From Sphingosinicella microcystinivorans (lineage in GTDB: Bacteria; Pseudomonadota; Alphaproteobacteria; Sphingomonadales; Sphingomonadaceae), in contig NZ_CP116005.1 of the NCBI RefSeq assembly GCF_027941835.1, positions 3,363,501 through 3,427,500 on the forward strand: a DNA stretch of 64,000 nt, given 5' to 3'. The translations under genes were made by a program, and so were the position numbers. This document shows positions 1 to 64,000 of this stretch, piece by piece (the stretch's first letter is position 1; each line of letters begins with the position of its first letter). The notes beneath the pieces were generated by a model, which saw only the letters and a program-made list of their open reading frames with translations, was not told the DNA's origin and did not search any database.

Positions 1-298
1 CGATCGCCTCCACCTGCCCCGCGCCGATCAGCGTCGCCGGGCGCGGGTCGCGGACACGGAAGATGCGCGTGCCGACCACGTCGAGCGTGATCGCCCCGGC
101 AAGGCTCTTCGCTTCCTGGAGACGCGCCTCGGCGTCGCGGCGCGCGGCGGAGTCGCGGCGCACGACATCGGGCACGACGACGAGCGCCTTCGTGCCCACG
201 CTGACGCCGCGGACGTCGTCGTGCGATCCGAAACTGTGGAACTGCTTACGCCGTCTGCCCCCGGCTTGCGGCGGCGTTCCGGCGTCGGGATCGGTCAA
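1..298 (-). CDS. hflX: GTPase HflX, N-terminal part (runs off the left edge)
   Basis: Reading the minus strand gives about 99 residues that match the N-terminal domain of HflX, the ribosome-associated GTPase that splits stalled or heat-damaged ribosomes. Visible hallmarks are a leading ALVVVP strand, an [13 protein letters not shown] helix-strand unit and [11 protein letters not shown] at the edge. The GTPase motifs lie beyond the window. The likely start is TTG at 298-296, overlapping the hfq stop codon (ATTGA), which implies translational coupling. A GTG near 219 is an alternative that would drop a variable, basic leader. The hfq-hflX order is conserved in proteobacteria. The family call is firm, the exact start is not. 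Confidence 0.85.
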
Positions 299-543
299 TC
301 GTCGTCGCCGTCTTTCTCGGGCTCAAACAATTGAACGGGGCTCGCCGGCATGATCGTGGAAATCGCGTGCTTGTAGACAAGCTGCGAATGACCGTCGCGG
401 CGAAGCAGGACCGAAAAATTATCGAACCAGGTGATGACACCCTGTAGTTTTACGCCGTTCACGAGAAACATCGTCACCGGCGTCTTGCTCTTACGGACCG
501 CGTTCAGGAACACGTCCTGCAAGTTATTGGCCTTGTCTGCCAT
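295..543 (-). CDS. hfq: RNA chaperone Hfq
   Basis: The 82-residue protein has the family's usual length. It forms a hexameric Sm ring that pairs small RNAs with mRNAs. The Sm1 region spans roughly residues 10-50 ([24 protein letters not shown]) and the Sm2 signature is [10 protein letters not shown] at about residues 57-66. A short acidic tail (EPEKDGDDD) follows, typical of alphaproteobacteria. It lies downstream of ntrX and overlaps hflX by 4 nt. A weak promoter candidate sits just upstream, at the ntrX stop codon. Confidence 0.97.
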
Positions 544-592
544 GTCCCCCTAATCCTCTTACACTGCGCCCGATTGCCAGAGACGCGGGCAC

Positions 593-622
593 ACTATTTG
601 GGGGTCGGGGGCTTCCCGTCAA
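593..622 (-). promoter_or_regulatory. possible sigma70 promoter for hfq
   Basis: On the minus strand TTGACG (622-617, overlapping the ntrX stop) is followed after 18 nt by AATAGT (598-593), about 50 nt before the hfq ATG. The -35 is good and the -10 matches only 4 of 6 consensus positions. This is a motif match only; hfq could also be read from the ntr transcript. Confidence 0.35.
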
Positions 623-2022
623 GTGTCGGAATTGACTTCATCGTCGCCTTTTCCGGGATCGGAGAGGCCGAGCGCCTTCAGTTTCCGGTGCAGCGCCGAG
701 CGTTCCATGCCGATGAAAACCGCGGTTCGCGAGATATTCCCGGAGAAACGGCGGATCTGCACGCGCAGATACTCGCGCTCAAAGGATTCCCGCGCCTCGC
801 GCAGCGGCGTGCCCATGATCGAGCGCACCGCCTCGTTCGGCATCAGCTTGGCGGGCTCTGCGATGATCTCGGAGGGCAGCATGTCGACCTCGATGCGCTG
901 CGCGCGCTCGGGCGGCATCAGGATCAGCGTGCGCTCGATGATGTTCCTGAGCTGGCGGACGTTGCCCGGCCAGTCGTAGGTCTGGAGCGCGGCCATCGCG
1001 TCGTCGCTGATTCGCGGCGTCGGGATGCGGCGTTCCGCCGCCAGCTTCGCAAGGAAGTACTCGACGAGCTCGCCGATGTCCTCGCGCCGCTCGGAAAGCG
1101 GCGGCAGGTGCACGGGCACGACGCTCAGGCGATAGAACAGGTCCTCGCGGAAGCGCCCGGCGGCGATTTCCCCGGCGAGGTCGCGCGACGTGCTGCTGAC
1201 GACGCGCACGTCCACCTTCACGCTGCGCGCGCCGCCGACGCGCTGGAACATCTGCTCGGTGAGCACGCGCAGGATGCGCGCCTGCGTCGCGAGCGGCATG
1301 TCGGCGACCTCGTCGAGGAACAGCGTGCCACCGTGCGCCTGCTCGAACAGGCCGATGCGGACGGGCTGGCCGTCCTCCTCCACGCCGAACAGCTCCTCCT
1401 CGAACCGGTCGGGGTGGAGCCGCGCCGCCGCCACGACCACGAACGGCCCGTTCGCGCGCGGCGACCACTGGTGGAGCAGGCGCGCGGCGACCTCCTTGCC
1501 CGAGCCCGGCGGGCCGTCGATCAGCACGCGGCTGCCCGTCGCCGCGACGCGCTTCAGCGTCGCGCGCACGCCGTTGATCATCGCGGACGAGCCGGTGAGC
1601 TCGCCCTCGATGCCGGCGCGCGAGCGAAGCTCCTCGTTCTCGCGGCGCAGGCGCTCCGCCTCGGTCGCGCGCTCGACGGTGTGGATCAGCTGGTCCGCCT
1701 GGAACGGCTTCTCGATGAAGTCGTAGGCGCCGCGCTTGATCGCCGCGACCGCCGTCTCGACGTTGCCGTGGCCCGAGATCATGATGACGGGAAGCCCCGG
1801 ATTGCGCTGCTTCACGACCTCCAGCAGCTCGATGCCGTCGAGGCGCGAGCCCTGCAGCCAGATGTCGAGCACGAGCAGGCTCGGCAGGCGCTCGCTGAGC
1901 GCGGCGAGCGCGCTGTCGCTGTCGCCCGCCGTGCGCGTTTCATAGCCCTCGTCATCGAGGACACCTGCGATCAGTTCCCGGATATCGGCTTCATCGTCGA
2001 CGATCAGAATATCAAGCGCCAC
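619..2022 (-). CDS. ntrX: nitrogen regulation response regulator NtrX
   Basis: This is a 467-residue NtrC-family regulator: receiver domain (phospho-acceptor Asp53 in LLVLDIW), AAA+ domain with Walker A GPPGSGKE (170-177) and Walker B GTLFLDE, and a C-terminal Fis-type helix-turn-helix ([20 protein letters not shown]). The GAFTGA loop that contacts sigma54 is absent and reads [16 protein letters not shown]. This is usual for NtrX and suggests it does not act as a classical sigma54 activator. I chose GTG at 2022, preceded by AAGG and 4 nt after the ntrY stop. An upstream in-frame ATG at 2079 would lie inside ntrY. NtrX pairs with NtrY. Confidence 0.95.
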
Positions 2023-2026
2023 ACAT

Positions 2027-4318
2027 CTACCTTTGCTGAACTGCGACTTTTTCCGGAATTCCCGGCTCTTGCGTGACATGGGCCTGCAAGGCGGCCAGAT
2101 CGAAACTCATCACCGCGCAGGCGCCGCCGTCCGCCGCGTCCCTGAGGTCGAGCGTGCCGTCGTGCTCCTCCACGATCTTCTTGACGATGGCGAGGCCGAG
2201 GCCCGTGCCCTTCGTGCGCGTCGTCACATAGGGCTCGGTCAGCCGGTCGCGCTGGCTCGCGGGAAGGCCGATGCCGTTGTCGACGACCGTCACCACCAGC
2301 GTATCGGGCTCGGCGAGGCGTGCGGACAGGGCGATGCGGCCGTCCACATCGCCGTCCTTGCAGCGCGCGGCGACGGATTCGGCGGCGTTCTTCAAGAGGT
2401 TGGTGAGCGCCTGCGCGATCTGGCGGCGGTCGCAGACGAACGGCGGCAGGTTCGCCGGCACGTCCATGTCGTAGTCGAAGTCGCTGTGCGCGACCTCTTG
2501 CAGGAAGATCGCCTGCCGCGCGATGTCGAGGAACGATTCCGGCCTGAACACGGGCTTCGGCATCCGCGCGAACGACGAGAACTCGTCGACCATCTGGCGG
2601 AGGTCGCCGACCTGCCGGACGATGGTCTCGGTGAGGCTGCGGAACGTGTCCGCCCCCTCCTCGATCTTGTTGCCGTAGCGGCGCTGGAGCCGCTCGGCCG
2701 AAAGCTGGATGGGCGTCAGCGGGTTCTTGATCTCGTGCGCGATGCGCCGCGCCACGTCCGCCCATGCCGCGCGCCGCTGGTCGGCGAGCTGCTGGGTGAT
2801 GTCGTCGAAGGTGATCACGTAGCCCCGGCTGCCGCCCGAGACGCCGCCCATGTGCACGAGCAGCGTCTGCACGTCGTTGCCGCGCGCGATCCGCACCTGC
2901 CCCGCCGCCTGCCCCGACGCGCGCGTCTCTTCGAGCAGCGCCGAAAACTCGGGCACGGCCTCCTCGATGGTCATGCCGCCGAGCGCTTCTTCCGTCATTT
3001 CGAGGAGAGCGGCGGCGGAGTGGCTGACGAGGCGGATATGGCCGTCCTCGTCGATCGAGATGACGCCCGCCGAAACGCTGGAGAGCACCGCCTCGGTGAA
3101 CTGCCGCCGCGCGTCGAGCTGCTCGTTGGCGGCGACGAGCGCGCTCGTCTGCGCCTGTAATTGGCGCGTCATGCGGTTGAAGGTGCGCGCGAGCGTGCCG
3201 ACCTCGTCGGGGCTGTTGCGGACCGGCACGCGCGCGGCGAGGTCGCCGCCCCCGACCCGCTCCGCCGCGCGGACGAGGCGCCCGATCGGCGCCACGAGCC
3301 GGTTCGCCAGCCACAGCGCCGAGAGGATTGCGGCGGCGAGGATGAGCAGCGCGATCACGAACAGCGCGAGGTTGAACTGCCATTGCAGGCTCTTCGAGCG
3401 CGCCAGCAGCGCGTCGTACTCGTTCATCGCGCCTTCCGCGCGCTGCGCCGACTGGAGCACGGCGGGATCGACGCTGCGGCTCACGTAGACGTAGCGTTCG
3501 AGCAGCGGGTCGATGCGGACGATCGCCTCGACCCGGTCCGAGGCCGTGGCGAGCACGCTGGCGCGGCCCGAGCGTGCCCGCGCGATGTCGGTGGGCAGGA
3601 TGCGCTGCGTCAGCGGCGGCCCGCTCATGCCGACGGCGGCGTAGACGTGGTAGTTCTCGTCGCTCGGCGTGAAGACGCTCGCCTCGGTGAGGTTGCGGGC
3701 GGCGACCTGGAACGCGAGGCCCTCCGCGAACCCGGCGGAATCGATGCCGTAGCTGTTCGCGTATTCGTAGATGTCGGTTCCCATCGCCTCGATGTCCGCG
3801 ACGATGCGCTGGCGGTTCTCCGCGACGTAGGAATGCGCGACCTGCTCGGCGTTCTGGAGCACGGTGCGGGCGTTGTCGGAGAACCAGAACTGCGTGCCGA
3901 ACTGGAAAAGCAGCGAGGCGAACACCACGACGAGCAGCGTCGGGATCGCCGCGATCGCCGAGAACAGCGCCACCATGCGCACGTGCATCCGCGCGCCGGC
4001 GAGCCCGCGCCGCCGGTTGACGCGCAGGATCACGAAGCGGCGGCCGATCAGCACCAGCAGCGCCATCAGCGGCACGAGGTTGGCGACGAGCAGGATCGTG
4101 CGCCCGGAGGGCGTGTTGGCGGCGGTGAAGAACGTGTCGGTGAGCGCGAAATAGCTCGCGCAGCCCACGGCGACGGCGATCAGCCCCAGCGCGATCTCGA
4201 GCCGCGGGTACAGCTCGACGCGCGAGACCCAGCGGCTGATGCGACGGCGCAGCCGGCGGTGCGGCGATACTGGCTTGGGGGATGCAGTCGCGGACATGTT
4301 CAAACGCAGCTTAACCAC
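2027..4318 (-). CDS. ntrY: sensor histidine kinase NtrY
   Basis: This 763-residue membrane kinase is the partner of NtrX. Predicted membrane segments lie at about 42-62, 76-94, 116-140 and 314-338, with an extracytoplasmic loop between the last two. They are followed by HAMP (about 335-390), PAS (405-510), and the H-box [13 protein letters not shown] with phospho-acceptor His528. The ATPase domain has the N-box LTNLLKNAAES, DNGIGLP and GTGLGLAIV. A second in-frame ATG at codon 8 (MSATASPK) is an equally possible start. It follows ntrC after 58 nt that hold an inverted repeat, and it precedes ntrX by a few bases. Confidence 0.95.
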   Translation of the reverse strand: MVKLRLNMSATASPKPVSPHRRLRRRISRWVSRVELYPRLEIALGLIAVAVGCASYFALTDTFFTAANTPSGRTILLVANLVPLMALLVLIGRRFVILRVNRRRGLAGARMHVRMVALFSAIAAIPTLLVVVFASLLFQFGTQFWFSDNARTVLQNAEQVAHSYVAENRQRIVADIEAMGTDIYEYANSYGIDSAGFAEGLAFQVAARNLTEASVFTPSDENYHVYAAVGMSGPPLTQRILPTDIARARSGRASVLATASDRVEAIVRIDPLLERYVYVSRSVDPAVLQSAQRAEGAMNEYDALLARSKSLQWQFNLALFVIALLILAAAILSALWLANRLVAPIGRLVRAAERVGGGDLAARVPVRNSPDEVGTLARTFNRMTRQLQAQTSALVAANEQLDARRQFTEAVLSSVSAGVISIDEDGHIRLVSHSAAALLEMTEEALGGMTIEEAVPEFSALLEETRASGQAAGQVRIARGNDVQTLLVHMGGVSGGSRGYVITFDDITQQLADQRRAAWADVARRIAHEIKNPLTPIQLSAERLQRRYGNKIEEGADTFRSLTETIVRQVGDLRQMVDEFSSFARMPKPVFRPESFLDIARQAIFLQEVAHSDFDYDMDVPANLPPFVCDRRQIAQALTNLLKNAAESVAARCKDGDVDGRIALSARLAEPDTLVVTVVDNGIGLPASQRDRLTEPYVTTRTKGTGLGLAIVKKIVEEHDGTLDLRDAADGGACAVMSFDLAALQAHVTQEPGIPEKVAVQQR

Positions 4319-4327
4319 TTTGCCTGT

Positions 4328-4351
4328 TGCCGCAAATACACAGTTGCGGCA
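4328..4351. repeat. inverted repeat between ntrC and ntrY
   Basis: TGCCGCAA (4328-4335) and TTGCGGCA (4344-4351) are a perfect 8-bp inverted repeat with an 8-nt loop in the 58-nt gap between ntrC and ntrY. No T-run follows on the minus strand, so it is not a standard intrinsic terminator. It could be an operator, an RNA-processing site or a weak attenuator. Function not known. Confidence 0.6.
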
Positions 4352-4376
4352 GCCCGGTAACGATCCGATTCTGAAA

Positions 4377-5842
<1,466 letters not shown>

Positions 5843-5846
<4 letters not shown>

Positions 5847-6934
5847 TGCCTGCCCGCCGTGGGCAGGAGCACGCGGAAGGTCGTCCGCGGCGGGTTTTCC
5901 TGCCGGTCGTACTCGATGAGCCCGCCGTGGTCGCCGACGAGCTTGGCGACGAGCGCGAGGCCGAGGCCGGTGCCGCCCGGCTTCGTGGAAATGAAAGGAT
6001 CGAACAGATGCTCGGCGACGTCCGCGGGCGCGCCCGGCCCGTCGTCGATCACGCAGACCTCGATCGCCACGGACATGCGCCGCTTGGAGCCCTTCACCGC
6101 CACCTTGAGGCCGTGCCGATAGGCGCTTCGCAGGCGTATCTTGCCTTTGTTTCCTGTGGCTTCGCTGGCGTTCTTCACGAGGTTCACGAAAATCTGGATC
6201 AGCGCGTCGCGGTCCCCGTCCACGTCCGGCAGCGAGGGATCGTACTCCTCCTCGAACTCGACGTCGCGCGCGAAGCCGTGCTCGGCGAGGCGGCGGACGT
6301 GGCCGAGGATCAGGTGTATATTTTCCGGCTGCCGCTTCAGCGGCCGCGTGTCGGTGAACTCCTCCATCGAGTCGATCAGCGTGCTGATGCGATCGACCTC
6401 CGTGCAGATAAGATCGGTAAGTTCGGGGTCGCCGTCCTGCGCCAGGAGCTGCGCCGCGCCGCGAATCCCCGAAAGCGGGTTCTTGATCTCGTGCGCCAGC
6501 ATCGCCGCGACGCCCACGGCCGTCTTCGCCGCCCCCACCTGCTCGCGCTGGCGGTTCACCATCGTCGCCGCCGCGCGCCGCTGGAACACCAGCGTTGACC
6601 AGCCCGGCGCATCCGGCACCGGCGAGACCAGCAGGTCGGCGGTGACGCGGCGCCCGCCGATGAACGCGATGTCGAGGTCGTAGGCCGCGAACTCGCCGCC
6701 GGTGACGACCGCCTCGAACAGCACCGCGCGCACCGCGCTGTCCTCCGGGAAGATCGCGCCCCAGCCACGGTCGACGAGCGTCGGCTCGCTGAGGTTGAAC
6801 ATGTCCTCGGCGGCGGTGTTCATCCGCGCGGGCGCGCCGTTCGCGTCGATGAGGACGATGGGGATCGGAAGACTTGCGAGCAGGTCGTCGGCGGACGGCG
6901 GCGGAACCAGCGGAACCGCGGGCACGGTGGCCAT
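5843..6934 (-). CDS. ntrB: nitrogen sensor histidine kinase NtrB (NR-II)
   Basis: This 363-residue soluble kinase/phosphatase controls NtrC. An N-terminal PAS domain (about 15-120) precedes the H-box [17 protein letters not shown] with His148. The ATPase domain shows [16 protein letters not shown] and GTGLGLALV. No membrane segment is seen, as expected. I chose ATG 6934, one base after the dusB stop, over an ATG 21 nt upstream inside dusB. DusB-ntrB-ntrC linkage is classic in alphaproteobacteria. PII protein normally controls NtrB, but no PII gene is in the window. Confidence 0.96.
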
Positions 6935-6935
6935 G

Positions 6936-7937
6936 TCAGGCGGCCGCCCGGGCAAGCCAGGGCGCGTAGAACTCCCGGAGCATCGCCTTCACCCGCGCCG
7001 GATCGCCGACCTGGTTGACGCTGTTCCGGAACTCGGCGGAGCCGTGCATTCCCTTGGTGTACCAGCCGATGTGCTTGCGCGCGAGGTTGACGCCCGTGTC
7101 CGTGCCGTAAAGCGCCAGCATCATCTCGTACTGCTCGAGGATCAGGTGATACTGCTCCTCGATCGTCGGCGCCTTGAAGCGGTGGCCGCAGAGGTCGGCC
7201 ATCACCTCGCCGAGCAGCCACGGGCGGCCGTAAGCCCCCCGCCCCACCATCACCGCGTCCGCGCCAGACTGTTCGAGCGCGGTGCGCGCATCCTCCACCG
7301 AGCAGATGTCGCCGTTCACCACGACCGGCAGCGAAACGGCATTCTTGACATTGCGCACGAACGCCCAGTCGGCGCTGCCCGAATACATCTGGTTGCGCGT
7401 GCGGCCGTGCACGGTGATCATCCTGACGCCGAGGTCCTCGGCGATCCGCGCGAGCTCCGGCGCGTTCAGGCTGTTGTGGTCCCAGCCCATGCGCATCTTC
7501 AGCGTCACCGGCAGGTCGACCGCCTTCACCGTGGCCTCGATCAGCGAGGCGGCGAGCTTCAGGTCGCGCATCAGCGACGAGCCGGCGTGCCCGTTCACGA
7601 TCTTCTTCACCGGGCAGCCCATGTTGATGTCGATGATCGCCGCGCCGCGATCGGCGTTCAGCTTCGCCGCTTCCGCCATGATACCGGGCTCGCAGCCCGC
7701 GAGCTGCATCGAGACCGGCTCCTCGGACGGGTCCCACGCCACCTTCTGAAGCGACTGCCGCGTTTCGCGCACCATCGCCTGGCTCGCGATCATCTCGGTG
7801 ACGGTGAGCCCCGCGCCGAAGCGCTTGACGATCTTGCGGAACGGCAGGTCGGTGACGCCGGTCATCGGCGCCAGGATCACCGGCTGTTCGATCCGCACGG
7901 GTCCGATCGAGATTGGCTTCAGTTTCGGCACGGTCAT
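6936..7937 (-). CDS. dusB: tRNA dihydrouridine synthase DusB
   Basis: This FMN enzyme reduces uridine to dihydrouridine in tRNA. The TIM-barrel start reads [16 protein letters not shown], the active-site cysteine is in [11 protein letters not shown], and the FMN phosphate site is [13 protein letters not shown]. The C-terminal helical tRNA-binding part ([11 protein letters not shown]) is complete. The chosen ATG at 7937 gives 333 residues and a normal N-terminus ([13 protein letters not shown]); the frame stays open 36 nt upstream. It heads the ntr operon, as in Rhizobium-type nifR3-ntrBC loci, and faces ispDF across 80 nt. Confidence 0.95.
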
Positions 7938-8017
7938 TGGCTGCCCAAAAATAAGGCACGGCGCATAGCCCAAGCGGGGCTGTTCGGCAAGACGCAGCTA
8001 GGCTAAAGCCGCCCGCC

Positions 8018-9166
8018 ATGAACGAAGCACCACGGGTCGCGGCCATCGTCGTTGCCGCCGGGAGAGGCTCCCGCGCGGGCGAAGGCGCGCCGAAGCAATA
8101 TCGGATGCTCGCCGGCCAGCCGGCGATCCGCCATGCGTTCTCGGCGCTCGCCCGCCATCCGCGCGTCACCCACGTGCTCCCTGTCATTCACGCGGACGAC
8201 GAGGGTGCCTTCGCGGACGCCGCCGCGGGCCTCGATGTGCTTGCGCCCGTTCACGGCGGCGCGACCCGGCAGGAGTCGGTCCTGAACGGGCTGCGGGCGC
8301 TGGAGTCGCTCGCGCCCGTGCTGGTGCTGATCCACGACGCGGCGCGGCCGCTGCTCCCCGCCGCGGTCGTCGACCGGCTTCTGGATGCGCTTGAAGACAG
8401 CGACGGCGCCGCGCCCGCGCTGCCCGTCGTCGACAGCCTGCGCACCGGCGACGCCCATGCCGACGGCGAGGTCGACCGCAGCCGCCTGAAGCGTGTGCAG
8501 ACGCCGCAGGCGTTCCGCTACGGCGCGATCCTCGACGCGCACCGGGCCGCCGCGCCCGATGCGACAGACGATGTCGCGGTGGCGCTCGCCGCCGGGCTGC
8601 GCGTGGCGTTCGTCGAAGGCGACGAGCGGCTCGCGAAGCTCACCTACCCGGACGACTTCGCGCGCGCCGAGGCGATCCTCGCCGCCGGGCGGGTCGTGCG
8701 TGTCGGGCACGGCTTCGACGTGCACCGGTTCGGCCCCGGCGATCATGTCTGGCTCTGCGGCGTGAAGGTGCCGCACAGCCACGGCCTCGTCGGCCACAGC
8801 GACGCGGACGTGGGGCTCCACGCCCTCACCGACGCCCTGCTCGGCGCCGCCGCAGAGGGCGACATCGGCGACCATTTCCCGCCGGGCGACCCCGAGTGGC
8901 GGGGCGCGCCGTCGGACCGTTTCCTTGCCCATGCCCGCGACCTCGTGCTTTCGCGCGGCGGCATCATCGACCATGTCGATGTCACGATGATCTGCGAAAG
9001 GCCGAAGGTCGGCCCGTTCCGCACGGCGATGCGCACAAGTGTCGCCGCGTTGTTGCGGCTGCCGGAGGAGCGGGTTAGCATCAAGGCGACGACGACCGAG
9101 AAGCTTGGTTTCACCGGGCGCGGCGAAGGCATGGCGGCGCAGGCGACCGCAACCATAAGACTATAG
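8018..9166 (+). CDS. ispDF: bifunctional IspD/IspF (MEP pathway)
   Basis: A single 382-residue protein carries two non-consecutive steps of the methylerythritol phosphate isoprenoid pathway. The N-terminal cytidylyltransferase half (about 1-225) begins [20 protein letters not shown] and has the HDAARPLL motif. The C-terminal 2,4-cyclodiphosphate synthase half (about 228-382) has the metal-binding GHGFDVHRF and [18 protein letters not shown]. This fusion is common in alphaproteobacteria and some epsilonproteobacteria. The gene is 11 nt upstream of the CinA-type gene. Confidence 0.97.
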
Positions 9167-9177
9167 GGTCAGCAAAC

Positions 9178-9699
9178 ATGAGTGGACTGTTCGACGACGA
9201 GATCATCGCGCTTGCGCGCCGCGTGGTGGAGCTGAACGCTGCCGCCGGGCGCAAGGTGGTGCTTGCCGAATCCTGCACCGGCGGCCTCGTCTGCGGCGCG
9301 ATCACCGAGATCGCCGGCTCCTCGGCCGTGCTGGAACGCGGCTTCGTCACCTACTCGAACGAGGCCAAGACGGCGCAACTCGACGTGCACGGCGACGTGC
9401 TCGAAACCTTCGGCGCGGTTTCGGTCGCGACCGCGTGGGCGATGGCGCAGGGTGCGCTCGCGCACAGCGAGGCGGACGTCGCCGTGGCGATCACCGGCAT
9501 CGCCGGCCCCGACGGCGGGTCGGAATCGAAGCCCGTGGGGACCGTGGTGTTCGCGCGCGCGATCCGCGATTCGGACCCCGAGGACGTGGTGGCGGACATG
9601 AAGCAGTTCGGCGACCTCGGCCGCACCGGAATCCGGCTTCAGGCCGTGCGCTGCGCGCTCGAACTGCTGCTCCCCGAAGACGCCGCGCCCGCCGCATAG
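9178..9699 (+). CDS. pncC: CinA C-terminal family nicotinamide-nucleotide amidohydrolase
   Basis: The 173-residue protein is a stand-alone CinA C-terminal domain. Members hydrolyse nicotinamide mononucleotide to nicotinic acid mononucleotide and so recycle pyridine nucleotides. The family signature LAESCTGGLVCGAITEIAGSS lies near residues 25-45 and AITGIAGPDGGSESKPVGTV near 103-122. The N-terminal MoCF-like half of full CinA is absent. The start has an AGGG ribosome site. Its last 61 nt overlap, antisense, the end of the Coq10/RatA gene. The pncC symbol rests on the family, not on direct evidence. Confidence 0.9.
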   Translation: MSGLFDDEIIALARRVVELNAAAGRKVVLAESCTGGLVCGAITEIAGSSAVLERGFVTYSNEAKTAQLDVHGDVLETFGAVSVATAWAMAQGALAHSEADVAVAITGIAGPDGGSESKPVGTVVFARAIRDSDPEDVVADMKQFGDLGRTGIRLQAVRCALELLLPEDAAPAA

Positions 9700-10118
9700 A
9701 CCTTCGCGGCGCGCGTTTCGAACGCCGTCACCATCTTGCGGAAGGCTTCGTGGAAGTACGCGCCCGCGAGCGTGTTCAGGATCGACTGGCGGAACGCGAA
9801 ATCGACGTGGAAGTCCACCTCCGTCCCCGCGCCGACCGCCTTGAAGCGCCAGTCGTTGTAGAGGAACTTCAGCGGCCCCGAGATATAGTCGATATGGATA
9901 TGGCGCGGCCTGTCCAGCACCACGCGGCTCGTGAAGGTTTCCCGGAACACCTTGAAGCCGACGATCATGTCGGCGACCATCTCGGTATCGCTCCGCGACT
10001 TCACCCGCGTCGCGATCACCCACGGCAGGAACTCGCCGTAGCGGCCGACATCGGCGACGAGATCGAAGAGCTGCTCCGGCGTGTACGGAAGAACCCGGAC
10101 CTCGCGGTGTTCAGGCAT
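9639..10118 (-). CDS. Coq10/RatA family START-domain protein
   Basis: This 159-residue protein belongs to the polyketide cyclase/START group often annotated as RatA toxin. Its alphaproteobacterial members are the bacterial counterparts of mitochondrial Coq10, a ubiquinone-binding factor. Seen are [22 protein letters not shown] near the N-terminus and [10 protein letters not shown] in the sheet. The Ser/Ala tail after about residue 140 ([10 protein letters not shown]) is encoded in the 61-nt convergent overlap with the CinA-type gene. It overlaps the end of lipA by 8 nt, so both are probably on one transcript. A lipid/quinone role is more likely than a toxin. Confidence 0.88.
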
Positions 10119-11040
10119 CGGCGCGTTGGTGCTTCGCCAGCCGCGCGGCCTTCAGCTTCGCGAAGTCGGCGCCCGCGTGGTACGACGAGCGCGTCAGCGG
10201 CGATGCCGCGACGAGCGCGAAGCCCTTGGCGCGGCCGAGCGAGGCATACGACTTGAACGTGTCCGGCGTCACGAATTCGATGACCTTCGCGTGGCGCGGC
10301 GTCGGCTGAAGATATTGGCCGATGGTGAGGAAGTCGATGTCGGCGGAGCGCATGTCGTCCATCACCTGATGAATCTCCAGCCGCTCCTCGCCGAGGCCGA
10401 CCATGAGGCCGGACTTGGTGAAGATCGTCGGATCGAGCGTCTTCACCCGCTCCAGCAGGCGCAGCGAGTGGAAGTAGCGCGCGCCGGGCCGGATCGTGGG
10501 ATAGAGCCTCGGCACGGTTTCGAGGTTGTGGTTGTAGACGTCGGGCCGCGCATCGACGATGCGCTTCACCGCCTCGTCCGCCTTGTTGCGGAAGTCCGGC
10601 GTCAGGATTTCGATCGTCGTCTCCGGCGCGCGGCGGCGCATCGCCTCGATCACGCGCACGAACTGGGTGGCGCCGCCGTCCGGCAGGTCGTCGCGGTCGA
10701 CGCTGGTGATGACGATGTGTTCGAGGCCAAGCTCGGCGGCGGCGGTCGCCACGTGCTCGGGCTCCAGCGGATCGACCGGGTTCGGCATCCCCGTCTTCAC
10801 GTTGCAGAAGGCGCAGGCGCGCGTGCACGTGTCGCCGAGGATCATCACGGTCGCGTGCTTCTGCGTCCAGCACTCGCCGATGTTCGGGCACGCCGCCTCT
10901 TCGCAGACCGTGTTGAGGCCGAGGTCCCGCATCAGCCGCCGCGTCTGCGAGAAACCGACGCTCGTCGGCGCCTTCACGCGCAGCCAGTCCGGCTTGCGGG
11001 TGCGGATCGGGGAAACGGGTGCGGGATCAGCGTCTGCCAT
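10111..11040 (-). CDS. lipA: lipoyl synthase LipA
   Basis: This radical-SAM enzyme inserts two sulfurs into octanoyl groups on lipoyl domains such as those of PdhB and PdhC in this window. The auxiliary cluster motif [12 protein letters not shown] and the radical-SAM motif [10 protein letters not shown] are intact, and [10 protein letters not shown] follows. The length of 309 residues fits the family. The start is ATG at 11040, with an 81-nt divergent region to the beta-carbonic anhydrase gene that contains an AT-rich TATAAT-like block at 11065-11070. Confidence 0.97.
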
Positions 11041-11121
11041 GCGCGCCTAGATAGCGGCCGCGACAATATAATCCAACCGTGAGTTCTTGCATGGCAGGCA
11101 TGAACGGTTTAGCCCGTTTTC

Positions 11122-11763
11122 ATGTCCGGCTTCGATGAGTTGATCGACGGCTACCGCCGGTTTCGCGGCGGCGCCTATATCGCCCAGAAGGCGCGCTATG
11201 ATGCGCTGAGGTCGAGCCAGAGCCCCAAGACGATGATCATTTCCTGCTCGGACAGCCGCGTCGATCCGACGCTGATCTTCGATGTGGGCCCGGGCGAGAT
11301 TTTCGCGGTGCGGAACATCGCCAACCTGGTGCCGCCGTTCGAGATCGGCGGCGGGCGCCACGGCGTTTCGGCCGCATTGGAGTTCGCCGTGACGCAGCTC
11401 GAGGTCGAGAGCGTCGTGGTGATGGGCCATGGCGGCTGCGGCGGCGTGCAGGCCGCGCTGACCCGCAAGTTCGAGGGCGCGCCGGCGGGCGCGGGCGGCT
11501 TCATCGCGAACTGGATCGACCTGCTGGACGAGGCGCGCGACCGCATCCTCCACGAGCATGACGGCCATCTGGGCCGGGAGGTCGAGTATGCGCTGGAGCT
11601 GGAGGCGGTGAAGGTTTCCCTGCGAAACCTCCGCACCTTCCCCTGCATCCCCGAGCGCGAGGCCGCGGGCAAGCTGAAGTTGATCGGCGCCTACTTCGCG
11701 ATCCGGGACGGCGTGCTGCACGTCCTCGACGAGGCGACCGGCATCTTTACCCCGGCGGGATGA
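11122..11763 (+). CDS. beta-carbonic anhydrase
   Basis: The 213-residue enzyme interconverts CO2 and bicarbonate. Zinc ligands are seen in CSDSRVDP (Cys, with the Asp-Arg dyad) and HGGCGG (His and Cys). The N-terminal SGFDELIDGYRRFRGG is typical of the plant-like beta class. Bicarbonate is used by carbamoyl phosphate synthase (carAB, same window) and carboxylases, but the gene is not in an operon with them. It is followed by the structured leader of gdhA. A second, gamma-class homologue lies at 24127. Confidence 0.95.
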   Translation: MSGFDELIDGYRRFRGGAYIAQKARYDALRSSQSPKTMIISCSDSRVDPTLIFDVGPGEIFAVRNIANLVPPFEIGGGRHGVSAALEFAVTQLEVESVVVMGHGGCGGVQAALTRKFEGAPAGAGGFIANWIDLLDEARDRILHEHDGHLGREVEYALELEAVKVSLRNLRTFPCIPEREAAGKLKLIGAYFAIRDGVLHVLDEATGIFTPAG

Positions 11764-11772
11764 TTTCCTGAA

Positions 11773-13257
<1,485 letters not shown>

Positions 13258-13276
13258 CGGCGGCGCCCGTATCCCA

Positions 13277-14674
13277 TCAGATGTGCAGGGGCCGTCCGTA
13301 GGCGGCGAGCACGCTTTCGTGCATCATTTCCGAAAGCGTCGGGTGCGGGAAGGTCGTGCCGATCAGTTCGGCCTCAGTCGTCTCGAGCTCGCGCGCGACG
13401 ACATAGCCCTGAATGAGTTCCGTGACCTCTGCGCCGACCATGTGCGCGCCGAGGAGCTCGCCGGTCGCCTCGTCGAACACGGTCTTCACGAATCCCTCGG
13501 TTTCGCCGAGCGCGATCGCCTTGCCGTTGCCGATGAAGGGGAACTTGCCGACCTTCACCTTGTAGCCCGCCTCCTTCGCCTTCGCCTCGGTGAGGCCCAC
13601 GGAGGCGACCTGCGGGCGTGAGTAGGTGCAGCCGGGGATGTTCGCCGTGCTGAGCGCGTGAACGTCCTTCACCCCCGCCATCTTCTCCACGCAGACGACG
13701 GCCTCGTGCATCGCCTTGTGCGCGAGCCACGGCCCGCTCGTCACGTCGCCGATGGCCCAGATGCCGTCGACATTGGTGCGGCCATAGCCGTCCGTCTCGA
13801 TATGCCTGTTCGGAAGCTGCTTCACGCCCAGCGTTTCGAGGCCGATGTCCTCGACGTTCGGCACGATACCGATGGCGACGATGGCGTGGCTGAAGTCCTG
13901 CGTCTCCACCTTGCCGTCGGCGAACTTGATCTCGGCCTTCACGCCCTTGGCGCCCGCCTCCAGCTTCTGGACGCCGGTTTTCGTGTGGATCGTCATGCCC
14001 TGCTTGGTGAGTTGCTTCTCCATGAACGCGCTCACCTCGGCGTCCTCGACGGGCAGGATACGCTCCAGCATCTCGACGACCGTCACCTTGGCGCCGAGGT
14101 CCGAATAGAAGCTCGCGAACTCGATGCCGATGGCGCCCGAGCCGATCACCAGCAGCGTTTCCGGCACCGCCTCCGGCACCAGCGCGTGGCGATACGTCCA
14201 GATACGCTTGCCGTCCGCCTTCGCGAACGGAAGCTCACGGGCGCGGGCACCGGTCGCGACGATGATGTTCTTCGCCGAAAGCGCGGTCGTCTTGCCGTCC
14301 TTGGAAACGGAGAGCTTCCCTTTCCCCGTCAGCGTGCCGACGCCCTCGTGGACGTCGATCTTGTGCTTCTTCATCAAGCCCTTGACGCCGCCGTTCAACT
14401 GATCGGCGACCTTGCGGCTGCGCTCGACCACCTTCTTGATGTCGAAGGACGGCTTCTCGGCGCTCAGACCGTAAGCCGAGGCGTGCATCAGGTAGTGGAA
14501 GATCTCCGACGAGCGCAGCAGCGCCTTCGTCGGGATGCACCCCCAGTTGAGGCAGATGCCGCCGAGCCGCTCGCGCTCGACGATGGCGGTCTTCATGCCG
14601 AGTTGCGCCGCCCGGATCGCCGCGACATAGCCCCCCGGCCCGGAGCCGAGGACGATGAGATCATAGCTGGACAT
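13277..14674 (-). CDS. lpdA: dihydrolipoyl dehydrogenase (E3)
   Basis: This 465-residue flavoprotein reoxidises the dihydrolipoyl arm of 2-oxoacid dehydrogenases. The N-terminal FAD site is VLGSGPGGYVAAIRAAQLG, the redox disulfide is in GGICLNWGCIPTKALL, the NAD site is IGSGAIGIEFASFY, and the C-terminal catalytic motif is HPTLSEMMHE. It is the last gene of pdhA-pdhB-pdhC-lpdA, 9 nt after pdhC, so it most likely serves pyruvate dehydrogenase. Confidence 0.97.
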   Translation of the reverse strand: MSSYDLIVLGSGPGGYVAAIRAAQLGMKTAIVERERLGGICLNWGCIPTKALLRSSEIFHYLMHASAYGLSAEKPSFDIKKVVERSRKVADQLNGGVKGLMKKHKIDVHEGVGTLTGKGKLSVSKDGKTTALSAKNIIVATGARARELPFAKADGKRIWTYRHALVPEAVPETLLVIGSGAIGIEFASFYSDLGAKVTVVEMLERILPVEDAEVSAFMEKQLTKQGMTIHTKTGVQKLEAGAKGVKAEIKFADGKVETQDFSHAIVAIGIVPNVEDIGLETLGVKQLPNRHIETDGYGRTNVDGIWAIGDVTSGPWLAHKAMHEAVVCVEKMAGVKDVHALSTANIPGCTYSRPQVASVGLTEAKAKEAGYKVKVGKFPFIGNGKAIALGETEGFVKTVFDEATGELLGAHMVGAEVTELIQGYVVARELETTEAELIGTTFPHPTLSEMMHESVLAAYGRPLHI

Positions 14675-14683
14675 GGGCGATCC

Positions 14684-15970
14684 TTACGCGACGAGGGTAA
14701 GCGGGTTCTCGACGAGGCGCTTGAACGCCTGCATCAGGCGCGCGCCGTCCGCGCCGTCGATGGCGCGGTGGTCGAAGCTGCCGGTCGCCGACATCACCGT
14801 GGCGATGGCGAGCGCGTCGTTCACCACGAACGGCCGCTTCTCGCCCGCGCCGATCGCCATGATCATCCCCTGCGGTGGGTTGATGACGGCCTCGAACTGC
14901 TTGATGCTGTACATGCCCATGTTGGAGATGGAGGCCGTGCCGCCCTGATATTCATGCGGCTGGAGCTTGCCCTCCTTGGCGCGGGCGGCGAGTTCCTTCA
15001 TCTCGGTCGCGATGGCGGACAGGCTCTTGCCGTTCGCGCCGACGATGATCGGCGTGATGAGGCCGTTCGGGATCGACACCGCCACCGAGATGTCGGCGCG
15101 GCTGTACTTGAAGAGCTGGTCGCCTGAGATCGAGACGTTGCACTCCGGCACCTCGATCAGCGCGGCGGCGAGCGCCTTGATCAGCAGGTCGTTGACGCTG
15201 AGCTTCACTCCGCGCGGCTCCAGCGCCGCGTTCAGCTCGCTGCGCAGCTTGAGGAGCGCGTCGAGCTCGATGTCCACGGTGAGGTAGATGTGCGGAATCG
15301 TCTGCTTGGCCTCGGTGAGACGGCGCGCGATGGTCTTGCGCATGTTCGAGAGCTTCACCGCCTCGTGCGGAATGTCGGTCTCGAACGTGGCCGGAGCCGT
15401 GACCGGCAAAGGCGCGGCAGCGGCCTTTGCCGCAGGCGCGGCGGCAGCCGGTTTGCCGCCGTCGAGGTCCGCCTTGACGACACGCCCGCCGGGGCCGCTG
15501 CCCTGAACGCCGCCGAGGTCGATGCCCTTCGCCTCTGCGATGCGGCGCGCGAGCGGGCTCACCTTGACGCGGTCGCCTGCATCCGCCGCCGCCGGAGCAG
15601 GAGCCGCAGGCTTCGGCGTTTCCGCCTTCGCCGGTTCCGGCGCGGGCTGCGGCTTCTCTTCGGCCTTGGGGGCAGGCGCTGCCGCTTTCGGTTCGGCTTT
15701 CGCGGCCTTCGGCGCGGAGACCGCCTCACCCTCTTCCGCGAGCACGGCGATCAGCTGGCCGACCGGCACGTCCTCCGTTCCCGCCGCGACGACGATCTTC
15801 GCGACGACGCCCTCGTCGATGGCTTCAACCTCCATCGTCGCCTTGTCGGTCTCGATCTCGGCGATGACGTCGCCCGGCGACACCTTGTCGCCTTCCTTCA
15901 CCAGCCACTTCGCGAGCGTCCCCGTCTCCATCGTCGGCGACAGCGCGGGCATCGTAATGTCAATCGGCAT
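14684..15970 (-). CDS. pdhC: pyruvate dehydrogenase E2, dihydrolipoamide acetyltransferase
   Basis: This 428-residue protein has an N-terminal lipoyl domain (lipoyl Lys in [13 protein letters not shown]), an Ala/Pro/Lys-rich linker, a peripheral-subunit-binding domain (VSPLARRIAEAKGIDL) and a catalytic domain ending in SFDHRAIDGADGARL with the active-site His and Asp. It transfers acetyl from E1 to CoA. The start is ATG at 15970, 2 nt after the pdhB stop. Only one lipoyl domain is present, but PdhB next door brings a second. Confidence 0.96.
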   Translation of the reverse strand: MPIDITMPALSPTMETGTLAKWLVKEGDKVSPGDVIAEIETDKATMEVEAIDEGVVAKIVVAAGTEDVPVGQLIAVLAEEGEAVSAPKAAKAEPKAAAPAPKAEEKPQPAPEPAKAETPKPAAPAPAAADAGDRVKVSPLARRIAEAKGIDLGGVQGSGPGGRVVKADLDGGKPAAAAPAAKAAAAPLPVTAPATFETDIPHEAVKLSNMRKTIARRLTEAKQTIPHIYLTVDIELDALLKLRSELNAALEPRGVKLSVNDLLIKALAAALIEVPECNVSISGDQLFKYSRADISVAVSIPNGLITPIIVGANGKSLSAIATEMKELAARAKEGKLQPHEYQGGTASISNMGMYSIKQFEAVINPPQGMIMAIGAGEKRPFVVNDALAIATVMSATGSFDHRAIDGADGARLMQAFKRLVENPLTLVA

Positions 15971-15972
15971 GT

Positions 15973-17357
<1,385 letters not shown>

Positions 17358-17358
<1 letters not shown>

Positions 17359-18365
17359 CAGTAGCTCCCCACCAGAACGTCGGTATAAAGCTCGGACAGT
17401 TCCGGCTCGGGCGTCTGCTCGGCGAAGTCGGCGGAATCGTTGACGATGGCCCGTACCTCCTTCTCGATGTCCTTGAGCTTCGCCTCGTCCACCCCGGCGG
17501 CGAGCAGGTGCTTCTTCGCGGCCTCGATCGGGTCGGACTTCTCGCGCATTTCCTGCACTTCTTCGCGCGAGCGGTACTTCGCGGGGTCGGACATGGAGTG
17601 GCCGCGATAGCGGTAGGTCTTCAGCTCCAGCAGCAGCGGCCCCTTCCCCGCGCGCACCCAGTCGATCGCCATCTCGGCGGCGCCGCGCACTTCGAGCACG
17701 TCCATGCCGTTCACCTGCACGCCCTCGATGCGGAAGCTTTCGCCGCGGCGGTAAAGCTGGTCCTCGGCGCTGGCGCGGTTGACGCTGGTGCCCATTGCGT
17801 ACTGGTTGTTCTCGACGATGTAGACCACGGGCAGCTTCCACAACTCCGCCATGTTGAAGCTCTCGTAGACCTGCCCCTGGTTGGCGGCGCCGTCGCCGAA
17901 GTAGGTGAGGCAGACGTTGCCGTCGCCCTTGTACTTGTGCGCGAACGCAAGGCCGGTGCCGAGCGGCACCTGCGCGGCGACGATGCCGTGGCCGCCGTAG
18001 AAGCCGTGCTCGACGCTGAACATGTGCATCGAGCCGCCCTTGCCCTTGGAGATGCCGGCGGCGCGGCCGGTCAGCTCCGCCATCACCGCCCGCGATTCGA
18101 TGCCGCAGGCGAGCATGTGGCCGTGGTCGCGGTAGCCGGTGATGACGCTGTCCCCGGCTTTCAGCGCGGACTGGAGGCCGACGACGACGGCCTCCTGCCC
18201 GATGTAGAGATGGCAGAAGCCGCCGATCAGCCCCATGCCGTAAAGCTGGCCCGCCTTTTCCTCGAAACGGCGGATGAGCAGCATCTGGCGGTAGAAATCG
18301 AGGAGTTCGTCGACGCTCGCCTTGTAGGGCGAATAATCGGGCAGCCGGTCCAGCCCCTCGCGCAC
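17358..18365 (-). CDS. pdhA: pyruvate dehydrogenase E1 alpha (start codon uncertain)
   Basis: The thiamine-diphosphate E1 alpha subunit decarboxylates pyruvate. [20 protein letters not shown] opens the conserved region, and the ThDP site is [17 protein letters not shown]. The listed start is GTG at 18365 (335 residues), but GGAG directly abuts it and spacing is poor. The same frame stays open upstream to a TAA at about 18497. It encodes a Lys/Pro/Ala-rich leader like the natural N-termini of this family, right after a strong GAGGAGGGG site (18457-18465). That site is followed by ATC ATC, not by ATG, GTG or TTG. The real product may therefore be about 30 residues longer. Confidence 0.93.
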
Positions 18366-18561
18366 CTCCGATTTCCGGTGCGTCGCCGTCGCGGTCTTGC
18401 TCTTGCATGCGGCAGGTTTGGGCTTGGGCGCGGTTTTCGCCTCTTTGGTTCGCGGAGCGATGATCCCCTCCTCTGTTTCGCAGGGTAAAGTTTTTTACTT
18501 CACCGCCGCTATACGTGCGACCGCGTGTAAAGTTCAAGCACGGGCCGCAACCCGCGCCGCT

Positions 18562-18876
18562 TTATTTGTCGAGACGGATGACGAATTCGTCCTCGCGGAC
18601 GAGGCCCAGATTTTCGCGCACGAGTTCGTCGGCGAGGTCGGGATCGACCTTGGCGGGATCGAGGAGCGCGACCTTGCGCTCGAGGTCGGCCTTGCGCTTG
18701 GCGACGGCCTCGGCCTCACGGGCGAGACGCGTCTGCTCGGCCTTGTAGCCGCCGAGCGCGAGGATGCCCGTGTCGCCCGCCACGGCGTGCCATCCGAAGA
18801 ACGCGACGAGCCCGATGCACAGCGCCGGGAGCCACGCGGAACGGATGTAGGAGACAAGGCGGACGGGTTCGCTCAC
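18562..18876 (-). CDS. ftsB: FtsB/DivIC-type septum formation initiator
   Basis: The 104-residue protein has one N-terminal membrane helix (about 14-34, LPALCIGLVAFFGWHAV). A coiled coil (about 42-72, EQTRLAREAEAVAKRKADLERK) and a short conserved tail (ELVRENLGLVREDEFVI) follow. This is the architecture of FtsB, which links FtsL and FtsQ at the divisome. I chose GTG 18876 with AAAGGCGG ahead of it; a TTG at 18912 would add 12 polar residues. It follows eno, an association widespread in proteobacteria. Confidence 0.88.
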   Translation of the reverse strand: MSEPVRLVSYIRSAWLPALCIGLVAFFGWHAVAGDTGILALGGYKAEQTRLAREAEAVAKRKADLERKVALLDPAKVDPDLADELVRENLGLVREDEFVIRLDK

Positions 18877-18915
18877 GCCCGCCTTTGAATCACGCGAATC
18901 CCGATGATTCAAGCG

Positions 18916-20241
<1,326 letters not shown>

Positions 20242-20313
20242 TCAGCCTCGGCGTGCGGGGCAACGCCGCTTGTTCGGCCCTTGCCGCGAAGCCGCCTTGT
20301 TTTTGCCCGCGAC

Positions 20314-20338
20314 GGAACCAACATCCGGTCCTATTGTT
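20314..20338 (+). promoter_or_regulatory. EcfG-type (general stress sigma) promoter
   Basis: GGAAC (20314-20318) and GTT (20336-20338) are separated by 17 nt. This matches the GGAAC-N16/17-GTT pattern known for EcfG, the sigma factor of the alphaproteobacterial general stress response. It lies 36 nt upstream of the first gene of a three-gene membrane-protein operon, a sensible distance for a promoter. No better sigma70 pair is apparent in the gap. Motif match only. Confidence 0.6.
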
Positions 20339-20373
20339 GTACTACAGCCCCTGTAAGCCCGAAAGGAACTGGC

Positions 20374-20802
20374 ATGTCCGACACTCTTCCCGCGCCTGCT
20401 GCCGACGATCCTGCGCCCCCGAAGACGGACCGGCTGGCCACCATCAAGGCCGAAGCCGGCAAGCTGAAAACCGAAGCCTCGACGAAGGCGCGCAGCGCTG
20501 CCGAGGAAGGCAAGGCCAAGGCCGCCGAAACGCTGGGCAGCGTCTCGCACGTCACGCGCGAGGCCGCCGACAAGCTGAAGGGCACGCAGGCCGAGCCGCT
20601 TGCGAACATCATCAATTCGGCCGCCGATTCAGTGGAATCCTTCGCGCATCGGATGCGCGAGAAGTCGGTCGACGACATCATCGACGACACGCGCGAACTG
20701 GTGCGCCGCTCGCCCGTGCTGGTGATCGCCGTGGCCGCCGCGGCGGGCTTCATCGTCTCGCGGTTCCTGAAGGCCAGTCGCGGCAGCGACACAGAGGCCT
20801 GA
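20374..20802 (+). CDS. ElaB/YqjD/DUF883-like membrane-anchored protein
   Basis: The 142-residue protein is mostly Ala/Lys/Glu-rich amphipathic helix (about 20-100), ending in a single membrane helix (about 118-134, VLVIAVAAAAGFIVSRFL) and a short tail. The architecture and the C-terminal GFIVSRFLK recall the ElaB/YqjD (DUF883) family, inner-membrane proteins linked to stationary phase and reported to bind ribosomes in E. coli. That role is not shown here. I chose ATG 20374 with GAAAGGAA ahead. It lies behind the EcfG-type promoter and is followed after 14 nt by a holin-like gene. Confidence 0.75.
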   Translation: MSDTLPAPAADDPAPPKTDRLATIKAEAGKLKTEASTKARSAAEEGKAKAAETLGSVSHVTREAADKLKGTQAEPLANIINSAADSVESFAHRMREKSVDDIIDDTRELVRRSPVLVIAVAAAAGFIVSRFLKASRGSDTEA

Positions 20803-20816
20803 GAGGACCAACAGGG

Positions 20817-21173
20817 GTGGCCGATCAGAACGTAAAGATCTCCGACCTCTTCGAGCGCCTCGTCGACGAGGGTGGCGACCTGTTGCAGGCGGAGGTCCGC
20901 ATCGCCGAGGCGAAGATCGCGCGGCGGTTGCAGCTTGCGCGCTTGCCGCTCGGCCTGCTCAGCGCCTCGGTCGCGCTGGCGTTCGTGGCGCTGATGGGGC
21001 TGGCGACGGCGCTCGTCGTGCTGCTCGGGCCCCATGTCGGCTTCTTCCTCGCGGTGGTGATCGTCACGCTGATTGCCGCCGGGGCGTCGTGGCTGTTGTT
21101 CGTTGAAGGACGCAGACGTCTCGAAATCGTGGTCGAGCCCCCGTCCCTGCTGCGCAACCGGAGCGAAAAGTGA
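20817..21173 (+). CDS. phage-holin-like (superfamily III) membrane protein
   Basis: The 118-residue protein has an N-terminal amphipathic helix (VKISDLFERLVDEGGDLLQAE) and two closely spaced membrane helices (about 44-66 and 72-92). This is the layout of the putative actinobacteriophage holin family (Pfam Phage_holin_3_6), which is widespread in chromosomes without phage. Start GTG 20817 follows an AGGGG site. It ends in a GTGA overlap with the next gene. A lytic role is unlikely; it is probably part of a stress-related membrane unit with its two neighbours. Confidence 0.7.
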   Translation: MADQNVKISDLFERLVDEGGDLLQAEVRIAEAKIARRLQLARLPLGLLSASVALAFVALMGLATALVVLLGPHVGFFLAVVIVTLIAAGASWLLFVEGRRRLEIVVEPPSLLRNRSEK

Positions 21174-22039
21174 ACGACAAGACCGTCGATACGGCACTCT
21201 ACGAAGCGGACGCCGCCGAGGCGCGGCGACGCATCGCGCTCACCCTCGGCGAGATCCGGCACCGGCTCGATCCCCGCACGATCGCCAACGAGGCGATCGA
21301 CGCGGCAACCGAACGCGGGGCGGAAATCATCGCGCGCGGCCGTCAGGCGGCGCGCAACAATCTCGGCGCGATCTCCATCGCCGGTGCGCTTGCCGGCATG
21401 ATGGCCGGCGCGCGGCATTATCGGAAAGACAGAAAGGCACCCGCCATGACCCAGTACGACGACGAACTCGGTAACGAAGCGCCGGGCAAGGACCGGCTGG
21501 AGAGCGTGAAGCAGACCGCGCAGCACGTTCGCGAAACCGTGACGCACAAGGCGCAGGCCGCGCGCGAGGTGGCGGGCGAAACGCTCGCCTCGGCGCGGCA
21601 ACACGCGGGCGACGCGTGGGAAACGGCGCGCGAGCGCGCGGCGGACTATTCGGAGCGTGCGAAGGCGCAAGCCGCGAAGGCGCGCGAGCGCACCGTGGAA
21701 AGCGTCGACCAGAACCCGCTCACCGCCGTGCTCGCGGGCGCGGCGCTCGGCGCGATCATCGGCGCGCTGCTGCCGCGCAGCGACCGCGAGAACCGCACCA
21801 TCGGCCCGGTCCGCGACAAGCTCGCGTCGACGGCGCGCGGCGCGGCCAGGGCGGCGCGCACCGCCGGCGAGGCGAAGCTTGCCGAGCTCGGCATCAAGGA
21901 AGCCGCCAAGCTGCGCTTCAGCGAGATCAAGGAAGGCGCGGCCGAGGTCGCAAAGTCGGCGACCTCCGCGGTCCGCGGGAAGAGCAAGGCGGTCAACGGC
22001 AGCAAGGCCGAGGACGACAGCCCGGCCGAACTCGCCTGA
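21170..22039 (+). CDS. DUF3618-type membrane and coiled-coil protein
   Basis: The 289-residue protein begins with a DUF3618-like segment (ARRRIALTLGEIRHRLDP). A first hydrophobic stretch is at about 66-80 and a second at about 186-203 (PLTAVLAGAALGAIIGALL). Between and after them are long Ala/Lys/Glu/Arg helices with LEA-like composition. It starts at GTG 21170 inside the previous stop (GTGA), so translation is coupled. Function is unknown; operon position and composition suggest an envelope stress role. It converges on the DUF2336 gene with a 7-nt gap. Confidence 0.7.
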   Translation: MNDKTVDTALYEADAAEARRRIALTLGEIRHRLDPRTIANEAIDAATERGAEIIARGRQAARNNLGAISIAGALAGMMAGARHYRKDRKAPAMTQYDDELGNEAPGKDRLESVKQTAQHVRETVTHKAQAAREVAGETLASARQHAGDAWETARERAADYSERAKAQAAKARERTVESVDQNPLTAVLAGAALGAIIGALLPRSDRENRTIGPVRDKLASTARGAARAARTAGEAKLAELGIKEAAKLRFSEIKEGAAEVAKSATSAVRGKSKAVNGSKAEDDSPAELA

Positions 22040-22046
22040 ACTGTAG

Positions 22047-22997
22047 CTAGGCGGCGGCGGGCACCACCTCGTCGATTTCCGACGGCACGAGGCCGACCTC
22101 GCGCAGCATCCGCCGCGCGGAGTCGGGATGTTCGAACGCTTCGACGACGAGGCCGTAGCGTATCCCGGTGAGCCGCGACACCACCGCCTGCATCAGCTCG
22201 CGGTCGCCGAGCCGCCCAGCGCGGATGACGAGCGAGGGCTGGAGCTTCCCCGCGGCGTGGAGCTGGTCGACCATGGCGATGAGGTCGAGCACGTCCGTCT
22301 CGCCCCCGCCGAGAATGAACGCCGCGCCTTCCGAAACCTGCGAAAGCCCTTCGGCGAACTGCCGGAAGCGGTCCCCCTCGCCCGTCATGCGCGCCCGGAG
22401 GCGGCTGGAGACCAGCGCGACGAGCCGCTCCGCGATGGCAAGCGGCAGCGACGGGCGGTCGGCGAGCGGCAGCGCCACCGCCTCCTCGTCGCCGAAGCGC
22501 TCGACGGCGCGCGCCATCGCGGGTTCCGCGATGTCCGCGCCGGCGTTGGCGGCAAGCGTCGACACCGCCCGCACCTCGGCGTGTTCGACGATCGCGGCCG
22601 AGACCGGCTCGCGCACCACGGGCCGCGCGGCGATCGCCACGCGGTGCTCCTCGCTGCGCGATTTCACGATCTCGACGAGCATGTCGTCGTCGAGAAGGTC
22701 GCTCGCCTTCAGGATCGGCTCGGCGACCTCGATGACGTCGTGCGCCATGCGCAGCGCGACGTCCTGCGGGATGTCGTTGCTGGAGGCGATGGTCTGCGCC
22801 AGCGCCTTGCGCACCTCCACCTCGACGTCGTGGGCGATCGCGCGCACGATGTCGTCCGCGATGCCGCGCTCGCGGTCGCCCAGCAGGCGCCGTGTGTAGC
22901 TGTGCCCAAGCTTGCGCGCGAGCACGCGCCGGGCATCCGCGTCCGGATTCTCCTGCAGCCGCTCGACGTCGGCAAGGGAGGGCAGAAGCGGGTCCAT
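22047..22997 (-). CDS. DUF2336 domain-containing protein
   Basis: The 316-residue, largely helical protein has HEAT-like repeats. The family pattern is visible at about residues 60-160: VRKALAQTIASSNDIPQDV, VAEPILKASDLLDDD, EIVKSRSEEHRVAIAARP, with NAGADI. DUF2336 proteins are common in alphaproteobacteria and of unknown function. No signal peptide or membrane helix is seen. It diverges from the cytochrome c gene, and the perfect palindrome CGATTAATCG at 23026-23035 lies between them. Confidence 0.85.
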   Translation of the reverse strand: MDPLLPSLADVERLQENPDADARRVLARKLGHSYTRRLLGDRERGIADDIVRAIAHDVEVEVRKALAQTIASSNDIPQDVALRMAHDVIEVAEPILKASDLLDDDMLVEIVKSRSEEHRVAIAARPVVREPVSAAIVEHAEVRAVSTLAANAGADIAEPAMARAVERFGDEEAVALPLADRPSLPLAIAERLVALVSSRLRARMTGEGDRFRQFAEGLSQVSEGAAFILGGGETDVLDLIAMVDQLHAAGKLQPSLVIRAGRLGDRELMQAVVSRLTGIRYGLVVEAFEHPDSARRMLREVGLVPSEIDEVVPAAA

Positions 22998-23025
22998 CCC
23001 TTTACAATAGCCCGAAAAACATTAC

Positions 23026-23035
23026 CGATTAATCG
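23026..23035. repeat. 10-bp palindrome in the DUF2336/cytochrome c divergent region
   Basis: CGATTAATCG is a perfect 10-bp palindrome midway between two divergent genes, placed where an operator could act on both. Short palindromes also occur by chance, so regulatory meaning is only a suggestion. Confidence 0.3.
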
Positions 23036-23088
23036 CCGATTCACGGGGGATCGCGCATTCCATCCGCATGGAAAAGAAAGTTACGCAC

Positions 23089-23472
23089 ATGAAGACGCAC
23101 GCTGTTGGACTGGTTGCCCTTTCAGCTTTTGCCGTGCTGGTTTCCGGCCCGGCTGCCGCTGCTGACGGAGCGCAACTGTTCAAGAGCCGCTGCGGCATCT
23201 GCCATTGGGACCCGGCGCAGGCGGACGAAAAACCGCGCCAGGGGCCGACGCTCAAGAAGCTGATCGGCCGCACCGCGGGCACGGAAAAGAGCTTCCCGCG
23301 CTATTCGCCGGCCATGAAGAAGGCCGGTTTCGCGTGGACGGCGGACAAGCTCGACTCCTATCTCGAAAACCCGCGCACGACGGTTCCGGGAACCACGATG
23401 GCCTTTGTCGGGTTGAAGAAGCCTGACGAGCGCAAGGCGGTCGTCGACTATCTCTTGAAGGCGGCGCGCTGA
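23089..23472 (+). CDS. class I c-type cytochrome, periplasmic
   Basis: The 127-residue precursor starts with a signal peptide (about 1-24, cleavage near AAA-ADG). The heme site CGICH and a probable Met ligand in TTMAFVGLKKPDER follow. The GQGP/GPTLKKLIGR pattern and length match cytochromes of the c2/mitochondrial type, so it is likely an electron carrier to a terminal oxidase. I chose ATG 23089; an ATG 21 nt upstream would add seven charged residues before the signal peptide. It is followed by mlaC after 28 nt. Confidence 0.9.
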   Translation: MKTHAVGLVALSAFAVLVSGPAAAADGAQLFKSRCGICHWDPAQADEKPRQGPTLKKLIGRTAGTEKSFPRYSPAMKKAGFAWTADKLDSYLENPRTTVPGTTMAFVGLKKPDERKAVVDYLLKAAR

Positions 23473-23500
23473 GCGGCGCCGGGTTTACGGAGTTTCATCT

Positions 23501-24130
23501 ATGGTCATTCGCGCTATCGCGATCCTTCTCGCCTCGGCGGCCGTCGCCACATCCGCGCCGGGCCTTGCGGCAGCGGCGGCGCCGACGGCGCCGGCCGACA
23601 ACGGCAAGGCCGCCGGTGCCTTCATTTCCGACCTCGCCCAGCGCGCCTACGGCGTGCTTCGCGACAAGTCGAACGACCGCAATGCCGTGCGGAGCCAGTT
23701 CCGGGCGCTGCTGAAGGAGAACTTCGCGATCACCGACATCGGCAACCGCCTGATCCGCCGCCACGTGCGGACGATCAGCAAGCAGCAGTACCAGGCCTAT
23801 CAGGCGGCGTTCCCGGACTATGTGGTCGACACCTACACCGACAACCTGTTCGAGTTCGCCGACAGCGAGCTCAGGATCGTGCGCACCGTGCCGCGCGGCA
23901 CGCGCGGGACCATCGACGTCTATGCCCGCGTCACCCGCAAGAACGGCGCGCAGCCGATCGATTCGATCTGGACGGTGAAGAAGACCGAAAGCGGCAAGTA
24001 TCTCGTCGACAACCTCACCGTCGCCGGCGTGAACCTGTCGCTCACGCAGGAGGCCGACTTCACCGCCTATATCCAGAAGAACGGCTTCGACGCGCTCCTC
24101 CAGTTCATGAAAGACCGCAAGTCCGCATGA
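23501..24130 (+). CDS. mlaC: MlaC/Ttg2D family phospholipid-binding protein
   Basis: The 209-residue exported protein has a signal peptide (about 1-24) and the MlaC fold markers RSQFRALLKENFAITDIGN and an LVDNLTVAGVNLSLTQ near the C-terminus. MlaC ferries phospholipids across the periplasm between outer-membrane and MlaFEDB complexes. The other mla genes are not in the window. It overlaps the next gene by ATGA, so the two are probably co-translated. Confidence 0.88.
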   Translation: MVIRAIAILLASAAVATSAPGLAAAAAPTAPADNGKAAGAFISDLAQRAYGVLRDKSNDRNAVRSQFRALLKENFAITDIGNRLIRRHVRTISKQQYQAYQAAFPDYVVDTYTDNLFEFADSELRIVRTVPRGTRGTIDVYARVTRKNGAQPIDSIWTVKKTESGKYLVDNLTVAGVNLSLTQEADFTAYIQKNGFDALLQFMKDRKSA

Positions 24131-24696
24131 CATCCGTCGTCGACCGCGAAGCTGCGGCGTTCATCCACCCGTCGGCGCAGCTTTACGGCCGCATCCGTTT
24201 CGAGGAGGGTGCCTCGGTCTGGTGCAACGCGGTCATGCGGTCGGAAGCGGAGCATATCCGCATCGGGCGCTTCACGAACATCCAGGACTTCGTGATGGTC
24301 CACGCCGAGCCGGGCCGCGCGGTGGAGATCGGCGATTATTGCTCGATCACGCACCACGCGACGATCCACGGCTGCAAGCTCGGCAACAACGTCCTCGTCG
24401 GCGTAAACGCCACGATCTTCAACGATGCCGTGATCGGCGACAACAGCATCGTCGGCCAGCACGCCTTCGTGCGCGACGGCACCGAGGTACCGCCGAACAG
24501 CATCGTCGTCGGTTCGCCCGCAAGGGTGATCCGCACCCAGAACAGCTGGATCGCGAACCGCGTGAACGCCCTCATCTACCACCGCAACGCGGTCGCCTAC
24601 GCGAAGGGCGACCACAGGGCCTGGGACGGCCCGGACTTCGAACGCTGGCTCGGCGCGACGCTGGAACGCTTGCAGCGCGAGTTCGAGGCGCTATAG
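24127..24696 (+). CDS. gamma-carbonic anhydrase-like hexapeptide protein
   Basis: The 189-residue left-handed beta-helix protein has the hexapeptide pattern through about residues 15-150. It carries likely zinc histidines in MVHAEPGR and the STH-like ITHHATIHGC segment, where gamma-carbonic anhydrases bind metal. Relatives include YrdA/PaaY-type proteins, some active as carbonic anhydrases and others not, so activity is uncertain. It is coupled to mlaC by a 4-nt overlap. Confidence 0.88.
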   Translation: MTSVVDREAAAFIHPSAQLYGRIRFEEGASVWCNAVMRSEAEHIRIGRFTNIQDFVMVHAEPGRAVEIGDYCSITHHATIHGCKLGNNVLVGVNATIFNDAVIGDNSIVGQHAFVRDGTEVPPNSIVVGSPARVIRTQNSWIANRVNALIYHRNAVAYAKGDHRAWDGPDFERWLGATLERLQREFEAL

Positions 24697-24705
24697 CGCA
24701 CTCTC

Positions 24706-24945
24706 ATGGACCAGACCGAAAAACAGAAATTGCACCTCGTGTTCGGCGGACGCGTGAAAGACCCGCGCGGGCTCGACTTCGAAAACCTGTCCGCGCTCGA
24801 CATCGTCGGCATCTTTCCGGACTTCAAGAGCGCGGAAAACGCGTGGCGCGCCAACGCGCAGCGGACCGTGGACGACGCGGAGATGAAGTACGTCGTCGTG
24901 CACCTGCACCGGCTGCTGGAGCCGGACGCGGATCCTTCCGCCTAG
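24706..24945 (+). CDS. DUF4170 domain-containing protein
   Basis: The 79-residue protein matches the small alphaproteobacterial DUF4170 family. LHLVFGGRVKDP, DIVGIFPDFKSAENAWRA and an ending KYVVVHLHRLLEP are seen. Function is unknown; a short alpha/beta fold is likely. It follows the gamma-carbonic anhydrase gene by 9 nt and overlaps the end of the rhomboid gene by 4 nt tail to tail. Confidence 0.8.
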   Translation: MDQTEKQKLHLVFGGRVKDPRGLDFENLSALDIVGIFPDFKSAENAWRANAQRTVDDAEMKYVVVHLHRLLEPDADPSA

Positions 24946-25568
24946 CGAAACCGCCGCGCGATCGCGGCACGGGCCAGCGGCAGCGCGACGATCAGGCCCG
25001 CCACGAAGCCGCCGACATGCGCGCCGATGGCAATGCCGCCGCCGTCCGTATTGAAAACGAGGCCGGTTGCGATCTGGAGGCCGATCCAGAGCGCGGCAAG
25101 CTGCATCGCGCGCGCGAACTCGCCCTTCCCGCCCGAGCGGCCGAAGATCATGGCGTGCGCGGCGAACACGCCCGAGATCGCACCGCTCGCGCCGACGACC
25201 GGGATCGGCGAGCCGGGATCGAGCGCGACCTGCACCAGCCCGCCCGCGATCCCCGAGACGAAGAACAGCAGCAGGTAGCGCCAGCGGCCGAGCACCGCCT
25301 CGACAAACCGGCCGATCCACGCGAGGAACAGCATGTTGAAGGCGAGGTGCGCCCAGCTCGCGTGCAGGAAGATCGAGGACACGAGCGTCGCCGGGGCGGG
25401 AAGCGCGTGGTCATAGACGAGGCTGCCGCTGATCCGCGCCGGGATCAGCCCGCCGCCCATGCTGACCGCCGTCTCGAAACCCGGCCCGCCGAGCGTCACC
25501 GCGAGGTGGATCAGCACGCAGGCGATGACGATCGCGCGGGTCGCGAGATCCACGCGTTCAGTCTCCAC
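24942..25568 (-). CDS. rhomboid family intramembrane serine protease
   Basis: The 208-residue polytopic membrane protein has about six hydrophobic segments. The catalytic serine lies in VVGASGAISGVFAAH (GxSG) and the catalytic histidine in AIGAHVGGFVAGL. HASWAHLAFNMLFL is the conserved helix 2 motif (HxxxxHxxxN). It should cleave substrates within the inner membrane; substrates are unknown. The start is GTG at 25568. It is 14 nt upstream of the greA stop and on the same strand. Confidence 0.93.
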   Translation of the reverse strand: METERVDLATRAIVIACVLIHLAVTLGGPGFETAVSMGGGLIPARISGSLVYDHALPAPATLVSSIFLHASWAHLAFNMLFLAWIGRFVEAVLGRWRYLLLFFVSGIAGGLVQVALDPGSPIPVVGASGAISGVFAAHAMIFGRSGGKGEFARAMQLAALWIGLQIATGLVFNTDGGGIAIGAHVGGFVAGLIVALPLARAAIARRFR

Positions 25569-25582
25569 CGCGATCAGGCCTT

Positions 25583-26062
25583 TCAGATGAAGCTGAGCTT
25601 GGCGATCTCGTAGTACCTGTCGCCGGACGGGGTCGAGACCTCGACCTCTTCGCCGACGCGGCGCCCGATGAGCGCGCGGCCGAGCGGCGACGTGTACGAG
25701 ATGCGGCCCTGCTTGGCATCGGCCTCGTAAGGGCCGACGATCTGGTAGACGACCTTCTTGTCGTCCTCGTCGAGCAGGTCGACGGTGGCGCCGAACACGA
25801 CCTTGTCGCCCGAAAGCGTCGTCGGGTCGATCACCTGCGCGCGGGCGAGCTGGTCTTCCAGCTCGATGATCTGCGCCTCGATCTGGCCCTGGCGTTCCTT
25901 CGCCGCGTGATACTCGGCGTTCTCGGAAAGGTCGCCGTGCGCGCGCGCCTCCTCGATGGCCTGCACCACCTCGGGACGGTCGACCGTCTTCAGCTTTTGC
26001 AGTTCGGCCTGCATCTTCGCATGACCGGACGGCAGGATCGGAAGCTTTTCAAGCGTCGCCAT
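25583..26062 (-). CDS. greA: transcription elongation factor GreA
   Basis: The 159-residue factor rescues backtracked RNA polymerase by stimulating transcript cleavage. The N-terminal coiled coil holds the acidic tip ([20 protein letters not shown]), followed by the FKBP-like C-terminal domain with [17 protein letters not shown] chose ATG 26062 ([14 protein letters not shown]); a longer frame from 26098 adds non-conserved residues. It is downstream of carB on the same strand. Confidence 0.97.
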
Positions 26063-26149
26063 GTTCGTAACCCACTCCTCAGCCCACTCCCCCGGCAAAC
26101 CGGCCCCTCGGCGGAAAATCCGCCGTCTCTTCGCCAGAACTGTCGGGGA

Positions 26150-29100
26150 TCAGGTATCGAGGTCTGAATAGTAAGATTGCAGCGAGCGGACTGCAAGGGG
26201 TTGTTGTCGCATCGCCCGGATGGCCATGACCGCCGCCAGCGATTCCGCCGCCGTCGTATAGTAAGGAACCTTGCCGTACAGCGCCGAGGCGCGGATCGAC
26301 TGCGAGTCCTTCAGGCTCTGCGCGCCCTCGGTGGTGTTGAAGATGAGGTCGATGTCGCCGTCCTTGATGCGGTCGACGATGTGCGGCCGCCCCTCCAGCA
26401 CCTTGTTGACCTGCTCGACCTCCAGCCCCTCGTCCGCCAGAAAGCGTGCCGTTCCGGACGTGGCGACGATGCGGAACCCGAGCTCCACGAGCCCGCGCGC
26501 GGCCGTCAGCGCCGCGGGCTTGTCGCTGTCCTTCACCGAGACGAACACCGTGCCGCCATCGGGAAGCACCACGCCGGCGGCAAGCTGGCTCTTGGCGAAA
26601 GCAGTGGCGAAATCGGCGTCGATGCCCATCACCTCGCCCGTGGACTTCATCTCCGGCCCGAGGATCGGGTCCACGCCGGGGAAGCGCGCGAACGGGAACA
26701 CGGCCTCCTTCACGGCGATATAGGGGATGTTGCGGTTGATCGGGCCGAACGAGGCCAGCGCCTCGCCCGCCATCACGCGCGCCGCGATCTTGGCGATCGG
26801 CCGCCCGATCGCCTTGGCGACGAACGGCACCGTGCGGCTGGCGCGCGGGTTCACCTCGATGAGGTACACGGTGCCGTCCTTGACGGCATATTGCACGTTC
26901 ATCAGGCCCTTGACGCTGAGCGCCTTGGCGAGCGCGACCGTCTGCCGTTCGATCTCGGCGACGACCTCTTCGGAAAGGCTGTAGGGCGGCAGCGAGCAGG
27001 CGCTGTCGCCGGAATGGACGCCGGCTTCCTCGATGTGCTGGAGCACGCCCGCGACGACGACATCCGTGCCGTCCGAAAGCGCATCGACGTCGACCTCGAC
27101 CGCGTCGCGCAGGTACTGGTCCACGAGAACCGGCGAACTGCCGGACACCTTCACCGCCGTCGCGATGTAGGTTTCGAGCTGCGCCTGGTTCTCCACGACC
27201 TCCATCGCGCGGCCGCCGAGCACGTAGGACGGGCGCAGCAGCACCGGGTAGCCGATGCGGTCGGCCTCGCGGATCGCTTCTTCGAGGCTGCGCGCAAGAC
27301 CGTTCGAGGGCTGCCTGAGGCCGAGGTCGCCGACGAGCTTCGCGAAGCGCTCGCGGTCCTCGGCGAGGTCGATGGCGTCGGGCGAGGTGCCGAGAATCGG
27401 GATGCCCGCGTCCTCCAGCCCCTGCGCGAGCTTGAGCGGCGTCTGCCCGCCGAACTGCACGATGACGCCTACAAGCGTGCCGTTCGACATCTCGACGTTC
27501 AGGATTTCGAGCACGTCCTCGGTGGTCAGCGGCTCGAAATAGAGGCGGTCCGACGTGTCGTAGTCGGTGGAGACCGTCTCCGGGTTGCAGTTGATCATGA
27601 TGGTTTCGTAGCCCGCCTCGTCGAGCGCGAAGCAGGCGTGGCAGCAGCAGTAGTCGAACTCGATGCCCTGCCCGATGCGGTTCGGGCCGCCGCCGAGAAT
27701 CACGACCTTCTTCGCGTCCGTCGGGTGGCTTTCGTCCTCCGGCACGCCGAAGCTCGGCGCCTCGTAGGTCGAATACATGTAGGGCGTCTTCGCCTCGAAC
27801 TCCGCGGCGCAGGTGTCGATGCGCTTGAACACCGGGCGGACGCCGAGCCCGCGGCGCTGCTCCGCGACCGCAGCCTCGTGCCAGCCGACGAGCGTCGCCA
27901 GCCGCGCATCCGAAAAGCCCATCGCCTTCAGCGCGCGGAAACCGTCCGCGTCCTTGGGGAGGCCGTTTTCGCGAACCTTTTCCTCGGCTTCCACGATCTC
28001 GCGGATACGCGCGATGAACCACGGGTCGTAGGCGGACAGGCGGTGGATGTCCGCGTCCGAAATGCCGCGCCGGACCGCCTCGGCGACGACGAGCAGCCGG
28101 TCCGGCGTCGCGAGCGCAAGCGCCGCTTCCACCTCGTCGTTGCCCGCGCCCGCCAGCGCCTCGACCTCGTCGAAGCCGGTCAGCCCGGTTTCAAGGCCGC
28201 GCAGCGCTTTCTGCATACTCTCGTGGATCGAGCGGCCGATCGCCATCACCTCGCCCACCGACTTCATCGCCGTGGTGAGTGTGTTCGGCGTGCCCTTGAA
28301 CTTCTCGAACGCGAAGCGCGGGATCTTGGTGACGACGTAGTCGATCGTCGGCTCGAAGCTCGCGGGCGTCGCGCCGGTGATGTCGTTCTCGATCTCGTCG
28401 AGCGTATAGCCGACCGCGAGCTTCGCCGCGACCTTGGCGATCGGGAAGCCGGTCGCCTTCGAGGCAAGCGCCGAGGAACGCGACACGCGCGGGTTCATCT
28501 CGATGACGACGAGGCGGCCATCCTTCGGGTTGACTGCGAACTGGACGTTCGAACCACCTGTTTCCACGCCGATTTCACGCAGGACCGCGATGCTCGCGTT
28601 CCGCATGATCTGGTATTCCTTGTCGGTCAGCGTCAGCGCCGGGGCGACGGTGATGCTGTCGCCCGTGTGGACGCCCATCGGGTCAACGTTCTCGATCGAA
28701 CAGATGATGATGGCGTTGTCGTTCCGGTCGCGGACGACCTCCATCTCATACTCTTTCCAGCCGAGCAGCGATTCCTCGATCAGCACCTCGGTGGTCGGGC
28801 TGGCGTCGAGCCCCTTGCGGACGATCTCCTCGAACTCCTCGCGGTTGTAGGCGACGCCGCCGCCGGTGCCGCCGAGCGTGAAGGACGGGCGGATGATCGC
28901 GGGCAGGCCCACCTTCTCCAGCCCTTCGAGCGCCTCGTCGAGCGTATGCGCGATGGCGGAGCGCGCGGATTCGAGGCCGATCTTGTCCATCGCCTCGCGG
29001 AACTTCAGCCGGTCCTCGGCCTTGTCGATGGCCTCGGCGTCGGCGCCGATCAGCTTCACGCCGTATTTTTCGAGCGTGCCGTCGCGCGCCAGCGCCAGCG

Positions 29101-29395
29101 CCGTGTTGAGCGCCGTCTGCCCGCCCATCGTCGGCAGCACGGCGTCGGGCCGCTCCTTCTCGATCACCTTGGCGACGATCTCGGGCGTGATCGGCTCCAC
29201 GTAGGTCGCGTCGGCGAGGTCTGGATCGGTCATGATCGTCGCCGGGTTCGAGTTGACGAGAATGATCCGGTAGCCCTCTTCCTTCAGCGCCTTGCAGGCC
29301 TGCGTGCCCGAATAGTCGAACTCGCACGCCTGCCCGATGACGATGGGTCCCGCGCCGATGATGAGGATGGAGGAGATGTCCGTGCGTTTGGGCAT
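26150..29395 (-). CDS. carB: carbamoyl phosphate synthase, large subunit
   Basis: The 1,081-residue protein makes carbamoyl phosphate from bicarbonate, ATP and glutamine-derived ammonia for arginine and pyrimidines. Its two ATP-grasp halves begin [21 protein letters not shown] and [20 protein letters not shown], and each carries RPSFTLGG- or RPSYVLGG-type motifs. The C-terminal allosteric domain is complete. The start is ATG at 29395, 5 nt after the carA stop. The frame is open further upstream, but that region is carA in another frame. Confidence 0.98.
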
Positions 29396-29400
29396 GGTTG

Positions 29401-30561
29401 TTACTTCAGTCCCTTCACGAACTTCTGAAACAGGTAGAAACTGTCCTGCGGACCGGGGCTGGCCTCGGGGTGGTACTGGACGGAAAACGCCGCCTTGTCG
29501 GTGAGTTCGAGGCCGCAGTTGGAGCCGTCGAACAGCGAGACGTGCGTCGCGCGCGCGTTCGCGGGGAGCGTGGCGGCGTCCACCGCGAAGCCGTGGTTCA
29601 TGCTGGTGATCTCGACGAGTCCGTCCGACAGGCGCTTCACCGGGTGGTTCGCGCCGCGGTGGCCCTGGTGCATCTTCGCGGTCTTCGCGCCCACGGCGAG
29701 GCCGAGGAGCTGGTGGCCGAGGCAGATGCCGAAGATCGGCACATTCGCGTCGAGCAGCTTCCGGATCACCGGCACGGCATACTCGCCGGTCGCGGCCGGG
29801 TCGCCGGGGCCGTTCGAGAGGAACACGCCGTCCGGGCGCAGCGCCATCACCTCCTCGAAGGTCGCCGTCGCCGGCACGACCGTGACGCTCGCGCCCGCCG
29901 CCGTGAGGTTCCTGAGGATGTTGTTCTTGGCGCCGTAGTCGATGGCGACGACGTGCGGCCTGCCCTCTCCCGTGCTTTTGCCGTAGCCCTGCCCCAGATG
30001 CCACGGCCCGCCGGACCAGTCCTCGCGGCCGCCCCGCGTCACGTCCTTCGCAAGGTCCATGCCTTCGAGGCCCGGCCATGCCTTCGCTTCGGCCAGCAGC
30101 GCGTCGAGATCGAACGTGCCGGAGGGGCTGTGCGCGATCACTGCGTTCGGCGCGCCGGCCAAGCGGATGCGGCGCGTCAGCGCGCGCGTGTCGACACCCG
30201 ACAGGCCGACCCGCCCCTTGCGCTTCATCCACGCATCGAAGCCCTCGACGCTGCGGAAGTTGCTGGGCGCGGTCACGTCCTGCCGCACCACGCAGCCGAC
30301 GGCGGCGGGCGTGTCGGCCTCGACGTCCTCGGCGTTGGTGCCGACATTGCCGATGTGCGGGAAGGTGAAGGTGACGATCTGCCCGGCGTAGGAGGGATCG
30401 GTCATCACCTCCTGATAGCCGGTCATCGCGGTGTTGAAGCAGACCTCGCCGACGGCATGGCCCTCGGCACCGAAACCGCGCCCCCGGATCACCGTGCCGT
30501 CCGCGAGAATCAAGACCCCCGTGGCTCCTTTGGGTGCGCGCGCGGGTTTGGCGTCGGACAC
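29401..30561 (-). CDS. carA: carbamoyl phosphate synthase, small subunit
   Basis: This 386-residue glutaminase subunit feeds ammonia to CarB. The N-terminal domain begins [20 protein letters not shown] and has [11 protein letters not shown]. The class I amidotransferase domain has the nucleophile in [15 protein letters not shown] and the His/Glu pair in [10 protein letters not shown]. The start is GTG at 30561, with GAAGGGG upstream. It leads carA-carB and diverges from yqeY across 138 nt. Confidence 0.97.
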
Positions 30562-30610
30562 GTGGTCTGGCCCCTTCGAATCTGGTTTGGTGCTTTATGG
30601 CTAAGGCGCC

Positions 30611-30639
30611 TAGCTATTGGGGCGGTCCCGGAGCGTCAA
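30611..30639 (-). promoter_or_regulatory. probable sigma70 promoter of carAB
   Basis: On the minus strand TTGACG (30639-30634) is followed after exactly 17 nt by TAGCTA (30616-30611), about 50 nt before the carA GTG. The -35 is near-consensus and the -10 weaker. Motif match only. Confidence 0.45.
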
Positions 30640-30699
30640 TCTATTCTTTTGCCTTTTTGGCGGCTAGACGGACCCCTTGCTCTTAAAGGGAAGAAAAGC

Positions 30700-31155
30700 A
30701 TGATTCGCGACGACATCAAGGCGGCGCAGGTGGCGGCCATGAAGGCAGGCGAGAAGGACCGGCTGGCTGCCGTGCGCCTGATCCTCGCGAAGCTGAAGGA
30801 CCGCGACATCGAGCTTCGCACCGCGAAATCCGTGCCCGACGATGACGTCATCGTCGTCGACGTGCTCCAGAAGATGGCGAAGCAGCGCCGCGAATCCATC
30901 ACCATGTTCGAGCAGGGCGGCCGCACCGAGCTTGCCGCGCAGGAAAAGGCCGAGCTTGCCGTCATCGAATCCTTCCTCCCCGCCATGATGGGCCCGGACG
31001 AGGTGAAGGCCGCCGTCGCCGCCATCGTCGGCGAGATCGGTGCAGCCGGCCCCAAGGACATGGGCCGCGTCATGGCCGAAGTGAAGGCGCGCCACGCCGG
31101 GCAGATCGACATGAGCACGGTCAGCGGAGTCGTCAAAGCCGCGCTGGCGGGATAG
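30700..31155 (+). CDS. GatB/YqeY domain-containing protein
   Basis: The 151-residue protein belongs to the YqeY family, related to the tRNA-binding tail of the amidotransferase subunit GatB. IRDDIKAAQVAAMKAGEKDR opens it, KMAKQRRESITMFEQGGR is in the middle, and GAAGPKDMGRVM and the GatB-tail segment lie near the end. It is often found just before dnaG and rpoD, as here (10 nt before dnaG). The precise function is unknown. Confidence 0.92.
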   Translation: MIRDDIKAAQVAAMKAGEKDRLAAVRLILAKLKDRDIELRTAKSVPDDDVIVVDVLQKMAKQRRESITMFEQGGRTELAAQEKAELAVIESFLPAMMGPDEVKAAVAAIVGEIGAAGPKDMGRVMAEVKARHAGQIDMSTVSGVVKAALAG

Positions 31156-33002
31156 CCCCGCCCTCATGTCCATCCCCCCGCAATTCCTCGACGAGATCAG
31201 GAGTCGGGTGAGCCTGTCGTCCGTAGTGGGGCGGCGGGTGAAGCTGCTGCGCGCCGGGCGGGAGATGAAGGGGTGCTGCCCCTTCCACAACGAGAAGACG
31301 CCGAGCTTCTACGTCAACGACGACAAGGCCTTCTACCATTGCTTCGGCTGCGGCGCGCACGGCGACGTCATCCGCTTCGTGGTCGAGCAGGAGGGGCTGA
31401 GCTTCCGGGACGCCGTGGCGGGGCTGGCGGCGGAAGCCGGGCTGGAGATGCCCGAGGAGAACCCGGAGGCGCGCGCGAAGGCGAAGGCCGCCGCCGGACT
31501 TCATGACGTCACCGCCGCCGCGAACGACTGGTTCCGCCAGCAGCTCATGGGCCTCGGCGGCGCGGACGCGCGCGCCTATATCGAGAAGCGCGGCCTGAAA
31601 CCGGCGACCGTCGAGGCGTTCGGCCTCGGCTACGCGCCCGACAGCCGCGGCGCGCTCAAGGCCGCGCTCGGCGACATCGACATCCGAAAGCTGATCGAGG
31701 TCGGCCTCGTCATCGAGGCGGAGGGGCGCGAGCCCTACGACCGTTTCCGCGGGCGGCTGATGTTCCCGATCCGCGACCCACGCGGGCGCATCGTCGGCTT
31801 CGGCGGGCGCATCATCGGCGCGGGCGAGCCCAAGTACCTGAACTCCCCCGACACGCCGCTCTTCGACAAGGGCCGCCTGCTCTACAACCTCGACAAGGCC
31901 GGTCCCGCCGCGCGCAAGTCGGGACGCATCGTGGTCGTCGAAGGCTATATGGACGTGATCGGCCTCGCGCAGGTCGGCTTCGCGGAGGCGGTGGCGCCGA
32001 TGGGCACCGCGCTCACCGAGGACCAGATGAAGCTGCTCTGGCGCGTCGCGCCGGAGCCGGTGCTGTGCTTCGACGGCGACGCCGCCGGACGCCGCGCGGC
32101 GCTCAGGGCCGCGATGCGCGCCCTCCCCCTGCTGGAGCCGGGAAAGTCGCTGCGCTTCGTCACCATGCCGCAGGGGCAGGACCCCGACGATTTCGCGAAG
32201 GCGCGCGGGCTTTCTGCATTCATGGACCTCGTGAACGGCGCCGCGAGCCTCATCGACACGCTCTGGAAGGCCGAGACCGAGGGCGTGGATACGAATACGC
32301 CCGAACGCCGCGCGGCGGTGCGTCAGCGCCTGTTCGAGCACGCCCGCGCCATCGAGAACCAGACCGTCGCCTCGCTCTACCAGAGCGAGTTCCGCGACCG
32401 CTTCGACGCGATCTTCCGGGCGCGGCGGCAGGACCGGTTCATGCCCGCCATGCGCGGCGCGTCGCGGGAAGCGAAGGCGCGCGTCGTGCTCACCCCCGTC
32501 GAGCTCGAAACGCGCGCGGTTTTCGTCGGCCTGCTCACCCACCCGCAGCTTGCCGACGTCCACGGCGAGGCCGTTTCCCACCTCCACATCGCCGACCCGG
32601 ACCTCGCCCGCCTGAGATCGGCGATTTTCTCCGCGATTTCGCGCAATCATGATCTTGACAAAGACGGGCTGGCACACGACCTAGCGACACAAGGGCTCGG
32701 TCAGTACGCGGACGACCTGAGGCGTATGAATCGCCTCGATTTCAGCTTCACGCGACCCCGGACGCCCGCCGCGATTGCGGATCAGGACTTGGCATGTGTT
32801 GTGGGCCACCTTATGGCGCTGCAACGCATTGACGAGGATTTGGCGGATCTGCGCGCGCGCTACGATTCCCTTGTCCAGTCGGAATTCGAGGAACAACAAC
32901 GACTTCGCGCCGAAAAGGCGCGTGTCGAGCGGGAACTTATAGATCTGGCCGAGGCGCGTCGGGGCGACGAGACGCCGACGCCCATGGAGGAACGGAACCT
33001 GG

Positions 33003-35033
<2,031 letters not shown>

Positions 35034-35126
35034 GCGATCGGCCCCCGCTCTGTTCGTCGCAAATCGGCCCGGATCGGCGGTCAGCGCGGTTTATGGTTCA
35101 CATTTGGGTAAGCTTGTTTGGACTAG

Positions 35127-35159
35127 ATGGCGGCACGCAGGCAGCGGGCCGCCATTTTT
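35127..35159 (+). terminator. probable intrinsic terminator downstream of rpoD
   Basis: ATGGCGGC (35127-35134) pairs perfectly with GCCGCCAT (35148-35155) across a 13-nt loop and is followed by TTTTC. It lies after rpoD and 34 nt before the start of the choice-of-anchor A gene. It is best read as the rpoD terminator and could also act as an attenuator for the next gene. Confidence 0.7.
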
Positions 35160-35192
35160 CCGCTGCGCAGGAACCATAAGGTCGTTGAAATC

Positions 35193-35981
35193 ATGTCCAT
35201 GTTGCTTCGTGGCGCAATGTCCGCCGTGGTTCTGCTTGCCGCTTCCGCGCCCGCCCTTGCAGGGCCGATCCAGGCGCTGAAGGATTACAATCTCATCGTG
35301 TTCAGCGATACGACCCTGCAGTCGCAGGTGGAGGGCGCCGTCTATGTGGACGGCAACTACAATGCCGGTTCCGTGCAGGTCGCGAGCAAGGGCACCAACG
35401 CGCAGGGCGCAAGCCTCGTCGTGACGGGCGACGTCACCAACAATCCCAAGGTGAAGACCGGCAACGCCTATGTGGGCGGAACGTCGCAGCGTATTGATTT
35501 TCAGGGCGGCGGCGGAACCCAGAAGGCGCTGGCCGATGTGCCCGGCGGGCTTCTGAACCACGCGGATTTCGTCAGACTCTCGTCAGACCTTTCCCTGCTC
35601 GACGCCGGCATCTCCTACGACCGCTACAGCCCGGGCGACCATATGAACGGTTTCGTCATCGCGCCGGGGCTTCCGGACGAGAACGGCGTTTCGGTGATCG
35701 CCTTGTCTGCGGACTTTTTCCCCAACACGGGCAAGATCCGTTTCGCGGCCGGTGCCGACACGCTCGACACGATCATCATCAACGTCGCCGGCGCCACCAT
35801 AAATTTCCGCGGCTGGCAGGCCGCGGGCGTGGAGCTTGCCGACAATATCATCTGGAACTTCTTCGAGGCCACCGAGGTCAATTTCCTCGAACAGAGCTGG
35901 GGCACCGTCCTTGCGCCCAATGCGCGCGTGCAGACGAATTCGCAGATGAGCGGCAGCATCGTGGCCCTGTCCTCCGCCTGA
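35193..35981 (+). CDS. choice-of-anchor A family exported protein, truncated by IS21 insertion
   Basis: This is the 5' part of a PEP-CTERM protein gene. It has a signal peptide (about 1-24, cleaved near ALA-GPI), then a choice-of-anchor A domain (about 28-260) typified by YNLIVFSDTTLQSQVEGAVY, VDGNYNAGS, ADNIIWNFFEATEVNF and WGTVLAPNARVQTN. It now stops after 262 residues at TGA 35979-35981, which is the first triplet of the inserted element. The lost end (38510-38689) carries the sorting signal. The product may still be exported but should not be anchored or processed by an exosortase/archaeosortase-like system. ATG 35199 is an alternative start. Confidence 0.9.
   Translation: MSMLLRGAMSAVVLLAASAPALAGPIQALKDYNLIVFSDTTLQSQVEGAVYVDGNYNAGSVQVASKGTNAQGASLVVTGDVTNNPKVKTGNAYVGGTSQRIDFQGGGGTQKALADVPGGLLNHADFVRLSSDLSLLDAGISYDRYSPGDHMNGFVIAPGLPDENGVSVIALSADFFPNTGKIRFAAGADTLDTIIINVAGATINFRGWQAAGVELADNIIWNFFEATEVNFLEQSWGTVLAPNARVQTNSQMSGSIVALSSA
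35971..35978. repeat. target site duplication, left copy
   Basis: CCTCCGCC directly precedes the first base of the insertion element and is repeated exactly at 38502-38509 after its last base. An 8-bp duplication is within the range known for IS21-family elements. Removing the element and one copy restores a continuous reading frame. Confidence 0.92.
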
Positions 35982-35982
35982 G

Positions 35983-36039
35983 GATCAGCGTGCAATAGGC
36001 ACCCCCTTCGTGGGGTGATCGGCGTGCAAAAAGGACCCC
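35983..36039 (+). repeat. IS21 left-end terminal repeats L1 and L2
   Basis: L1 (35983-36006) and L2 (36017-36039) are direct near-copies sharing GATC(A/G)GCGTGCAA and a following GGCACCCCC or GGACCCC block. They match, inverted, R1 and R2 at the right end. Such repeats are known binding sites for the IstA transposase. Confidence 0.8.
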
Positions 36040-36055
36040 TTCATCCCGGGGATTT

Positions 36056-36067
36056 AGTCGGCCGACT
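36056..36067. repeat. 12-bp palindrome in the IS21 leader
   Basis: AGTCGGCCGACT is a perfect 12-bp palindrome between the left terminal repeats and the istA start. It is placed where an operator or promoter-associated site could control transposase expression. The function is not established. Confidence 0.4.
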
Positions 36068-36093
36068 GGTTTTGATCAGTTGGCGAGAACGGG

Positions 36094-37608
36094 ATGTTGA
36101 TCGTGGAGACAGTGGTTCGGATTCGGCGTGAGCATGCAGCGGGTAAGGCGATCAAGGCGATCGCTCGTGACCTTCGTTTGTCGCGGAAGGTCGTCCGCAA
36201 AGCGATCCGGTCGCCGGAGGCGGCGTTCAACTATCAGCGCAAAGTCCAGCCGCTGCCGCGGATCGGTCCTTATCAGGATCGTCTCGATGCGCTGCTTGAG
36301 GAGAACGAAGGTCGCGGCCGCCGCGATCGGCTACGGATGACGCGTATCCATGACCTGCTGGTGCGCGAGGGGTTCGATGGATCCTATGATGCGGTGCGCC
36401 GCTATGCGGCGCGCTGGCGTGCTGCGCGGCGGAAGGATGCTGGCGAAGGCGCACCGGCGTTCATCCCGATGACCTTCCAGCCGGGTGAGGCCTACCAGTT
36501 CGACTGGAGCCACGAGGATGTGGAGATCGCCGGCAAGCCGATGCGGGTGAAGGTGGCGCATATGCGTCTCTGCGACTCGCGCGCACCCTATGTCCGAGCC
36601 TATCCGCGCGAGGGCCAGGAGATGCTGTTCGATGCCCATGCCCGGGCGTTCGCGTTCTTCGGCGGTGTGCCGCGACGCGGTATCTACGATAATATGAAGA
36701 CGGCGGTGACGGCCGTGTTCACCGGCAAGGAGCGTGTGTTCAACCGCCGCTTCCTGATCATGACCGATCATTACATGGTCGAGCCGACCGCCTGCTCGCC
36801 GGCGGCGGGATGGGAGAAGGGCCAGGTCGAGCAGCAGGTCCAGACGATCCGAGGCCGCTTCTTCCAGCCGCGACTCCGGTTCGCCAGCCTGGCCGAGCTC
36901 AACGGGTGGCTGGAGGCCGAGTGCCGGCGCTGGGCCGAGCATCATGCCCATCCCGAACGCGGGGATATTACCGTCGCCGAGGCGCTGGATATGGAGCGAC
37001 CGGCCCTGCAGCCGATCCTGGCACCGTTCGACGGCTTCCATGAGAGCGAGCATGCCGTCACCGGCACCTGCCTCATCAGCTTCGATCGCAACCGCTACTC
37101 GGTCATGTCGACGGCCGCACGCCGGACCGTTCAGGTGCGCTCCTATGCCGATCGCATCGTCATACGCTGCGGCGATGCGATCGTCGGGGAGCATGAGCGC
37201 CACTTCGGTCGGAACCGCACGATATACGATCCCTGGCATTATCTGCCGGTCCTCGCGCACAAGCCCGGCGCGCTGCGTAACGGCGCACCGTTCCAGGACT
37301 GGGATCTGCCGCCCGCCCTGCACCGATTACGGCGAAGGCTCGGCACCGGGGACGAGGCCGATCGCAGGTTCGTGCGGGTCCTCTCGGCGGTGCTCACCGA
37401 TGGCCTGGAGCCGGTAGAGGCTGCCGTGCGCGAAGCGTTGGCGAACGGAACGGCCAGCGACGAGCTGATCCTCAACATCCTCTCCCGGCGCCGCGAGCCG
37501 GCGACACCCCACAGCATCGTCACTTCGGAAGACCGGATGCTGCAGCATCCTCCGCTCGCCGACTGTGCCCGCTATGATCTGCTGCGAGGCTATGATGCAG
37601 CGGCATGA
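36094..37608 (+). CDS. istA: IS21 family transposase IstA
   Basis: The 504-residue DDE transposase has an N-terminal helix-turn-helix ([20 protein letters not shown]). Catalytic residues are seen as Asp137 (QFDWSH), Asp199 (IYDNMKTAV) and Glu246 (KGQVEQQVQ). The C-terminal part has the Mu-type beta-barrel ([15 protein letters not shown]). It is full length with no stop or frameshift, so probably active. Its 3' end overlaps the istB start by 17 nt. Confidence 0.96.
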
Positions 37609-38323
37609 TATGATCGACACGATGCGCGGCCTCGGACTCAAGGGCATGGCGGCGGCGTTCGACGAGGCGGTCACCACCGGCCTCCAGCGCAAGCGCACCA
37701 CCATGGAGATACTGACCGACCTGCTCCGTGCTGAGGCGACCCACCGGGATGCAGCCTCCATCCGCTATCGGATGACGGCTGCGAGGCTGCCCGTGGTGAA
37801 GGACCTGGAGCGGTTCAGCTTCGAGGGCACACCGATCAATGAGGAGATGATCCGCTCCCTTCACGATGGCTCCTTCCTCCCGCCTCGCCGCAATATCGTG
37901 CTGGTCGGCGGCACGGGGACAGGCAAGACCCACCTCGCCATCGCGATCACCGCCAATGTCGTGCGAAGGGGCGCTCGCGCCCGCTACTTCAACACCGTCG
38001 ATCTGGTGACACGCCTCGAAGAGGAGACCCGGATCGGCAAAGGCGGGACCCTGGCGGCGCAGCTGTCGCGGCTCGACCTGATCGTGCTCGACGAGCTCGG
38101 TTATCTGCCGTTCGCCCGCTCGGGAGGGCAGTTGCTGTTCCACCTCATCAGCAAGCTTTATGAGCGGACCAGCGTCATCATCACCACGAACCTCGCCTTC
38201 GGCGAATGGCCGACCGTGTTCGGCGATCCCAAGATGACCACGGCGCTGCTCGACCGCGTCACCCACCACTGCGATATCGTCGAGACGGGCAACGACAGCT
38301 GGCGCTTCAAAAACCGCAGCTGA
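37592..38323 (+). CDS. istB: IS21 family helper ATPase IstB
   Basis: The 243-residue AAA+ protein assists IstA in target selection, as DnaC/DnaA-like ATPases do. Walker A is GGTGTGKT (106-113), Walker [15 protein letters not shown], and sensor 1 VIITTNLAF. Two adjacent ATG codons (37592 and 37595) lie inside the end of istA. The GAGG at 37586-37589 favours the second, but the difference is one residue. The gene is intact. Confidence 0.96.
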
Positions 38324-38449
38324 CAGCCACCTTCGGCGCCTTCAAAAATCTATCTTGCGCTGCGCGCGCCTCCGGTCGGGCTACGCCCGCCCTCCGCCGC
38401 ACGCAGCGCAAGGCCATCTTCAACAAACCAGCATCATATTATCCGAAAA

Positions 38450-38493
38450 GGGGGTCCCTCTTCGACGCCGATCGGGGGTCCCTTTTGAACGCC
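38450..38493 (-). repeat. IS21 right-end terminal repeats R1 and R2
   Basis: Read inward on the minus strand, R1 (38493-38474) and R2 (38473-38450) share GGCGT-N2-AA-N-AGGGACCCCC with each other and with L1 and L2. The spacer between istB and these repeats (38324-38449) shows no gene. Confidence 0.8.
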
Positions 38494-38501
38494 GTTTGAC
38501 A

Positions 38502-38509
38502 CCTCCGCC
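38502..38509. repeat. target site duplication, right copy
   Basis: This is an exact copy of CCTCCGCC at 35971-35978, directly after the last base (A, 38501) of the IS21 element. Confidence 0.92.
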
Positions 38510-38689
38510 ATTCGCGGGCAGCTGCGCGCGCCGACCTATGCAGGCAATTTCGCCTTCCCCGAACCGGTCTTGCCTGAGCCCGGACCGGGCACCGACATTC
38601 CCGAGCCCGCGACGCTCGGCCTTGTCGCCGCGGGCCTCGTCCTCCTCGCGTGGCGCCGCCGCGCCGTGAAAAACGGCGGCGCGGATTAA
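38502..38689 (+). pseudogene. severed PEP-CTERM tail of the choice-of-anchor A gene
   Basis: This fragment continues the frame of the gene broken at 35978. After the duplicated bases it encodes 59 more residues: GQLRAPTYAGNFAFPEPV, a Pro/Glu/Gly linker, then the sorting signal IPEPATLGLVAAGLVLLAW followed by RRRAVKNGGAD and TAA at 38687. PEP motif, hydrophobic helix and basic tail are the complete PEP-CTERM triad. It has no start of its own and should be silent. The joined protein would be about 321 residues. Confidence 0.92.
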
Positions 38690-38750
38690 GCCTCCCTTTA
38701 CGTCGATCGCTCTAGGCTGCACGCCAGCGGCGAAAGCCGTGGAGCAGCGG

Positions 38751-39485
38751 ATGCGGAGACGACGGCAAATGGCGCCAGCGGTGGTCCCCACCTTCATGGA
38801 CCAGCTTCAGAAGAGCCTGCGCGCGGCAGGCGGTGCGGCCGCTTCGCGCAGCTTCGCGGCGGCGGTGATCGGCGCGCTGCGCGACGGCGGGGCCGGCGGC
38901 AGCCGCCACCTGCGCGCGCTTTCCGAAGGCTCGGTGGCGCGCCCGTTGCAAGCCGTTGCCGACGCGGCGCATTTCCTCGTCATCCTGCACGGTCAGCTTC
39001 CGAGCGTGCTCGAAATCGCGCGGCTCAATGCGGACGAACCTGCGGCCTCGTGGCTGCGCAGCGCCGGCGCGGCGTTCGATCAGGACCGCCGCTGGATGGC
39101 GGGCCTTGCCGCGATGACCGGCGGCGCGCTCGATCTCCACGGCATCAGCACGGCCGAGCAGGTGGTGCGCGACCAGCGCGACGCCATGCTGACGCTCGCC
39201 AAATCGAATCGCATCGGCTGCGCCATCGGCGCGGCGGTGACGCTGATGCTCGACTGGCAGGCCGTGCGCGCCCGCCTGCCGCGCGCCGCGCAGCACCTCG
39301 GCTACGACCGCCACGAGCGGCTTTCGGACCCGTGGCCCGTGGACGGCGCCCTAGGGGCGCTCGCCTGCCATGCGGACGACGTGCGCGTGCGCCGCGCCAT
39401 CGAGTTCGGCGCGCTCCAGCTCGCCAGCCTCCACGCCCAGCTTTTCGACCTTCTCGAAGCCCGCCACGCCCAGCGCCTCGCCTGA
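38751..39485 (+). CDS. conserved hypothetical helical protein
   Basis: I do not recognise this 244-residue protein. It is Ala/Arg/Leu-rich and almost all helical by appearance, with no signal peptide or membrane segment. Notable stretches are LQAVADAAHFLVILHGQLPSV (about 70-90), MAGLAAMTGGALDLHG and RRAIEFGALQLASLHAQLFDLLEARH at the C-terminus. ATG 38751 has GGAG six bases ahead; ATG 38796 (MDQLQKSLRAAGG) is another possible start. Codon use is like its neighbours. A clear intrinsic terminator follows. Confidence 0.7.
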   Translation: MRRRRQMAPAVVPTFMDQLQKSLRAAGGAAASRSFAAAVIGALRDGGAGGSRHLRALSEGSVARPLQAVADAAHFLVILHGQLPSVLEIARLNADEPAASWLRSAGAAFDQDRRWMAGLAAMTGGALDLHGISTAEQVVRDQRDAMLTLAKSNRIGCAIGAAVTLMLDWQAVRARLPRAAQHLGYDRHERLSDPWPVDGALGALACHADDVRVRRAIEFGALQLASLHAQLFDLLEARHAQRLA

Positions 39486-39524
39486 CCGGATCGCCTGAGC
39501 GGACGGCCTGATCGGGCCTATCGC

Positions 39525-39550
39525 AAACGGGCGGTTGCCCGTTTCGCTTT
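39525..39550 (+). terminator. intrinsic terminator after the 38751 gene
   Basis: AAACGGGC (39525-39532) and GCCCGTTT (39537-39544) form a perfect 8-bp stem with a GGTT tetraloop, followed by CGCTTT. It separates the hypothetical gene from the moxR gene. Confidence 0.75.
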
Positions 39551-39593
39551 CACGCTTTAGGCCCGGACGCGAAGGGTATCAGCGGAGAAGTTC

Positions 39594-40445
39594 ATGCGTT
39601 TCGAAGGCACCAGCGGCTATGTCGCGACCGACGACCTCAAGGTTGCCGTGAATGCGGCGGCGACGCTCCGGCGTCCGCTGCTGGTGAAGGGCGAGCCCGG
39701 CACCGGCAAGACCGTGCTGGCGGCGGAAGTCGCGGAGGCGATGGGCGCGCCGCTCATCGAGTGGCACGTCAAGTCCACCACCAAGGCGCAGCAGGGCCTC
39801 TACGAGTACGACGCCGTCAGCCGCCTGCGCGACAGCCAGCTCGGCGACGCGCGCGTCCACGACATCCGCAACTATATCCGCAAGGGCAAGCTGTGGGAGG
39901 CGTTCACCTCGCCGCGGCTGCCCGTGCTGCTGATCGACGAGATCGACAAGGCCGACATCGAGTTCCCGAACGACCTGCTTCAGGAACTCGACCGCATGGA
40001 GTTCCATGTCTACGAGACCGGCGAGACGGTGAAGGCCGCCGAGCGCCCCATCGTCATCATCACCTCCAACAACGAGAAGGAACTGCCGGACGCCTTCCTG
40101 CGCCGCTGCTTCTTCCACTACATCAAGTTCCCGGACCGCGAGACGATGCAGGCGATCGTCGACGTGCACTTCCCCGGCATCCAGAAGGAGCTGGTGCGCG
40201 AGGCGCTCACCGTCTTCTACGACATCCGCGACGTGCCCGGCCTCAAGAAGAAGCCGTCGACCTCCGAGTTGCTCGACTGGCTGAAGCTCCTCATGCACGA
40301 GGACCTGCCGCTCGACGTGCTGCGCTCACGCGACCCGAAGAAGCTGATCCCGCCGCTCCACGGCGCCCTCCTCAAGAACGAGCAGGACGTGATGCTGTTC
40401 GAACGCCTCGCCTTCATCGCGCGGCGCGACGGCAAGCCGGGATAG
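39594..40445 (+). CDS. MoxR family AAA+ ATPase
   Basis: The 283-residue ATPase has Walker A GEPGTGKT (33-40), Walker B LPVLLIDEIDKAD and sensor 1 IVIITSNNEKELP, and ends in a helical lid. MoxR ATPases act as chaperones with VWA-domain partners in maturing metalloenzymes or in stress complexes. The matching CoxE-like VWA gene is at 41573, about 1.1 kb downstream. The specific client is not evident; the PQQ dehydrogenase at 43242 is nearby, but a link is speculative. Confidence 0.93.
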   Translation: MRFEGTSGYVATDDLKVAVNAAATLRRPLLVKGEPGTGKTVLAAEVAEAMGAPLIEWHVKSTTKAQQGLYEYDAVSRLRDSQLGDARVHDIRNYIRKGKLWEAFTSPRLPVLLIDEIDKADIEFPNDLLQELDRMEFHVYETGETVKAAERPIVIITSNNEKELPDAFLRRCFFHYIKFPDRETMQAIVDVHFPGIQKELVREALTVFYDIRDVPGLKKKPSTSELLDWLKLLMHEDLPLDVLRSRDPKKLIPPLHGALLKNEQDVMLFERLAFIARRDGKPG

Positions 40446-40455
40446 GACCGGCCGC

Positions 40456-41142
40456 GTGAACCGGCTCGCCGACAGACGCACGACCGTGCTGCTGTTCGGG
40501 CTCGTGATCCTGATGTTCGCCGTCATGCAGGCGGTATTCCCGAGGACGCTCGCCGCGCCGCTCCCGGACGCGCGCGTGCAGAGCCCGGTGCTGCTGTTCG
40601 AGTTCGCGCGAACGCCCGAGCATCTGGACCACGTCTTCGGTGCCCCCGGCGACCCTGAACGCCCGGCCCGCATCGCCGCGATGGACCGCGGCAACCGGCT
40701 CGATTTCCTGTTCATGCCGCTCTACGGCTTTTTCGTGTTCAGCGTGTTCGCGGGTATCGCGCGGGAGAGGAAACGCCGCGTCTGGCTCGCCGTCGGCGCG
40801 CTCGGGCTCGTCGCGGCGGCAAGCGACGCGGTCGAAAACGTGCTGCTTCTGGAGATCACTGCGGACCTCCCCTCCCCCGGAGACGCGCTTGCGTGCCTGC
40901 CTTGGCCGGTCTGGATCAAGTTCGGGCTGCTCGCGCTGACGTGCGGCGCTGCCGCTGTCGCGCTGTTCCGGTCGGGACGGCGAGTGCTCGGGGCGCTTTG
41001 TCTCCCGGCGCCGCTCGCGATTCTCCCCGGCATCGCGATGCCCCTCCAGTTCGGCAGCCTCGCGGTCGCGATGATCGGGCTCGGCTGGCTCGCGATGGGC
41101 CTCGATGCGGTCACGCGCCTGCGGCGGAAGACAACCGGTTAG
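40456..41142 (+). CDS. unrecognised multi-pass membrane protein
   Basis: The 228-residue protein has about five hydrophobic helices, including VLLFGLVILMFAVMQAVF near the N-terminus, LDFLFMPLYGFFVFSVFAGIA and WLAVGALGLVAAASDAVENVLL. One loop of about 40 residues follows helix 1. I do not recognise the family. It starts at GTG 40456, 10 nt after moxR, so it may be co-transcribed with it. No signal for a transporter or enzyme family was seen. Confidence 0.75.
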   Translation: MNRLADRRTTVLLFGLVILMFAVMQAVFPRTLAAPLPDARVQSPVLLFEFARTPEHLDHVFGAPGDPERPARIAAMDRGNRLDFLFMPLYGFFVFSVFAGIARERKRRVWLAVGALGLVAAASDAVENVLLLEITADLPSPGDALACLPWPVWIKFGLLALTCGAAAVALFRSGRRVLGALCLPAPLAILPGIAMPLQFGSLAVAMIGLGWLAMGLDAVTRLRRKTTG

Positions 41143-41176
41143 CCATCGAAACCGCCCACCGCTGCCGGTGGCGGCA

Positions 41177-41485
41177 ATGGCTGTCCCAGTTTACCTCAAT
41201 GCCGCATCGGGCATCACGGTTTCGCTCGGCAGCAGCCACGACGCGGCCGTGCTCGCCAACCCGACCAACGGTCCGTTCGCGAACCTGAACATCACCGCGT
41301 CGCTCGCAAACGTGATCAATGCGCCCACGGCCACGTCGACGGAATTTCACGTCTCGGCATGGCGCGTCGCCGCCGCTGACCGCGCGGCATTGACTGAAAC
41401 ACGAACGGGAGCGGGTGCTGCGGCGCCCGTTCCTTTTTCGTCGAGGCGGGCGATACTGAAATCGCGCGAGGCCCAGCGAATGTGA
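41177..41485 (+). pseudogene. possible gene remnant, function unknown
   Basis: From ATG 41177 the frame reads MAVPVYLNAASGITVSLG and continues with an Asn/Thr/Ala-rich, beta-strand-like sequence to about 41390, with GC-rich third positions like real genes here. After that it runs through a terminator hairpin and ends at 41485, which is not credible as coding. There is no good ribosome site. It may be a decayed or truncated fragment of a beta-rich protein, or chance. No family was recognised. Confidence 0.3.
41403..41438 (+). terminator. intrinsic terminator between the moxR group and the VWA gene
   Basis: GAACGGG (41403-41409) pairs with CCCGTTC (41426-41432), with an inner CGGGTGC/GCGCCCG hairpin possible, followed by CTTTTTC. 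This would end transcripts from the moxR side and implies that the VWA gene has its own promoter. Confidence 0.7.
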
Positions 41486-41572
41486 CAGGCTCGGTGGAAC
41501 CGGGTAATGCCTCTGCGCGCGGATTGCTTTATGTATTCCGACGACCGTCAGCGCCGAAAGACCCCGTAGCGT

Positions 41573-42754
41573 ATGTTTCTCGACTTCCTCGATGCCCTCC
41601 GCGCCGCGAAGATCCCCGCGAGTCTCAAGGAGCACCTGACGCTTCTGGAGGCGCTGAAGGCGGGCGTGATCGAGCGGAACGTCGAGAGCTTCTACTACCT
41701 GTCCCGCGCCGCCTACGTGAAGGACGAGGCGCTGCTCGACCGCTTCGATCAGGTGTTCGGCAAGGTCTTCCACGGGCTGGAGACGAGCTTCGAGGCGGAA
41801 ACCGCCGAAATCCCCGAGGAATGGCTGCGGAAGCTTGCCGAGCTTTACCTCACCGAGGAGGAGAAGGCCGAGATCGAGAAGCTCGGTTCGTGGGAAGAGA
41901 TCATGGAGACGCTGAAGAAGCGCCTCGAGGAGCAGAAGGAGCGCCACGAGGGCGGCAACAAGTGGATCGGAACGGCGGGCAAGTCGCCGTTCGGCGCCTA
42001 CGGCTACAACCCGGAGGGCGTCCGCATCGGCCAGAAGGAAGGCCGGCAGGGCCGCGCCGTCAAGGTGTGGGACAAGCGCGAGTTCAGGAACCTCGACAAC
42101 AGCGTGGAACTCGGCACGCGCAACATCAAGGTCGCGCTCCGCCGCCTGCGCCGCTTCGCGCGCACGGGCGCGGCGGACGAGCTCGACCTCGACGCCACGA
42201 TCAAGGGCACCGCGCGCAAGGCCTACCTCGACATCGTGATGCGCCCCGAGCGGCACAATGCCGTGAAGGTGCTGCTGTTCCTCGACATCGGCGGCTCGAT
42301 GGACCCGCACGTCAAGCTCTGCGAGGAGCTGTTCTCCGCCGCGAGCAGCGAGTTCAAGCACCTCGAGTTCTTCTATTTCCACAACTTCGTCTACGAAGGC
42401 GTGTGGAAGGACAACCGCCGCCGCTTCACCGAGCGCACGCCGACGCTCGACGTGCTCCACAAGTTCCCGGCGGACTACAAGCTGATCTTCGTCGGCGACG
42501 CCTCGATGAGCCCCTACGAGATCAACTATCCGGGCGGCTCGGTCGAGCACTGGAACGAGGAAGCCGGCGAGGTCTGGCTGCGGCGCATGACGGACGTCTA
42601 CCACAGCGCCGTGTGGCTGAACCCGATCCCGGAGAAGAACTGGCAGTACGGCCAATCCATCCAGATGGTGAAGACGCTGATGGAGGGCCGCATGTTCCCG
42701 CTGACGCTGGAGGGGCTCGACGACGCGATGCGCGAGCTCACGCGAACGCATTGA
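41573..42754 (+). CDS. CoxE-like VWA domain protein
   Basis: The 393-residue protein has a charged helical N-terminal half and a C-terminal von Willebrand A domain whose metal site is DIGGSMDP (about residue 238; the usual DxSxS has Gly at the second position). The central FGAYGYNPEGVRIGQ and YLDIVMRPERHNAVKVLLFLD segments are typical of the CoxE-like group that pairs with MoxR ATPases. It is probably the partner of the gene at 39594. It overlaps the acetyltransferase gene by TTGA. Confidence 0.9.
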   Translation: MFLDFLDALRAAKIPASLKEHLTLLEALKAGVIERNVESFYYLSRAAYVKDEALLDRFDQVFGKVFHGLETSFEAETAEIPEEWLRKLAELYLTEEEKAEIEKLGSWEEIMETLKKRLEEQKERHEGGNKWIGTAGKSPFGAYGYNPEGVRIGQKEGRQGRAVKVWDKREFRNLDNSVELGTRNIKVALRRLRRFARTGAADELDLDATIKGTARKAYLDIVMRPERHNAVKVLLFLDIGGSMDPHVKLCEELFSAASSEFKHLEFFYFHNFVYEGVWKDNRRRFTERTPTLDVLHKFPADYKLIFVGDASMSPYEINYPGGSVEHWNEEAGEVWLRRMTDVYHSAVWLNPIPEKNWQYGQSIQMVKTLMEGRMFPLTLEGLDDAMRELTRTH

Positions 42755-43245
42755 TCGTCCGCTACGGAAGCGAGACCGACATAGCGGCGCTGACGGTCGT
42801 CGAGCTGTCCGCCGGCACGGTGTTCGAAGGCACGCACATGGCCTGGGCGGTGGGCCAGACGTCCGCGCCGGAGTACTTCCGCGCGGCGCTCGCGCAGAAA
42901 GCGCTTTGGGTGGCCGACGACGGCGGGATGCCCGTGGGCTTCCTTCGCGCCGAACGGCTGGCGGGCAGCTTCTACATCGACGAGATGTCCGTCGCCGTCT
43001 CGCACCAGCGGCGGGGCATCGGGCGACGGCTGATGGAGGTGGCGCTCGCCGAGGCGGTGCAGCGGGGTTTCGGCGCCGCCAGCCTCATCACCGACCGCAC
43101 GATCCCGTGGAATGCGCCGCTCTACGCGCAGTTCGGCTTTCAGGTGCTGTCGGCCGAGGAAACGCCGCCCGCGCTCGCAAGGCGGCTGGCCGTGCAGACG
43201 AACCCCGCCCGGCGCTGCGTGATGTGGTGCGCGCTCGACGGCTAG
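42751..43245 (+). CDS. GNAT family N-acetyltransferase
   Basis: The 164-residue enzyme has the acetyl-CoA site SVAVSHQRRGIGRRLMEVAL (about 83-102, Q/RxxGxG/A). Strand FYIDEMSV precedes it and the C-terminal APLYAQFGFQV is the usual GNAT ending. The substrate is unknown. The start is taken as TTG 42751, overlapping the VWA stop, because the conserved sequence (IVRYGSETDIAAL) begins right there and no later start fits. It overlaps the PQQ dehydrogenase gene by 4 nt tail to tail. Confidence 0.87.
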   Translation: MIVRYGSETDIAALTVVELSAGTVFEGTHMAWAVGQTSAPEYFRAALAQKALWVADDGGMPVGFLRAERLAGSFYIDEMSVAVSHQRRGIGRRLMEVALAEAVQRGFGAASLITDRTIPWNAPLYAQFGFQVLSAEETPPALARRLAVQTNPARRCVMWCALDG

Positions 43246-45344
43246 TGCTCCTTCGCTTCCGCCGCCGCCAGCAGGTTCGCCTTGCCCGCCACATAGGCGC
43301 GGATCGCCTCGGCGTCGTCCGCCGACATCCATTTCGCGAAGCTCACCATGCCGCGATCCTTGAGCGTGCCGCCGATGACGACCGCGTTCCAGCTGTTCTT
43401 GTCCGCAAGCACGCCGGAGCGGCGCAGGTCCGGCAGCACGCCGGACGAGATGCCTGCCGGGCCGTGGCAGACGCCGCACGTGCTCTCGTACAGCGCCGCG
43501 CCCTGCTTCACGGTCTCGGCGCTCCATGCCGCCTCGACGACCGTCGCCGACGGATTCTCGATGCGCTCGATGCTGTAGGGTGCCTTGCCGCCGAGCTTGA
43601 AGACGAGCAGGCGTCCGTTCGGCATGGGACGCGGGTTGTCGACGAACGAGGAGGACAGCGGATAGGCCCCGCCGTAGCCCGCCATCACCGCCACGTACTG
43701 CTCGCCGTTCACCGCGTAGCTGACCGGCGCGGCGATGACGCCGGTGCCCGCGTCGAAGCTCCACAGCTCCTTGCCGCTGTCCGCCGCGAACGCCGCGAAC
43801 GCGCCGTGCGCGTTGCCCTGAAACACGAGATTGCCCGCAGTGGCGAGCACGCCGCCGTTCCACGGCCCGTCGTACTGGACGCGCCAGACCTCCTTCTGCT
43901 GCACGGGGTCCCACGCCACGAGCTGGCCCTTCAGCATGGCGCGGAGCGCGCGGAACTGCGCCGGGTCGTCAGGCACGGCGTTGGCGAGGAAGTCGACGGC
44001 GACATTCCAGCCGCCGTCCCGTCCCTTGAAGCCCGCGTCGGCGAGATAGGCGAAGGGCACCTCCTGCGCGGGCAGGTAGACGAGGCCGGTCTCGGGGCTG
44101 AACGCCATCGGGTGCCAGTTGTGCGCGCCGAGCGCGGAGGGCAGCGCGACGAACGTTCCCCTGGTGAAGCGGGCGTTCTCGGCCTCGATCGGGCGGCCCG
44201 TCGCCATGTCGATGCCCGTCGTCCACGTCTGCGGCACGAAGCCCTTCGCCGAGACGAGCGTCCCGTCCTTGCGGTCGATCACGTAGAAATAGCCGTTCTT
44301 CGGCGCCTGCATCATCACCTTGCGCGGCGCGCCGTCCAACGAAAGGTCGGCAAGGATGATCGGCTGCGTCTGCGTGAAGTCCCACGTCTCGCCCGGCGTG
44401 CCCTGATAGTGCCATTTGTAGGCGCCGGTGTCGGCATCGAGCGCGACGACCGACGAGACGAAGAGGTTGTCGCCCTTCCCCCCCGAGCGGACCTTGTGGT
44501 TCCACGGGCTGCCGTTGCCGACGCCGATCAGGACCTGGTTGAAGTCCCGGTCGTAGACGATGGCGTCCCACACCGTGCCGCCGCCGCCGAATTTCGACCA
44601 GTCGCCGTTCCACGTGGCGCGCATCGTCTCGATCATCGGGTCCGAAACCGCGCCGTCGGCGGGCGCGCCGGGGCCGGGCGGCACGGTGTAGAAGCGCCAC
44701 GCCAGCTTGCCGGTCTTCGCATCATAGGCGGAGACGTAGCCGCGCACGCCGTATTCGGCGCCGCCGTTGCCGATCAGCACCCTGCCCTTCACGATGCGCG
44801 GCGCGCCGGTGATCGTGTAGGGCTTCGACGGGTCGACCGTGACCTCGCTCCAGACGAGCGCACCCGTCTTCGCGTCGAGCGCGATGAGGCGGCCGTCGAG
44901 CGTTCCCGAATAGACCTTGCCGTCGTAGAGCGCGACGCCGCGGTTCACGACGTCGCAGCACGCCTTGAAGCCCGTCTCGCCCGGCACCTCGGGGTCGTGT
45001 TCCCAAAGGAGCGCGCCGGTCTTCGCGTCGAACGCGTAGACCTTGGACCACGCCGAGGTCGTGTAGAGCACGCCGTCCGCCACGATCGGCGTCGCTTCCT
45101 GCCCCCGGTTGGTGTCGAACGTGTGGCTCCACGCGAGGCCGAGCTTGCCGACGTTCCCGTCGTTGATCGCGTCGAGGCGGCTGTAGCGCTGCTCCTCGTA
45201 GGTGCCGCCGTGCGTCAGCCAGCTTACCGGCTCGTCCGCCGCCGCCGCCAGCCGCGCATCGTCCACCGGCGCCGGCACCTTTTTGCCCGCACCGCCACAG
45301 GCGGCCGCCAGCAGGCAGGCCGCGATCACTCCCCATCGGCGCAC
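43242..45344 (-). CDS. PQQ-dependent quinohemoprotein alcohol dehydrogenase, predicted lipoprotein
   Basis: The 700-residue protein begins with a lipoprotein signal (lipobox LLAAAC near residue 18). An eight-bladed beta-propeller with tryptophan-docking motifs, the adjacent-cysteine pair FKACCDVV of PQQ alcohol dehydrogenases and catalytic-site segments GNGSPWN and GKGDNLF follow. A C-terminal cytochrome c domain carries CGVCH. It should oxidise alcohols in the periplasm and pass electrons to a cytochrome. I chose GTG 45344 with GGGAG ahead, since a TAGAAT -10 lies between it and the upstream ATG at 45410. PQQ synthesis genes are not in the window. Confidence 0.92.
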   Translation of the reverse strand: MRRWGVIAACLLAAACGGAGKKVPAPVDDARLAAAADEPVSWLTHGGTYEEQRYSRLDAINDGNVGKLGLAWSHTFDTNRGQEATPIVADGVLYTTSAWSKVYAFDAKTGALLWEHDPEVPGETGFKACCDVVNRGVALYDGKVYSGTLDGRLIALDAKTGALVWSEVTVDPSKPYTITGAPRIVKGRVLIGNGGAEYGVRGYVSAYDAKTGKLAWRFYTVPPGPGAPADGAVSDPMIETMRATWNGDWSKFGGGGTVWDAIVYDRDFNQVLIGVGNGSPWNHKVRSGGKGDNLFVSSVVALDADTGAYKWHYQGTPGETWDFTQTQPIILADLSLDGAPRKVMMQAPKNGYFYVIDRKDGTLVSAKGFVPQTWTTGIDMATGRPIEAENARFTRGTFVALPSALGAHNWHPMAFSPETGLVYLPAQEVPFAYLADAGFKGRDGGWNVAVDFLANAVPDDPAQFRALRAMLKGQLVAWDPVQQKEVWRVQYDGPWNGGVLATAGNLVFQGNAHGAFAAFAADSGKELWSFDAGTGVIAAPVSYAVNGEQYVAVMAGYGGAYPLSSSFVDNPRPMPNGRLLVFKLGGKAPYSIERIENPSATVVEAAWSAETVKQGAALYESTCGVCHGPAGISSGVLPDLRRSGVLADKNSWNAVVIGGTLKDRGMVSFAKWMSADDAEAIRAYVAGKANLLAAAEAKEH

Positions 45345-45373
45345 GCGCGTCTCCCGTCGCTGTTGCGGCGGCA

Positions 45374-45401
45374 ATTCTAGCCGGGGCCGCGCGCCTCGCA
45401 A
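45374..45401 (-). promoter_or_regulatory. probable sigma70 promoter of the PQQ dehydrogenase
   Basis: On the minus strand TTGCGA (45401-45396) is followed after 16 nt by TAGAAT (45379-45374), about 30 nt before the GTG start. The -10 is close to consensus. It helps decide the start, because transcription would begin downstream of the alternative ATG at 45410. Confidence 0.5.
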
Positions 45402-45414
45402 CTGAAGCAAAATG

Positions 45415-45594
45415 TCAGGGTACGGGGGCGGCGAGCAGCCAGACGTTGACGAGCGTGACGATGGCGACGCCCACCATCAGCAGGCCCTTCTTGCGCTCGC
45501 CGGGGCGCTTCAGCGCGATCCACATGCCGCCGCCGCCGATGACGAAGGCGGCGATCACCGCGAACGACAGGATGATCGCGAGCATGTTGGTCAT
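45415..45594 (-). CDS. small two-helix membrane protein coupled to glpK
   Basis: The 59-residue protein has two hydrophobic helices (about 4-26 and 39-56) joined by a basic loop, KRPGERKKG. Its ATG overlaps the glpK stop codon (ATGA at 45594-45591), so it should be translated with glpK. I do not recognise the family. It is very small, but start position, coupling and strong amphipathic pattern support a real gene. Confidence 0.65.
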   Translation of the reverse strand: MTNMLAIILSFAVIAAFVIGGGGMWIALKRPGERKKGLLMVGVAIVTLVNVWLLAAPVP

Positions 45595-47066
45595 TGCGGA
45601 AGCCCCGCCATCACCTGCCGCACCGCCGTCGCCCAGTTCGTCTTGCGCACGCTGCGCGCCTCCTCGTCCAGTGCCGGCTCGAACCTGCGCTCGGCGTGCC
45701 ACATCACGCTCGCCGACTCGAGATCGGCGAACAGGCCGCACCCGACCGCCGCCAGCATGGCCGCGCCGAGCGCCGTCGTTTCCACGACCTTCGGGCGCTC
45801 GACGGTGATGCCGAGCACGTCGGCAAGGTCCTGGCACAGCCAGTCGTTCGCCACCATGCCGCCGTCGACGCGCACAAGGGAAGGTGACACGCCGTCGCGG
45901 CGCATGGCGTCGAGCAGGTCGGACGTTTGCAGGCTCATGGCTTCGAGGCAGGCGCGGACGATGTGGGCGCGCGTCGTGCCGCCGCTGATCCCGGTGATCA
46001 TGCCGCGCGCCTCCGGCTCCCACCACGGCGCGCCGAGGCCGTTGAAGGCGGGCACGAAGCTGACGCCGCCGCTGTCCGGCACCGAGGCGGCAAGCCCCGC
46101 GGTTTCGGACGCGCTGGCGATGATGCCGATCTGGTCGCGCAGCCATTTGACCGCGCTGCCCGCGACGAAGATGCTGCCTTCAAGCGCATAGGCCGCCCGT
46201 CCGCCGAGCCGCCACGCCACGGTGGAAAGCAGCCGGTTCGACGACACCGGCGCGGTTCCCCCGGCGTGCGCGAGCAGGAACGCGCCCGTGCCGTAAGTCG
46301 ATTTGACCGCGCCGGGGTCGAGGCACACCTGCCCGATCGCGGCCGCCTGCTGGTCCCCCGCGCACCCCGAGATCGGGATCGTGCGCCCGCCGATAAGCCG
46401 CGTCTCGCCGATGCGCCCGGCGCAGTCGACGATCTCGGGCAGCGCGTCCGGCGGCACGTCGAACAGCGCGGCGAGGCCCGCGTCCCACGCGCAGCGTTCG
46501 AGGTCCATCAGCAGCGTGCGCGCCGCATTGGTCGCGTCGGTCACGTGCAGCCCGCCGGTCAGCCGCCAGATCAGCCACGAATCGATCGTGCCGATGGCAA
46601 GCCGCTTCGCCTTCGCGGCGTCGCGCACCTCCGGCCAGTTCTCCAGCGCCCAGCGGATCTTGCTCGCCGAGAAATACGGGTCCAGCAGAAGCCCGGTGCG
46701 GCCCTGCACGTCGTCCTCCAGCCCCCGCGCCTTCAGCTCCGCGCAGATCGCCGCGCCGCGCCGGTCCTGCCAGACGATGGCGGGCGCCAGCGGATCGCCC
46801 GTCTTCCGGTCCCAGAACATGATCGTCTCGCGCTGGTTGGTGATGCCGATCGCCGCGATGGACGCCGCCCCCACGTCCTCGACGACCCGATTCGCGGCGC
46901 GCAGCGTCTTCTCCCAGATCTCGGCGGGATCGTGCTCGACCCAGCCGCTCTGCGGGAAATGCTGGACGATCTCCTCGCCGTGCGCGGCGCCGATGCGCCC
47001 TTCCGGCGTGAAGGCCACCGCGCGCGTCGAGGTCGTGCCCTCGTCGATGCTGAGGATGTGCGTCAT
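45591..47066 (-). CDS. glpK: glycerol kinase
   Basis: The 491-residue FGGY-family kinase phosphorylates glycerol. ILSIDEGTTSTRAVAF is the N-terminal phosphate-binding motif. HFPQSGWVEHDPAEIW, GITNQRET and the C-terminal signature PAFNGLGAPWWEPEARG are present, as is GGMVANDWLCQDLAD. The start is ATG at 47066. It diverges from glpD across 42 nt, so both may share control. No glycerol facilitator gene is seen. Confidence 0.96.
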   Translation of the reverse strand: MTHILSIDEGTTSTRAVAFTPEGRIGAAHGEEIVQHFPQSGWVEHDPAEIWEKTLRAANRVVEDVGAASIAAIGITNQRETIMFWDRKTGDPLAPAIVWQDRRGAAICAELKARGLEDDVQGRTGLLLDPYFSASKIRWALENWPEVRDAAKAKRLAIGTIDSWLIWRLTGGLHVTDATNAARTLLMDLERCAWDAGLAALFDVPPDALPEIVDCAGRIGETRLIGGRTIPISGCAGDQQAAAIGQVCLDPGAVKSTYGTGAFLLAHAGGTAPVSSNRLLSTVAWRLGGRAAYALEGSIFVAGSAVKWLRDQIGIIASASETAGLAASVPDSGGVSFVPAFNGLGAPWWEPEARGMITGISGGTTRAHIVRACLEAMSLQTSDLLDAMRRDGVSPSLVRVDGGMVANDWLCQDLADVLGITVERPKVVETTALGAAMLAAVGCGLFADLESASVMWHAERRFEPALDEEARSVRKTNWATAVRQVMAGLPQ

Positions 47067-47108
47067 TGCCGCTTTCCTAGCGCGCGCGGCGGCTCTAGGT
47101 AAACGCCC

Positions 47109-48581
47109 GTGAACAGGGGCCATTTCGATCTTCTCGTCATCGGCGCGGGCGTCAACGGCGCGGGGCTCGCGCGCGACGCCTCCGGGCGCGGCCTCAAGGT
47201 CGCGCTCGTCGATGCCGCGGACATCGGCGGCGCCACGTCCTCGGCGTCCACGAAGCTGATCCACGGCGGGCTGCGCTACCTCGAGTTCTACGAGTTCCGG
47301 CTGGTCCGCAAGGCGCTCGCCGAGCGCGAGGTGCTGCTCGACATCGCCGCGCACCTGACGCGCCCGATGCCCTTCATCCTGCCGCTGGGCCCCGATACGC
47401 GCCCCGGCTGGATGATCCGCGCCGGGCTATTCCTCTACGACAACCTCGCGCACCGCGAGCAGGTGCCCGGGTCCTCGAAGGTCGTGCTGCGCGACGACCA
47501 CGCCGGCCAGCCGCTCGACAAGCGCTTTACGAAGGCGTTCCGCTACTGGGACGGCTGGGTGGACGACGCCCGCCTCGTCATCGCGAACGCGCAGGACGCC
47601 GCGGCGCGCGGCGCGCTGGTCCTGCCCCGCACGGCCGTGACAGCGGCGAGCCGGACCGCCGCGGGCTGGGAGGCCACGCTCGGCGACGGCACCAGCCTCT
47701 CCGCCGCGCACGTCGTCAACTGCGCCGGGCCGTGGGCGGGCGAGGTCGCCGCCGATGTCCTCGGCCTCCCCGACGCCCCGCGCCTGCGTCTCGTGCAGGG
47801 CGCGCACCTGATCACGCGCCGCATCGGCCGCGGGCAGGACAGCTACATCCTCCAGCAGCCGGACGGCCGCATCGTCTTCATCATCCCCTACGAGGCCGAC
47901 TTCTCGCTGATCGGCACCACCGAGACGGCGATCCCCTCACCGGACACGCCGCGGATCACCGAGGGGGAAACCGACTATCTGCTCGCCGCCGCGAACTGCT
48001 ACCTGTCGCGGCCGCTGGAGCGCGCCGACATCATCTCCACCTATGCCGGCATCCGCCCGCTGGTGCTGGAGGAAGGCAAGGGCGCGCGCGAGACGACGCG
48101 CGACTGGAAGCTCGTCGCGCACGAAGGCGGCGGCGCCGTCACCGTGGTCGGCGGCAAGATCACCACCTACCGCCTGCTCGCCGAGGACGTGCTCGGCCGC
48201 CTGTTCCCGGAGAGCGGGCGCTGGACGGCGGAGCAGCCGCTGCCGGGCAGCGATTTCCCGCGTCTTCCGGGCTTCACCGGCCAGCAGGCATGGACGAAGT
48301 GGCGCGAGGATCTGCGGCTGAAGCACGGCGACTACGATCCGCAGATCGTCGACCGGCTGGCGCGGCTCTACGGCACGCGCGCCGACACGATGCTGGAGCG
48401 GGGCCTCGGCGAGAACCTCGGCGGCGTGTTCACGGCGGAGCTTGAACACATGGTCGCCGAGGAGTGGGCGCAGACCGCGGACGACGCGCTCTGGCGCCGC
48501 AGCAAGCTCGGCCTGCATCTCTCCGATGACGCCAAAGCGGCGGTCGCTGAGTGGTTCGCCGCGCGGTTTACCAAGAGTTAG
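47109..48581 (+). CDS. glpD: aerobic glycerol-3-phosphate dehydrogenase
   Basis: The 490-residue FAD enzyme oxidises glycerol 3-phosphate to dihydroxyacetone phosphate at the inner membrane and feeds electrons to ubiquinone. The N-terminal FAD site is LLVIGAGVNGAGLARDASG, followed by the signature TSSASTKLIHGGLRYLE. VVGGKITTYRLLAEDV lies in the C-terminal part. The start is GTG at 47109. It acts directly after GlpK. Confidence 0.96.
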   Translation: MNRGHFDLLVIGAGVNGAGLARDASGRGLKVALVDAADIGGATSSASTKLIHGGLRYLEFYEFRLVRKALAEREVLLDIAAHLTRPMPFILPLGPDTRPGWMIRAGLFLYDNLAHREQVPGSSKVVLRDDHAGQPLDKRFTKAFRYWDGWVDDARLVIANAQDAAARGALVLPRTAVTAASRTAAGWEATLGDGTSLSAAHVVNCAGPWAGEVAADVLGLPDAPRLRLVQGAHLITRRIGRGQDSYILQQPDGRIVFIIPYEADFSLIGTTETAIPSPDTPRITEGETDYLLAAANCYLSRPLERADIISTYAGIRPLVLEEGKGARETTRDWKLVAHEGGGAVTVVGGKITTYRLLAEDVLGRLFPESGRWTAEQPLPGSDFPRLPGFTGQQAWTKWREDLRLKHGDYDPQIVDRLARLYGTRADTMLERGLGENLGGVFTAELEHMVAEEWAQTADDALWRRSKLGLHLSDDAKAAVAEWFAARFTKS

Positions 48582-48626
48582 GAAGCCGGGCGTAGCTTCC
48601 CTTGCAACGCACAAGGAAAACGCCCG

Positions 48627-48866
48627 ATGGTCGCACACAATCACAACTTCGCCGCCGACTACGCCACCAGCACGTCCGTCAGCCTGCTCGACGCGCTGAT
48701 CGACGCCATGACGCTGGCGCGTCCCGGCAAGGACGCGAGCGTCTTCGCGACCGACATCAAGCGCCTCGGCGACGGCGCCGCGCGCGCGGCCTACGAGCTG
48801 GGGGGCCTTCTCGACGAGCCGGTCCCGGCAAAGACTCCGACCGTTCGCAAGACGGGCGTCGCCTAG
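48627..48866 (+). CDS. small hypothetical protein
   Basis: The 79-residue protein starts at an ATG with AAGGAAA nearby. It has a helical centre (SVSLLDALIDAMTLAR, then IKRLGDGAARAAYELGGLL) and a basic tail. I do not recognise it. It follows glpD by 45 nt and overlaps the end of the threonine dehydratase gene by 4 nt tail to tail. Codon use looks like its neighbours, so it is probably real. Confidence 0.55.
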   Translation: MVAHNHNFAADYATSTSVSLLDALIDAMTLARPGKDASVFATDIKRLGDGAARAAYELGGLLDEPVPAKTPTVRKTGVA

Positions 48867-49813
48867 GCGCCGAGACAGGCCCGGTAGGTTTCCGCGTCGA
48901 CGTTGCCGCCCGACAGGGTCAGCGCGACGGTCTTGCCCCTGAGATCGAGCTTTCCGGAGAGCGCCGCCGCGAGCGCGGCCGCGCCGCCGGGTTCCACCAC
49001 CAGCTTCAGCTCGCGGAACGCGAACGCGACGGCAGCCTTCACCTCGGCCTCCGAAACCGCGACGCCGCGCGCACCCCGCCCCTGCAATATGCCGAACGTC
49101 AGCGGCGCGGTGACGAGCGTCTGGAGCGCGTCGCACAGCGTCGGCCCCGGATCGCGCACCGGCTCGATGGCGCCGCCCGCGAGCGACCGCGTGACGTCGT
49201 CATAGCCCTCGGGTTCGACGACCACGATCTCGCTCTCGGGCAGCGCCAGCGCGATCCCGCTCGCCAGCCCGCCACCGCCGCAGCACACGAGCATGACGTC
49301 GGGCTGGCCGATGTCTTCGGCGATTTCGAGCCCCGCCGTCCCCTGCCCCGCGACGACGTAAGGATCGTCGAACGACGGTACGACCACGCCGCCGCGCTCT
49401 TCGGCGATCTTCGCGGCGATCACCTCGCGGCGTTCAGCCAGCCGGTCATAGCTCACGATCTCCGCGCCGTAGCCGCGCGTCGCGTCCGCCTTGATGCGCG
49501 GTGCGTCGGACGGCATCACGATCGTGGCGCGGATGCCGAGCAGTCTTGCCGCCAGCGCCACGCCCTGCGCGTGATTCCCCGACGAGAAGGCCACCACCCC
49601 CTCGCGGCGCTGCTCCGGGCTGAGCGCCGACAGGCGATTCCACGCGCCGCGGAACTTGAACGAGCCGGTGCGCTGCAGGCATTCGGCCTTCAGCCACACC
49701 TTCGCCCCGGTCGCGCTGTCGAGCGTATCCGACCGCAAGAGCGGGGTTCGGACGGTGACACCGGCGATGCGCGCGGCCGCGGCTTTCACCTCTTCGAGCG
49801 TGGGCGTGTTCAT
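48863..49813 (-). CDS. threonine/serine dehydratase, PLP fold type II
   Basis: The 316-residue catabolic-type enzyme deaminates threonine or serine. The PLP lysine is in GSFKFRGAWN, SSGNHAQGVA holds the substrate loop, and the phosphate site is CCGGGGLASG. It lacks the C-terminal ACT domain of biosynthetic IlvA. Serine racemase-like activity is also found in this subfamily, so the exact reaction is uncertain. ilvD is 5 kb away, but no operon link exists. Confidence 0.9.
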   Translation of the reverse strand: MNTPTLEEVKAAAARIAGVTVRTPLLRSDTLDSATGAKVWLKAECLQRTGSFKFRGAWNRLSALSPEQRREGVVAFSSGNHAQGVALAARLLGIRATIVMPSDAPRIKADATRGYGAEIVSYDRLAERREVIAAKIAEERGGVVVPSFDDPYVVAGQGTAGLEIAEDIGQPDVMLVCCGGGGLASGIALALPESEIVVVEPEGYDDVTRSLAGGAIEPVRDPGPTLCDALQTLVTAPLTFGILQGRGARGVAVSEAEVKAAVAFAFRELKLVVEPGGAAALAAALSGKLDLRGKTVALTLSGGNVDAETYRACLGA

Positions 49814-49873
49814 TTTCAGTTAACTCGCTGATTTCACATGGGGAAACAATAGGAACGCTTCAGCGATTTTTTC

Positions 49874-49902
49874 TTTACATCGCGCCGCCCCGACCCTACA
49901 TA
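49874..49902 (+). promoter_or_regulatory. probable sigma70 promoter of the ornithine decarboxylase gene
   Basis: TTTACA (49874-49879) and TACATA (49897-49902) are exactly 17 nt apart and lie 43 nt before the ATG. The stretch upstream is AT-rich (GATTTTTTC). The match is good, and no operator was identified. Confidence 0.55.
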
Positions 49903-49944
49903 GCGCGTCCGCTGCCCCATGGGACTTCCACCGCAAGGCAGTGC

Positions 49945-51156
49945 ATGTCAACTGTCCACTGGAGGTCCCTTGAGTTGCGAGAATTCCATAGCGCGCTGGG
50001 GGTAGCGTCGGTCCTTCGACCCGACGCGCCTGTCACCCTCATTCGTCCTCACGCTGCACACCGTGCGGCCCGGTTCTTCGTCGAGAGGTTTCCGGGGCTG
50101 TCGATGTATGCCGTGAAGGCCAATCCCTCGCCCGAGATCATCAGGACGCTTTGGGACGGCGGCATCACGCATTTCGATGTGGCCTCGATCAACGAGGTGC
50201 GTCTGGTGCGCGGCCTGCTGCCCGACGCCACCTTGTGTTTCATGCACCCGGTGAAGTCGCCCGAGGCGATCACCGAGGCGTATTTCGAGCACGGCGTCCG
50301 CACCTTCTCGCTCGACAGCCGCGAGGAGCTGGCGAAGATCGTCGAGGTGACCGGCGGCGCGAGCGACCTGACGCTCTGCGTCCGGCTGCGCGTTTCCTCG
50401 GCGCACTCGAAGCTCAGCCTCGCCTCCAAGTTCGGCGCCTCCATCGAGGAGGCTCCGGCGCTGCTGCTCGCCGCGCGGCAGGCGGCGGATGCGCTCGGCG
50501 TCTGCTTCCACGTCGGCAGCCAGGCGATGAGCCCGCAGGCCTATGTCGAGGCGATGACGCTGGTCCGCGCCGCGATCGTGCAGGCGGGCGTCACGGTCGA
50601 CGTCGTCGATGTCGGCGGCGGCTTCCCGTCGATCTATCCGGGCATGGACCCGGCGCCGATGCAGATGTTCTTCGACGCGATCCACCGCGCCTTCGAGGCG
50701 ATGCCGATCAGCTACTCGGCGGAGCTGTGGTGCGAGCCGGGCCGCGCGCTCTGCGCCGAGTACGCGAGCGTGCTGGTGCGCGTCGAGCAGCGCAAGGGCG
50801 ACGTCATCTACATCAACGACGGCGCCTACGGCTCGCTGTTCGACGCGGCGCATGTCGCGTGGCGTTTTCCGGTGAAGCTCCTGCGCGGGGGCGTGGGCGC
50901 GGAAGAGGCGTTCAGCTTCTACGGCCCGACCTGCGACGACATGGACTACATGGCCGGCCCGTTCATGCTGCCTGCCGACGTCAAGGCGGGCGACTATATC
51001 GAGGTCGGGATGCTCGGTGCCTACGGCGCGGCCATGCGCACGGCGTTCAACGGCTTCGTGAACGGCGAGACCGTGATCGTCACCGACGAGCCGATGGCGA
51101 GCGCCTACGCTGTCACGGAGTCGACACCGCAGGGCGTTACTGCCATACGCAACTGA
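49945..51156 (+). CDS. type III PLP-dependent ornithine (or lysine) decarboxylase
   Basis: The 403-residue alanine-racemase-fold enzyme has the PLP lysine in MYAVKANPSPE, glycine-rich phosphate loop DVGGGFPSIYPG, EPGRAL and the active-site cysteine in YGPTCDDMDY across the dimer interface. Such enzymes make putrescine from ornithine. Substrate preference versus lysine cannot be read with certainty. It precedes the deoxyhypusine-synthase-like gene and should supply its putrescine. A stable hairpin lies between them. Confidence 0.9.
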   Translation: MSTVHWRSLELREFHSALGVASVLRPDAPVTLIRPHAAHRAARFFVERFPGLSMYAVKANPSPEIIRTLWDGGITHFDVASINEVRLVRGLLPDATLCFMHPVKSPEAITEAYFEHGVRTFSLDSREELAKIVEVTGGASDLTLCVRLRVSSAHSKLSLASKFGASIEEAPALLLAARQAADALGVCFHVGSQAMSPQAYVEAMTLVRAAIVQAGVTVDVVDVGGGFPSIYPGMDPAPMQMFFDAIHRAFEAMPISYSAELWCEPGRALCAEYASVLVRVEQRKGDVIYINDGAYGSLFDAAHVAWRFPVKLLRGGVGAEEAFSFYGPTCDDMDYMAGPFMLPADVKAGDYIEVGMLGAYGAAMRTAFNGFVNGETVIVTDEPMASAYAVTESTPQGVTAIRN

Positions 51157-51158
51157 GA

Positions 51159-51184
51159 ACGGCCGCCTGCAAGCGGGCGGCCGT
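51159..51184 (+). terminator. GC-rich hairpin after the ornithine decarboxylase gene
   Basis: ACGGCCGCC (51159-51167) and GGCGGCCGT (51176-51184) form a perfect 9-bp stem with an 8-nt loop, starting 3 nt after the stop codon. A C/T stretch (CCCCTTCCC), not a T-run, follows. It may stabilise the message end or partly terminate transcription between the two polyamine genes. Confidence 0.5.
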
Positions 51185-51281
51185 CCCCTTCCCGCTCGGC
51201 GCCGGCATGATCCGGCCGCGGGCGGCGCTTTCCATGCGCCGAGCCAGTCCACAGCAACCACCCGACTGGAAGGAAACACCA

Positions 51282-52334
51282 ATGACCGATGTTCGCGTAG
51301 ACGCGCAGCGCAAGGCGGAACTGCTCTCCACAGAAGTGCGTCACATCGACATCAAGAGCTTCGATGCGCGCCCGATCATCGACCAGATGGACGGCATGAG
51401 CTTCACCAGCCGCGACCTCGCGCGCGCCACGAAGATCTACAACACCATGCTGGAAGACAAGGACTGCTCGATCTTCCTCGTCATCGCCGGCTCCACCTCG
51501 GCGGGCGGCTGCATGAACCTCTATGCGGACCTCGTCGAGAACAACATGGTGGACGGCATCGTCGCCACCGGCGCCTCGATCGTCGACATGGACTTCTTCG
51601 AAGGCCTTGGCCACAAGCACTACCAGGCGCTTGAAATCCCTGACGATAACGTGCTGCGCTCGCTCTACATCGACCGCATCTACGACACCTATATCGACGA
51701 GGAGCAGCTTCAGGACTGCGACCACACGATCGGCGAGATCGCGAACGGCCTCGATCCGAAGCCCTATTCGAGCCGCGCCTTCATCCGCGAGATGGGCCGC
51801 TACCTCTCGAAGCACGGCAAGAAGGAGAACAGCCTCGTTAAGCTCGCCTTCGAGCACGACGTGCCGATCTTCTGCCCGGCGTTCACGGACTCGTCGGCAG
51901 GCTTCGGCCTCGTCAAGCACCAGGTCGACGCCATGAAGGCGGGCCGCCCCTACATGACGCTCGACTCGATCGCGGACTTCCGCGAGCTGACCGACATCAA
52001 GATCAAGGCGGGCACCACCGGCCTCCTGATGATCGGCGGCGGCGTGCCGAAGAACTTCGTGCAGGACACCGTCGTCTGCGCCGAGATCCTCGGCCACGAG
52101 GACGTCGAGATGCACAAGTACGCCGTGCAGATCACGGTCGCCGACGTGCGCGACGGCGCCTGCTCGTCCTCGACGCTCAAGGAAGCCGCGAGCTGGGGCA
52201 AGGTCGACACCACGCTCGAGCAGATGGTCTATGCTGAGGCCGGTTCGGTGCTGCCGCTGCTGGCATCGGACGCCTACCACCGCGGCCACTGGCGGAACCG
52301 TCCCAAGCACGGCTGGTCGAAACTCTTCGCCTAA
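51282..52334 (+). CDS. deoxyhypusine synthase-like protein, probable homospermidine synthase
   Basis: The 350-residue NAD-dependent enzyme belongs to the deoxyhypusine synthase family, with IAGSTSAGGCMNLYADLV, IVATGASIVD, NSLVKLAFEHDVPIFCPAFTD and the catalytic-lysine segment AASWGKVD. Bacteria lack eIF5A, so hypusination is not expected. A cyanobacterial homologue (SpeY of Anabaena) is reported to make homospermidine. Upstream is an ornithine decarboxylase that supplies putrescine, and sphingomonads are known for homospermidine, so this role is likely here. It has a good AAGGAAA ribosome site. Confidence 0.88.
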   Translation: MTDVRVDAQRKAELLSTEVRHIDIKSFDARPIIDQMDGMSFTSRDLARATKIYNTMLEDKDCSIFLVIAGSTSAGGCMNLYADLVENNMVDGIVATGASIVDMDFFEGLGHKHYQALEIPDDNVLRSLYIDRIYDTYIDEEQLQDCDHTIGEIANGLDPKPYSSRAFIREMGRYLSKHGKKENSLVKLAFEHDVPIFCPAFTDSSAGFGLVKHQVDAMKAGRPYMTLDSIADFRELTDIKIKAGTTGLLMIGGGVPKNFVQDTVVCAEILGHEDVEMHKYAVQITVADVRDGACSSSTLKEAASWGKVDTTLEQMVYAEAGSVLPLLASDAYHRGHWRNRPKHGWSKLFA

Positions 52335-53515
52335 CGAAGAAAAACGGCAGCCAGTTCCACGTGGACGGACCAGCGGAACTGGCCGACCGGCCACAGCTCG
52401 GTGAGCCGGAACCCGGCCTCGTGCAAAATCTTCGCATCCCGCGCGAACGTGTTGGGGTTGCACGAGACATGCACGACCCGCTTCAGCTTCGAGCGCGCGA
52501 TCGTTTCCACCTGCGTCTTCGCCCCCGCGCGCGGCGGATCGAGGACCACGGCATCGAACTTGTCGAGTTCGGCGGGTTGCAGCGGCTGGCGGAACAGGTC
52601 GCGGTGCGCGGTCGTGACCGGACGCCCTGCACGCTTCGCGGCGGCTGACAGCGCCGCGACGGCATCGCGCGCGGCATCCGCCGCAAACACCTTCGCCCGC
52701 GCCGAGAGCGGCAGCGCGAACGTGCCCGCCCCGCAGAAAAGATCGGCCACCGTGCCCGCCCCGGCGACGCCCTCCAGCACCGCCGCCTGCAAAGCCGCCT
52801 CGCCGTCCGCGGTCGCCTGAAGGAAACCGCCGGGCGGGAGCGCCACGGCGACGCCATCGAACCTGACCGCAGGCTCGGCAAGCTGAAGCGCGATCTCGAC
52901 GCCCGCGGCCGTCTCGGTCGCGATCCGCGCCAGCCCGGCCTGCGATGCGAGAGCCGCAAGCGCGCCGACGTCGGACGCGGGCAGCGCGAGATTGGTGAGC
53001 AGCACGTCGAAACCGGAGACGGTGTCGGTGAGGGTCATGCCGACGGCATGGCCTGTCCGAAGGCGCGGCGCGAGCGCGTCGCGAAGCGTTCGCGCGGCGT
53101 CCCAGAGCGCCGGGCGAACCACCGGGCATTCGGCGAGATCGACGACCGCGCTGCTGCCCTCGACGTTGAAGCCGAGGCGCACGCCGCCGCCGTCCCGAAC
53201 CAGTCGGAAGCTGGCCCGCCGCCGCGCGCCGGGCGGCGACAGGTGCGCGGGATGCACCGTCTTGGGCACAATGCCGACACCGGCAAGCGCGCCGAGGATG
53301 CGGCCCGAGACGAAGTCGGCGAGCACGGCGTCGTCCGCGTGCTGCAACTGGCAGCCGCCGCAGACGCCGAAATGCGAGCAGGCCGGAGCAATATGGTACG
53401 GCCCCGGCGCGATGACGTCACCGTCCACCGTATCGCCGGGAACCGCCCCGGCGACGTAGCGGCCGCTCTCGGTGACGCCGTCACCGCGCGCTGCAAGGCG
53501 AACAATGGTTTCCAT
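52331..53515 (-). CDS. TrmA/RumA family RNA uridine C5-methyltransferase
   Basis: The 394-residue SAM enzyme methylates uridine at C5 in rRNA or tRNA. The N-terminal iron-sulfur cysteines are in ACSHFGVCGGCQLQH. The SAM site is VADLFCGAGTFALPL, DAVVLDPPRAG follows, and the catalytic cysteine is in HVSCNPNTFARD. It is shorter than E. coli RlmD and has a reduced TRAM-like N-terminus. The target nucleotide cannot be assigned from sequence. It overlaps the DHS-like gene by 4 nt tail to tail. Confidence 0.9.
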   Translation of the reverse strand: METIVRLAARGDGVTESGRYVAGAVPGDTVDGDVIAPGPYHIAPACSHFGVCGGCQLQHADDAVLADFVSGRILGALAGVGIVPKTVHPAHLSPPGARRRASFRLVRDGGGVRLGFNVEGSSAVVDLAECPVVRPALWDAARTLRDALAPRLRTGHAVGMTLTDTVSGFDVLLTNLALPASDVGALAALASQAGLARIATETAAGVEIALQLAEPAVRFDGVAVALPPGGFLQATADGEAALQAAVLEGVAGAGTVADLFCGAGTFALPLSARAKVFAADAARDAVAALSAAAKRAGRPVTTAHRDLFRQPLQPAELDKFDAVVLDPPRAGAKTQVETIARSKLKRVVHVSCNPNTFARDAKILHEAGFRLTELWPVGQFRWSVHVELAAVFLR

Positions 53516-53517
53516 GC

Positions 53518-54888
53518 TCAGCGGATCAGACCGACGAGGTCTTCCGCGATCAGCCCGTCACGCCCCCGCAGCGCGGCATCGCCGTGACGCCACACGGCGG
53601 CGCAGGCAGCCTCGAACGGCGCGTCGCCGCGCGCGAGATGCGCCGCGATCATGCCCGAGAGCACGTCGCCGCTTCCGGCGGTGGCGAGGCGCGGCGAGGC
53701 GTGATCGTTGATCACCGCGCGGCCGTCCGGCGCGGCGATCACCGTGTCCGGCCCTTTCAGGACGATGACGTTGCCGGACCGCGCGGCGGCGGCGCGGGCG
53801 CGATCCGCCTTGCTGCCCGGAAGATCGCCGAACAGGCGCGCGAACTCGCCGTCATGCGGCGTCATCACCGCGCCGAGGCCGAACACCGGCGCCGGATCGT
53901 CCGCGAACAGCGAGAAGATGTCGGCGTCGAGCACCATCGTTCTTCCCGCGTCGAGCACCGCCCCGGCCCGCGCGCGCGCCGCTCCGTCGCGGCCGAGGCC
54001 CGAGCCGAGCACGACGGCATCCGCGCGGCCGAGGTCGATCGCGGAAAGCGGCTGCACGACGAGCGACGACGGCGGCAGCGCCGTTTCCGACGCCAGCGTC
54101 ACATAGCCTGCCCCGGCCCGCTGCGCGGCGCGGGCGGCGAGCCACCCCGCGCCCGCCATCGCCCCCGACACGACGAGTACATGCCCGCGCCGGTACTTGT
54201 GCGTGTCCGTCGCCAGAGCCGCGGCGGACGGCGCGCCGTTTCGGAACAGCCGCGTCCCGATCTCGCCGAGACCGATGTCGGCCACCACGACCCGCCCGCA
54301 GCGCGCTGCGGCGGGATACAGCAGGTGCGACGGCTTCAGCGCGCCGAACGTGACGGTAAGGTCCGCGCGCGCCAGCGGGGACAGCGGCGCGCCGTCGTCG
54401 GTCGCCGCGCCGCTCGGCAGATCGAGCGAGACGACGACGGAAGATGCGCGTGCAAGCGCATGAAACTGCGAAAGAAGCGGCTCCTCCAGCCCGCGCGTCA
54501 GTCCGGTTCCGAACAGCGCATCGACGAGCACGAAGCGCGGCTCCGCCGCCGCGACGTCGATGACCGGAGCGTTCCAGAGCGCGGCGGCCTGCTGCGCGGC
54601 CTCGGTCGCGGGCGGCGCCAGTGCGGCAACCTCGACGGGCCAGCGGCGCGCCCTCAGCGCATGGGCCACGACATAGCCGTCGCCGCCGTTGTTGCCCGGC
54701 CCCGCCAGCACCAGAACCGGCGCGGGACCGTAGAACGCCGCGATGCCCGCCGCGGCGGCCTCGCCCGCGCGCCGCATGAGTTCGAAGCCGCTCGTCCCGG
54801 CGGCGATCGCTGCGGCTTCCGCGGCCCGCATTTCGGCGGCGGTCACCACGGGCTCGCGCGGCAGAAGCGGCGGATATTCAGCTGGCAT
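53518..54888 (-). CDS. nnr: bifunctional NAD(P)H-hydrate repair enzyme Nnr
   Basis: The 456-residue protein combines NAD(P)HX epimerase (N-terminal YjeF domain, about 1-200: LVLAGPGNNGGDGYVVAHALR, VDALFGTGLTRGL) with the ADP-dependent NAD(P)HX dehydratase (about 205-456: HVLVVSGAMAGAGWLAARAA, VMTPHDGEFARLFG, TAGSGDVLSGMIAA). It repairs damaged hydrated NADH and NADPH. I chose ATG 54888; the frame from 54948 adds 20 non-conserved residues. It ends 2 nt before the methyltransferase start. Confidence 0.94.
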   Translation of the reverse strand: MPAEYPPLLPREPVVTAAEMRAAEAAAIAAGTSGFELMRRAGEAAAAGIAAFYGPAPVLVLAGPGNNGGDGYVVAHALRARRWPVEVAALAPPATEAAQQAAALWNAPVIDVAAAEPRFVLVDALFGTGLTRGLEEPLLSQFHALARASSVVVSLDLPSGAATDDGAPLSPLARADLTVTFGALKPSHLLYPAAARCGRVVVADIGLGEIGTRLFRNGAPSAAALATDTHKYRRGHVLVVSGAMAGAGWLAARAAQRAGAGYVTLASETALPPSSLVVQPLSAIDLGRADAVVLGSGLGRDGAARARAGAVLDAGRTMVLDADIFSLFADDPAPVFGLGAVMTPHDGEFARLFGDLPGSKADRARAAAARSGNVIVLKGPDTVIAAPDGRAVINDHASPRLATAGSGDVLSGMIAAHLARGDAPFEAACAAVWRHGDAALRGRDGLIAEDLVGLIR

Positions 54889-54956
54889 GGAAAGACCCGA
54901 CACCGATCGCGGCGGACTTGTCAACGCGCACCGTTCTTGCGACAGCATACGACGTC

Positions 54957-55218
54957 ATGCGACTTCCCGTACTTGTCATTCTCGCCGTCACGCTCATCGT
55001 CGGCGCCTGCGCGCCGTCTCCTTTCTATACTGGCGGCATCAGGACGACGCCCGGCGAGATTCCCCGCGATTCGCGCGGTGAGCCGGTGTGGTCGGCGATC
55101 CGCCCGCCGCAGGAGAGCAGGAGCGACCCGGCCATACCGCCGCAGCCGAAGACCATCCCCGCGCTGCCGCTGCCGACATCGCCCGTTTCCTTCTCGTCGC
55201 GGTCAGATGTCGGCGTAG
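54957..55218 (+). CDS. small predicted lipoprotein, 3' end uncertain
   Basis: From ATG 54957 the frame encodes a classic lipoprotein signal ([17 protein letters not shown], lipobox VGAC) and a Pro-rich mature part ([19 protein letters not shown]). No stop follows in this frame until 55805, which would run about 600 nt antisense through ilvD. That is not credible. A single-base shift into the neighbouring frame near 55170-55200 would end at TAG 55216-55218, just past the ilvD stop. The coordinates here use that end as a hypothesis. The function is unknown, and the ribosome site is weak. Confidence 0.45.
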
Positions 55219-56921
55219 ACGTGGCGCTCGGCGCGGGCGCCGGGATGCGTGCAGGCGCCCTTGCTGGCCGGACCGACGTTCTGGGCGTAGCGCCACAGCG
55301 CGCCGGACTGGTAGGCGTTGACGCGGGGCTGCCAGCGCGCGCGGCGCTCGGCGAGAACATCGTCGCCGACGAGGAGGTCTATGGTGCCCTCCACGGCGTC
55401 GATGCGGATACGGTCGCCGTTCTCGATGAGCGCGATGGGTCCGCAGTCGGAAGCCTCGGGGCCGACGTGGCCGATGCAGAAGCCGCGCGTCGCGCCGGAG
55501 AAGCGGCCGTCGGTGATGAGCGCAACCTTGTCGCCCATGCCCTGCCCGTAGAGCGCGGCGGTGGTGGCGAGCATTTCGCGCATCCCGGGGCCGCCCTTGG
55601 GGCCCTCGTAGCGGATCACGAGAACCTCGCCCTCCTCGAACTGGCGGTTCTCGACGGCGGCGAAGGCATCCTCCTCGCAATCGAAGACGCGGGCCGGGCC
55701 TTCGAAGGTGAGCTTGGCGAGCCCGGCGACCTTCACGATCGCGCCGTCGGGGGCGAGCGATCCCTTGAGGCCGACGACGCCGCCCGTTGGCGTGATCGGG
55801 TTTGAAATCTCGCGGATGACCTTCTGGTCGGGTTTCCAGGTGATTTCCTCGATGTTCTCGCCCAGCGTCTTGCCAGTCACGGTCATGCAGTTGCCGTGGA
55901 GGAAGCCGCCCGCAAGCAGCGCCTTCATCACCATGTAGACGCCGCCCGCCTCGTACATGTCCTTGGCGACATAGTTGCCGCCCGGTTTCAGGTCCGCGAT
56001 GTAAGGCGTTGATTTGAATATCTCGGCGACGTCGAACAGATCGAACTCGATCCCCGCTTCCGAAGCCATTGCGGGCAGGTGCAAACCGCCGTTCGTGGAG
56101 CCGCCCGTCGCCGCGACGACACGCGCCGCGTTCTCGAACGCCTCGCGCGTGCAGATGTCGCGCGGGCGGAGGTTCAGTTCGATCAGCTTCATCACCTGTC
56201 GCCCCGCGGCCTCGGCGATGTCGTCGCGCGTCTCGTAGGGTGCGGGCGCCATGTTGCTGTTCGGCAGGCTGAGGCCGATGGCCTCGGCGACGCACGCCAT
56301 CGTGTTCGCCGTGTACTGCCCGCCGCAGGCCCCGTGGCCCGGGCACGCCGCCTTCTCGATCGCGGTCAGGTGTGAAAGTGGACACTTGCCGGAAGCGTAC
56401 TGACCGACAACTTCGAATACATCCTGCACCGTGAGGTCCCGCCCCTCGTACCGGCCGGGCAGGATCGAGCCGCCGTAAACGAAGATCGACGGCACGTTCA
56501 AACGCAGCATCGCCATCATCATGCCCGGCAGCGACTTGTCGCAGCCCGCGAAGCCGACGATGGCGTCATAGCAATGCCCACGCACCGAAAGCTCCACCGA
56601 GTCCGCGATCACCTCGCGGCTGACGAGCGAGGCCTTCATGCCCTGATGGCCCATCGCGATGCCGTCCGTGACGGTGATGGTGTTGAAGCGGCGCGGCAGG
56701 CCGCCCGCGGCGTGCACGCCCCGGCGCGCGATGTCCGCCTGGTGGTCGAGCAGCGTGTTGCAGGGCGCGCTGTCGTTGCCCGCGGAAACGACGCCGACGA
56801 AGGGCCGCGCGATCTCCTCCTCGGTCAGGCCCATCGCGTAGTAGTACGACCGCTGCGGCGCGCGCTCCGGACCTACGGAGACATAACGACTCGGCAACTT
56901 CGATTTGTCGAATGTCGTCAT
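55203..56921 (-). CDS. ilvD: dihydroxy-acid dehydratase (IlvD/Edd family)
   Basis: The 572-residue iron-sulfur enzyme dehydrates dihydroxy acids in valine, leucine and isoleucine synthesis. Cluster cysteines are seen in [23 protein letters not shown] and [13 protein letters not shown]; the C-terminal [21 protein letters not shown] is conserved. Some relatives of this length act on sugar acids, so the pathway is not absolutely certain. The start is ATG 56921, overlapping the previous stop (ATGA). No other ilv gene is nearby. Confidence 0.92.
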
Positions 56922-57652
56922 GATATTACCTCCAGAAGCTCGGATTCGACGATGCCAATGACACGGGCGAGGCGCGCCGTCCATGCGGCAATCGCGCGCT
57001 CGTCCGCAAGCAGATCCTGCCGGATTTCGAAGGTGAGGTAGGGCAGCCCCCGCGCCTCCGCGTGCCGGTCGGTCGTGTAGCCGTAGACCGCGCCCGAATA
57101 GGGCTGGTTGTCGCCCACGGTGAGGCCTTCTTTGGTCAGCGCGCCAATGGCGATGCGGGCGGCGCGGCTATCCCGGTTATGGAGCAGCGCGACCTGCCAC
57201 GGCCGCGTCTCCCCGGGCCGCGTCGCAAGGCCCGGCGTGAAGCTGTGGATCGAAACCAGCAGGCGCGGCGCCAGCGTATCGAGTGCTGCGGCAATCGCCG
57301 CGTGATAGGGTTCGTGCCACGCTTCAAGGCGCGCGCGCCGCGCCTCGGCACTAAGCGACACGTTGCCCGGCACGGGGATGCCGTCGCTTGCGGACGGGAT
57401 CGCGCCGTCGTCCTCCGGCGCGCGGTTGCAATCCGCGACGAGACGCGAAGCCGTCGCGAGGACCGCAGGCGCGCCGAGCGCACCTGAAAGCCCCCGCGCG
57501 AGCGCGGCGGTGCCGATGTCCCACGCGATATGCCTGGCGAGGTCCGCCGCATCGACGCCGAGCGCGATCTCCGCCGGAACGGCGTTGGAGGCGTGATCGG
57601 CAATGATGAGCAGGCCGCCCGGCACGCCGGACAGATATTCGGCGGTCGTCAT
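56918..57652 (-). CDS. N-formylglutamate amidohydrolase family protein
   Basis: The 244-residue protein has the family opening [42 protein letters not shown] and [11 protein letters not shown]. Family members release formate from N-formylglutamate in histidine breakdown (HutG type), but many stand-alone members have unknown substrates. Histidine-use genes are not present here, so the substrate is open. It is coupled by ATGA overlaps to both the enoyl-CoA hydratase gene upstream and ilvD downstream. Confidence 0.88.
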
Positions 57653-58431
57653 CTGTCGGCGAACACCGGCTTGCGGCGTGCGGCGAAGGCCGCCAGCCCT
57701 TCGGCGAAATCGGCCCCGGCGAAGGCGGCATCGAAGATGGCGGCGCTCTCCGCATCGTCGTCGCGGCTGCCGTCGAGAACGCGGCGCATCAGTCCCTTGA
57801 GCCGCATCGTGCTCGACGGAGCGTTCGCCACGATCCGCGCGATCAGCAACTCGGCCTCACGGCTCAGCGCTTCGACGGTGGTGCACATCTCGATGAGGTT
57901 GATGACCAGCGCTTCATCGGCCGACAGCAGTTCGCCCGTGTAGAGTATGCGCCGCGCCTGCCCCGGCCCCACGAGGTCGACGAGCAGCTTGATGTCGTGC
58001 AGCGGATAGACGAGTCCCAGCTTCGCCGGCGTGATGCCGAACCGCGCGCGCGAGGAGGCGATCCGCATGTCGCAGGCGAGCGCGACGCCGCACCCCGCCC
58101 CCACGCAGTCGCCGTCGACAATGGCGAGCGTCGGGATCGGCGCGCCCGTGATGGCAAGCTGGGCGCTGCGCAGCGCCTGCCGGTTTCCCGCCTGCCACGC
58201 CGGATCGCGCGCCCGCTCGGCGAACTCGCCGATATCGGCGCCTGCCGAGAACATCGCCGGGGTTGCCGATCGAATGACGAGGACGCGGACGGCACGTTCG
58301 GCGACGGCGGCTTCGACAAGACGGGGAAACGCCTCCCACATCGCCTGCGAGATGGCGTTGCGCTTGTCCGGGCGGTTGAAGGCGATGCGCGCGACCGGCC
58401 CGTCGATCTCGAGTTGCAGCGCGTCGGTCAT
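57649..58431 (-). CDS. enoyl-CoA hydratase/isomerase family protein
   Basis: The 260-residue crotonase-fold protein has the oxyanion-hole segment FSAGADIGEF and VDGDCVGAGCGVALACDMRIA. A catalytic-type Glu as in standard hydratases is not obvious in the second motif (FGITPAKLGLVYP), so it may be an isomerase or act on another CoA ester. It is first in a three-gene unit with N-formylglutamate amidohydrolase and ilvD, linked by 4-nt overlaps. Confidence 0.87.
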   Translation of the reverse strand: MTDALQLEIDGPVARIAFNRPDKRNAISQAMWEAFPRLVEAAVAERAVRVLVIRSATPAMFSAGADIGEFAERARDPAWQAGNRQALRSAQLAITGAPIPTLAIVDGDCVGAGCGVALACDMRIASSRARFGITPAKLGLVYPLHDIKLLVDLVGPGQARRILYTGELLSADEALVINLIEMCTTVEALSREAELLIARIVANAPSSTMRLKGLMRRVLDGSRDDDAESAAIFDAAFAGADFAEGLAAFAARRKPVFADR

Positions 58432-58515
58432 TCCGCAGTCCTATCCGGCCTTGAACCGGGCTCCAATGTCACGCAGCCCCTTGCCCCGCAACCGCAAATG
58501 CCCTGTCCTGCATGC

Positions 58516-58550
58516 AAAGAAAAAGGGCTGCGGCAGGTTTGCCGCAGCCC
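58516..58550 (-). terminator. intrinsic terminator after the 58582 gene
   Basis: On the minus strand GGGCTGCGGCA (58550-58540) pairs with TGCCGCAGCCC (58535-58525), an 11-bp perfect stem with a 4-nt loop, followed by TTTTTCTTT. It lies 31 nt after the stop of the small secreted protein and separates it from the enoyl-CoA hydratase unit. Confidence 0.92.
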
Positions 58551-58581
58551 TCTGAGGCCGCATCGGGCCTTGGGGGAGTGC

Positions 58582-58875
58582 TTACTTCGCGAGCTGCGCG
58601 TATTCCTCTTCGGCGACGCCGAGGGTCTTGTAGGCGCCTTCGAACTTCTTCCGCGCGGCGCGCTCGTTGCCCGCATCGCAAAGCAGTTCGCCGGTGCGAA
58701 CCAGCTTCAGCGCCTTCTTCGCCGCCTCGGCGTCGCCCTTTTCGGCGACCGAGCGGATGTTGGCGGGCATCGCGGTGCAGGCCGCGTCAGCGGCATGGGC
58801 CGGCGTGACGGACGCGCTGATGAAGAACGCGGACGCGACGAACGCGAGGGGGAGAGTGACGAGAACGCGGTTCAT
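58582..58875 (-). CDS. small secreted protein of unknown function
   Basis: The 97-residue precursor has a signal peptide (about 1-28, cleavage near AHA-ADA). The mature part is mainly helical with two cysteines (AACTAMP, ELLCDAG) that could form a disulfide. KFEGAYKTLGVAEEEYAQ ends it. It has a strong AGGAG site, a good promoter and a strong terminator, so it is a well-defined single-gene unit. I do not recognise the family. Confidence 0.78.
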   Translation of the reverse strand: MNRVLVTLPLAFVASAFFISASVTPAHAADAACTAMPANIRSVAEKGDAEAAKKALKLVRTGELLCDAGNERAARKKFEGAYKTLGVAEEEYAQLAK

Positions 58876-58936
58876 GATCTTGCTCCTGTGCCGTGGGAGG
58901 GCGGGTACTGAGTCTTACTTAAAATCACCGGAGGCG

Positions 58937-58965
58937 TGTTTAAGTGTCGCTCAGTTCTGAGTCAA
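58937..58965 (-). promoter_or_regulatory. sigma70 promoter of the small secreted protein gene
   Basis: On the minus strand TTGACT (58965-58960) is followed after exactly 17 nt by TAAACA (58942-58937), about 60 nt before the ATG. With the terminator at 58516-58550 it frames a monocistronic unit. Confidence 0.6.
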
Positions 58966-58984
58966 ACGATTTTTTGAGTGCCAC

Positions 58985-59020
58985 GCAAATTGCATCCCGC
59001 AGCGCAGCAATGCAATTGCG
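58985..59020. repeat. imperfect inverted repeat downstream of dnaE
   Basis: CGCAAATTGCAT and ATGCAATTGCG form an inverted repeat with one bulged base around a GC-rich centre, and further TGCAA words follow up to 59035. It lies between the dnaE stop and the promoter of the small secreted protein gene. It could be a weak dnaE terminator or a binding site; no T-run is seen. Confidence 0.4.
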
Positions 59021-59070
59021 GAAATGCAACGGGAAACGGCTGCGGCGATGCGCCGCGGCGAAAGAAAGGA

Positions 59071-62000
59071 TCAGTTTACGGCGACGAGTTCGGCCGCGGT
59101 GACGCCCGGGATATGTTCGGCGCTGTGGCGCATTTCCGAATCGAGCAGCAGGCCGCGCACAAGCCGGATCGAGGCGAAACCGCCCGGCAACTCGATCTCC
59201 GCGTAGATGTCGCCGCGGCCGGTCGGCCGGGCGTCGGCAAGGCGCCGCAGCGCCGCTGCATCGAAGCCGGCCGAGACCTTGAGGTTAAGCCGCCCGCGGC
59301 TGTGCTTCGACAGTTCGGCGACCGGAGTCAGCCCCCGGATCGTCACGCGCGGCGCGTCTTCACCGTCGCGCCACAGCAGCTCGGCGTTGATGAGGATGAT
59401 CTCCTGCCCTGCCGCGGCCGCTTCGAGCCCGGGCATCACCTCCTCGTCGAAGCAACTCGCCACGTACTGGCCGCTCGAATCCGACAGGCCGGCGAGCAGA
59501 TAGCGTGTGCTGCGCCCGTTCTGCGGCGTGCGCCAACGCACGGATTCGACGAGCCCCGCCATCGTGGCGCTGCCGCGCCCGCCGTCCCACGGCGCGCCGT
59601 CCTCGCAAATCCGCGCATAGGACCGCACGCCGTGCGTATCGAGCACGTGCTGCCACGCCGAGAGCGGATGCGCGGCAAAATAGAAGCCGAAGGCGTCGCG
59701 CTCCTTCGCCATCGTGTCGCCGAGCGACCATGCCGATACGCTGCCGGGCGCCATCAGCGTGATCGAGGCGCCGCCCGATCCGCCGCCGAACAGCGCACCC
59801 TGCTGCGTCTCGCGTGCGTCGGCCGCCGCGTTCGCCGCCGCGAGCACGGCCTCGGCCATCGCATAGGCCTTGGCGCGATTGGCCTCGACGCAATCGAAGG
59901 CGCCGCCCGAAACGAGGCTTTCGATCTGCCGCTTGTTGAGCAGCGTCGGGTCGATGCGCTCGGCGAAATCGGTCAGCGACGTGAACGGCCCGCCCGTCCT
60001 GCGGACCTCGACGATGCCCTCCATCGCCCGCTCGCCGACGCCCTTCAGCCCCGCGAGCGCATAGCGCACCTTGCCGTCCTCCACCGAGAAGTCGGCCTCG
60101 CTGTTGTTGACGCAGGGCGGCAGGCACTCGACGCCCATGCGCTTCATGTCGTCGATGAAGACGCTGAGCTTGTCGGTGAGCGCGATGTCGTAGGCCATCG
60201 AGGCGGCATAGAACTCGACCGGATGCTTCGCCTTCATCCACGCCGTCTGGTAGGCGACGAGCGCATAGGCGGCGGCGTGGCTCTTATTGAAGCCGTAGCC
60301 CGCGAACTTCGCCACCAGCTCGAAGATGTAATCGGCCTGCGCCTTGTCGACGCCCTGCGCGGTCGCGCCTTCGAGGAAACGCGCCTTCTGGGCGTCCATC
60401 TCCTCTTTCTTCTTCTTGCCCATCGCGCGGCGCAGGAGGTCGGCTTCGCCGAGCGAGTAGCCGGCGAGCACCTGCGCGATCTGCATCACCTGCTCCTGGT
60501 AGATGATGACGCCGTAGGTCTCCTTCAGGATCGGCTCGAGCTTCGGGTGCAGGCAGTCGACGGCCTCGGTGCCGTGCTTGCGGTTCGCGAAGCTCGGAAT
60601 GTTGTCCATCGGGCCCGGGCGGTAGAGCGAGACGAGCGCGATGATGTCCTCGAAGCAGTCCGGCTTCACCTGCGCGAGCGTGCGGCGCATCCCTTCGGAT
60701 TCGAGCTGGAACACGCCGACCGTGTCGCCCTTCGCCAGCAGCGCGTAGACATCGGGGTCGTCCCACGGGATCGTCGACAGGTCAACGCTGACGCCGCGCT
60801 TCTCCAGCAGATCGAGCGCGCGTTGGAGCACCGACAGCGTCTTGAGGCCGAGGAAGTCGAACTTCACGAGGCCCGCCTTTTCCACCCATTTCATGTCGAA
60901 CTGGGTGACGGGCATGTCGGAGCGCGGATCGCGGTAGAGCGGGACAAGCTCGTCGAGCGGACGGTCGCCGATCACCACGCCCGCCGCGTGCGTCGAGGCA
61001 TGACGCGGCAGGCCTTCCAGCTTCATCGCGAGATTGACGAGGTTCTCAACCGCCGGATCGCGCTTCGTCTCGGTGACGAACTCGGCGACGCCGTTCAGCG
61101 TGCGGTCGAGCGTCCACGGATCGGTGGGATGGTTGGGCACCAGCTTCGCCAGCCGATCCACCTGCCCGTAAGGCATCTGCAGCACGCGGCCGACGTCCTT
61201 CAGCACGGCGCGCGCCTTCAGCGTTCCGAAGGTGATGATCTGCGCCACCTGATCGCGGCCGTAGCGCTCCTGCACGTAGCGGATCACCTCGCCGCGCCGG
61301 GTTTCGCAGAAGTCGATGTCGAAGTCGGGCATCGACACGCGCTCGGGATTGAGGAAGCGCTCGAACAGCAAGCCGAGGCGCATGGGGTCGAGATCGGTGA
61401 TGGTGAGCGCCCACGCGACGACCGAGCCCGCGCCCGAACCGCGCCCCGGCCCCACCGGAATCCCCTGCGCCTTCGCCCACTGGATGAAGTCCGCAACGAT
61501 GAGGAAGTAGCCGGCGAAGCCCATCTTGTTGATGATGCCGAGTTCGTACTCCAGCCGCTCGAAGTAGGGCTCGGTATCGGTGCGCCCCTCGAGCCGCCGC
61601 GCGAGGCCGGCGCGCGCCTGCTCGATGAGCATGGCCGCCTCGCCCTCGCGGTCGCCCGCGAGGCTGGGCAGGATCGGCTTCCGCGACGGCGCCATCACCG
61701 CGCAGCGGCGCGCGACGACGAGCGTGTTGTCGATCGCCTCGGGCACGTCCTCGAACAGCCGGATCATCTCCTCCGGCGGCTTCAGCCAGCACTCCTCCGA
61801 AACGCGGCGGCGGCCCTCCGTTTCCACATAGGCGCCGTCCGCGATGCAGAGCAGCACGTCGTGCGCCGCCGCGAAGCTGCGATCCGGGAAGGCAACCGGG
61901 TTGGTCGCGACGAGCGGCAGGCCGCGATCGTGGGCGAGCGCGATCAGCGCCTGCTCGGCGCTGTCCTCGATCGGATTGTGGCTGCGCGAAAGCTCGACGT

Positions 62001-62514
62001 AGAGCCGGTCCGGGAACAGGCGTTGCAGCACATCGGCATAGGCGTTTGCCGCATCCGCCTGCCCCTCGGCGAGCAACCGTGCGAGCGCGCCGTCCGGCCC
62101 GGCCGTGAGCGCGATCAGCCCCTCCGTCAGCCCTTCTAGCCCGGCAAGCGGCACGTTCGGCCCGTCGACGGGATCGGAGTCGAGGTGCGCGCGGGAAACG
62201 ATGCGGATGAGGTTCTTGTAACCGGTCTCGTCCTGCGCGAGCAGCGCCAGCCAATTCTGCGCGGGCTTGCTGCCGGCCTGCGGCGTGCCGGGCCGTGCGA
62301 CCGCGAGCAACGTGCCGATGATCGGCTGCACACCCGCCTCCGCCAGCTTGTCCGAAAATTCCATCGCCGCGAACAGGTTGTTCCTGTCGGTGACGGCGGC
62401 GGCGGGCATCCCGTGCTTGAGGCACGCCTTGGCGATGTCCTTCGCATGAACCGCGCCTTCCAGCATCGAATAGGGCGACTGGATGCGGAGGTGGACGAAA
62501 CGCGATTCGGGCAT
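59071..62514 (-). CDS. dnaE: DNA polymerase III alpha subunit
   Basis: This 1,147-residue replicative polymerase of the DnaE1 type has an N-terminal PHP domain (FVHLRIQSPYSMLEG), the catalytic core with PGRGSGAGSVVAWALTITD and the metal aspartates PDFDIDFCETRRG, and a helix-hairpin-helix and OB region. The PHP metal ligands are degenerate (Gln for the second His of HxH; VTDRNN), so proofreading must come from a separate epsilon subunit. It is downstream of the acetyltransferase gene by 3 nt. Confidence 0.97.
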   Translation of the reverse strand: MPESRFVHLRIQSPYSMLEGAVHAKDIAKACLKHGMPAAAVTDRNNLFAAMEFSDKLAEAGVQPIIGTLLAVARPGTPQAGSKPAQNWLALLAQDETGYKNLIRIVSRAHLDSDPVDGPNVPLAGLEGLTEGLIALTAGPDGALARLLAEGQADAANAYADVLQRLFPDRLYVELSRSHNPIEDSAEQALIALAHDRGLPLVATNPVAFPDRSFAAAHDVLLCIADGAYVETEGRRRVSEECWLKPPEEMIRLFEDVPEAIDNTLVVARRCAVMAPSRKPILPSLAGDREGEAAMLIEQARAGLARRLEGRTDTEPYFERLEYELGIINKMGFAGYFLIVADFIQWAKAQGIPVGPGRGSGAGSVVAWALTITDLDPMRLGLLFERFLNPERVSMPDFDIDFCETRRGEVIRYVQERYGRDQVAQIITFGTLKARAVLKDVGRVLQMPYGQVDRLAKLVPNHPTDPWTLDRTLNGVAEFVTETKRDPAVENLVNLAMKLEGLPRHASTHAAGVVIGDRPLDELVPLYRDPRSDMPVTQFDMKWVEKAGLVKFDFLGLKTLSVLQRALDLLEKRGVSVDLSTIPWDDPDVYALLAKGDTVGVFQLESEGMRRTLAQVKPDCFEDIIALVSLYRPGPMDNIPSFANRKHGTEAVDCLHPKLEPILKETYGVIIYQEQVMQIAQVLAGYSLGEADLLRRAMGKKKKEEMDAQKARFLEGATAQGVDKAQADYIFELVAKFAGYGFNKSHAAAYALVAYQTAWMKAKHPVEFYAASMAYDIALTDKLSVFIDDMKRMGVECLPPCVNNSEADFSVEDGKVRYALAGLKGVGERAMEGIVEVRRTGGPFTSLTDFAERIDPTLLNKRQIESLVSGGAFDCVEANRAKAYAMAEAVLAAANAAADARETQQGALFGGGSGGASITLMAPGSVSAWSLGDTMAKERDAFGFYFAAHPLSAWQHVLDTHGVRSYARICEDGAPWDGGRGSATMAGLVESVRWRTPQNGRSTRYLLAGLSDSSGQYVASCFDEEVMPGLEAAAAGQEIILINAELLWRDGEDAPRVTIRGLTPVAELSKHSRGRLNLKVSAGFDAAALRRLADARPTGRGDIYAEIELPGGFASIRLVRGLLLDSEMRHSAEHIPGVTAAELVAVN

Positions 62515-62517
62515 GGC

Positions 62518-63123
62518 CTATTGTGGCGCAGGCTCGCGATGCCGCGAAAGCAGGAAATCGAGATTCCGTTTCACGCCCGCCCATTCGCCGGTGATGATGC
62601 TGTAGCAGACGATGTCGCGCAGCCGCCCGTCCGTGGCGATCTGGTGGCTCCGCAGCACCCCGTCCCGCTTCGCGCCGAGCCGTTCGATCGCGCGCTGCGA
62701 CGCCCGGTTGAACCAGTCCGTGCGGATCTGGACGACGTTGCAGCCCATCACCTCGAACGCGTGGCCGAGCAGCAGCAGCTTGCATTCGGTGTTCACGGCC
62801 GAGCGCTGCACCGACTTCGCATAGAAGGTCGCGCCGATTTCGAGCCTGCGGTACGCCGCGTTCATGCGCAGGTAGCGCGTGGCGCCGACGACACACCCGT
62901 CCATTTCGACGACATAGGGCATCGCCCGTCCCGCCGCCTTCTCGGCAAGCGCGGTTTCAAGCCATCCCTGCACGTGGTCGGGCGAAGGAACCCGCGTGTA
63001 GAACAGCTCCGACAGGCGACCGTCGCGCGAAACCTCTGCGATTCCGTCTACATCCGCCGCGTCCAGCGGACGGAGCGTGACATGGCGTCCTTCAAGCCGG
63101 ACCTGATCCCGCCACGGGTTCAT
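62518..63123 (-). CDS. GNAT family N-acetyltransferase (RimJ/RimL-like)
   Basis: The 201-residue enzyme begins [20 protein letters not shown] as in the Acetyltransf_3 group. It has [20 protein letters not shown] where acetyl-CoA binds, and [22 protein letters not shown] near the end. Relatives acetylate protein N-termini or small molecules; the substrate here is unknown. Its ATG overlaps the lolD stop (ATGA), and it is followed by dnaE. Confidence 0.88.
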
Positions 63124-63800
63124 CGCGTCTCGACCAGCTGCCCTTCGTGCAGCGCGACGATGCGGTCCATCTGCTTCGCCAGCGCGGTGTTGTGCGTGGC
63201 GATGAGCGCCGCCGAATTGTGGCTGCGAACGACGCGCAGGAACTCGGCGAGCACGCGCTGGGCCGTCGCCTCGTCGAGGTTGCCGGTGGGCTCGTCGGCG
63301 AGCACCAGGACGGGCTCGTTGGCCAGCGCACGCGCGACCGCCACGCGCTGCTGCTCGCCGCCGGAAAGCTGCGAGGGGCGATGGTCGAGGCGCTCGCCGA
63401 GGCCGAGGTCGGTGAGCAACGCCTTCGCCTTCGCCTCCGCCGAGGCCATGTCGCGCCCTGCGATCAGCTGCGGCAGCACGACGTTCTCGAGCGCGTTGAA
63501 ATCAGGGAGCAGGTGGTGGAACTGGTAGACGAAACCGAGCTTGTCGCGGCGTACATCGGTGCGTTCCTGCGCCGAGAGCTTTTCGGCCGGGCGGCCGTCG
63601 ATGACGATGGAACCCTCGAAACCGCCTTCGAGGAGGCCGATCGCCTGGAGCATGGTGGACTTGCCGGAGCCGGACGGCCCCAGCAGCGCAACGATCTCGC
63701 CGGGGCCGACGGTGAGGTCGACGCCGCGCAGCACGTCGATCACCGCCCCGCCCTGCCGGAAGCTGCGCGCGAGGCCCTTCACCGCAAGCACGTCACTCAT
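63120..63800 (-). CDS. lolD: lipoprotein-releasing ABC transporter ATPase LolD
   Basis: The 226-residue ATPase powers release of lipoproteins from the inner membrane towards LolA. Walker A is [12 protein letters not shown], the signature [18 protein letters not shown], Walker [13 protein letters not shown], and the switch His is in [10 protein letters not shown] chose ATG 63800 (MSDVLAVKG); it overlaps the end of the permease gene by 8 nt. The exported lipoproteins of this window, such as the PQQ dehydrogenase, would be potential clients. Confidence 0.95.
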
Positions 63801-64000
63801 AACGCAGCACCTGCACGGGATCGGTGCTCGCCGCCTTCCACGCCGGATAGATGGTCGCAAGGAAGCTGAGCACGAGCGCGAGCGTGACGATCGCGGCGAC
63901 CTCGACCGCGTCGGTCTTGGCGGGAAGCTCGGTCAGGTAGCGGATACGCGGGTCCCAGAGGTCGACGCCGGTGATCTTCGAGACGCCGAGCACGACGTTC
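63793..64000 (-). CDS. lipoprotein-releasing permease LolC/LolE, C-terminal part (runs off the right edge)
   Basis: The visible 68 residues are the C-terminus of an FtsX-type permease: [19 protein letters not shown], a membrane helix (about [19 protein letters not shown]) and the family's closing [16 protein letters not shown]. It directly precedes lolD with an 8-nt overlap. LolC and LolE (or the fused LolF) cannot be told apart from this piece. Confidence 0.9.

What the first reader, a model, noticed from the sequence alone, without database searches (positions are those of the whole stretch)
35193..38689. IS21 element severs the PEP-CTERM sorting signal from an exported protein and supplies the stop codon
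The element (35979-38501) sits between identical copies of CCTCCGCC. Joining 35978 to 38510 restores one frame of about 321 residues ending in IPEPATLGLVAAGLVLLAW plus a basic tail. The first triplet of the element is TGA in frame, so the host protein now stops cleanly at 262 residues without its anchor. The protein could be released rather than sorted, a loss or change of function. Intact istA/istB and a perfect duplication suggest recent movement.
Basis: partly seen in the sequence, partly recalled or inferred. Interest (0 to 1): 0.75.

Follow-up and report, generated by a model that had tools for sequence, protein, structure and literature searches.

The report
IS21 cuts anchor; hidden deletion site
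A jumping DNA element has landed inside a bacterial surface-protein gene and cut off its membrane-sorting tail, which is ordinary, but the same kind of element seems to carry a hidden third end at which neighbouring DNA is repeatedly deleted.

Summary
Observation confirmed. A 2523-bp IS21 element (35979-38501) with an exact 8-bp duplication interrupts a choice-of-anchor A / PEP-CTERM gene; its first triplet is an in-frame TGA and the flanks rejoin into 321 codons. Three of three close relatives keep the tail, and exosortase A is present. This is an ordinary IS knock-out. It also removes the last 9-15 positions of the domain model, so release of a working protein is not assured.

Following the element gave something less ordinary. 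Element position 2026 (window 38004, inside istB) is a recurrent breakpoint. The host genome holds eight 498-bp remnants that start exactly there, end at the true right end, and have unrelated flanks and no target duplication; ten more were found in other Sphingomonadales. Two comparisons show deletions ending at this base: two plasmids identical over 5.7 kb, and a plasmid lacking 6 kb of backbone. The site starts with TG, has end-like repeats and ranks 1-5 of 4568 internal positions in resemblance to the two ends. I read it as a cryptic left end used by IstA for one-sided deletions, extending known ISPve1 behaviour. No cleavage has been assayed.

The parts
35193..35978 (+). 5' part of the interrupted gene: N-terminal export signal (by eye) plus choice-of-anchor A (TIGR04215 / PF20597) domain, 262 codons
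   Evidence: intact relatives
35971..35978 (+). left copy of the 8-bp target duplication CCTCCGCC
35979..38501 (+). complete IS21-family element, 2523 bp, 5'-TG...CA-3'
35979..36042 (+). left end with two ACCC-type repeats; its first triplet TGA is the new stop codon of the host gene
36094..37608 (+). istA, IS21 transposase, 504 aa
   Evidence: NF033546
37595..38323 (+). istB, helper ATPase, 242 aa
   Evidence: NF038214
38004..38051 (+). proposed cryptic left end inside istB (element position 2026): TG, end-like repeats, GATCGGC at offset 29-35 as in the right end (offsets counted by hand)
   Evidence: breakpoint of 18 remnants
38004..38501 (+). 498-bp unit that recurs as a solitary remnant (8 further copies in this genome, 10 sites elsewhere)
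38450..38501 (-). right end with two repeats (GGGACCCCC, 24 bp apart, counted by hand)
38502..38509 (+). right copy of the 8-bp target duplication
38510..38689 (+). severed 3' part of the gene, 59 codons plus stop: end of the domain, linker, PEP-CTERM, basic tail; preceded in frame by 7 codons without a start codon
38594..38662 (+). orphaned PEP-CTERM motif (PF07589, 32.8 bits, cut-off 20.7)
   Evidence: C1:3402094-3402162; TIGR02595

Best explanation
(a) Shown: an IS21-family insertion truncates a choice-of-anchor A, PEP-CTERM gene, removing the sorting signal and the end of the domain. Inferred: the insertion is recent, anchoring is lost, and function probably is too. (b) Shown: copies of this element are found cut back to the same base, position 2026 (window 38004), leaving a 498-bp right-hand remnant with other DNA directly joined on the left and no target duplication. 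Inferred mechanism: position 2026 is a cryptic left end. IstA, paired with a true end, cleaves there and joins that 3' end to a target lying further left on the same molecule. This deletes everything between, including the element's own 1-2025 and its transposase gene, so the element inactivates itself while eroding its 5' neighbourhood.
For: (a). (b) In the host genome one search lists 15 partial copies with a right-hand part at 99% identity or more. Six border a nested second IS, one is joined to another part of the element, and the other eight all start at 2026 (8 of 8). Elsewhere at 94% identity or more, 3 of 3 genome copies with an intact right end, a truncated left side and no contig edge start there (L152-L154), and 4 of 5 if copies with an altered right end are added (L155 yes; G112, 22-2501, no). 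So do all 5 left-truncated plasmid copies examined that are not split by another IS (L143, L144, L147, L162, L163), and two at 84-85% identity (L148, L150). The 18 copies with an intact right end share no flanks; the longest flush direct repeat is 0 bp in 17 and 1 bp in one. L150 and L164 are 100% identical over 2235 + 3490 bp and differ by a deletion whose right edge is 2026. In pSES220 the backbone shared with pSWIT01 and pBAR3 stops at the remnant, and the next 6 kb of it was not found there. None of the 44 matches listed in the host genome ends at 2025, where the reciprocal product would. Left-hand genes next to four remnants look broken (methylase, KatG-like peroxidase, esterase, TrbI). 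The site ranks 1, 4, 4 and 5 of 4568 internal positions for resemblance to both ends at four window lengths. Published: IS21 ends are two direct repeats about 23 bp apart and IstA can join two right ends in vitro (PMC10122671, passages); ISPve1 makes unidirectional deletions on its 5' side (PMC3281130, passages).
Against: No cleavage at 2026 has been assayed. The resemblance is modest (z 3.3-4.1) and mainly to the right end (rank 2-4), not the left (rank 152-904); neighbouring positions 2024 and 2029 score about as well. Two more distant relatives (L093, L094) also score high at this site but no remnants of theirs were seen. Only two of the 18 junctions have an informative comparison; no empty-site comparison was obtained for the eight host copies. 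In relatives of 84-86% identity other breakpoints occur (L149 at 1082; L164 and L165 at 936). In the Paracoccus study the deletions were not seen with other IS21 members, even a 99% identical isoform, so such deletions are not a general IS21 trait.
Confidence: 0.72

Rival explanations
1. The 498-bp unit is a miniature element (MITE-like) that transposes with IstA/IstB supplied in trans, using 2026 as its left end.
For: It has TG...CA ends and several copies at unrelated sites; seven of the eight in the host genome are 99.8-100% identical to the element, the eighth (L076) 99.6% over a slightly longer alignment.
Against: No target duplication in 18 of 18, whereas 8 of 17 full copies keep one. 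L150 against L164 shows deletion in place from a longer copy. The L148 flank shows lost backbone.
Confidence: 0.17
2. Deletions end at 2026 for a reason unrelated to the element's own ends, such as a host nuclease, replication fork stall, an IS excision enhancer (IEE) or homologous exchange between copies.
For: IEE-promoted partial IS deletions are described for IS629 (PMC9330008, passage). Flank exchange between full copies is likely in this genome: L060-left/L059-right and L059-left/L055-right share 6 and 8 bp.
Against: Exact single-base recurrence with only 0-2 bp of homology (19 junctions) and the end-like sequence point to transposase cleavage. Reciprocal exchange does not raise the number of remnants. 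I did not search for IEE.
Confidence: 0.15
3. For the window insertion: the truncated protein is folded, exported and released, a change rather than a loss of function.
For: 262 of 321 residues and most of the domain remain, with a clean stop.
Against: The last 9-15 domain-model positions are also lost. No expression data.
Confidence: 0.3
4. Assembly artefact.
For: The host contig starts inside a copy of this element (L072), so repeats limited the assembly; no second genome with this insertion was seen.
Against: Exact 8-bp duplication and in-frame rejoin. The 2026 breakpoint recurs in independent records, several titled complete plasmid sequences.
Confidence: 0.04

Closest known systems
ISPve1 (IS21 family, Paracoccus versutus; PMC3281130, passages seen)
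   Same: Similar length (2503 bp against 2523), 8-bp duplications, an alphaproteobacterial host, and unidirectional deletions on the 5' side of the element (0.5-4.5 kb), more frequent than simple insertions in one trap plasmid (16% against 7% of clones).
   Different: The passages describe deletions accompanying insertion of the element; here the deletion edge lies inside istB and destroys the element. I did not compare the sequences.
IS21 (IS)2-dimer intramolecular transposition (PMC9330008, passages seen)
   Same: Deletion in cis from an element end.
   Different: The edge here is internal; I did not look specifically for dimers, and none stood out among the copies mapped.
Characterised IS21 ends of IS5376 (PMC10122671 and PMC11208146, passages seen)
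   Same: Two direct repeats per end, terminal CA, IstA/IstB.
   Different: The passages mention no internal third end; 5-bp duplications there, 6-9 bp here.
Choice-of-anchor A / PEP-CTERM proteins of the XrtA system
   Same: TIGR04215 and PF20597 domain plus PEP-CTERM in three Sphingosinicella relatives.
   Different: In this genome the tail is severed by the IS.

Membership tests
IS21 family | IstA (DDE transposase) and IstB (helper ATPase) genes in tandem | tested here: met
   NF033546 298.8 bits (cut-off 160) and NF038214 267 bits (cut-off 200)
IS21 family | TG...CA termini with two direct repeats per end | tested here: met
   read by eye
IS21 family | short target duplication | tested here: met
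   6-9 bp in 8 of 17 full copies
PEP-CTERM / exosortase A substrate (gene before insertion) | C-terminal PEP-CTERM, hydrophobic stretch, basic tail | tested here: met
   (joined frame), (TIGR02595 23.7 bits, cut-off 16)
PEP-CTERM / exosortase A substrate (gene before insertion) | cognate exosortase A in the same genome | tested here: met
   TIGR03109 327.9 bits (cut-off 208), with XrtA-system amidotransferase and glycosyltransferase genes beside it
PEP-CTERM / exosortase A substrate (present allele) | sorting signal in the translated product | tested here: not met
   in-frame TGA at 35979
MITE / miniature transposon (498-bp remnants) | flanking target duplications | tested here: not met
   0 of 18 with a flush repeat of 2 bp or more
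MITE / miniature transposon (498-bp remnants) | end sequences at both termini | tested here: inconclusive
   true right end; left end resembles the ends (rank 1-5 of 4568)
IS adjacent deletion | one fixed edge at an element end, other edge variable, no duplication | tested here: inconclusive
   fixed edge, variable far edge and no duplication are met; the fixed edge is an internal site and is not shown to act as an end
IS adjacent deletion | dependence on transposase | not testable with these tools
   needs an assay

The most novel reading that the evidence does not exclude
A clade of IS21 elements in Sphingomonadales carries a third, internal transposon end inside the istB coding sequence. 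IstA uses it, perhaps about as often as the true left end, to delete DNA on the element's 5' side, inactivating the element in the act. This leaves fixed-edge solo remnants across chromosomes and plasmids and acts as a built-in, self-limiting genome-erosion device.
Probability: 0.45. Interest if true: 0.62.

Novelty: new variant of a known kind. Interest (0 to 1): 0.45.

Why it matters
The gene disruption itself is routine. The recurrent breakpoint offers a candidate natural third IS21 end, directly testable with the published reconstituted IstA/IstB system. It would explain solitary IS21 right ends without duplications, suggest a mechanism for one-sided deletions like those of ISPve1, and show how an element can limit its own copy number while reshaping sphingomonad chromosomes and plasmids.

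Tried and rejected
Clean insertion of the 498-bp unit was tested by rejoining flanks at the eight host-genome sites and printing seven of them. The one very long frame with both sides coding (L079, 865 codons) proved to be an integrase running into the leader of a methylase gene, so it is no empty site. Flank exchange between copies was tested by cross-matching left and right flanks: two cross pairs among full copies, none for the remnants. Plasmid searches for contiguous empty sites of L143, L144 and L147 showed none in the 15 rows listed each; only L148 was informative. The idea that distant relatives lack the cryptic end was only partly borne out: the homologous site ranks low in L096-L099 and L101, but high in L093 and L094 and fairly high in L095. 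Breakpoints in copies of 80% identity or less (686 in L103; 1890 in L151 and G291:C7) are not at 2026.

Rows dropped before the counts: copies at contig edges (L104, L107, both G412 copies, G197:C2, G404:C32), L100 (internal gap), and plasmid copies L145 and L146 (split by another IS21-family element). L147 and H132 are the same site and count once. Searches scored only two candidates per genome and one search did not list all its matches; one search scored 40 of 200 candidates; one search listed 60 of 1611 records with the best place of each, and not every second place was examined. All counts of remnants are therefore lower bounds. misread the duplication of L068 and one search missed its right flank, because that copy has a 1-bp gap near its end; searches show 8 bp. 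Seven paper searches bear on IS21 ends or deletions; I saw titles and abstract beginnings, none of which names an internal IS21 end, and passages of four papers.
Full report
The sequence claim holds. The element at 35979-38501 lies between two copies of CCTCCGCC, and joining 35978 to 38510 restores a 321-codon frame ending in a PEP-CTERM tail. The element's first triplet is an in-frame TGA, so translation now stops after 262 residues. istA and istB are open and meet the curated IS21 models. The severed tail has only seven in-frame codons ahead of it in the element and duplication, with no start codon (read).

The gene is a choice-of-anchor A family protein (TIGR04215, 122.9 bits; PF20597, 136.3 bits). 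Its three closest relatives, in records titled Sphingosinicella (L009, L010, L011; 67-73% identity), have the uninterrupted gene with a PEP-CTERM motif above the Pfam cut-off. Among 59 genomes searched with the protein, 9 matched, the window's own genome included; of the four other genomes of the genus, three matched and G002 did not. I take the host to be a Sphingosinicella-like bacterium; that label is an inference from these records.

The sorting machinery is present. One exosortase gene was found; it matches exosortase A (TIGR03109, 327.9 bits), next to XrtA-system amidotransferase and glycosyltransferase genes. Of 28 PEP-CTERM hits listed, 26 are above the cut-off, and one of these is the orphan tail here. 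The insertion therefore removes one likely client of an apparently complete system.

The idea that the protein is cleanly released needs a caveat. In intact relatives the domain model runs to its end (254-255 of 255; 254 of 254). In the truncated protein it stops at 240 of 255 and 245 of 254. The insertion also takes the end of the adhesive domain, so loss of function is a plain alternative.

The element is a high-copy resident. The host genome holds 17 full copies at 99.96-100% identity. Eight of 17 keep a 6-9 bp duplication: the window copy (8), L055 (8), L058 (8), L061 (7), L062 (8), L066 (6), L067 (9) and L068 (8). Nine have none of 4 bp or more. Two cross-matches between flanks of different copies suggest recombination among them (about 0.2 matches of 6 bp or more expected by chance).

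Partial copies gave the surprise. One search lists 15 partial copies at 99% identity or more that carry the right-hand part; one of them (L072) is cut by the contig start. Six border a second IS of about 1265 bp nested in the element, and one (L073) is joined to another part of the element. The remaining eight (L076-L083) begin at element position 2026 and end at 2523, 498 bp long. None of the 44 listed matches ends at 2025 (which scored 40 of 200 candidates).

The same edge occurs elsewhere. In 396 genomes of the order (two candidates scored per genome), three copies at 94% identity or more have an intact right end, a truncated left side and no contig edge, and all three start at 2026 (L152-L154). 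A fourth, L155, starts there but has an altered right end. A fifth copy, in G112, spans 22-2501 and lacks both tips. Of the eight plasmid records at 95% or more, three show a remnant as best place (L143, L144, L147), three a full copy, and two a copy split by another IS (L145, L146). Second places in two of these records gave L162 and L163. Two copies at 84-85% identity, L148 and L150, start there too. The 18 copies with an intact right end share no flanks, and none has a flush direct repeat of 2 bp or more. Homology to the missing upstream sequence is 0-2 bp at 19 junctions.

Two comparisons show what happened. Plasmid pSAMIE_3 (L150) and plasmid p2 of Rhizorhabdus dicambivorans (L164) are 100% identical over 2235 bp on the left and 3490 bp on the right. 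L164 has an element copy spanning 936-2523, while L150 lacks the part from 1260 to 2025. In pSES220 (L148) the left flank matches four other plasmids at 96.9-97.7% up to the remnant. Two of them, pSWIT01 and pBAR3, continue with further genes, while pSES220 matches only the first 1004 of 7004 bases of that stretch (two other sister plasmids also lack part of it, matching 77%). Both comparisons fit deletions with one edge fixed at 2026.

The flanks of the host's own remnants agree without proving it. Frames running into the remnant on the left match a DNA methylase, an esterase, TrbI and a peroxidase that I recognise as KatG-like, and these look incomplete at the junction. For the peroxidase I read three frames on the other side and saw no continuation.

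Position 2026 looks like an end. It begins TG, has end-like repeats at spacings close to those of the right end, and shares GATCGGC with the right end at the same offset, 29-35 (sequences, counted by hand). Scored against both ends it ranks 1, 4, 4 and 5 among 4568 internal positions for four window lengths; against the right end alone it ranks 2-4, against the left end only 152-904. The 14 remnant or close-relative sequences printed all carry GGGACCC at the second repeat; the eight full relatives of 75-80% identity do not. Two of those eight, L093 and L094, still rank high at the homologous site, so the link is suggestive only.

Published work fits an IstA-driven reading. IS21 ends consist of two direct repeats about 23 bp apart, IstA needs both, and it can join two right ends in vitro (PMC10122671, passages). 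ISPve1, an IS21-family element of Paracoccus with 8-bp duplications, frequently makes unidirectional deletions next to its 5' end, although a 99% identical isoform did not (PMC3281130, passages; also PMC9330008, passages). The internal edge inside istB is what this report adds. Seven paper searches listed no title or abstract beginning that describes it, in a library that lacks most subscription journals.

The element it pointed to has a recurrent internal deletion edge that is best explained as a cryptic transposon end. That step is inferred from junctions and resemblance, not from an assay.

Noticed in passing
L069, L070, L071, L072, L074, L075 (host genome): A second IS of about 1265 bp with ends CCGGAGGAAGATCA / TGATCTTCC lies inside copies of this IS21 at several positions (about 659, 1086, 1217, 1489, 1504); mosaics such as 1-662 with 1504-2523 suggest recombination between its copies.
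   Followed up: partly
L077/L078 and L080/L081 (host genome): Two pairs of 498-bp remnants lie only 9.5 kb and 7.7 kb apart in the same orientation.
   Followed up: no
L072:1-1296: The single contig of the host genome begins inside a copy of this element at position 2514, so the circle was probably broken at an IS copy during assembly.
   Followed up: no
L151:2865-3493 and G291:C7:15229-15857: Two right-end remnants of a 77-78% identical IS21 relative both start near position 1890, possibly another shared or recurrent edge.
   Followed up: no
L145 and L146: In two Sphingobium yanoikuyae plasmids a copy of this element is split near 1471-1476 by another IS21-family element, an IS21-into-IS21 insertion.
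   Followed up: no
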